From assembly GCA_021299695.1 (NCBI GenBank), contig JAJTEK010000057.1, positions 1-34,993 of the forward strand: DNA of 34,993 nt, given 5' to 3'. The position numbers and the translations under genes are program-made. Of this stretch, positions 1 through 34,993 are shown piece after piece (position 1 is the stretch's first letter; each line of letters starts with the position of its first letter). The notes beneath the pieces are model-generated. The model saw only the letters and a program-made list of their open reading frames with translations. It ran no database searches and had not been told where the DNA came from. The stretch is from Pirellula sp. GTDB taxonomy: Bacteria; Planctomycetota; Planctomycetia; Pirellulales; Pirellulaceae.

Positions 1-970
1 AGTCGCTTTGGCTGACAATCGACTGGATCAACTCCCAGTTATCCTGTTGCTGTTCCGGGTCGCCGGCCAAGTACAGGCCGAAGACTCCGCAGTCCTGGAA
101 TTCGTAGGTGTAGCAAACCGCCGCATCGGCTAGACCTTTATCGACCAGTTCCCAAAACAATCGGCTCCCGGAATCATCCCCGAGGATGGTAGCAAGCACC
201 CTCGAGACGTAGCGATCCGGGTCCATGGTTCCAGGCCCGGGTGAGAACTCCAAGGTGTATTGTTGGGTCGCAGGCGGATGGATCATCTGAATTTGTTTGG
301 GCTCCGTCAGCGGTTCATGGAGCGCTCGCTCGACTCGTGACGGCGTCCAATGCTTGGTCCTTTTTTCGACCTCAGAAACCAGGGCATCGAAATCGACAGC
401 ACCTGCGGCCACCAAGCACAGGTTATTTGGAGCGTAGCGCTCCGAGTGGTATTGCCTCATCGACTCGGCCGAAAGGGCCGATACAGAATCCTTGGTTCCC
501 AGCACGCGAGTCGCCAGGGGATGCTCGCCGAAGAACTCCTCCATAGCACGCTCCATCGCACCGTAGGGAGGCTGATCGTCGTACATGGCAATCTCTTCGA
601 GAATGACTTGCTTCTCGGTCTGAAAATCCTCGTCGCGAAGCGACGGGCGCATCATGTCCGTCAAGAGATCCAAGGCCGGGAGCTGATTGTCCGGCAGGAC
701 GCTCATGTAGTAGACGGTCTGCTCCTCGGAAGTATAGGCATTGGACTGGGAGCCCAAGTCATCGAGTTCGCGATTGACATCGACCGACGTTCGTCTAGGC
801 GTACCTTTGAACACCATGTGTTCGAGGAAGTGACTCACACCCGCGATATCCATAGTCTCATCGCGGGACCCTGTTTTGACAAAGTAACCAAGCGATTGGC
901 TAAAGGCGTTGGGGTTGACTTCGGCGATGACTTCCAGACCATTGTCCAGAGTGACTTGCTTAAACTTCAT
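1..970 (-). CDS. M16 family zinc peptidase, active-type subunit (3' end outside window)
   Basis: Read on the minus strand from ATG at 970, the frame stays open for 323 codons to the window edge, so the C-terminus is missing. The protein is a pitrilysin/processing-peptidase type metalloprotease. The inverted zinc motif HFLEH lies at residues 47-51, followed by FKGT, and the distal glutamate is in VILEEI at about 122-127, the spacing expected for M16. The second half contains the usual non-catalytic M16 repeat (SRLFWELVDKGLA, about 270-282). The gene overlaps the end of the upstream M16 gene by 11 bases, so the two are almost certainly cotranscribed and probably translationally coupled. I see no signal peptide, so a cytoplasmic location is inferred. 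Tandem M16 genes with one active and one inactive product usually form a heterodimer; that is inference here. Confidence 0.93.
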   Translation of the reverse strand, partial: MKFKQVTLDNGLEVIAEVNPNAFSQSLGYFVKTGSRDETMDIAGVSHFLEHMVFKGTPRRTSVDVNRELDDLGSQSNAYTSEEQTVYYMSVLPDNQLPALDLLTDMMRPSLRDEDFQTEKQVILEEIAMYDDQPPYGAMERAMEEFFGEHPLATRVLGTKDSVSALSAESMRQYHSERYAPNNLCLVAAGAVDFDALVSEVEKRTKHWTPSRVERALHEPLTEPKQIQMIHPPATQQYTLEFSPGPGTMDPDRYVSRVLATILGDDSGSRLFWELVDKGLADAAVCYTYEFQDCGVFGLYLAGDPEQQQDNWELIQSIVSQSD

Positions 971-2201
971 CTTGAAACTCCAAGGGCTCGGGGCCGATGG
1001 TCACTAAGGTCCAGCGTTTGGGTGGGTGATTTTTAAAATGCTCGATGAGATTCTCGCTCGTGAGTTTCTCGATCTCCGAGAGAACCTCCTGGCGAGTCGT
1101 TGTGCGGCCTAGCGTAATCCAGTCATAAGCCAATTGACTGCTGCGAGAAGCACTGCTTTCTTGTTCCATGACCAAGGCGGTTCGGGTTCTGGATTTCAAG
1201 CGAGACAGTTCGCCCGAGTCTATTCCTTGAGAAATCGATCGAATGGTCTCGATCGTCACATCGAGCGTCTCTTGCGCCCGCCCCGATGTCGTGCCCGCAT
1301 AACAGAGCACACTGCCGCAGTTCTTCAGGGAGTGCGATGAGGCTGAGATGGCATACACCAATCCTCTTTTCTCGCGGACCTCAGTGAACAGACGCGAACT
1401 CATCCCGTCGCTCAATATCCCCACAATGCCCCGTCCTCGGTAATACTCCGGATGCGCATAGGCCACCGAATCGTAGGCCAAGGCGATATGGGTTTGCTGG
1501 CTATCGTGAGGGATATGGATCGATCCGACGCGAGGCTCGACATCGCCCAGGTCCGCTGCAGGTCCACCAGCCCATGAACCCAAATAACGATCGACAAGCT
1601 TGAGAAAGTCCTGCCAGTCAAATCGTCCAGCAATCGATAAAACCGCACCCTGGGGCTTTGCATGGGCATGATGAAAAGCCACGCAATCCTCATGAGATAC
1701 CGCTTCGATACCCGAGACGCTTCCCAGCGAAGATCGACCAAAGGGCTCGGCAAATCGTGATCGTTTCAGCTCAACAAAGCACTTCTGCGCCGGGTCGTCC
1801 TCAATCGAAGCGAGTTCGAGCAAAGCTGATTGGCGAACCTCCTCGAGTTCATCCTCGGGGAAGTGAGGCTCTCGGACCATCGCCGCTGCGACCTCGAACG
1901 TCGTATCGAGCACCCTTGCCATGGCCGACATGCTGATGCTCGTGTAGAAACTCGACACGGAACTCGAGCGGTCGACCCCCAGAAAATCGAGCTCCTCGAC
2001 CACCTCTCGACTCGACCATCGGCCCGAACCCCGTTGGGTCATCTCGAGGGTCATGCCTGCTAGCCCGATCCGATCCTGCGGCTCTCGTGCCGTCCCACCC
2101 GGGAACATCAGTGTAAAGGCCACCGATTCGAGCCAAGGCATCGGTTCGCCTAGGATCGTCAATCCGTTCGGGAGGGTGTGTTGGTAGACCTGCTGCTGCA
2201 T
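960..2201 (-). CDS. M16 family peptidase-like protein, zinc motif lost
   Basis: The gene encodes about 413 residues with the M16 fold: TLPNGLTILGE at the N-terminus, FPGGTAREP near 34-42, and EVREKRGLVYAISA in the second half. Where the active paralogue downstream has HFLEH, this protein has GMTLEM (about 49-54), so both zinc histidines are missing and it should not be catalytic. In known M16 pairs the inactive partner binds substrate or completes the chamber; that role is inferred. I place the start at ATG 2201 because AAGGA lies nine bases upstream. An in-frame TTG at 2222 would add seven residues. The stop TAA at 960-962 lies inside the start of the next gene. Three 9-bp TTCAATCRY copies (2218-2244) sit just upstream of the start. 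Confidence 0.9.
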   Translation of the reverse strand: MQQQVYQHTLPNGLTILGEPMPWLESVAFTLMFPGGTAREPQDRIGLAGMTLEMTQRGSGRWSSREVVEELDFLGVDRSSSVSSFYTSISMSAMARVLDTTFEVAAAMVREPHFPEDELEEVRQSALLELASIEDDPAQKCFVELKRSRFAEPFGRSSLGSVSGIEAVSHEDCVAFHHAHAKPQGAVLSIAGRFDWQDFLKLVDRYLGSWAGGPAADLGDVEPRVGSIHIPHDSQQTHIALAYDSVAYAHPEYYRGRGIVGILSDGMSSRLFTEVREKRGLVYAISASSHSLKNCGSVLCYAGTTSGRAQETLDVTIETIRSISQGIDSGELSRLKSRTRTALVMEQESSASRSSQLAYDWITLGRTTTRQEVLSEIEKLTSENLIEHFKNHPPKRWTLVTIGPEPLEFQDEV

Positions 2202-2853
2202 TCCTCGGAATCCTTGATTCAATCACTTCAATCGCTTCAATCGTTCGCCCCAGGGCGACATTTTTTGTGGACGTCCTGCCCGATAACCCGCAAGCGTGAG
2301 TTCTCACTTGGGGGCCAATTGGAACCGAAGCCGGAGAAAAAAACCAAGTTGGCCGGCGACGCGAGGAAACATCTTAGCGGGAGCAAGGGAAAAACGGTTC
2401 GAAATTTTAGCAGACCCCTCGGGATTCGCGAGGGTTTTCTCGGGTGTCAATCCAAAGCGTCCCGTCAAATCGATCCAAGTTTTTCAAAGCGAAATCGAAT
2501 CCTTGCATCCCGCGCCATGCGTTACGCAAGCGGTTTTGCCGGTCAAGCCCAATTTCGAATCGACCCTGCGCCAATCAACCTCCAAGAGCCGAAATCAACC
2601 AAGGAGGACTAGCCCCAGAGCACCGTCCTGCGAACACTTTCTATCGAAAGGAACCTGCGGATCACCGAAGCCCTAAACCAGTTCGTCTCCAACGCTTAGG
2701 TCCAGCGTTAAAATAGCCATCGGTTCTGGCAAAGCACACTCCAGATGGTTATTCTTTCTGACGGGCGAGGGCTGGCACTTCGATGCTCCAGCAGCCGAAA
2801 TCGCTATGACATCCAAACCTCGCGGAATGAAATCAGACAATAGAAAGAGTGCC
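2202..2853. other. Intergenic region between divergent M16 and UVR-motif genes
   Basis: About 650 bases contain no gene I can support. Open frames exist on both strands, but their translations are basic, low-complexity and unlike any family. The stretch should hold divergent promoters for the M16 pair (minus) and the UVR protein (plus), though I cannot pick convincing -35/-10 boxes. Two small structures are visible: three imperfect 9-bp repeats TTCAATCRY at 2218-2244, and an imperfect hairpin at 2291-2310 with GTGAG pairing to CTCAC. Confidence 0.5.
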
Positions 2854-3591
2854 ATGGGTTCATCCAAAGGGCTCGATGATGTTCTCGACAACTGGGGATT
2901 CGATCCGCATACCCTTGCCGTTCGCCTGGTAAAGGAATCCGACGGCAGAGACGTCATCCAGATGCGGATCGATTTAGGAGTCCTTCAAATGGAAACCCAA
3001 GGCCGGCCCGACGGACTGGCGATCGAAGGCTTCCCGACCTTCTTGGACCGCATGCTTGCGATCGAAGAAAAGTCCCCAGACTTTTCCATGGATGATGACC
3101 AATGCTTCGAAGCCGACCGCGAATTCCTCCAATACTACCACCGCCGAATCTCCTGGCTCCGTCTCCAACATTACCACCGCGCCGTCGAGGATGCTGACCA
3201 TACTCTGGCCCTCATGGACGTCTGCCGTGACCACTCGCCCGACGAAGAATGGACCATGAGCCATGAACAATACCGACCCTTTGTCTTGTTCCATCGAACC
3301 CAAGCCGCCGCACTGGCCGCGTTGGACGAAAGCGATGCAGAAAAAGCGATTGTCATCCTTGACGATGGTCTCGAACAAATCAAAGACCTCTTCATCGAAC
3401 ACGAAGCCGAAGAGGAGTTCGAACAAGACGAAATGGTCCTACAGCTCTCCAGACTTCGCGAATCTCTGTGCGAAGAGTATGGAATCGGCCCATCGCTTCA
3501 ACAGCAACTCGACCAAGCGGTCAAAAGTGAGCAGTACGAACTGGCCGCCCAACTTCGCGACCAACTCGCCAAACGTCAATCCCGGTCATAA
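2854..3591 (+). CDS. UvrB/UvrC (UVR) motif-containing protein
   Basis: The product is about 245 residues and acidic. The N-terminal part (LDDVLDNWGFDP, then GRDVIQMRIDLGVLQMETQGRPDG) matches what I recall of a conserved planctomycete protein family. The middle is helical and TPR-like (LQHYHRAVEDADHTLALMD). The last about 30 residues form a UVR motif (LDQAVKSEQYELAAQLRDQL), a short helical hairpin that mediates protein-protein contact in UvrB, UvrC, ClpC and McsA. No nuclease or helicase domain is present, so this is not a repair enzyme; an adaptor role is inference. I chose ATG 2854, which gives the N-terminus expected for the family and has AAGAG five bases upstream; in-frame ATGs at 2806 and 2827 are possible. 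The gene is monocistronic. Confidence 0.85.
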   Translation: MGSSKGLDDVLDNWGFDPHTLAVRLVKESDGRDVIQMRIDLGVLQMETQGRPDGLAIEGFPTFLDRMLAIEEKSPDFSMDDDQCFEADREFLQYYHRRISWLRLQHYHRAVEDADHTLALMDVCRDHSPDEEWTMSHEQYRPFVLFHRTQAAALAALDESDAEKAIVILDDGLEQIKDLFIEHEAEEEFEQDEMVLQLSRLRESLCEEYGIGPSLQQQLDQAVKSEQYELAAQLRDQLAKRQSRS

Positions 3592-3654
3592 ATGCTAGCC
3601 GGTCCTCTGCCCGCAAGGGCGGCACTTCCCGCCGGTGTGCAAGCACCGGTCTTG

Positions 3655-3732
3655 GCCTCCGTAGGGACGAGCCCGACGGGAGGCTTCTAGCTGCTAACTT
3701 CTGCCTCCGACGGGGCGAGCCCGACGGGAGGC
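3655..3732. repeat. Two copies of a 30-bp imperfect-palindrome repeat
   Basis: Copies lie at 3655-3684 and 3703-3732. Each starts GCCTCCG and ends CCCGACGGGAGGC, so GCCTCC pairs with GGAGGC around a GC-rich centre. The copies are separated by TTCTAGCTGCTAACTTCT, and nearly the same linker precedes a third copy at 4029-4058. The second copy is followed by TTTT, so it could terminate transcription from the UVR gene. A related sequence (GGCGGCACTTCCC.GCCGGTG) occurs at 3619 and again at about 4074, showing that the whole block is duplicated around the tandem array. Confidence 0.75.
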
Positions 3733-3795
3733 TTTTGCGGTAGCTGACCGTCAAGGCGATTGCCAGCGGCCCAGGCACAACTGGCTAATCACCGC

Positions 3796-4008
3796 CGTAG
3801 CATGGCCCTCCGAGGCCGTGCGTCCCCATCCGTAGCATGGCCCTCCGAGGCCGTGCGTCCCCATCCGTAGCATGGCCCTCCTCCGAGGCCGTGCGTCCCC
3901 ATCCGTAGCATGGCCCTCCGAGGCCGTGCGTCCCCATCCGTAGCATGGCCCTCCGAGGCCGTGCGTCCCCATCCGTAGCATGGCCCTCCGAGGCCGTGCG
4001 TCCCCATC
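3796..4008. repeat. Tandem array, six copies of a 35-bp unit
   Basis: Units begin CGTAGCATGGCCCTCCGAGG and end CCGTGCGTCCCCATC. They start at 3796, 3831, 3866, 3904, 3939 and 3974. Five are 35 bp; the third is 38 bp because of a duplicated CTC. Apart from that insertion the copies look identical, so the array expanded or was homogenised recently. There are no spacers between units, so it is a minisatellite and not a CRISPR. All minus-strand frames through it are open, but the products are pure repeat peptides, and I do not treat them as genes. Confidence 0.97.
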
Positions 4009-4028
4009 CTCTGTAGCTGCTAACTTCC

Positions 4029-4058
4029 GCCTCCGACGGGACGAGCCCGACGGGAGGC
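4029..4058. repeat. Third copy of the 30-bp hairpin repeat
   Basis: This is nearly identical to the copies at 3655 and 3703, preceded by the same TAGCTGCTAACTTC linker, and lies just beyond the 3' end of the minus-strand gene at 4062. It is followed on the plus side by a partner of the GGCGGCACTTCCC sequence, which here forms the last codons of that gene. Confidence 0.75.
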
Positions 4059-4061
4059 TTA

Positions 4062-5060
4062 TCAAATAAATGAGCGGCACTTCCCTGCCGGTGAGTCAAC
4101 ACTGGACCTGAGCCATCGCTCCCAACTGCACAGGATCCCCTGAAGGCTAAATGGCTTGCCTGCTATCGCATCGACCCCTTGGTCGCAATAACGCTGCCAA
4201 CGGTCCATGCTCACAAAGGGATCGATCACCACCAAAAACGCATCGGGTTGCTCACGCCTAAGTCGCATCACCAACGCGTCGCTACTGGTCGATCGCCCTG
4301 ACCCATCCCCGGCGCGATAATCGACCGGGCTGAAATCGACAAGGATCAAATCGGCATTCAAGAGCCCATAAGGTTGATCCACCCGCGAGCCTAACCCTCG
4401 GATTCCATAGGATTCGAGCATCCCCTGCCATAGCTCAACTCCCGAATCCCGATCGCTCAGCACCCAAGCGATACGATTGTTCAAAAGCGATTGGGTGTTT
4501 TGACAAGCTCTCCAAGTCGCGAATCGATCCGCCTGGGATTCAATCCGCTGGACCCTCAATCCCCTGGTAGAACCGCTCGACAATCCGTTCGATTTTGCCC
4601 TCGAGCAATCCGAATCCCAACACACCCACGGAATAACTCGATCATACCACTGATACCAATAAAACGCTTCGATCGATTCAGGCAATGGAAACGTTCGGCG
4701 GTGGCCAACCCAATCCTCACCTAGCACACATGCCATGTGGACCTGACGCGACCAATCGATCGGTTGGATCGGTGAAGGGATGTCCTTTGACACCCCAGAC
4801 CGCTTCGAACTGGATTTCTTTTTTGTACCTTCGACTCGCGGCTTGGATGCCATTTCCAGGAGCCAAGCTAAACGGTCATCGCTGCGATGCTCAAGCCCCA
4901 CAAGCAGCGAGCGATCCGACGAGGGGGCTTGCAACCATTCGGTCGCCGTCGCTCGATCGAGGACCTCGACGCAGGAAAAGTGATCGAGCAAACCCATCCA
5001 ACGGCCATCGACCGGTCCGAACCATCCAATGTCCAGATGCGATCGCTCTATTGGGCTCAT
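4062..5060 (-). CDS. Hypothetical protein with degenerate receiver-like C-terminal half
   Basis: The gene encodes 332 residues of unknown function. Residues about 196-320 read like a CheY-type receiver: a first strand IAWVLSDRDSG, a strand ADLILVDFSP with Asp242 where the phosphoacceptor would be, a later strand AFLVVIDPF, and AGKPF with Lys302. The acidic pair normally needed near the first strand is only partly kept, so phosphorylation is doubtful. The first half has no recognisable domain, and residues 75-95 are a lysine/serine-rich linker. ATG overlaps the stop of the upstream HTH-EIIA gene by four bases (ATGA), so the two are translationally coupled. The last ten or so residues are encoded by a dispersed repeat shared with 3614-3635, so the original C-terminus may have been replaced. 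Family unknown. Confidence 0.75.
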   Translation of the reverse strand: MSPIERSHLDIGWFGPVDGRWMGLLDHFSCVEVLDRATATEWLQAPSSDRSLLVGLEHRSDDRLAWLLEMASKPRVEGTKKKSSSKRSGVSKDIPSPIQPIDWSRQVHMACVLGEDWVGHRRTFPLPESIEAFYWYQWYDRVIPWVCWDSDCSRAKSNGLSSGSTRGLRVQRIESQADRFATWRACQNTQSLLNNRIAWVLSDRDSGVELWQGMLESYGIRGLGSRVDQPYGLLNADLILVDFSPVDYRAGDGSGRSTSSDALVMRLRREQPDAFLVVIDPFVSMDRWQRYCDQGVDAIAGKPFSLQGILCSWERWLRSSVDSPAGKCRSFI

Positions 5061-5785
5061 TGTCGGATGTCAGACTCGATGAGTTCGAGTTCCGCGGCCC
5101 TAAGCACTTCCATCGCTTCGATCGGACTTTGAGCCGAGCGGAGCAGGGTGAGCAAAACCTCATCGGTCACGAGTCGAGCCAATCGTGCCAAGATCCGCAA
5201 ATGCATTTGATCGTCAGTCGAGCAAATCAAAAAGAAGACGTCCGTCTGATGACCAGCGGTATTGCCAAACGGGAACGGCTGGGTGGTAATCCCAAGAGCC
5301 ACCATGGAATCCGAAAGAATCGAGGTCTGGGGACGCCGAGGGTGCAGCAATGCGACTCCGTTCTCCAAAGCTGTCGGATGCAATGCCTCTCGGGCCGAAA
5401 CAGCTTCAGCCATCTGAGCCGCATCCCAGAGCAATCCCGTTCCTGCAGCTACGTTGCACATCTCCCGGACCACCGAGGTCTTGGTCCGCGCATCGAGGGG
5501 AATCGCGATCGCATCGATACTCATGAATTCGCAGAGCATCGTTCGCTCATCGATCGAAGTGTCGAAGTTCTTCTCTAAAATCCGCTCAAAACGCTGCAAC
5601 TCATCGGATTCGACGATTCCAATCTGCTCCTCGAGCCAATGATGGATTTCCGATTCGGAAAATCGCCACTGGCCGTTGACCCGCCGCCCTGGCAATTTTC
5701 CACGTGTCACCATCTTGGTGACTTGGTTCGGAGTAATATGCAGGTAAGCAGCTAGCTGGTCTATGTCAAAGTCTTTACTGGCCAT
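5057..5785 (-). CDS. Helix-turn-helix fused to PTS EIIA (PtsN-like) regulator
   Basis: The protein has 242 residues. Residues 5-55 form an excisionase/MerR-type HTH (FDIDQLAAYLHITPNQVTKM, then GRRVNGQWRFSESEIHHWL). Residues about 85-235 form a PTS EIIA domain of the fructose/nitrogen class, with the motif NGVALLHPR placing the phosphorylatable histidine at 148. EIIA-Ntr proteins relay phosphate from EI/HPr homologues and act by protein contact; fusion to DNA binding suggests a phosphorylation-sensitive transcription factor (inference). The same architecture is annotated in Chlamydia, another PVC-superphylum member. The downstream receiver-like gene overlaps by four bases. The start ATG at 5785 is clear. 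No EI or HPr gene is in this window. Confidence 0.88.
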   Translation of the reverse strand: MASKDFDIDQLAAYLHITPNQVTKMVTRGKLPGRRVNGQWRFSESEIHHWLEEQIGIVESDELQRFERILEKNFDTSIDERTMLCEFMSIDAIAIPLDARTKTSVVREMCNVAAGTGLLWDAAQMAEAVSAREALHPTALENGVALLHPRRPQTSILSDSMVALGITTQPFPFGNTAGHQTDVFFLICSTDDQMHLRILARLARLVTDEVLLTLLRSAQSPIEAMEVLRAAELELIESDIRQ

Positions 5786-5838
5786 ATCGAGTCAACGGTT
5801 TACCAAAAAATCTCTCGTCGTGTGAAACAATCCGAACC

Positions 5839-5856
5839 AAAATCGAGTACGATTTT
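5839..5856. promoter_or_regulatory. Palindrome in divergent promoter region
   Basis: AAAATCG-AGTA-CGATTTT is a perfect 7-bp inverted repeat with a 4-base centre. It lies 54 bases upstream of the HTH-EIIA start and 122 bases upstream of the isomerase-like gene. It could be an operator, possibly for the HTH-EIIA protein itself; that is inference only. Confidence 0.4.
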
Positions 5857-5978
5857 GTTGGGTGCCGTTCGGACGACCTGCCGGAAATTCGAACCGAATC
5901 AGTGTACTGGCACAATTCGGACCAGCAATCCCGAATATCTCTCCACATGGAATGTTCATCAAAGGAACACCAAAAAAT

Positions 5979-6866
5979 ATGAAATCTCACTCCAAAGCCC
6001 CCCTACGATCGATCGATGCTCAATACACCCGCCGCAGTGTCCTCAGTGGACTTGCCGCCGGAGCGGGCTTGGGACTCATGGGTCTAAACTCTACCGCGAG
6101 GGCCATGGCCCAGGAGGCTAAGGCAGCCGGACTCAAACTCGGGATCCAAATCTATTCGCTGCGAGGATTCCCCGTCGATGTAGCTCTCGATCACACCAAA
6201 AACCTGGGCTTCGAAGAAGTCGAGTTCTTCAGCGGCATGTTCCCGCTGACGGCCAGCGACGAAGAGATCCAAAAGATGGTCCAAAAGGTCAAGGGACTCG
6301 GCTTGAGAATCTCAGCCCATGGGGTCAACGGTTTTACCAAAGATGCCCAAGCCAATCGCAAGGTGTTCGAATTCGCCAAGAAAGCTGGCGTGAAAAACAT
6401 CTCAGCCGCACCCACCCCAGATTCGATGGGCAACCTCAATGATCTCGTCAAAGAGTACGACATCCGAATCGCGATCCACAACCACGGCCCCTCCGACCGG
6501 TTCAATAAAGTCGTCGATGTGCTCCGGGCTATCGAAGGTCTCGATCCTCGCATCGGAGCTTGCGCCGACCTCGGTCACTTCATCCGCTCGGGTGAAAAAC
6601 CTGTCGACGTCATCCGAGCCCTTGCAGGCCGCCTCTATGGCGTGCACCTGAAAGACTTTGCCGAGATGAAAGAGAGCACCCGTGGAGTGATTCTCGGCCA
6701 AGGTCATTTGGATTGCGCGGCGGTCTTCGATGCGATGATCCAAGCCAAATTCCCAGCCGATGGAGCCTTGTCCCTCGAATACGAAGAAAACCCCAAGGAC
6801 CCCATCGAGGATATCCGTCAGTGCGTCGCAACGGCCAAATCGGCGATGACCAAAGCCAAGGGTTAA
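5979..6866 (+). CDS. Tat-exported sugar phosphate isomerase/epimerase-like TIM-barrel protein
   Basis: The gene encodes 295 residues from ATG 5979, chosen because AAAGGA lies about 12 bases upstream and it puts the twin-arginine signal in the right place (YTRRSVLSGLAAGAGLGLMG, residues 16-35, with a likely cleavage after ARAMA). An upstream in-frame ATG at 5862 would bury the signal. The mature part is a xylose-isomerase-like (AP endonuclease family 2) barrel: KLGIQIYSLRGFP, VEFFSG, RISAHG, RIAIHNHG, IGACADLGH, YGVHLKDF and LSLEYEEN are the strand ends that carry metal and substrate ligands. Planctomycetes carry many exported paralogues, thought to act on sugars or sugar acids in the periplasm; the substrate is unknown. 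It ends ten bases before the ABC module and may share its transcript. Confidence 0.9.
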   Translation: MKSHSKAPLRSIDAQYTRRSVLSGLAAGAGLGLMGLNSTARAMAQEAKAAGLKLGIQIYSLRGFPVDVALDHTKNLGFEEVEFFSGMFPLTASDEEIQKMVQKVKGLGLRISAHGVNGFTKDAQANRKVFEFAKKAGVKNISAAPTPDSMGNLNDLVKEYDIRIAIHNHGPSDRFNKVVDVLRAIEGLDPRIGACADLGHFIRSGEKPVDVIRALAGRLYGVHLKDFAEMKESTRGVILGQGHLDCAAVFDAMIQAKFPADGALSLEYEENPKDPIEDIRQCVATAKSAMTKAKG

Positions 6867-6876
6867 TCCGATCCTC

Positions 6877-7827
6877 ATGAGTCTCTATGAGAAGCCCACC
6901 GATAAGGTCTTCGAGATCGAATCGGTTCGCAAAAGCTACGGTAGCAAACAGGTCCTCAAAAATATCTCGCTCTCGATTCCAACCGGAGTCGTCGGATTGC
7001 TCGGCCCAAATGGATCGGGAAAAAGTACCCTGATCAAGACCATCCTCGGATTGGTCTCGATCGATCCGAGACGGGGAGATACCGGGAGCGGCCAAGTCCT
7101 TGGATTCGATTGGCCCTCCCAAGTCCGCATCGTTCGAGACCACGTGGGATATCTCCCCGAGGACGACTGCTACCTCCAAGGCCTCCAAGGAATCGAATCG
7201 ATCCAGATGATGGCCAGACTCTCGGGCCTGATGAAAAAAGAAGCCCTCCGACGTTCTCATGAAGTCGCCGACTATTGCGATCTAGGCCAAGAACGCTACC
7301 GCAACGTCGAGACCTACTCAACCGGAATGCGACAAAAACTAAAGTTCGCCCAAGCTCTGGTGCATGACCCGAAGTGGATTATCCTCGACGAACCGACTAC
7401 GGGGCTCGACCCACAACAGCGGGAACAATTCCTTGACCGCATCTACGCACTTGCAAACGAACAAGGAAAATCGATCCTGCTCTCGACGCACATCCTGCAC
7501 GATGTCATCCAGACATGCGACCACGTGGTGATCATGGCCGCAGGGCAAATACGACTCGTCGATTCCCTCGAAAATCTTCAACGCCCTAGCCAGGAAGGCC
7601 TCCAAATCAGCGTCGTTTCCAACGCCGGAAAACTTAGCGATGCGCTCCGAGCGCAAGGAATCCAGAGCAACTCCACTTCCGACTCCCAACTGGTGGTCCT
7701 GGGCGACGAATCCAACCTGCTCAAATGCGTCTGGAAAACCAGCATCGAGCACCAAGTGACCGTTCTTCGGATCGAACAAGCTAAAAATTCACTAGAACAA
7801 GCTTTTTTGGATGCGGTAAGGAGCTAA
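6877..7827 (+). CDS. ABC transporter ATP-binding protein (first of two)
   Basis: The protein has 316 residues. Walker A GPNGSGKST is at 43-51, the ABC signature YSTGMRQ at 147-153 (a variant of LSGGQ common in ABC-2 exporters), Walker B WIILDE at 167-172 followed by the D-loop TTGLDP, and the H-loop histidine at 205 (STHIL). The C-terminal about 90 residues are the regulatory extension usual for CcmA/DrrA-type ATPases. It should energise the permease encoded directly downstream (four bases after the stop). The substrate cannot be told from sequence. It is the first gene of a four-gene block with spacings of 4, -1 and -4 bases. Confidence 0.93.
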   Translation: MSLYEKPTDKVFEIESVRKSYGSKQVLKNISLSIPTGVVGLLGPNGSGKSTLIKTILGLVSIDPRRGDTGSGQVLGFDWPSQVRIVRDHVGYLPEDDCYLQGLQGIESIQMMARLSGLMKKEALRRSHEVADYCDLGQERYRNVETYSTGMRQKLKFAQALVHDPKWIILDEPTTGLDPQQREQFLDRIYALANEQGKSILLSTHILHDVIQTCDHVVIMAAGQIRLVDSLENLQRPSQEGLQISVVSNAGKLSDALRAQGIQSNSTSDSQLVVLGDESNLLKCVWKTSIEHQVTVLRIEQAKNSLEQAFLDAVRS

Positions 7828-7831
7828 TTCG

Positions 7832-8833
7832 ATGCCTCTGCTGGATATCGGATATCGGAAATGGGAAGGCGAAAAAACCCCGCGATCGACGCGCTCGCTG
7901 GCCCTTGCAAGCACCGGAATCCACTTGGTCTGGAAAGGAACCTGGCTCAAACGCATCTTGATGTTCATGGCGATCCCGGCTCTGATCGCAGGGATCTTCG
8001 TGGCGACCTTCGAGCAAACCCTCGATCGCGATGGACCACGCGCCTTGCTTTCGATCCTTGCAAAAAGCCCGCAATCTCGCAATATCGCGCAGCGTGCAGG
8101 GGTAGACCTCAACGCCGCCATCGAAAGCCCTGAGTCCTACCGTCACTTCACCTGGTCCTACATCCTTTTCAATCTCTCTCGCTACCCCCAAGCCCTAGGC
8201 ATGATCGTCGTACTCGGCCTGGTCGCTCCACGCCTGATCAGCTACGACCTGCGCAGCCGAGGCTACCTGCTGTACCTCTCAAGACCGCTGACCCCAGCCG
8301 AATACATCTTCGGAAAGTCCCTAGTCCTGTTCTTTTTGCTCTTCGTCATGTCCGCATTGCCAGCCCTGCTGATCTATGTCGCAGGACTATTCCTCTCGAC
8401 AGATTCAACCGCGATCGCTCAGACCTGGGATATCCCACTTCGAATCCTCCTGGCATCCCTTGTGCTCATGGTCCCGACAACGGCCGTCGCACTTGCCTTC
8501 TCGGCGATGACCCAAGAAAGCCGCTATGCCGGATTCGCTTGGTTTTCCATGTGGGTCGTCGGCTCAGTGACCTATTTCTCACTCTGGACGGCCACCCAAC
8601 TGCGTGAGCAATTCCAAAATCAAGGACGCGGAGCAAGGATCGAAGCGATGGCCCCATGGAATTCCTTCAAGCTCTTTTCACCCTACGAAACCCTCGGCTA
8701 TCTGCAACAACAGATCTTTGGACTGGCCGTCAAAGACCCCTGGACCTGGGCTCCATGGATCGCAGTTGCTTTCGTCTCAGTGGCTGGCTACGGGTTTGCA
8801 TACTGGAAAGTCTCACGGGTATTAAAAGCGTAA
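7832..8833 (+). CDS. ABC-2 type permease subunit (first of two)
   Basis: The protein has 333 residues with about six hydrophobic segments: RILMFMAIPALIAGIFVATF (45-64), then a span around ALGMIVVLGLVAPRLISYDL, LVLFFLLFVMSALPALLIYV, ILLASLVLMVPTTAVALAFS, YAGFAWFSMWVVGSVTYFSL, and WIAVAFVSVAGYGFAYW. The short motif ISYDLRSRGYLLYLSRPLT, in which the protein turns back to the cytoplasm after a helix, is typical of ABC-2 permeases that handle drugs, lipids, polysaccharides or assembly of membrane complexes. The stop codon shares one base with the start of the next gene (TAATG), so translation is coupled. Confidence 0.88.
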   Translation: MPLLDIGYRKWEGEKTPRSTRSLALASTGIHLVWKGTWLKRILMFMAIPALIAGIFVATFEQTLDRDGPRALLSILAKSPQSRNIAQRAGVDLNAAIESPESYRHFTWSYILFNLSRYPQALGMIVVLGLVAPRLISYDLRSRGYLLYLSRPLTPAEYIFGKSLVLFFLLFVMSALPALLIYVAGLFLSTDSTAIAQTWDIPLRILLASLVLMVPTTAVALAFSAMTQESRYAGFAWFSMWVVGSVTYFSLWTATQLREQFQNQGRGARIEAMAPWNSFKLFSPYETLGYLQQQIFGLAVKDPWTWAPWIAVAFVSVAGYGFAYWKVSRVLKA

Positions 8834-9822
8834 TGACTCCCATCGATCGCCCAGAAGAAAACCTCTTCGAACTGCAAAACCTCTCCCTCATGTACGGGAC
8901 GGTCATCGGCGTCAACGACCTGCATTTGACCCTCCCTAAAGGTGCTTACGCACTGATCGGACCCAACGGAGCAGGCAAGTCCACACTCATCGGACTCATG
9001 ACCGGCGCTCTGAGGCCTACCCTCGGTAGCCTCAATGTCCTCGGCGAAAATCACCGCCACTCCGGGCCATTGCAACAACGTCTCGGAGTCTGCCCGGCAA
9101 CCGATCTGCTAGTCCACGGAGTATCTGCCCACCAATGGATCGTCCAGCTCTTGCGAATGTCCGGCTGGAAAAAATCCGATGCCATCGAAAGGACCCACCA
9201 AGTCCTCGAAGAAGTCGGACTGGCCGAGGCAAGCAATCGCCCCATCCACACCTACTCACTCGGAATGCGCCAGCGATGCAAAATCGCACAAGCCATCGCG
9301 CATCGGCCCGAATTGCTGATCCTCGACGAACCCTTCAACGGACTAGATCCCATCGGCAGATTCCAAATGAGCGAACTGCTGATCCAATGGGCCAAATCAG
9401 GCAAAAGCTTGCTGCTTGCAAGCCACGTGCTCCACGAAGTCGAACGAATCACTGATTCGTTCATGCTCATTTTCGGAGGACGACTCCTAGCCAGTGGAAC
9501 CGCAGGCGAACTGCGAAGACTCCTTGCCGATCTCCCCCAAGACGTCATCGTGCAATCCAAAACCCGAGATCAACTCGCTTCACTCCTGGCCGAAAAACCA
9601 TGGATCCGAGCCATGCACCGAGACTCCCAACCCGACCGATTGATCCTGACGGTCGATCGACCCATGGAACTCTACGAATCCTTGGCTCTCTGGGCCAGTG
9701 GCGGGCTAGTCTCTGTCGAGAGGATCACGGGCACCGATGGAGATATCAGCACCCTGTTTCGGCTCCTGATCTCCCGACATCGCGGTGAACGCGCTTACCA
9801 AAATACAGGAGCTTCCTCATGA
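8833..9822 (+). CDS. ABC transporter ATP-binding protein (second of two)
   Basis: The protein has 329 residues from ATG 8833, which overlaps the stop of the preceding permease; an in-frame ATG at 8656 lies deep in that gene and is unlikely. Walker A GPNGAGKST is at 43-51, signature YSLGMRQ at 141-147, Walker B LLILDE at 161-166 with the D-loop FNGLDP, and the switch histidine at 198 (ASHVL). It is clearly a paralogue of the first ATPase but only moderately similar, so the two modules may form one transporter with two different ATPases and two different permeases, or two separate exporters under one control. Confidence 0.93.
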   Translation: MTPIDRPEENLFELQNLSLMYGTVIGVNDLHLTLPKGAYALIGPNGAGKSTLIGLMTGALRPTLGSLNVLGENHRHSGPLQQRLGVCPATDLLVHGVSAHQWIVQLLRMSGWKKSDAIERTHQVLEEVGLAEASNRPIHTYSLGMRQRCKIAQAIAHRPELLILDEPFNGLDPIGRFQMSELLIQWAKSGKSLLLASHVLHEVERITDSFMLIFGGRLLASGTAGELRRLLADLPQDVIVQSKTRDQLASLLAEKPWIRAMHRDSQPDRLILTVDRPMELYESLALWASGGLVSVERITGTDGDISTLFRLLISRHRGERAYQNTGASS

Positions 9823-10697
9823 GCGCCTCGACCAACAATACACTTTTCTCGAGGCTCTCACGAGCCGTACCAGGTGTCGTTAGCTACGAACTGACCCGCT
9901 CGATGACCCCAGGCCGATGGGCCATGTTCCTGCTGATGGTCTCCATTCCCACGGCTCTGCTGATCGCCGTGTCTCAATTGACCCCAGACGAAGTCAAATA
10001 CACACTCGACGTCTCACAAACGACTCAAGAGAAATTCGTCATCAGAGACGAAACCAACCTCGCATTTAGCATGCTCGTGTACCTGCTGATCCCCCAAGTC
10101 ATGACCATGCTCGGGATGCTCGTTTTGGCCTCACCAATCGTGCACTCAGAACTCGAAGGCCAAACATGGATCTATGCACTCGTACGACACGCAGGCCGAC
10201 GCTCCTTGCTCCTGGGAAAGTACCTCGTCGCCGTCCTATGGACCAGCACCGCAGGGATTCTCGCCGTGAGCCTAGCGACCCCCTTTGTGCCGCTGAAAAA
10301 CCCAGCTCAACTCTGGCTGACCGCCTCGCTCCTGTGCCTGCTAGCCTCGCTTGCCTACGGCGCTCTTTTCGCACTGATCGGAGTGGTGATGCAAAAACGT
10401 GTCATGGTCGTCTCCTTTGTCTATGCATTGATCGCCGAAGGCGTCTTGGCATGGATCCCTGCTGTCATCAATCAATTCACCATCGCCTACAGACTCCGGT
10501 CGATCCTGTTTCGATGGCTCGATCTGTCGGTCGATCAATACTTCCCAAACATGGGATTAGCCCGCAATGCCATGGTCGCTCAGGACCCTAGCGGGTGGGT
10601 CCAAGTCGGCTTGGTCCTGCTCATCTCAAGCATCTTGCTAGGCCTGGCTCTATGGCTGGTCGAAACCATCCAATACAGCTTCCAATCGGAACTCTAA
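9819..10697 (+). CDS. ABC-2 type permease subunit (second of two)
   Basis: The protein has 292 residues with about six membrane spans: WAMFLLMVSIPTALLIAVS (30-48), LVYLLIPQVMTMLGMLVLAS, YLVAVLWTSTAGILAVSLAT, LWLTASLLCLLASLAYGALF, VSFVYALIAEGVLAWIPAVI, and VGLVLLISSILLGLALWLVE. The loop after the second span (HSELEGQTWIYALVRHAGRR) is the ABC-2 coupling region. ATG overlaps the stop of the ATPase gene by four bases (ATGA). It is the last gene of the block; a perfect hairpin at 10736-10753 follows 38 bases downstream and may end the transcript. Confidence 0.88.
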   Translation: MSASTNNTLFSRLSRAVPGVVSYELTRSMTPGRWAMFLLMVSIPTALLIAVSQLTPDEVKYTLDVSQTTQEKFVIRDETNLAFSMLVYLLIPQVMTMLGMLVLASPIVHSELEGQTWIYALVRHAGRRSLLLGKYLVAVLWTSTAGILAVSLATPFVPLKNPAQLWLTASLLCLLASLAYGALFALIGVVMQKRVMVVSFVYALIAEGVLAWIPAVINQFTIAYRLRSILFRWLDLSVDQYFPNMGLARNAMVAQDPSGWVQVGLVLLISSILLGLALWLVETIQYSFQSEL

Positions 10698-10735
10698 ACG
10701 CGACGACCAAGCACGCCTGCCCGACCAAGGACACT

Positions 10736-10753
10736 TGCGCAGTAAACTGCGCA
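10736..10753. promoter_or_regulatory. Perfect dyad: enhancer candidate for sigma-54 promoter or terminator
   Basis: TGCGCAGT-AA-ACTGCGCA is a perfect 8-bp inverted repeat. As RNA it folds into a 7-bp stem with a TAAA loop followed by ATTTT, which would suit a short intrinsic terminator for the ABC operon. Its centre is also about 130 bases upstream of the predicted sigma-54 start site, the usual distance for a bacterial enhancer-binding protein. Both roles are possible; the sequence alone does not decide. Confidence 0.55.
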
Positions 10754-10849
10754 TTTTGGCAGACCTCGCTCCAATCCCAAACAAACAACCTGCCTTAAAC
10801 TCCTACCTGATATAGACTTGCAATAAACCCAACCCGGTTTCTTGGCTTG

Positions 10850-10866
10850 TTGGCACGCGGATTGCT
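10850..10866 (+). promoter_or_regulatory. Sigma-54 (RpoN) -24/-12 promoter of the chaperonin operon
   Basis: TTGGCACGCGGATTGCT matches the sigma-54 consensus YTGGCACG-N4-TTGCW at every defined position, with GG and GC ten bases apart as required. Transcription would start near 10877, giving a leader of about 55 bases to the GTG start of groEL1, which has a strong AAGGAG site six bases before it. No CIRCE element and no heat-shock sigma-32-like promoter is apparent in the 234-base gap. Activation would need ATP and an enhancer-binding protein; none is encoded in this window. Confidence 0.85.
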
Positions 10867-10931
10867 CAATAACCGCTCCACTCAGTCCGACTGCCAAATC
10901 GGGCCGAATTTCATCATTCAAGGAGTTCAAC

Positions 10932-12541
10932 GTGGCAAAACAAATGGTATTTGATGACGAAGCACGCCAGCCTCTTTTGGCGGGTGTTTCGAAGTTGGCA
11001 AGAGCCGTCCGCTCGACGCTAGGACCCCGTGGCCGCAATGCGGTTCTGGATAAAGGTTGGGGTTCTCCCAGGATCACCAAAGACGGCGTAACGGTCGCCG
11101 AAGAAATCGAACTGGATGATCCTTTCGAAAACCTCGGCGCCCAACTGGTCAAAGAAGCCGCCAGCAAGACCAACGACGTCGCCGGCGACGGAACGACCAC
11201 CGCAACGGTTCTGGCCGAAGCGATCTTCCGTGAAGGACTCAAAATGATCGCCGCCGGTGCCGACCCGATGTCCCTATCGCGGGGAATCGCCAAAGCCGTC
11301 GAAGTGGTCCACGAACAGATCAGCAAGATGTCGACCCCCATCGACGGGAAAAGCAAGAAAGAAATCAAACAAGTAGCCACCATCGCAGGCAACAACGATC
11401 CTGCCATCGGTGATGTCTTGGCCGAAGCGTTCATCAAGGTCGGTAAGGACGGTGTGATCGCCGTCGAAGAAGGACGCGGCAACGAAACGACCGTCGAAAT
11501 CGTCGAAGGCATGCAATTCGATCGCGGTTTCCTCTCCCCTCAGTTCGTCACCAATCAGGACGAAGTGACCGTCGAACTCGAAGACTGTTACATCCTGATC
11601 CACGAAGACAAGATCAGCAACAATAAGAAACTGATCCCCCTGCTCGAAGCGATCAGCAAAGCCAAAAAACCGCTTCTGATCCTCGCAGAAGATGTCGACG
11701 GCGATGCACTCGCGACCTTGGTCGTCAACAAGATGCGAGGTATCTTGAGCGTCGCTGCGGTCAAGGCACCCGGCTACGGAGATCGCCGTAAAGCTATCCT
11801 CGGGGATATCGCTACCTTGACCAACGCGAACGCGATTTTCAAGGACCTGGGCATCGACCTCGAATCTGTCAAACTCACCGACCTCGGACGCGCTAAGCGT
11901 ATCCGTATCACCAGCGAAGAGACCGTCATCATCGGCGGCGCTGGTAAGAAGGAAAAGATCGAAGCTCGCGTGGTCCAAATCCGCCGCGAAATCGACAACA
12001 CCGACAGCGATTACGATCGGGAAAAACTTCAAGAGCGTTTGGCCAAACTCGCTGGTGGTGTTGCCCAAATCAACGTCGGTGCGGCAACCGAAACCGAAAT
12101 GAAAGAACGCAAAGCCCTGATCGATGACGCAAAGGCCGCGACCCAAGCAGCACTTGCCGAAGGCATTGTTCCTGGCGGTGGTGTCGCTCTAACAACGCCG
12201 GTCTCGATGGCGCCGTTGTCGTCAACCGCGTTCGCCAACTCAAAGATAAAAACGAAGGCTACGATGCCAATGCCGACAAATACGTCGACATGATCAAGGC
12301 CGGTATCATCGACCCAGCGAAAGTCGTCAAGACAGCTCTGAGCAACGCCGCAAGCGTCGCATCGCTGCTCCTGACAACCGAAGCCCTCGTGACGGAAATC
12401 CCCAAGGAAGAAGAACCTGCAGGGGGCGGACATCACCACGACCATGACGGCATGGGTGGTATGGGCGGCATGGGCGGCATGGGTGGCATGGGTGGTATGG
12501 GTGGTATGGGCGGTATGGGTGGCATGGGCGGCATGATGTAG
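10932..12541 (+). pseudogene. groEL1: groEL1, chaperonin 60 with frameshifting internal deletion
   Basis: Reading starts at GTG 10932 ([14 protein letters not shown]) after an AAGGAG site. The first 420 residues are a normal chaperonin, including the nucleotide motifs [13 protein letters not shown] and GDGTTTAT and the late PGGGVAL. At about 12190 the frame breaks: the original frame runs into nonsense and stops at 12293 (453 residues), while true GroEL sequence ([11 protein letters not shown]..., [12 protein letters not shown]..., LLTTEALV) continues in another frame from 12191 to 12541. Alignment with groEL2 shows about 37 codons plus one base missing, the segment equal to [11 protein letters not shown]...APLRQIA, part of the equatorial domain. 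The C-terminus keeps an HHHDHD stretch and a GGM tail of about nine units. Everything else looks under selection, so the lesion is recent or an assembly error. An intact gene would encode about 573 residues. Confidence 0.85.
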
Positions 12542-12635
12542 TCGTGCCCGAGCACTCTGCTGGTCCTCCCAAACAATGCGCCCAAAAAACAAACCTTTCA
12601 AAAACTTCAAATCTTAAATATCAGAGGTAAATCCA

Positions 12636-12932
12636 ATGGCCAAAGTCAATATTCGTCCACTCGATGATCGTGTCGTAATCCAACCTACCGAAGCCGAACT
12701 GACCACCGCCGGTGGTATCGTCCTGCCAGACAGCGCAAAAGAAAAGCCACAACGTGGCAAGGTCGTCGCGGTCGGACCCGGCAAACTGCTCGACAACGGC
12801 GTGCGTGCAACTCTCAGCATCGCTGTAGGCGACGAAGTCATCTTCGGCAAATACGGTGGGAGCGAGATCGAAGTCGACGGCGTCGATTACAAGATCCTTC
12901 GTGAGAGCGATGTCCTCGCCAAACTCGCTTAG
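12636..12932 (+). CDS. groES: Co-chaperonin GroES
   Basis: The protein has 98 residues, the normal length for Hsp10. It contains the N-terminal [12 protein letters not shown], the mobile-loop region ([21 protein letters not shown]) with the Ile-Val-Leu GroEL-contact tripeptide at about 28-30, and the C-terminal [18 protein letters not shown] and [11 protein letters not shown]. It forms a heptameric lid on GroEL in the cytoplasm. AGAGGT lies upstream of the ATG. Position between two groEL genes means it could serve both chaperonins; with groEL1 broken, groEL2 would be its only local partner. Confidence 0.97.
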
Positions 12933-12990
12933 TCTCCCCCCAGACAACGGATATTCATCTTAAAATCCTCAGAAAAAGGAACTGCGAAGC

Positions 12991-14610
12991 GTGGCTAAGC
13001 AATTAATGTTTGATGATCAAGCTCGGGCGAGGATGCTCGCGGGCGTTGAGAAATTGGCAAATGCTGTCGCTGTTACGATGGGTCCCACAGGACGCAACGT
13101 GATCATCGACAAGAGCTTTGGCGGACCGACAGTCACCAAAGACGGTGTTACCGTGGCCAAGGAAATCGAATTGGAAGACCGATTCGAAAACATGGGCGCC
13201 AAACTCGTCGTCGAGGTCGCTCAAAAGACCAGCGACCTGGCCGGTGATGGAACAACCACCGCAACCGTTCTTGCTCGCGCGATTTTCAAAGAAGGGTTGC
13301 GCAATATCGCTGCCGGAAGCAACCCCTCGGCAGTCCGCCGCGGGATCGACAAGGCCGTCGAGGCTGCCGTCGAACGATTGCACGCGATGGCCAAGCCGGT
13401 ATCGAGCCGCGATGAAGTCGCGAGCGTCGGTGCCATCTCGGCCAACAACGATATGTCGATCGGCTCGCTGCTGGCCCAATCCCTCGAACGCGTCGGAAAA
13501 GACGGCGTGATCACGGTCGAAGAAGGCAAAACTGCAGACACCACCGTCGAATATGTCGATGGGATGCAGTTCGACAAAGGATACGTTTCCCCCTACTTCA
13601 TCAACACCCCTGCGGACATGAGCTGCACGTTGGAAAACGCGCTGGTCTTCATGTACGACAAAAAGATCAGCAACATCCGGGATCTGATCCCATTGCTCGA
13701 AAAGGTTAGCACCTCGGGACAACCCCTGCTGATCATCGCCGAGGATGTCGATGCAGAAGCCCTTACGCTCCTGGTCGTCAACAAACTCCGTGGCACTCTC
13801 AATGTGTGCGCCGTTAAAGCCCCAGGCTTCGGTGATCGACGCAAAGCGATGCTCGGAGATATTGCTGTGCTGACCGGCGGTACCTTCATCAGCGAAGATC
13901 TCGGGATTCAACTCGAGAAAGTCTCCCTCGAACACCTCGGACGAGCCAAAAAGGTCGTTGTCGACAAGAACAACACGACCATTGTTGAAGGTGGTGGAGA
14001 CCGCAAAGCGATCGACCAACGCGTTTCCCAAATCCGCGCCCAAATCGATCAAACCGACAGCGAGTACGATAAGGAAAAGTTCCAAGAACGACTCGCCAAA
14101 CTCGCCGGTGGTGTGGCTGTCATCAGCGTCGGTGCCGAAACCGAAGCCGATATGAAGCAGAAGAAAGCACGCGTCGAAGATGCCCTCCATGCGACCCGCG
14201 CTGCAGTCGAAGAAGGTATCCTCCCAGGTGGTGGTGTCGCTTTGCTCCGATGCACCGATGCAGTCTCTAAAGTCGTCGGTAACCTCTCGGGTGACGAAAA
14301 GACCGGTGCGGAAATCATCCTACGCGCCCTGGAAGCTCCTTTGCGCCAGATCGCCGACAACGCAGGAATCGACGGTAGCGTCGTTGCTGACGAAGTTCGT
14401 CAAAAGCCCGTCACCATGGGTTACGATGCGAACAAAGGCAAGTACGTCGACATGCTCTCGGCCGGGATCATCGATCCGGTCAAGGTGGTTCGAACCGCTC
14501 TTGCAAACGCCGCAAGCATCGCTGGATTGCTGCTGACGACCGAAGCCCTGGTTACCAACCTGGACAAGGAAGACAAAAAGAAAAGAAAGATCGAGGGTGC
14601 AGTGCGCTAA
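12991..14610 (+). CDS. groEL2: Chaperonin GroEL (second, intact copy)
   Basis: The protein has 539 residues starting at GTG 12991, with AAGGA upstream. All hallmarks are present: [37 protein letters not shown] (nucleotide binding), [13 protein letters not shown] in the apical domain, and PGGGVALLR followed by an intact equatorial segment and [17 protein letters not shown]. The C-terminus ends in a lysine-rich tail (KEDKKKRK) instead of the GGM repeat, which in other GroELs lines the cavity floor. Together with divergence from groEL1 (for example [18 protein letters not shown] against [18 protein letters not shown]) this suggests a paralogue with its own clients, not a recent duplicate. It folds proteins with GroES in the cytoplasm and is the only complete chaperonin in the window. 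Confidence 0.97.
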
Positions 14611-14647
14611 CCAAAGCCCACTAGCCCAAGATCATAGACTTCTTTGA

Positions 14648-14674
14648 GCGGACAGTCCAAATCCGACTGTCCGC
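14648..14674 (+). terminator. Strong hairpin between groEL2 and dnaJ
   Basis: GCGGACAGTC and GACTGTCCGC form a perfect 10-bp stem with a 7-base loop, 37 bases after the groEL2 stop and 25 bases before dnaJ. There is no U-run after it, so it is not a standard intrinsic terminator. It may attenuate read-through, protect the groE message end, or mark a processing site separating groE from dnaJ-grpE expression. Confidence 0.4.
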
Positions 14675-14699
14675 CCTGACTGGGTCATTCGCTCACCGA

Positions 14700-15881
14700 A
14701 TGGCCTTTTTTTCTAAACCTTGCAAGGATAGCCAAACCAACACCGTGTCTTCTCAGTCAAAACGGGATTACTACGAAGTCCTCGGGGTCAGCAAAACTGC
14801 TTCCCAGGACGAAATCGCAAAGGCCTATCGCAAGCTGGCGCTGAAGTACCACCCAGATTCCAATCAGGGAAATACCGACGCGATCAACAAGTTCAAAGAA
14901 GCCGCAGAAGCTTACGAAGTCCTCTCGGACTCCGATAAAAGAGCCCGTTACGATCAGTACGGACACGCAGCCACCGGATCGGCAGGACCAGGCTTCGGAG
15001 GAGTCGGCGACATCTTCGAAGCCTTTGGAGATATGTTCGGCGGGTCGATCTTCGAAGATTTCTTCGGGGGAGGAAAAACCCGTTCGCGCGTCCGACGCGG
15101 TGCTGACCTACGCTGCGATGTCACCCTCGATCTCGAGGAAGCCGCAAAAGGGGTCACCAAGACCGTCGCACTGACCCGATACGCATCGTGCGAAAAATGC
15201 AAAGGCTCCGGAGCTGCCGAAGGCTCCCAACCCGAAACTTGTCGCAAATGCCAAGGTCGAGGCCAAGTCGTCCAAGCCTCGGGGGTACTCCGAGTTCAGA
15301 CCACCTGCCCGATTTGCCGTGGCAGTGGCAAGACCATCAGCAACCCATGCTCGACTTGCGATGGAAATGGACTCAGACCCCATGAAGTCAAACTCGAGGT
15401 CAAGATCCCTGCGGGTGTCGACGACGAAATGCGCGTTCGGCTCCAGGGCGAAGGGCAACCTAGCCCTGACGGCGGACCACGCGGCGATGCTTATTGCTTC
15501 ATCCACGTCAAACCTCACCCGCTGTTCAAACGCGACGGGCAAGATCTGATTTTTCAATTCCCGATCTCCTTTAGCCAAGCTGCCCTAGGAGCCAAAGTCG
15601 AGATCCCCACGCTCGATGGCCGCAAAGAACTCGACGTCGCTGCCGGTACGCAAAGCGGAACCGTCTTTCGTTTGCGAGGACAAGGCATGCCCGACCCGCA
15701 CACCTCGGGCCGAGGGGACCTGCTGATCCAAACGTTTATCGAGGTTCCCAAAAAACTCAACAAACGCCAACAGGAGCTTCTGCGGGAATTGGCCGAGCTC
15801 GAAGAAAAACACATCTCGCCAGAACGCAAAACCTTTATGGACCGTATCGTGGCCTACTTCCAAGGCCAAGGCAACAGCTGA
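14700..15881 (+). CDS. dnaJ: Chaperone protein DnaJ
   Basis: The protein has 393 residues. The J domain ([10 protein letters not shown], about 21-90) has the HPD motif at 51-53 that stimulates DnaK ATPase. A Gly/Phe-rich linker (about 97-124) follows. The zinc domain has four CxxCxGxG modules at 164, 181, 203 and 217, and then the C-terminal substrate-binding domains ([34 protein letters not shown]). It is thus a complete type-I DnaJ. The first 20 residues are an unusual extension; GTG 14745 would start the protein at [11 protein letters not shown], closer to family length, and neither start has a good Shine-Dalgarno site. dnaK is not in the window, so DnaJ and GrpE are separated from it and grouped with groE. 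Confidence 0.96.
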
Positions 15882-15926
15882 TCCGACTCAAAAACACCCG
15901 CGAATTTATCTAAGATAGGTTTCGAT

Positions 15927-16550
15927 ATGAGCACAGAAAACGATAAAGATCCAAAGAACAAACCATGGCTCAACCCTGCAGACCTTCCCGATGGAGCCAA
16001 AAGCGAATCCAGAGAGGAATCCCAAGAGGACTCCTACTTCTCCGAAGACACCAACGAACTCTACGATTCGATCGACGATGATTCGCCCGAAATGCTCGTC
16101 CAAACCCTGGAACTTCAGGTCGCCGAGCTGCGAGACCGCGAACTCAAAGCCCAAGCCGAACTGGAGAACTTCAGACGCCGGATTCTCCGAGACGTCGACC
16201 AGCAACTGAAGTATGCCGCAATGCCGTTGGTCACCGATCTGCTCGATGTGCTCGACAACCTCAACCGTGCGATCGAGTCTGCAATTCCTGGTTCTAGCAC
16301 CGAAGGGCTCGTCGCTGGGGTAAAGCTAGTTCAACAGCAGTTAGTCAACGTGCTGAGCAAGCATCATTGCAAGCAGATTCCGGGGGTTGGAAAACCTTTT
16401 GACCCCAACGTACACCAAGCGATCGCCCAACAACCCAGCGGTGAACACCCTGCCGGTAGTGTCGCAGTCGAGCACAGCACAGGCTACACACTTCACGACC
16501 GAGTGGTTCGCCCGAGCATGGTGGTCGTCTCGACTGGACCGGTCAGCTAG
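15927..16550 (+). CDS. grpE: Nucleotide exchange factor GrpE
   Basis: The protein has 207 residues. An acidic, disordered N-terminus (1-52) leads into the long coiled-coil helix (LVQTLELQVAELRDRELKAQ, about 57-76, on to ENFRRRILRD), a four-helix region, and the beta-wing motif (GKPFDPNVHQAI and GYTLHDRVVRPSMVVVS). GrpE dimers release ADP from DnaK. It follows dnaJ by 45 bases and is probably cotranscribed. The family signature at the C-terminus (HDRVVRPSMV) is well preserved, so identification is secure. Confidence 0.95.
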   Translation: MSTENDKDPKNKPWLNPADLPDGAKSESREESQEDSYFSEDTNELYDSIDDDSPEMLVQTLELQVAELRDRELKAQAELENFRRRILRDVDQQLKYAAMPLVTDLLDVLDNLNRAIESAIPGSSTEGLVAGVKLVQQQLVNVLSKHHCKQIPGVGKPFDPNVHQAIAQQPSGEHPAGSVAVEHSTGYTLHDRVVRPSMVVVSTGPVS

Positions 16551-16618
16551 GATAGGTTGATCGATTCCTTTGGCGTTTCCGTACCCAATAGTCCCTCGCG
16601 ATTGAAAAAAGACAAGCC

Positions 16619-16960
16619 ATGCCAACCTACGATTACGAGTGCGACGCTTGCGGCCATCGATTTGAGCTGTTCCAAAGCATCTCAGCCGACCCAGAGCGCA
16701 AGTGCCCTGCGTGCAAGAAACTCAAGCTTCGGCGCTTGATCGGCACCGGAGCGGCAGTAGTCTTCAAAGGCTCTGGGTTTTACCAAACCGATTACCGCAG
16801 CGACTCCTACAAAAAATCGGCTGCAGCCGACAGTGGATCCTCCTCGAGCGGTTCATCGAGCACCGAAAAACCCTCGAGTGAAAAAACGCCATCTGAAAAA
16901 CCGGCGAGTAAGTCCTCTGAAGTTCCGGCACCGAAAAAAAACTCAAAGAAAAAAGACTAG
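16619..16960 (+). CDS. FmdB-family zinc ribbon protein
   Basis: The protein has 113 residues. It begins MPTYDYECDACGHRFELFQS, the FmdB/CxxC_CxxC regulatory-protein signature, with the zinc cysteines at 8, 11, 29 and 32, followed by RRLIGTGAAVVFKGSGFYQTDY. The last about 45 residues are low complexity, rich in Ser, Lys, Pro and Glu, and likely disordered. FmdB was first described as a putative regulator of formamidase genes, but members of the family occur widely and have no settled function. It lies 68 bases after grpE and is the last gene of the chaperone cluster; a link to proteostasis is inference from position. Confidence 0.9.
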   Translation: MPTYDYECDACGHRFELFQSISADPERKCPACKKLKLRRLIGTGAAVVFKGSGFYQTDYRSDSYKKSAAADSGSSSSGSSSTEKPSSEKTPSEKPASKSSEVPAPKKNSKKKD

Positions 16961-16985
16961 AGTCTTGATAAACCAGTAGTCAGAC

Positions 16986-17067
16986 GACGCGCAAGCGTCG
17001 GCGTCTTCTCCATGGTAGAGCCATTGTCCCCAATGGCTCTACCCGACGCGCAAGCGTCGGCGTCTTC
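16986..17067. repeat. 23-bp direct repeats flanking a 13-bp perfect hairpin
   Basis: The 23-bp sequence starting GACGCGCAAGCGTCGGCGTC occurs at 16986-17008 and 17045-17067; each copy folds by itself (GACGC-GCAA-GCGTC). Between them GGTAGAGCCATTG (17014-17026) pairs perfectly with CAATGGCTCTACC (17031-17043) around a TCCC loop. The block follows the FmdB-like gene by 25 bases and could end the chaperone transcript, though there is no U-run. Confidence 0.85.
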
Positions 17068-17108
17068 GGTTTTCGGCTGTTTTGTCTCACCAGCCACAGT
17101 CACTTCAA

Positions 17109-17140
17109 GCGTCGATCGATTCGGGACAATCGATCGACGC
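17109..17140. repeat. Perfect 13-bp inverted repeat hairpin
   Basis: GCGTCGATCGATT (17109-17121) and AATCGATCGACGC (17128-17140) are exact reverse complements with a 6-base loop. It lies between convergent genes (FmdB-like plus strand, DUF1552 minus strand), where a bidirectional terminator would be expected, but no flanking T-run is present. Confidence 0.75.
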
Positions 17141-17177
17141 GCATTGACCGAGTGCGAGGAGGGGACTTTACACCAGT

Positions 17178-17415
17178 CAAAAACGCTCGATCGAGCACTT
17201 CGGTCCAATGCTTTGTTCGTGCTTCTTCTCGTACTCGTACTCAGCATCGCGGTACTCGTACTCGTACTCGAAGCGATCCAGTATAGCAATCCGACCCATT
17301 GACCCACAAGTAGTCGCGAACTGCCTCGATCAACGATCGGCATCGCCGAGGTTCAAACAGCCATCGAGTACGAGTACCGTTTCACTGAGTACCGCTTCGC
17401 TGAGTACGAGTACGA
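17178..17415 (-). repeat. Dispersed repeat element A with (CGTACT)n ends
   Basis: TCGTACTCGTACTCAGC (17229-17245) is repeated as an exact reverse complement at 17399-17415, and further GTACTC/GAGTAC runs lie inside both arms. The part at 17178-17245 aligns with 21527-21600 of element B. On the minus strand both carry an open tail rich in alternating E and Y or H, ending alike: EYEYEKKHEQ...PK...ERF-stop here and EHEHEHEKQPEQ...PK...GRF-stop in B. That suggests a decayed coding repeat. No transposase is encoded. Confidence 0.7.
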
Positions 17416-17464
17416 CGAAATCCGATGCGAGGGCACGATCTACCATTTCAGCGCGGTTAACAGA

Positions 17465-18832
17465 TCAGATCAGATCAGGAAGGTGCCCTTGGCTATCGCC
17501 GAGTTTCTCCAGGTCGACTTCCATACGATCGAGCAACGACAGCCACAAATTGCTGATCGGGGTTTCCTTCGGGAATACCATGTGCCTACCTGTTTTGAGC
17601 GTGCCAGAACCACCACCGGCCACGAGGATGGGCAAGTCCTCATGATTGTGCGCATTGCCATCATGGATCCCGCTTCCGTAGGCGATCATCGAATGGTCAA
17701 GCAACGTTCCTGGCCCCTCTTGAATCGATTGGAGTTTGGTCAGGAAATAAGCCAACTGCTTGGTATGAAAGATATTGATTTGTCTTAGCTTCGATTGTTT
17801 CGAACCGTCCCCTCCGTGGTGTGACAAATCGTGATGCCCCTCGGGCACATCGATAAACGAATACGACTTGTTGCTCCCTTCGTTAGCCAAGACAAAGGTG
17901 ATGACCCGCGTTACGTCGGCTTGAAAGGCCAAGACCATCAAATCGGCCATCATACGAATATGCTCCTCGTAGACGGCAGGAATACTCTGCGGTACAGAAT
18001 ACTCGGGAACCTTTACCGGCGGCAGTTTTTCTGAACGCTCGATCCGAAGTTCAATATCGCGTATCGAAGAGAAATACTCATCGAGTTTACGCTGATCGTT
18101 GGCCGCCAAGCGCCCAGTAAGCGACTTGGAGTCCTCTCGAACGAAATCCAAAATGCTCTTGCGCCTTGCGTCCCGTTCGACTCGGGGCGAGTCATTGCTC
18201 GAACCGAACAACCGATCGAAGACAATCCGAGGATTGACCTCCTTGGGCAACGGTTGAGTCGCCGATCGCCAAGACATCGTCGAAGAGTAAACGCAACTGT
18301 AGCCCGAATCGCAGTTGCCTGCCATCGCACCTGCCTCGGTGCCGATCTCCAGAGAAGCCAATCGCGTTTGGTTGCCGACCCGCGAGGCTGCAACTTGGTC
18401 TACACTTACTCCATTGCGAATATTCACTCCGTCGGTCTTCAAAGGACGAGCACCGGTCAAGAATGCGGATAAAGCCCTCGCATGATCGCCCCCGCCATCG
18501 GCGTAAGCTCTCGCGCCGTCGGCAGTCAGGCCTGAGACGACCAAAAGCTTGTCTTGCACCGGGGCCAAGGGCTCGAGGATCGGAGAAAGCTCAAATCCCT
18601 TTGCAGCCGAATCGAAAGCCGGTGTTAGTGATGACGGAGTTTTGGGAGTCCAGTCGGCCATGTTCTTGCCGTTAGGTACATACAAAAACGCCATGCGATT
18701 TGGTGCTTTGGGGACCGAGTCCTGTGCCCAACTCGTCATGCCAGACATCCCCTCGAGCCAGGGCAATCCTAGCGACACACCCACCCCGCGCAATAGCGTT
18801 CTTCGGTCCATCGGCCTACTGGGAATCAGCAT
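17465..18832 (-). CDS. DUF1552 domain protein, Tat-exported
   Basis: The protein has 455 residues. A twin-arginine signal (MDRRTLLRGVGVSLGLPWLE, from residue 8) precedes the DUF1552 body, recognisable by NRMAFLYVPNGKNMADWTP, DKLLVVSGL, GGGDHARALSAFLTGARP, and late MIAYGSGIHDGNAHNHEDLP and LVAGGGSGTLKTGRHM. DUF1552 proteins occur almost always next to DUF1592-type cytochromes in planctomycetes and relatives; the biochemical role is not known. The gene starts four bases after the DUF1592 stop, with AAGGAG seven bases before ATG 18832. The 3' end runs into a short CAGAT microsatellite (17461-17478) that supplies the last codons and the stop. Confidence 0.94.
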   Translation of the reverse strand: MLIPSRPMDRRTLLRGVGVSLGLPWLEGMSGMTSWAQDSVPKAPNRMAFLYVPNGKNMADWTPKTPSSLTPAFDSAAKGFELSPILEPLAPVQDKLLVVSGLTADGARAYADGGGDHARALSAFLTGARPLKTDGVNIRNGVSVDQVAASRVGNQTRLASLEIGTEAGAMAGNCDSGYSCVYSSTMSWRSATQPLPKEVNPRIVFDRLFGSSNDSPRVERDARRKSILDFVREDSKSLTGRLAANDQRKLDEYFSSIRDIELRIERSEKLPPVKVPEYSVPQSIPAVYEEHIRMMADLMVLAFQADVTRVITFVLANEGSNKSYSFIDVPEGHHDLSHHGGDGSKQSKLRQINIFHTKQLAYFLTKLQSIQEGPGTLLDHSMIAYGSGIHDGNAHNHEDLPILVAGGGSGTLKTGRHMVFPKETPISNLWLSLLDRMEVDLEKLGDSQGHLPDLI

Positions 18833-18836
18833 AGCA

Positions 18837-21281
18837 TTACTCCTTACCCCGCCTTAAAAACGGTTCACTCAAGACGATCTCACGAATCAAGGATTGAAAC
18901 TTGTACCCCTGGGCGGGCATCGACGCGACGATTTTCTCGATCGTGGGCCGATCGTAGTATTCTACCCCACGGCCCAGGGCATAGGTCAGCATTTTCTCCG
19001 TCAGACATCGGATGAAGTCCTCAGGTTTGTCCAAGAGAATCGATTTTAAATCCCCCGGCCCCGAAAAGCTCGACCCGTCGTCAAACTGCCCAGAGGCATC
19101 GATTTCAAAGGAACCATCCTTGGTCCGATAAGCTCCGGTAGCATCAAAGTTCTCCAACGCAAAGCCGATCGGATCCATCTTGGCATGACAACTTGCACAT
19201 GCAGGATTCTGCCGATGAACCTCCATACGCTTGCGAAGCGATGCTGCCGAAACATCCTCCGCATCGGTCGACAATTCTGGGACATTCGGAGGGGGCGGGG
19301 GAGGGGGGGCACCAAGAAACTGCTCCAAGATCCATCGGCCTCTTTTGACCGGCGAAGTCCGAGTCGGATTCGAGGTCGCCGTAAGCACGCTCGCCTGGGT
19401 GATCAAACCACCTCGCCTGCGGTCCTGCAACGCGACTCGCTGGAACGACTCCCCAAGGATCGGCTTGCCATCGGGCGCTACGGCAGCTTGGCCCATGGCG
19501 TTTCCCGATGTGTCGGCGATCCCGTAATGCTTTGCCAAAGCCTCGTCGAGATACGTGTAGTCAGCATCGATAAGCTCCAAGACACTTCGATTCTCACGGA
19601 GCACCGATTCGAAAAACAACTCCGTTTCTCTCTTCATCGATGACTTGAGCTTGGGCCCAAACGATGGAAACAACTTCACATCGGCAGCAAAAGAATCCAG
19701 CCTCTGAATCTGAAGCCACTGCGTTGCAAAACTCGCTACCAGTGCGCTCGATCTCGGATCGGCAAGCATCCTTGTCACATGCGTCGAAAGCTCCCGAAGC
19801 AGCGTCCCATTCTCGGCCGCATCGAAAAGCAACTCGTCAGGCATCGATGACCACAGGAAATACGAAAGCCTTGAAGCGACGGCATAGGAGTCCAAATCCC
19901 GAGTCTGAAGACTCGACGCTTGGTCGTCGGTCTCAACGCGAAAAAGAAACTTCGGCGAACATAACACCGCTTGCATCGCAACTTGCATCGCCGACTCCCA
20001 CTTGAGCCCCCCGGCTGTCATCTGATCGACCCAAGCGGCTAGCTTCTCAAGCTCTTGGGGGTCGACCGGTCGGCGATAGGCTCTGCGCATCAAGCGCCCA
20101 AGCGCCTCACGGGTTTGCTCAGGGACCGATTTCCCAGGATCGACCGCCAAAAGACGGCGGTGCGTCTCTGGACGCGTATCGAGCGGCCCATCGAGGGCCA
20201 TGTGCTCGACATAAAGTTTGGCCCATTGCCCCTCAGGACGCTTCCGCTGCCCTACGATCAATCGGTCGCGATTGGCCATCGCCGGAATACTCACTTCGAT
20301 CACCTCGGCTCGATCTGCCGACTGGGCCGAGACTTCGAAGGTCTTGAGAATTCGCGCCGGCCGAGGAAAGCTACCGCTGATCGTCTCAAGCTCCGCATCG
20401 CTCGATGGATCCGCCAAATCCTTGCCATGGATCAAGATCACCCCTTGGATACTCTGAGCATCCGAAGCGACCCCGTAGACCTTCGTTCGAAACAAGTATT
20501 CGCCGGATGCTTCCCACTGGTATGGAGTATGAATCGGACCTGTTTCAATCCCCTCCTTGCCCGCAGTGTCCAACCGACGGTACCCGTTGTCCATCAGCCT
20601 CGAGGCCACCTCGGCGGAGGCCGGCTCGGTGTACTGACTCGACAAATGACGTTTGGGAACCGCCGGTGGATCGGGTGTGATAGCCCGACTGAGAATACCC
20701 TCGGCCGCATCCAAATACCGTTCCATGAGCACCGGTGGCAAACTCAACACATCGCCAATATTGTCAAAACCATATCCGATGTCATCCGATGGGAACTCGC
20801 CCGTGGGGTCAAAGTCCACGCCGATCAAATCGCGAATCGTGTTCTTGTACTCAAGCCGATTAAGCCGACGCATCGTGACTCGTCCCGGCTCGGGCTTCGC
20901 GTCCCGGTCCGCACGATCGAAAATCCCTTCGATTTGCTTGACGAATTTCTCCGCCTCGGAAACACCAGGCGATCGCTCCTCTTTCGGTGGCATTGAACCG
21001 GATCGGACCTGCTTGATCACGTTCATCCATACCTTACGCTCCCGAACGATCGAGTCCGAATCGCTAAAACGCGTCAGGACCATCTCGGCCTGTGGCTCGA
21101 TCTCCGAATGGCACTTCGAACAGTACTCGTCGATAAATGCCTTTCCAAACGTCTTGTAATCAGCAGGCGGATCCTGACCACAGACCCGTTTCGAAACACC
21201 CAGTGCAACGATCAAAACCAAAAAAACTCGCCAAGCTCGATTCGAGTGCTCAAGCCACCAAAAATGCATCGTACATCCCAT
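18837..21281 (-). CDS. DUF1592/DUF1588/DUF1587/DUF1585 cytochrome c-like protein
   Basis: The protein has about 814 residues from ATG 21281, chosen for GGAG five bases upstream; ATG 21269 is also possible. A longer reading frame to 21371 begins inside a repeat element and is unlikely. An N-terminal hydrophobic segment (VFLVLIVALGVSKRVCG) acts as signal or lipoprotein-type leader. A haem-binding CSKCH lies near residues 54-58, followed by DUF1587 (MRRLNRLEYKNTIRDLIGVD), DUF1595, DUF1592 (ASRLSYFLWSSMPDELL), DUF1588 with a second haem motif CASCH (before MDPIGFALENFDATG) and DUF1585 (ALGRGVEYYDRPTIEKIV). These large periplasmic proteins are a planctomycete hallmark, proposed but not shown to oxidise complex substrates. 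It is cotranscribed with the DUF1552 gene. Confidence 0.94.
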   Translation of the reverse strand: MGCTMHFWWLEHSNRAWRVFLVLIVALGVSKRVCGQDPPADYKTFGKAFIDEYCSKCHSEIEPQAEMVLTRFSDSDSIVRERKVWMNVIKQVRSGSMPPKEERSPGVSEAEKFVKQIEGIFDRADRDAKPEPGRVTMRRLNRLEYKNTIRDLIGVDFDPTGEFPSDDIGYGFDNIGDVLSLPPVLMERYLDAAEGILSRAITPDPPAVPKRHLSSQYTEPASAEVASRLMDNGYRRLDTAGKEGIETGPIHTPYQWEASGEYLFRTKVYGVASDAQSIQGVILIHGKDLADPSSDAELETISGSFPRPARILKTFEVSAQSADRAEVIEVSIPAMANRDRLIVGQRKRPEGQWAKLYVEHMALDGPLDTRPETHRRLLAVDPGKSVPEQTREALGRLMRRAYRRPVDPQELEKLAAWVDQMTAGGLKWESAMQVAMQAVLCSPKFLFRVETDDQASSLQTRDLDSYAVASRLSYFLWSSMPDELLFDAAENGTLLRELSTHVTRMLADPRSSALVASFATQWLQIQRLDSFAADVKLFPSFGPKLKSSMKRETELFFESVLRENRSVLELIDADYTYLDEALAKHYGIADTSGNAMGQAAVAPDGKPILGESFQRVALQDRRRGGLITQASVLTATSNPTRTSPVKRGRWILEQFLGAPPPPPPPNVPELSTDAEDVSAASLRKRMEVHRQNPACASCHAKMDPIGFALENFDATGAYRTKDGSFEIDASGQFDDGSSFSGPGDLKSILLDKPEDFIRCLTEKMLTYALGRGVEYYDRPTIEKIVASMPAQGYKFQSLIREIVLSEPFLRRGKE

Positions 21282-21330
21282 GGATACTCCAACAATAAAA
21301 ATCCCCAATATGGGGGCCCGCCAACCCGAC

Positions 21331-21814
21331 GTGCTCAGTCCGCCGCGGCGGACGGTGCTCGTCCTCGTCATCGATGCTCAGAGTATACTCGCCCAGGGAT
21401 TCCGACGAACGACCCCTAGGTTTCAAAAGTATTCGCGACCTATTCGATCGAAAGGCGATAGACCTCAAGTCGGTCATGGTCAAACGACGACCATCACCGA
21501 GCATCCGCCAGTGAGGTATCTAAAGTCAAAAACGCCCGAACGGATGCTTCGGTGCATGGTTTTGTTCTGGCTGTTTTTCGTGCTCGTGCTCGTGCTCGAT
21601 CGAGCACGCAATTGTATCATTCCATCCCGGTCAACGCGCTGCTCGGGCAGGAATTTGGTAATAGAGGTAACGAATAGGATAATGGAGATAAGGAGCGTGA
21701 TCCGCAAGTCGGGGAACGGCGGTTTGTGGGCCGTAAGGCAAGGCGCGTTGATGCCATGCACGCGAAGCGTTCGATTACGATTACGAGCACCGTCCGCCAC
21801 GGCGGACTGAGCAC
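21331..21814. repeat. Dispersed repeat element B with 32-bp inverted termini
   Basis: The segment at 21331-21362 (starting GTGCTCAGTCCGCCGCGGCG) is repeated in inverted orientation at 21783-21814 with one mismatch in 32. Each arm contains a palindrome, GTCCGCC-GC-GGCGGAC in the left one. Inside lie a (GTGCTC)3 run with GTGCTCGATCGAGCAC at about 21586-21606 and a stretch similar to element A (21527-21600). No transposase and no clear target-site duplication are visible, so the element is MITE-like in shape only. The 269 bases from 21815 to the LysR gene hold nothing else I can name. Confidence 0.75.
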
Positions 21815-22083
21815 GAGCACGATAGGAGCCTGTGGTCGCGTAGGCCAGAACAAAAGACTGTCACTGATGTCCCACTTCGATGAAGAGCACCACGGTTACA
21901 ATCGGATTCAATGAAAAAAACCGATCATTTAGACAATCGATACTCCCCCCTTAAAGCATTCACAAAGGTAATAACTCCTCCATAAACCACCAAATGCCGC
22001 ATTTCGCCCGGGGTTCGGGGCTTCTTCGAACGTCTAGCTCCATTCCCAAGCCTTGACGCACCGCCCCTGAAGCGATATCTTAA

Positions 22084-23163
22084 ATGCCTGAATTTAATGG
22101 AAGGAGATCCAAAATTAGTAAATCAGATAAAAAGGCGGCTAGTCAAGCGGTCCACATCCGGTCGCTCAAGGTCTTCTACGATGTGGTACGCAAGAGAAGT
22201 TTCTCCCATGCGGCCGTCGAGCATGGTATGACCCAAAGCGCCGCGAGCCAGAGCGTCCAGCACCTCGAGGAATTCCTCGGCGTGAAGCTCATCGATCGAA
22301 CCAAACGCCCTTTTGTCATGACCGCCGAAGGCCAAAAGTTCTTCGATGGACTCTCGGCGGTTCTGCGCCAGTTCGACTCCTTGGTCGAAGAAGTCCGTGC
22401 AGGGAATAACTCTGCGGCCGCTATCACCGGCCATGTGATGGTCGCCTCGATCTATTCGATGGGGTTGTCCTACCTGCCGACCCTCCAGGAGCAATTCGCG
22501 AAAGCCTGCCCCGCAGCGACGATGAATTATCACTTGGCACATCCCCACGAAGTCTATCGAATGGTAGAGCAAGGGACCGTCGATTTCGGGATGGTCAGCT
22601 ATCCAGAATCGACCCACTCGATCGTAGCGACCAACTGGCGACATGAGCCGATGGCTCTGGTCGCCTCGCCTAGGCACCGCTTGGCCTCGATGCCCCAACC
22701 GATTCGGCCCGAAGATCTCTCGCAAGTCGCGCTGGTCGCTTTCGCGCAAAATTTAAAAATCCGACAGGAAATCGATCGTCAACTCCGACAACTTGGGGTA
22801 ACCATGCGGATCGCAGTCGAACTCGATAACATCGATTCAGTCAAACATGCCGCAGTAGTCAACAGCGGTGTTGCGATCCTCCCAAAACTTACGGTTCAAA
22901 ACGAGGTGGAAGCCGGTTCATTGACAATGCTCAAATGCGAAGGCTTGAACCTAACACGTCCGTTAGGAATCATCCAGAAACGAGACGTTTCCATGTCGCG
23001 TGCAGCAAGAGCCTTTACCGAATTGATCATCGGTCATGCCATTTGGACCGGAGACTCAAATCAAGAGGAGCTTGTCCCTACCAGCCATTCAGAACCATCG
23101 ACAGGCTCGATCGACCCGAACAAAACCAATGTTCTAGCCGATGCAACGCCAGCCTCTTCGTAG
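22084..23163 (+). CDS. LysR-family transcriptional regulator
   Basis: The protein has 359 residues. The winged HTH at about 27-86 (IRSLKVFYDVVRKRSFSHAA, then MTQSAASQSVQHLEEFLGVKLIDR) is typical LysR. The effector-binding domain follows (about 115-320: GHVMVASIYSMGLSYLPTLQ; VALVASPRHRL; SVKHAAVVNSGVAILPKLTV). It has a 35-residue disordered C-terminal tail not usual in the family. Upstream of gltB by 138 bases in the same direction, it may control glutamate synthase, as GltC does in Bacillus (inference). The start is odd: ATG 22084 has no Shine-Dalgarno site, whereas a perfect GGAAGGAG inside codons 6-8 precedes an in-frame ATT at 22114 by seven bases. Confidence 0.92.
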   Translation: MPEFNGRRSKISKSDKKAASQAVHIRSLKVFYDVVRKRSFSHAAVEHGMTQSAASQSVQHLEEFLGVKLIDRTKRPFVMTAEGQKFFDGLSAVLRQFDSLVEEVRAGNNSAAAITGHVMVASIYSMGLSYLPTLQEQFAKACPAATMNYHLAHPHEVYRMVEQGTVDFGMVSYPESTHSIVATNWRHEPMALVASPRHRLASMPQPIRPEDLSQVALVAFAQNLKIRQEIDRQLRQLGVTMRIAVELDNIDSVKHAAVVNSGVAILPKLTVQNEVEAGSLTMLKCEGLNLTRPLGIIQKRDVSMSRAARAFTELIIGHAIWTGDSNQEELVPTSHSEPSTGSIDPNKTNVLADATPASS

Positions 23164-23220
23164 ACCGTAAATAAGGTTCTTGCCAACCGAGTCGCGGCCA
23201 TAAATGGACAGATTTCATAG

Positions 23221-23263
23221 GGAAATTTCCACGTCGCTCCTCGGCCTGTAGATCGCTGATCTA
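23221..23263 (+). promoter_or_regulatory. Two palindromes upstream of gltB, operator candidates
   Basis: GGAAATTTCC (23221-23230) is a perfect 10-bp palindrome, and TAGATC-GCT-GATCTA (23249-23263) a perfect 15-bp dyad. They end 71 and 38 bases before the gltB ATG. Two dyads about 28-33 bases apart resemble the recognition and activation sites of LysR-type regulators, and the LysR gene is adjacent. Binding is inference. Confidence 0.4.
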
Positions 23264-23301
23264 GTTTCCATCCACCATCACTTCCCCCTGCTACTGAGTC
23301 T

Positions 23302-26300
23302 ATGAATACTCCTTACGGATACCCCACCAAACAGGGCCTGTATGACCCAGAACTCGAAAAAGATTCCTGCGGTGTTGGTTTTGTCGCGAACGTAAAAGGT
23401 GTGCCTAGCCATCAGATCGTCGTCGATGCAGACACGATCCTCAGGAACATGGACCACCGGGGTGCGTGTGGCTGCGAACAGAACACCGGCGACGGGGCTG
23501 GTATTCTCGTTGGACTGCCTGATAAGTTTCTCCGACGCGTCGCGAAAAGTACGTTCGGAGTCGATTTACCCGCCAAGGGTCTTTGGGCCGCCGGCAATAT
23601 CTTCTTCCCTAAAATCGCCGCAGAACGCGACAAATGCCGCCGGATCTTCAACCGACTCATCAGCTCCGAGGGCCAAACCCTCATCGGTTGGCGCGACGTT
23701 CCCCAGCAAGCAGATCTTGCCGACATCGGTCCGACTGCACGCTCGGCAGAGCCTTGGACCGAACAGGTCTTCATCCAAGCAGCCGAGGGGATCTCATCCG
23801 AGGAATTCGAGCGCAAGCTCTATGCGATTCGCAAGCAGGCCAGCCACACGCTGCGCAACGATTCGACCCTCGAACAAGCCTCCTTGTTCTACGTCTGCTC
23901 GCTCTCTACCAAAACACTCATCTACAAAGGGATGCTCACTCCGGCCCAAGTGGTCCCCTACTATCCCGACCTCTCCGAGGAGGATTTTGAAACCCACCTG
24001 GCCATGGTCCACTCGCGGTTTTCGACCAATACATTCCCGAGTTGGGATCGGGCCCAACCGCTGCGATTCATGAGCCACAACGGGGAGATCAACACCCTCC
24101 GAGGAAACATCAACTGGATGAGGGCTCGCGAAGGCATGGCCCAGAGCGAGCTTTTCGGCGAGGAACTCAAGAAACTTTTCCCCGTCGTCGAGCCTATGTG
24201 CTCAGACTCCGGAACCTTCGACAACGTTCTGGAATTCCTGCTGATGAATGGCCGAACGCTCCAAGAAGCCATCATGATGATGGTCCCTGAGGCTTGGCAA
24301 AAACACGACACGATGTCGCAAGAAAAAAAGGCCTTCTACGAGTACTTCAGTTGCCTGATGGAACCCTGGGACGGACCGGCCTCGATCGTCTTTACCGACG
24401 GAAAATACATCGGTGCGACCCTCGATCGCAATGGACTGCGCCCCAGCCGATACTACCTGACGACCGACGATCGCGTCATCATGGCCAGCGAAGTCGGTGT
24501 CCTACCAGTCGATCCTGCCATCGTCAAAGAAAAAGGACGATTGCAACCCGGACGTATGTTCCTGATCGACTTTGACCAAGGCCGCTTGATTCCCGACGAG
24601 GAACTCAAGTCCTCTTTTGCAGCCAAGCGGAACTACCAGGAATGGCTCCGAGAAGGCCGCATCACCTTGGACCAACTGGCCAAAGCCAAAGAGTGGCACG
24701 GATTTTATCCCGATACGCTCCTGTCTCGCATGCAAGCCTTCGGCTACACCATCGAAACGATGCACTTTATGCTCGTGCCGATGATCCAAACCCAAGTCGA
24801 CCCTATCGGCTCGATGGGCAACGACTCTGCGATCGCCTGCCTTAGCGACCAACCTCGCCTGATCTACGATTACTTCAAGCAGCTCTTCGCACAAGTCACC
24901 AATCCGTCGATCGATTCGATCCGAGAAGACGTGATCATGTCGCTCGAGTGCTACATCGGTCCCGAAAAAAACCTCCTGGCAGCTACCCCAGAACACTGCC
25001 ATCGCTTGCTCATCCACCACCCGATCCTAACCAACGAGGAACTCGGGGCCCTGAAGAACATGGATCTGCGCGGCTGGAAAACCGCTTCGATCGATATCAC
25101 TTTCGATCGCTCACTTGGAAAAGCCGGCCTCGAAAAAACACTCGATCGAATCTGCGATGAAGCCGAGAAAGCCATCGATGATGGATACTCGCTAGTCCTG
25201 CTGACGGACCGAGCTCTCTCGAACCAACGCGTCGCTGTCAGCAGCCTACTTGCCTGCGGCGCTGTCCACCAACACCTCGTCAAAGTCGCCAAACGGACCG
25301 CCATCGGGATCGTCGTAGAAACCGGAGAAGCTCGCGAAGTCCACCACCACTGCCTGCACGTCGGCTTCGGCGCCGATGCAATCAACCCTTACCTGGCTTT
25401 CGAATCGCTCTGGCAAGCTTCCCGAGACGGGATGCTCGAAGAAAAAGACGAAGACAAGATCGTCGCTCAATACCGCAAAGCGGTCGCCAAAGGGATGCTC
25501 AAAGTCATGGCCAAGATGGGCATCAGCACCCTGGCTAGCTACAAAGGTGCCCAAATCTTCGAAGCCCTCGGATTGCAAAACGATGTCATCGAACGCTGCT
25601 TCAAAGGAACCAGCAGCCGCATCCAAGGCTGTAGCTTCGATATCCTCGCCGAGGAAACCCTCCGAAGACACGCTCTGGCCTTCCCAACCGAACGCTCAGA
25701 CGCTTGGTCCATGCTCCCAAACGTCGGCGAATTCCACTGGAGAGCCGAAGGCGAAAAACACGGCTGGGATCCTGCTGCCATCGCCGATATCCAAGTCGCT
25801 GCCCGAAACGGCGATAAAAATGCCTATCGACGCTTCGCCGATCACATCAACCAAGACGCTCGTATGAGGTACGCCCTACGTGGCCTCTTCGAATTCCAAT
25901 CCACCCGCGACCCGATCCCCTTGGACAAAGTTCAAACGGCCGACAAAATCGTCAAACGATTCTGCACCGGCGCGATGAGCCTCGGATCGATCAGCTCCGA
26001 AGCCCACGAAACGCTCGCCATCGCCATGAACCGCGTCGGCGGCAAAAGCAATACCGGCGAGGGAGGCGAAGACCCAGCCCGCTTCAAAATCCTCGATAAC
26101 GGGGATAGCAAACGATCTGCCATCAAACAGGTAGCCTCCGGGCGTTTCGGCGTGACCATCGAATACCTGACCAACGCCGATGAACTGCAAATCAAAATCT
26201 CACAAGGTGCCAAGCCCGGGGAAGGTGGAGAATTGCCCGGTCGAAAAGTCGATAAATACATCGCCAAAATCCGCTACAGCACCCCAGGCGTCGGACTCAT

Positions 26301-27867
26301 CAGCCCTCCTCCTCACCACGATATCTACTCGATCGAAGATCTCGCACAACTGATCCACGACCTGAAAAACGCCAACCCCTCGGCTCGCGTGAGCGTTAAA
26401 CTCGTCAGCGAAGTCGGAGTCGGAGTCGTCGCATCAGGAGTCGCAAAAGCCCACGCAGACCATATCCTCGTCAGCGGCGATACCGGCGGCACAGGCGCAA
26501 GCCCCCTGACGAGCATCAAACACGCCGGACTACCCTGGGAATTAGGGATCGCAGAAGCCCACCAAACCCTCGTCATGAACAACCTGCGGAGCCGTGTGAC
26601 CCTTCAAACCGACGGCGGTCTGAAGACCGGACGCGATGTCGTCATCGCCGCACTACTAGGAGCCGAGGAGTTCGGATTCGCAACCGCCCCGCTGATCACC
26701 CTCGGGTGCATCATGATGCGCAAATGCCACCTGAATACCTGCCCGGTCGGGATCGCAACCCAAGACCCCGAACTGCGCGCCAAATTCGCCGGCAAACCAG
26801 AACATGTCGTCAACTACCTGTTCATGGTCGCCGAAGACGCTCGACAAATCATGGCCTCGCTAGGATTCGCAAGCATCGATGAAATGGTCGGGCGAACCGA
26901 TTGCCTTAAAGTCGATCATGCGATCAAGCATTGGAAGTCCGATGGACTGGACCTGACCCCCATCCTAAAACCCGCCAAAGGGCCAACGCCCGATACCGAA
27001 ACCCATCAGACCATCCCGCAAGACCACGGCTTGGAAAAGTCCCTCGACATGCAAGTCCTCTTGCCGAACTGCCGAAAATCCATCGAAACCGGCGCGCCGA
27101 TCGAACTGCATCTGCCGATCATCAACACCAACCGAACCGTCGGCACCATTCTCAGCCACCATATCGCCAAAAAATATGGCCAAAAGGGACTCCCGGCAAA
27201 CACGATCCACGTCAAATTCCGAGGGTCCGCCGGCCAAAGCTTCGGCGCTTTCCTGGCCCACGGAGTGACCCTCGAGATCGAAGGCGATGCCAACGATTAC
27301 GTCGGCAAAGGTCTCTCCGGGGGACGCATCGCGATCTACCCAGATCGCAATGCAGGCTTCAAACCCCAAGACAATATCATCATCGGAAACGTCTGCCTCT
27401 ACGGCGCAACGATGGGCGAACTGTTCGTTCGCGGTCGCGCCGCCGAACGCTTCGCAGTCCGAAACTCCGGCTGCTCTGCTGTCATCGAAGGGGTCGGTGA
27501 CCACGGTTGCGAATACATGACCGGTGGTCGCGTCGTCATCCTCGGTCCAACCGGACGGAACTTCGCCGCCGGCATGAGCGGCGGTGTCGCTTATGTCCTC
27601 GACGATATCAACGCCCTACGCATCCGAACCAACCTCGGTACCGTCGAACTCGAACCACTTGTCGATTCTCAGGACATCGCAGAAGTCCTCGCGCTGGTGA
27701 GTGCCCATGCAGAACTGACCAATTCGGCGGTCGCCCAAGAACTCCTCCAAAACTGGCAATCGAGCCTCGCGAAATTCGTCAAAGTCATCCCTACCGATTA
27801 CAAGCGAGTCCTTGCCGAACAAGCCAAAGAAAACGCTTTGCAATCGTCCTCCGTTGCAGCCTCCTAA
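23302..27867 (+). CDS. gltB: Glutamate synthase large subunit (GltB)
   Basis: The protein has 1521 residues, the normal length. After a 22-residue propeptide comes the amidotransferase nucleophile in SCGVGFVAN (Cys23), with the class-II glutaminase features [13 protein letters not shown] and [11 protein letters not shown]. The central domain is followed by the FMN synthase domain ([53 protein letters not shown]). Cysteines 1136, 1142 and 1147 ([12 protein letters not shown]) match the 3Fe-4S ligands. The C-terminal GXGXG domain is complete ([19 protein letters not shown]). It makes two glutamates from glutamine and 2-oxoglutarate with electrons passed on by GltD. Forty-seven bases separate it from gltD. 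No Shine-Dalgarno site is seen before the ATG. Confidence 0.98.
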
Positions 27868-27914
27868 ACCATCCAACCAAAAGATCAACACGTTTACCAA
27901 TAAAGTTTAGACCT

Positions 27915-29420
27915 ATGGGAAAGCCAACTGGATTCAAAGAATTCGACCGCAAAAAGGTATCCTGGAGATTGCCAATCGTCCGGCTAGAAGATTACCAAGA
28001 GATCTACACCGATCCGTCCGAAGAACACCTGCGCACCCAAGGCGCTCGTTGCATGGACTGCGGAGTGCCCTTCTGCCAATCGGCCAGCGGTTGCCCTATC
28101 CAAAACCTCATCCCCGAATGGAACGATCTGGTCTACACCGGACGCTGGAAAGAAGCCCTCGATCGTCTCCATAAAACCAACAACTTCCCCGAATTCACCG
28201 GCCGCGTTTGCCCTGCACCCTGCGAAGGTGCTTGCGTCCTAGGAATCACGAACCCACCGGTGACGATCAAGAATATCGAATGCGCGATCATCGACCGCGG
28301 TTTCGAAGAAGGCTGGGTCGTCGCCAAACCACCCAAGGTTCGCAGCGGTAAAAAAATCGCCATCATCGGAAGTGGGCCTGCCGGTCTGGCGGCGGCCGAC
28401 CAACTGAACCAAACTGGACATAGCGTGACGGTCTACGAACGCTCCGACCGAATCGGTGGACTCCTAACCTATGGCATCCCCAACATGAAACTCGACAAAG
28501 GTGTCGTCCAACGACGCCTCGATCTCATGGCCGCCGAAGGTGTCCAGTTCGTCACCGGGGCCGATGTCGGTAAAAACGTTGATCCAAAAAAACTCGTCGC
28601 AGAAAACGACGCTGTCCTACTGGCCACCGGTGCGACCAAACCCCGCGATCTGCCTATCCCCGGTCGCTCGCTCCGAGGTGTTCACTTCGCCATGGAATTC
28701 CTATCGGCCAATACCGCTAGCCTCCTAAATAGCCATCACGCCGACGGAAAGTTCATCTCCGCCAAAGGCAAACGGGTCGTGGTTATCGGCGGTGGCGATA
28801 CCGGTTGCGATTGCATCGGAACAAGCTTGCGACACGGTTGCGCGCAACTGGTCAACTTCGAACTCCTCGACCAACCCCCAGAAGAACGCGCCAAAGACAA
28901 CCCCTGGCCCCAATGGCCCCGTATCTTCCGCAGCGATTATGGACACGAAGAAGCCGCTGAAAAATTCGGCCACGACCCGAGAACCTACAACATCCTGAGC
29001 AAAGAGTTCGTCGATGATGGTCAAGGCAACGTCACGGGCATCAAAACCGTTCGAGTGGCTTGGAAAGTCGAAAACGGCAAAATGAATATGACCGAAATCC
29101 CAGGCAGCGAAGAAATCATCGGCGCCGACCTTGTCCTCCTCGCTATGGGATTCCTAGGCCCCGAACAGTACGTCTGCGAACTCCTAGGGATCGAAACCGA
29201 CGCCAGAAGCAACTACAAAGCCCAACACGGTCCGTTTGCAACCAACATCCCAGGTGTGTTCGCTGCAGGGGATTGCCGTCGTGGTCAATCGCTCGTCGTC
29301 TGGGCAATCAACGAAGGTCGGGGCGCAGCACGCGCTATCGATATCTTCCTCAGAGGTCACAGCTCACTGCCAGCCCCAGGCGTTACCCTCGGATCAGCTC
29401 TCGCAACCGCCAGCATCTAA
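27915..29420 (+). CDS. gltD: Glutamate synthase small subunit (GltD)
   Basis: The protein has 501 residues from ATG 27915 ([12 protein letters not shown]), the N-terminus expected for GltD; open sequence upstream is only shadow of gltB. Cysteines 46, 49, 54 and 60 (CMDCGVPFC...GC) and 99, 103 and 107 (CPAPCEGAC) are placed for two 4Fe-4S clusters. The FAD dinucleotide fold is [11 protein letters not shown] (about 150-160), and the NADPH-binding fold is [13 protein letters not shown] (about 288-300). The C-terminal FAD contact is [20 protein letters not shown]. It delivers electrons from NADPH to GltB. It forms an operon with gltB, possibly controlled by the LysR protein. Confidence 0.97.
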
Positions 29421-29498
29421 GACAACAAAAAACACTAAAAACCAAGCATCCGGATCTCTACGCGAGATCCACTACCGTCATATCTCTGCGGTCGTCTT

Positions 29499-29726
29499 CC
29501 CTTGCGTCCTTGCGTTCATTTCTTCCCTTGCGTCTTTGCGCCCTTGCGCCCTTGCGTTCATTTCTTCCCTTGCGTCCTTGCGCCCTTGCGTTCATTTCTT
29601 CCCTTGCGTCTTTGCGCCCTTGCGCCCTTGCGTTTATTTCTTCCCTTGCGTCTTTGCGCCCTTGCGCCCTTGCGTTCATTTCTTCCCTTGCGTCTTTGCG
29701 CCCTTGCGCCCTTGCGTTCATTTCTT
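29499..29726. repeat. Tandem array with 42-bp unit, six copies
   Basis: Units begin CCCTTGCGTCTTTGCGCCCT and end CGTTCATTTCTT. They start at 29499 (26 bp, shortened), 29525 (42), 29567 (34, shortened), 29601 (42), 29643 (42) and 29685 (42), followed by a degenerate fragment to about 29750. Within each unit CCCTTGCG itself repeats, and length changes are multiples of 8 bp (one or two of these subunits lost). All frames on both strands are open in parts, giving repeat peptides such as REEMNARAQGRKDA, which I do not call genes. The array fills the gap between the convergent gltD and helicase genes. Confidence 0.95.
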
Positions 29727-29743
29727 CCCCAGCCTCTTTGCGT

Positions 29744-31120
29744 TTACCGTCTTCGCACGCTGCCGCGGCTCTTGGCCCGCCCAAGCGTCCGGCTCGCAGG
29801 AGCTGTTCCAAAAGGCAAATCGGCTTGAACCTCAGCGACAGGTTCGCTTTGGGCTGTATCCCCAAACCCAGATCCAGACACCCTCTGCCCAGCCGACCTC
29901 GGCGATTCTGAAACCTGGGAAACGGACCCATTGCTGGCCGCTGGGCTAACACGACGCTTGCCGACGACCTCGGACAAAGGATCCTTCTCGAGCATTCGGT
30001 TGATCCGCTGCTCGATCTCCGTGAGCAAGTACCCTTGGTCCTTGCCCACGAACGAAAAGGCGATCCCCGATCGGCCCATCCGACCAGTCCGTCCGACGCG
30101 GTGGACATAATCGTCGCACTCGTCGGGCATGTCGTAATTGATGATGTGCGAAATCGACGACACATCGATCCCACGGCCAACGACATCCGTGGCCACTAGG
30201 ATGTCGATCTTGTTCTCTCGCAATGCCTTGAACACTTCGTCGCGCTGTGGCTGACTCATGTCTCCGTGGATCGTCTCGACGCGAACCTTGCGCTCCGGAC
30301 GGTTGACGTAATAACGCTCAAGCTGCCGATGCAACTTGGCCGTCCCAATCTTGGTCCTGCAAAAAATGATCGCCTGAGGCGGCTCCTCGCGCTCGAGCAA
30401 TTGAAAGAGTACCTCTTGCTTTCGATCCTGACTGACCGAGATGAACCTTTGCTCAATCGTCTCGACCGAGACGTCTTTATCCGAACAGTCGATGACGACG
30501 GGCTCGAAAAGGTAGCGGTTGGCCAAATCCCGAATCCGCTCGTCGAGCGTTGCGCTCAAGAGCATCGTCTGTCGATTCTCAGGACATCGACGCAAAATTC
30601 GCTCGATGCTAGGACGAAATCCAATGTCGAGCATCCGGTCGGCTTCGTCGAGCACCACGCACCAGATCCCACCGAGCCGCAGAGAACCACGCTCGATGTG
30701 ATCGATCACCCGACCAGGGGTCCCGACAACCACTTGGACGCCGTGGCCCAAAGCCTTAAGCTGCTTTTGCATGTGCTTGCCACCGGCGACCTCGACGATC
30801 TCCGTCGGGCAGCCCTCGGCCAACTTGACAAACTCCCCGTAGACCTGATGGGCCAACTCCCGTGTGGGAACCAATACCAATGCCTGGGGAAGCGGATGGG
30901 TCCGAAGCGGATCGAGTTGCTCGAGAATCGGGATCGCAAACGAAGCGGTCTTGCCAGTCCCGGTTCGAGCCTGACCGAGAATATCGTAGCCCTCGAGCGC
31001 ATGCGGGATAACCCGGGCTTGTATAGGGCTGGGTTTGCTCCAACCGACCTGGGCTAAAGCCCTCTGCATGACCGGTGAAAGGGGTAGCTCGGAGAAATGC
31101 TCCGGCATCGGTGACGTCAT
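29744..31120 (-). CDS. DEAD-box ATP-dependent RNA helicase
   Basis: The protein has 458 residues. Helicase motifs are complete and in order: Q-motif region (SPIQARVIPHAL, 31-42), motif I ARTGTGKT (51-58), Ia PTRELA (85-90), TPGR (134-137), II DEAD (158-161), III SAT (189-191), then IIFCRTK, ATDVVGRGIDV and HRVGRTGR (340-347). After the core a variable C-terminal tail of about 75 residues is rich in Ser, Arg and Gly, as in RhlE-type helicases that act in ribosome assembly or RNA decay; which RNA it serves is not visible. The stop codon lies at the edge of the 42-bp repeat array, and the tail may have been reshaped by it. ATG 31108 is an alternative start. It is divergent from the HEAT-like gene. 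Confidence 0.95.
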   Translation of the reverse strand: MTSPMPEHFSELPLSPVMQRALAQVGWSKPSPIQARVIPHALEGYDILGQARTGTGKTASFAIPILEQLDPLRTHPLPQALVLVPTRELAHQVYGEFVKLAEGCPTEIVEVAGGKHMQKQLKALGHGVQVVVGTPGRVIDHIERGSLRLGGIWCVVLDEADRMLDIGFRPSIERILRRCPENRQTMLLSATLDERIRDLANRYLFEPVVIDCSDKDVSVETIEQRFISVSQDRKQEVLFQLLEREEPPQAIIFCRTKIGTAKLHRQLERYYVNRPERKVRVETIHGDMSQPQRDEVFKALRENKIDILVATDVVGRGIDVSSISHIINYDMPDECDDYVHRVGRTGRMGRSGIAFSFVGKDQGYLLTEIEQRINRMLEKDPLSEVVGKRRVSPAASNGSVSQVSESPRSAGQRVSGSGFGDTAQSEPVAEVQADLPFGTAPASRTLGRAKSRGSVRRR

Positions 31121-31202
31121 ATCTGCACTTTCCTGAAGAATTTTCTACGTCTACGATACCCTCAACCCGCACCTTTGACTAATCCAAACCCGCTGTTTTG
31201 CC

Positions 31203-32828
31203 ATGGAATTCAATCCAATCGATTTTTCCCCCGAACACCGACTCTGGGCCTTGGAATGCCGAGCACGCCTCGAATACGCACTCGATACAGCCAAACTCGA
31301 TGCGGATCGAACCTCAGGTCCCATCTGGCAAACCCCCGACGAATGGCTCCCATGCCTCCTCTTGGCCGAGGGTATGTGCGACCTGGAGAAATCCGAACAA
31401 GCCCTCTTGAAGGATCTCCAAGGCCCCGGCAAAGCCGCCCTGAATGAAGCACTCAGCACCCTGGCCAACTGGCTGTTCCAACTGGTTCGAACCGCTCCGG
31501 CCTGCTTCGAAGATCAAACCGCCCGCCTCGTCCAATTGCTCGCCGCCCAAAAAGCCTGCGAAACCTACAACGCCTTCCGCAAATATCAGCCCCAAAAATG
31601 CCTCGGTGTACTCCTCGAATCGATGCTCCTAAGCGGCCAGTCCTCAAGCATCCGGGTCGCCGTCGACCTGCTGGTCGATGCCCCACCGACTGACTGGAAA
31701 GACTCAGCACAAGCCCTCGGAGTCCTGATGCAATCGACCAACTGGAAACTCGCGGATGTCTTCCCCCGCTTGCTCGATACCAACCAACCGAGCGTCCTTG
31801 CACCCGCCCTAGACCTAGCCAACAACATGGCCCGTAAACACGGCGTTCGTCCACACCCAGCAGCCGAACGCTTCGATTCGCTCCTGACAATCTTCGGCGC
31901 AATGACCCTCCAGCTACAATCCCTCGAAGAAAACCCCCGCCAATTCTCCGACAACGTCCAAGTCATCCAGCAAATCCTCTTCGACGCCGTCTCGCTCCTG
32001 GTTGCTCTGTGCGATTTCTTCGCCCAAATGGGTGACCCTCGGTCCATCGGGAAACTCAACCAAGCCCTCGTCCTGAAACACCGACGATTGAAACTCGAAT
32101 CCGCCTACGCATTGGCCAAACTCGGGGAATCCAGAGCACTTGACCTGATCGTCGAACTCCTCCAAGACGACTCCTCTCGCGCACGGGCTCTAGCCTACCT
32201 GCACGAACTCTCAGCCGACGATCGGATCGATCCCCAATGGACCTCCTCGCTGGCCAAAGCCAAATCGGACCTGGCGATCTGGCTGAGCCAACCCGAACAG
32301 TTTGCTATCCCTCCTTCTCGCATCACCCTGGTCGAACAAAGGACCCTTCAGTGGCCTGGCTTCGACGGCCCCCAAGAATGCTTCTTGCTGCAGTTTGACT
32401 ACGGTACAGGCGATGGGAACTACTCGAACATCGGATTCTCAGGGCCGTTTCCCATCGCCATGTCGCTCGATATGAAGTCCTTCTCCAACGACACGGTTTT
32501 TGCGATGTACTTGGCCAACGACATCGAAGACCCCCACGAATCGCGAATCGCTTGGGATTCGCTCCCCGAACCGCACAAGGACTCCTACGAACCGATGCTC
32601 AGAGAGCTTGAAGAAAAAGGTCTCCTAGGGATCAAACCACTGGCCCAGTTGAACTGCCTGGGCGCCCAGGCACTCCTGTGCCAAGCCACCTCCGATGAAG
32701 GAAACGCCTGGGGAATTCTCACCGACGGCGATTCGATCATCCGATGCATCTCCGGCCCGCAAACGTTCGAAACCCTGTTCCTCCAATGGAAAGGGAAACT
32801 CGCCCTGGAAATCCTCGGCGAATCCTGA
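31203..32828 (+). CDS. Hypothetical protein with HEAT-like helical repeats
   Basis: The protein has 541 residues, nearly all predicted helix in the first three quarters. The best repeat-like stretch is at about 285-335 (ALVLKHRRLKLESAYALAKL, then GESRALDLIVELLQDDS), which has the pattern of a HEAT or PBS-lyase repeat; earlier segments (SSSIRVAVDLLVDA; PSVLAPALDLANNMA) may be weaker copies. The last about 170 residues are a separate mixed alpha/beta part (FLLQFDYGTGDGNYSNIGFS) with no family I recognise. No signal peptide or membrane span, so a cytoplasmic scaffold or binding role is possible but not shown. It starts 82 bases from the divergent helicase and precedes the nitroreductase by 46 bases. 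Confidence 0.8.
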   Translation: MEFNPIDFSPEHRLWALECRARLEYALDTAKLDADRTSGPIWQTPDEWLPCLLLAEGMCDLEKSEQALLKDLQGPGKAALNEALSTLANWLFQLVRTAPACFEDQTARLVQLLAAQKACETYNAFRKYQPQKCLGVLLESMLLSGQSSSIRVAVDLLVDAPPTDWKDSAQALGVLMQSTNWKLADVFPRLLDTNQPSVLAPALDLANNMARKHGVRPHPAAERFDSLLTIFGAMTLQLQSLEENPRQFSDNVQVIQQILFDAVSLLVALCDFFAQMGDPRSIGKLNQALVLKHRRLKLESAYALAKLGESRALDLIVELLQDDSSRARALAYLHELSADDRIDPQWTSSLAKAKSDLAIWLSQPEQFAIPPSRITLVEQRTLQWPGFDGPQECFLLQFDYGTGDGNYSNIGFSGPFPIAMSLDMKSFSNDTVFAMYLANDIEDPHESRIAWDSLPEPHKDSYEPMLRELEEKGLLGIKPLAQLNCLGAQALLCQATSDEGNAWGILTDGDSIIRCISGPQTFETLFLQWKGKLALEILGES

Positions 32829-32858
32829 TCCGTCCGATCCGTCCGATCCGTCCGATCC
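32827..32858. repeat. Short tandem repeat, GATCCGTCC x3.5
   Basis: Three exact 9-bp units and a partial fourth begin at the second base of the stop codon of the preceding gene. The run lies between the HEAT-like gene and the nitroreductase and is the kind of sequence prone to slippage. Confidence 0.9.
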
Positions 32859-32874
32859 TAACCGAAAGAAAACC

Positions 32875-33543
32875 ATGAAAACTCCCAATGAAATTCCGAC
32901 CCCGCAAGGGTCTCCCAGCCAGTGGCTCGATGCCCTAGAGTGGCGCTATGCCGTCAAACGATTCGATCCACAGCGCACGATCGATCCGGAACTCTGGCAA
33001 GCGGTCGAAAGAAGCTTGATCCTGACCCCGAGCAGCTTCGGCCTGCAGCCCTGGCAGTTCCTGGTCGTGACCGACCCGGCAGTCAAAACCCAATTGCCAG
33101 CGATCTCCTGGGGCCAGCAGCAACCCAACGATTGCTCCCACTTGGTCGTCATCGCAACGCTCCGCTCGATCGACACCCAGTATGTCGATCGATTCCTCCA
33201 CGATACGGCAAACACACGAAACATCCCGTTCGAGAGTTTAGCGAACTATCGCAAAGTCATCCTCGGATTTTTAGAGAATAGCCCGGAGCGCCTCGCCGAT
33301 TGGGCGACCCAACAAGGCTACATCGCCCTCGGGCAACTGATGGCTACGGCCGCCTATTTGGGCATCGATGCTTGTCCCATGGAAGGCATCTCGCCTACAA
33401 AATACGACCAAGTCCTAGGACTCGATGGGAGTCCCTATGCCACACGGGTGACTTGCGCTATGGGCTATCGTCACCCCGAGGACGGATACGCATCGAATGC
33501 CAAAGTCCGCTTCGGCGCTGAGCAATTGGTTCGTAAACTCTGA
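32875..33543 (+). CDS. Nitroreductase family protein (FMN-dependent NAD(P)H oxidoreductase)
   Basis: The protein has 222 residues, typical of the NfsB/FRase I branch. Arg24 and Lys28 in WRYAVKRFD bind the FMN phosphate, SSFGLQPWQFLVV (53-65) is the usual second FMN and dimer-contact segment, and GQLMATAAYLGIDACPMEGI and the late YASNAKVRF complete the fold. Such enzymes reduce nitro compounds or quinones with NAD(P)H in the cytoplasm; the natural substrate is unknown. I chose ATG 32875; an earlier in-frame ATG at 32695 reads through the 9-bp repeat and the end of the preceding gene. It is likely cotranscribed with the HEAT-like gene. Confidence 0.92.
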   Translation: MKTPNEIPTPQGSPSQWLDALEWRYAVKRFDPQRTIDPELWQAVERSLILTPSSFGLQPWQFLVVTDPAVKTQLPAISWGQQQPNDCSHLVVIATLRSIDTQYVDRFLHDTANTRNIPFESLANYRKVILGFLENSPERLADWATQQGYIALGQLMATAAYLGIDACPMEGISPTKYDQVLGLDGSPYATRVTCAMGYRHPEDGYASNAKVRFGAEQLVRKL

Positions 33544-34179
33544 ATCCAGTTGGAATCTGGAACCCCAGTAATTGGCCCATAGGGCACCGCAAAAAGATCA
33601 ATCACCTCGTTAAAACGTACCCAAGGGCACTGCAATACCCCATTAGAAACAACCGGAAGCATATCGCTCCTAAGAGAGCAAACATCTGTATCAAAATGTA
33701 CGCCTCCGCCTTCGAAAAACCAACAAAAAAACACGGTCCTGAATCTGTTGATTGTGCAGGCCAGACCATTGACTTTGTCCTCTCGATCAATATAACTCCG
33801 ATGGAGCCGACGCAGATTGATGCGAAAATCCTTCCCGGGGGTGGCGTTCGATACAGAAAAATATAAGGCTCTTCGGTGAGCAATCTTCGCTTGCGACCTT
33901 AGAATGACATTTTTCTGTAGATCGTGCCCTTGGCTAGTGCGAAGTCCGAGTCTCTCTCGTCGAAAAATCGTTTCAGCCAAGCGATTTCTGAGCACGCATT
34001 TCACATACACACACATAATTCGCCTCGATCCAGTCTTTGCGAGAGCCACTCGCGAGGACTGGGCCAAGGTACCGTAGGATCGGTAGGTAACTCTCCCGAT
34101 CCCGTTCATTTACGACGTCCCCGGGGTTTCCCGGGCGATGGTTTTATTGTTGTGCAATTCATTTTACGGAAATTTGTCG
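33544..34179. other. Gene-free, AT-richer intergenic region
   Basis: About 635 bases hold no gene I can support. Open frames exist on both strands (for example minus 33602-33883), but their products look random. The stretch is visibly richer in A and T than the rest of the window, for example in runs such as AACCAACAAAAAAACACG near 33717. It precedes a probable surface protein gene and should contain its promoter. A CCCCGGGG...CCCGGG pair near 34120-34136 is the only structure I see. Confidence 0.5.
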
Positions 34180-34993
34180 ATGACCCGCTCTCCCAACCGC
34201 TCGTCCTTGTCCATCCGTGTCGTCCGTGCTATGAGCGCCCTGAAGTCGCTGATGTGGAAACGCTGGTTTAGAACCTCGATCTACGAATCGATCCGACCTT
34301 CGGCTAGCAGCCGAATCGGATGGCTCGAGACCCTCAGCAGCTTGATCGCTGAAGGCTCCGAGAACGTTCATCGCGGGGGAGTGCTCAAGGTATCGGCCAA
34401 GGAGCGGGCCAAGCGATCGGCGGCTCGAGAGTTTCGTCGCCGCTTTGTGATGGCCGAGCAACTCGAACTCCGAGCCCTCATGGCCGCCGATTTAGGGCTC
34501 GATCCGCAAACTTGCGATCTAAGCGAGTCGGTCCAAATCGGTGCAATGGTCGCGGGCACAAGCCAAAACGATGTTGTTTTCAAGGCACAAACGGCAATCG
34601 CGCAGGCCGACGAATTCCTAAGAAATCATGTGGTTTCCGGCCGATTTGAACCGCTTGCATCCAGTGTATTTGCCATTGGCCAAAATCCAGTGGCTTTGGC
34701 CGAACTGTCTAGCTTGGTATCCGACATTCGCTCAGGCGATTTCTCGGTGGACGTTGCCGTCAGGACCGCCTCAGAGCTTCAGGGCAAACGAGCTGCGTAT
34801 ACATCCTCCGATCCGTCGGGTCTTGAACAGATCTATCTCAATGGTGATTGGCTCGCGAGTAACCCAAGTCAGAACCAAGTGCTCGAAGTGGTTCTCGAGG
34901 AAGTCGGCCACGCGATCGATTACCGCTTGAACGGGCCGTTCGATACCGCAGGTGACGAAGGCTACGTCTTTGCTCAGTTGGCCCTGCAGACGG
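34180..34993 (+). CDS. N-terminus of a large exported surface protein (truncated by window)
   Basis: The frame is open from ATG 34180 to the window end (271 codons). Around residues 86-105 it has RRRFVMAEQLELRALMAAD, which matches the planctomycete exoprotein leader: a basic stretch, then L-E-x-R-x-L-x-A-A-D, found at the start of giant adhesins and repeat proteins. Further on, about residues 241-270, is LEEVGHAIDYRLNG...DTAGDEGYVFAQLAL, a segment I associate with large calcium-binding or cadherin-like exoproteins; EEVGH looks like a degraded zinc-protease helix. The start is uncertain: an in-frame ATG at 34138 and others at 34231 and 34252 exist, and none has a strong Shine-Dalgarno site. 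The leader would then sit unusually far from the start. Domains beyond 34993 are unseen. Confidence 0.75.
   Translation, partial: MTRSPNRSSLSIRVVRAMSALKSLMWKRWFRTSIYESIRPSASSRIGWLETLSSLIAEGSENVHRGGVLKVSAKERAKRSAAREFRRRFVMAEQLELRALMAADLGLDPQTCDLSESVQIGAMVAGTSQNDVVFKAQTAIAQADEFLRNHVVSGRFEPLASSVFAIGQNPVALAELSSLVSDIRSGDFSVDVAVRTASELQGKRAAYTSSDPSGLEQIYLNGDWLASNPSQNQVLEVVLEEVGHAIDYRLNGPFDTAGDEGYVFAQLALQT

Follow-up and report, generated by a model that had tools for sequence, protein, structure and literature searches.

The groEL1 locus

The window, the whole stretch of 34,993 nucleotides that was analysed, is one of 229 contigs in a planctomycete genome with a length of 5,492,797 bases. MAGs that bear the labels Pirellula sp. 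or Planctomycetota are its nearest named relatives. A block of chaperone genes is encoded on the + strand in the order groEL1, groES, groEL2, dnaJ and grpE, and the promoter lies upstream of the GTG start codon of groEL1 at 10932, past an ORF that follows an ABC-transporter gene and ends at 10697. The features of the locus are the following:

10748..10762, + strand, putative degenerate upstream enhancer in a 15-bp palindrome frame, right half only, TTTTGGCAG (10754-10762)
10850..10866, + strand, sigma-54 -24/-12 promoter element TTGGCACGCGGATTGCT, by direct match and conservation
10877, + strand, predicted transcription start (+1), 12 nt past the GC, placed from the -24/-12 spacing
10891..10898, + strand, putative downstream half-site CTGCCAAA at +15, the same half-site as in the enhancer
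10920..10925, + strand, ribosome-binding site AAGGAG, read directly
10932..12541, + strand, groEL1 with a GTG start, frame broken near 12190
12636..12932, + strand, groES (Cpn10, PF00166)
12991..14610, + strand, groEL2 (PF00118)
14682..14712, + strand, intrinsic terminator in the groEL2/dnaJ gap, 10-pair stem and seven T
14745..15881, + strand, dnaJ, probable GTG start at 14745 (the listed ATG at 14700 falls inside the terminator)
15927..16550, + strand, grpE (PF01025)

The first part of groEL1 ends at a stop codon at 12291-12293 and the rest of the gene lies in another frame up to 12541. Comparison with two congeners shows that this frame break, which an earlier note on this DNA had not noticed, corresponds to ~106 bases missing from the assembly near 12190.

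The sigma-54 promoter

The element TTGGCACGCGGATTGCT at 10850-10866 on the + strand has 0 mismatches to the sigma-54 consensus TGGCACGNNNNTTGCW, and the spacing between GG (10852-10853) and GC (10864-10865) is that of -24/-12 elements, both as the earlier note had read them. The context expected of a sigma-54 promoter, TGGCAC-N5-TTGCW with GG at -24/-25 and GC at -12/-13, is also present, and the groEL1 GTG lies 55 bases downstream of the predicted +1, again in agreement with that note. The rest of the window contains no second site with fewer than 2 mismatches to TGGCACGNNNNTTGCW. Two perfect matches are found in the whole genome: the groEL1 element and a site on contig C144 that lies upstream of an Hsp20 gene (PF00011) and is accompanied by an exact copy of the palindrome described below, at offset 44. 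Hits of the form TGGCACGATATTTGCGC... in G004, G010, G011, G014 and G023 were set aside as they resemble a dispersed repeat. RpoN itself is encoded in the genome (PF04552, E 6e-60).

The motif alone is weak evidence, since at one mismatch or fewer the genome contains 67 sites for the real pattern and 48 for the reversed pattern. A reading in which the match arose by chance and groEL1 uses another promoter could draw on these barely different counts, and it is the conservation of the element that carries the sigma-54 claim. Among 80 named loci, 76 have the promoter upstream of groEL1 with 2 mismatches or fewer (0 mismatches in 28, 1 in 31 and 2 in 17; the other 4 have 3). The same holds for 49 of 60 genomes that belong to the class and lie outside the order, the first 60 of 91 that were listed. 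Shuffled upstream regions reach this level in 2.7% and 2% of cases, respectively. It is also present in 29 of 30 relatives, a set that overlaps slightly with the named loci since some of these are contigs of the relatives; the thirtieth (L052) has just 34 bases upstream of the gene. The upstream regions of groES (2/72) and dnaJ (3/56) in the same loci match at chance level, and no match better than 2 mismatches occurs among the 56 dnaJ regions. The distance from the promoter to the start codon varies from 78 to 319 bases across the groEL1 orthologs, which indicates that the promoter is kept rather than a fixed leader. Conservation upstream of groEL1 orthologs was the test that the earlier note had set for its proposal, and the proposal of a sigma-54 promoter is upheld by both the motif and its conservation. 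These rates, together with a composite pattern whose reversed control is found in none of 148 and none of 294 genomes (see below), make a chance match hardly credible, and the groEL1 element is very probably a genuine, functional sigma-54 promoter.

The earlier note also saw no HrcA/CIRCE control, and CIRCE is indeed absent from the groEL1 promoter region: no site with 3 mismatches or fewer in the 12 core bases is found within 10197-11765. Scanning of the whole window gave 23 CIRCE matches, where shuffled sequences have a mean of 16.5 and 8 of 100 shuffles reach 23. A genome-wide CIRCE scan was uninformative because the pattern is too loose (179 against 127 reversed per strand, among the matches listed).

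Extent of the transcription unit

It had been suggested in the earlier note that the whole groEL-groES-groEL-dnaJ-grpE block may depend on this promoter. This is not supported, as the terminator at 14682-14712 (-13.3 kcal/mol, z -4.1) splits groEL2 from dnaJ. The terminator scan of the window is at chance overall (11 found, 10.2 expected), and the one cited here rests on its stem, its seven T and its fold energy. Of the named loci, 56 extend as far as dnaJ, and 21 of these have a terminator-like structure in the groEL2/dnaJ gap. The terminator suggests that the sigma-54 transcription unit is most likely groEL1-groES-groEL2, with dnaJ-grpE transcribed at most via read-through.

A palindrome upstream of groEL1 promoters

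In the relatives, the new element is an inverted repeat of the form CTGYCA-N3-TGRCAG. It begins some 90, 102 or 112 bp before the -24 box and has the features of a control site as expected of a sigma-54 enhancer. With no more than 1 mismatch in 12, it is found in 58 of the 60 class genomes (0.4% in shuffles), where most copies start 89-95 bases ahead of the T in TGGCA. A second set of 101 distinct, mostly Pirellulales promoters has the palindrome with 2 mismatches or fewer within 180 bases in 77 cases (1.7% in shuffles), with offset maxima close to -91, -102 and -112. In most genomes the site is located about 100-140 bp upstream of +1. The control regions contain it at one mismatch or fewer in 2/72 (groES) and 2/56 (dnaJ) cases; at 2 mismatches the palindrome is too common for use, as 18 of the 72 groES control regions have it. 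Exact palindromes in 14 genomes give 64 strand counts against 33 for the reversed form, and lone palindromes may therefore be due to chance.

Separate third copies of groEL have neither the promoter (0/20) nor the palindrome (0/20) at 2 mismatches or fewer. This control tests only the 350-400 bases beside groEL, since such copies may sit in a sigma-54 groES-groEL operon: groES may come first there and the third copy second, with palindrome and promoter before groES, as is clear in L314 and indicated by position in L304, and L303 has the palindrome and no promoter nearby. In its place, the upstream regions of groES and dnaJ in the named loci serve as controls. A further control with groEL2 was dropped, as 23 of 80 regions matched at 2 mismatches or fewer and the query had probably caught groEL1 in truncated loci.

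When the palindrome and the promoter are searched for as one composite pattern, it is found in 51 of 148 class genomes (56 matches listed) and in 36 of 294 genomes of a phylum sample, 24 of these 36 being among the 273 genomes outside the class, and the reversed pattern is found in no genome of either set. The genome of the window is absent from these matches because its enhancer is degenerate. The distances between the two elements in the composite matches peak at 89-94, 101-104 and 111-113. For 59 distances, phasing at 10.5 bp gives R=0.48, a value that none of 2000 uniform simulations reached; periods of 9.5 to 11.5 bp also gave 0/2000, and the 101-promoter set fits 11.5 slightly best. The genomes share ancestry, and the significance obtained from the shuffles and simulations is therefore overestimated, phasing included. 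Offsets of about 90, 102 and 112 would place the palindromes on one face of the helix, as with the enhancer of a looping enhancer-binding protein (bEBP). A phased dyad about 100-150 bp upstream of +1, which is characteristic of bEBP enhancers, is thus found in the relatives, and the window has a half-site only.

Targets of the composite pattern

The genes downstream of the composite pattern were determined for 59 inspected matches (38 of the 56 in the class and 21 of 29 outside it), with a target called when a gene on the same strand lies within 1500 bases. The targets are groEL/groES in 32 cases, hsp20 in 13 (two of these, L378 and L412, rest on about 25% identity) and dnaK in 10, and the remaining 4 (L402, L403, L404 and L413) have no reference chaperone downstream. 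The identity of Hsp20 and DnaK was confirmed by Pfam on examples. Since the pattern was derived from groEL1, the 23 matches before hsp20 and dnaK constitute independent evidence. The reading in the earlier note was too narrow, as groEL1 seems to belong, through its promoter, to a sigma-54 heat-shock regulon of planctomycetes that has an enhancer of its own.

These gene kinds have been studied before in the phylum. A study of Rhodopirellula baltica reported that Cpn60, Cpn10, GroEL, DnaJ, GrpE, DnaK, Hsp20 and ClpB are heat-induced, that rpoH and rpoN are present with neither regulated by heat, and that rpoN falls at high salinity (PMC2754498). With rpoH reported there and neither gene regulated by heat, another sigma factor may share the heat-shock work. 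A 2025 study of predicted sigma-54 promoters determined that the COGs of GroEL, GroES, IbpA, GrpE, DnaJ and DnaK are enriched in Planctomycetia, with a weaker enrichment in Phycisphaerae and one also present in Bacteroidota (PMC12316311). Sigma-54 control of planctomycete chaperones has therefore already been predicted in aggregate by that report, and the promoter half of our finding is known. Its main text does not contain the terms "upstream activating", "UAS" or "inverted repeat" (0 occurrences each), and no activator for the chaperone genes was found in it. In the literature searched, no paper was found to name an enhancer or activator for heat-shock genes of planctomycetes; PMC12316311 also cites previous work on Pirellula strain 1, which lies outside this search.

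A split or shifted site in the genus of the window

The right half TTTTGGCAG is kept in the window, in a palindrome frame with an offset of -103 to the T of TGGCA and a position of -129 to -115 relative to the predicted +1. The two half-sites are TGRCAG at 10757-10762 and CTGCCA at 10891-10896. The same arrangement recurs in the genus: TGRCAG is phased upstream (-90, -92 or -103) in 18 of 20 groEL1 promoters, the left half is found upstream in 0/20, and CTGCCA lies 40-41 bases after the first T of the promoter in 20/20. The downstream half-site is not confined to the genus: among 98 distinct promoters, 81 have CTGYCA 39-44 bases past the first T of the promoter. Of 8 hsp20 promoters examined in the genus, 6 have the full palindrome at offset 44 (+19 to +33), and these six have no upstream palindrome at 2 mismatches or fewer; in the other two (L150 and L166), no palindrome is found at offset 44 or upstream. 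An enhancer-like site can therefore lie downstream in this genus, where it may activate, bridge both half-sites or limit expression.

Positions of this kind are typical of operators, and both the genus palindromes at +19 to +33 in six hsp20 promoters and the groEL1 half-site at +15 would suit a palindrome that is bound by a repressor of the heat-shock genes, like HrcA at CIRCE, rather than by an activator. We consider this unlikely, as most genomes have the site about 100-140 bp upstream of +1 and in phase, which is bEBP-like; moreover, sigma-54 promoters need an activator anyway, and the site accompanies a bEBP gene.

The +15 element could also act in the RNA, as a 5' leader stem-loop (loop CUGCCAA) with control over the stability or translation of the mRNA. 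Pairing of the flanks is possible in the window (GUCCGA/UCGGGC), and the element lies at a conserved distance from the promoter and not from the start codon. Against this, the flanks show no covariation in 69 sequences, and a stem-loop was rejected on that ground. Rfam gave no gathering-level match in the window (the promoter region has one meaningless match, E 2.7), and in hsp20 the same bases would be in the stem and not in the loop. The downstream element of lineage g37 lies at 52, about one helical turn further, which suits DNA binding. An RNA element is thus very unlikely.

A candidate activator

The earlier note had suggested that an activator links the groEL1 promoter to a signal, and had called for an enhancer-binding protein gene with conserved co-occurrence. 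The enhancer and a candidate bEBP support the first point, and the candidate, P0004, has an ortholog in 33 of 33 genomes. P0004 is one of nine strong bEBP matches in the genome and contains REC, Sigma54_activat and HTH_8 domains (receiver, sigma-54 AAA+ and Fis-type HTH). A palindrome search in 14 genomes gave two exact sites directly before bEBP genes, and both genes are P0004 orthologs; a third exact palindrome (L311) lies within the coding sequence of a different bEBP. P0004 has a best match of 49-88% identity in each of the 33 genomes, where paralogs reach at most 46% among the matches listed, and its HTH (GNREEAA-MLGIGERTLYRKIK) is near-invariant in 30 aligned orthologs. In a scan of the 450 bases before the receiver core, the palindrome with 1 mismatch or fewer was found before 5 of 33 orthologs in four lineages (0.3% in shuffles) and before none of 14 paralogs; 9 of 23 paralogs could not be placed, and the ortholog locus L348 was skipped as it has too little upstream DNA. 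Since G026 and G061 were found via the palindrome and G104 and G085 belong to one genus, the independent support amounts to three genomes in two lineages. No palindrome with 2 mismatches or fewer precedes 26 of the 33 orthologs.

The sigma-54 contact loop of the 30 aligned orthologs has two forms, the canonical GAFTGA in 12 (G form) and GAFTDA in 18 (D form), and the P0004 of the window's genome has GAFTDA. At 12 of 30 ortholog loci, the same strand encodes a histidine-kinase H-box upstream, and the kinase examined beside the ortholog in L308 is a protein of 246 aa with HisKA and HATPase_c only. The P0004 gene in the genome of the window has neither an adjacent kinase nor a palindrome with fewer than 2 mismatches beside it.

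P0004, an NtrC-family response regulator, is the best candidate for the activator of the heat-shock promoters, a choice that we hold with slightly better than even confidence, and its binding to the palindrome is suggested by these genomic associations. A substantial but smaller likelihood is given to the reading in which the promoter and enhancer are real and a different member of the nine bEBPs is the activator, with P0004 sharing the site or regulating something else. One such protein is the 370-aa L172 protein, which by eye has no N-terminal sensor domain. The number of strong bEBPs, the lack of a good repeat or kinase beside P0004 in this genome, and the finding of the site at only 5 of 33 ortholog loci, two of which were found through it, all favor a different bEBP. 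The occurrence of the site before P0004 orthologs in four lineages and before 0/14 placeable paralogs, and the presence of an ortholog with a near-invariant HTH in every genome searched, argue for P0004.

Proposed mechanism

We consider it likely that the groEL1 element is the promoter of an enhancer-driven sigma-54 heat-shock operon, with P0004 as its most likely activator. In the mechanism that we propose, RpoN-RNA polymerase would wait at the -24/-12 element as a closed complex. The NtrC-family activator would bind CTGYCA-N3-TGRCAG, loop the DNA to the polymerase and drive open-complex formation. P0004 (REC-AAA-Fis HTH) would be phosphorylated by the small histidine kinase that is encoded beside it in several relatives. 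In the window's genus the site appears to have drifted, with an upstream right half in phase and a left half at +15 at groEL1. As the same site and promoter precede groES-groEL, dnaK and hsp20 in other planctomycetes, sigma-54 and one activator would take the role that sigma-32 or HrcA has in other bacteria. The signal is more likely to be heat or misfolding than a nutrient, since the same gene kinds were reported to be heat-induced in R. baltica (PMC2754498).

More tentatively, and with less than even confidence, the general heat-shock response of Planctomycetes (groEL, groES, dnaK, hsp20) may be controlled mainly by sigma-54 and a phosphorylated NtrC-type regulator that binds CTGYCA-N3-TGRCAG, and not by sigma-32 or HrcA. 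The small kinase, which has no recognised sensor domain, would then sense folding stress directly or via chaperone occupancy, and in the genus of the window, where the enhancer is split or downstream, the activator would work from downstream or bridge the halves.

If this is true, folding would be linked to an ATP-driven promoter that is tightly off and to a two-component signal, for the main chaperones phylum-wide. It would also fit the R. baltica report that neither rpoN nor rpoH is induced in heat shock (PMC2754498). As one site and one candidate regulator are named, the proposal is directly testable in cultured planctomycetes.

Comparison with known systems

Heat-shock control in bacteria usually depends on activation by sigma-32 or on repression by HrcA, CtsR or HspR, and the evidence assembled here points to an enhancer-driven control that would be unusual for bacteria. 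The HrcA/CIRCE and sigma-32 systems have the same target genes; they differ in that the promoters described here have sigma-54 and an enhancer, with no CIRCE in the groEL1 promoter region. The claim closest to ours concerns the Planctomycetia sigma-54 regulon; as far as promoter prediction and COG enrichment go, the two are the same (PMC12316311).

The earlier note had drawn a parallel to the NifA-controlled chaperonin of Bradyrhizobium. The groESL3 operon of this organism is one of several groE copies, is controlled by NifA and is tied to nitrogen fixation, and the NifA site is TGT-N10-ACA in a nif context. The parallel holds for the architecture, as in both cases a groE operon is read from a -24/-12 element by sigma-54 polymerase, and groESL3 of Bradyrhizobium japonicum is listed as RpoN-dependent (PMC4842269). 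It does not extend to the regulon or the activator: unlike groESL3, the enhancer CTGYCA-N3-TGRCAG is shared by many planctomycetes across groEL, dnaK and hsp20, the targets found are groEL/groES, dnaK and hsp20, and the activator proposed here belongs to the response regulators.

NorR of Escherichia coli binds a core site of GTCA-N3-TGAC and senses nitric oxide by a GAF domain. Like the candidate, NorR is a bEBP with a Fis-type HTH, and the geometry of the palindrome, GYCA-N3-TGRC, is the same. It differs in its target genes and in having a GAF sensor where P0004 has a receiver domain. The response regulators NtrC and NtrC1 share with P0004 the REC, sigma-54 AAA+ and Fis HTH domains, and the closest solved chains are 4l4u and 1ny5; no member of this family was found in the comparison to be named as a heat-shock regulator.

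Bacterial enhancer-binding proteins of the FlrC/FleQ type have sites downstream of the start and control flagellar genes. They resemble the hsp20 promoters of the window's genus in having a site downstream of +1. They differ in their flagellar targets, and the downstream site of the present promoters lies close by (+15/+19), at an almost constant position. The apparent move of the enhancer from upstream to downstream in one genus would be a natural experiment on how bEBPs depend on the position of their site.

Predicted target genes and genomic settings of the promoter

In the genus of the window's organism, two more kinds of gene are preceded by the predicted sigma-54 promoter together with the downstream half-site CTGTCA, and the spacing between the two elements is unchanged (loci L152, L170, and L160).

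Genes of the genus with the promoter and CTGTCA upstream
AlgH-like gene: promoter and CTGTCA upstream; PF02622 match for L170
Membrane-protease-like gene, L160: promoter and CTGTCA upstream; assigned by eye

The composite of the palindromic putative enhancer and the promoter was also found in two related genomes upstream of a gene of ~520 amino acids (L402 and L403) that matched none of the chaperones tested. An exact palindrome lies upstream of dnaK at L300 (genome G094) and no recognised promoter was found within 200 bases of it.

A stretch beginning TGGCACGATATTTGCGC and followed by CTGCCA is present in multiple copies in some genomes (L161, L162, L164, and L165 in genomes G014, G023, G011, and G004, respectively), with seven copies in G023 and three in G014. 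These copies resemble a dispersed repeat bearing a sigma-54-like motif.

The contact loop of the candidate activator

The sigma-54 contact loop of P0004, the NtrC-family response regulator that is the candidate activator (ortholog loci L176, L321-L350), was compared in 30 aligned orthologs. The D form (GAFTDA) is present in 18 of these, all from the window's order, and the G form (GAFTGA) is present in the other 12, all from other orders of the class.

The chaperonin genes and other repeats

The groEL1 reading frame is broken after residue ~421 because ~106 bases that are present in two close congeners are missing at window 12184-12191; from the sequence, this gap may reflect either genuine decay of the gene or a fault in the assembly. 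The C-terminus of GroEL1 (window 12430-12541) is a tail rich in His that contains GGM repeats; the C-terminal end of GroEL2 (window 14560-14610) does not have such a tail.

Elsewhere in the window, a tandem repeat at 3805-4003 consists of five copies of GCCCTCCGAGGCCGTGCGTCC with a spacing of mostly 35 bases, and repeated copies of CGACGCGCAAGCGTCGGCGTCTTC and ACTCGTACTCG are found at 16985-17420, 3' of an FmdB-like zinc-ribbon gene.
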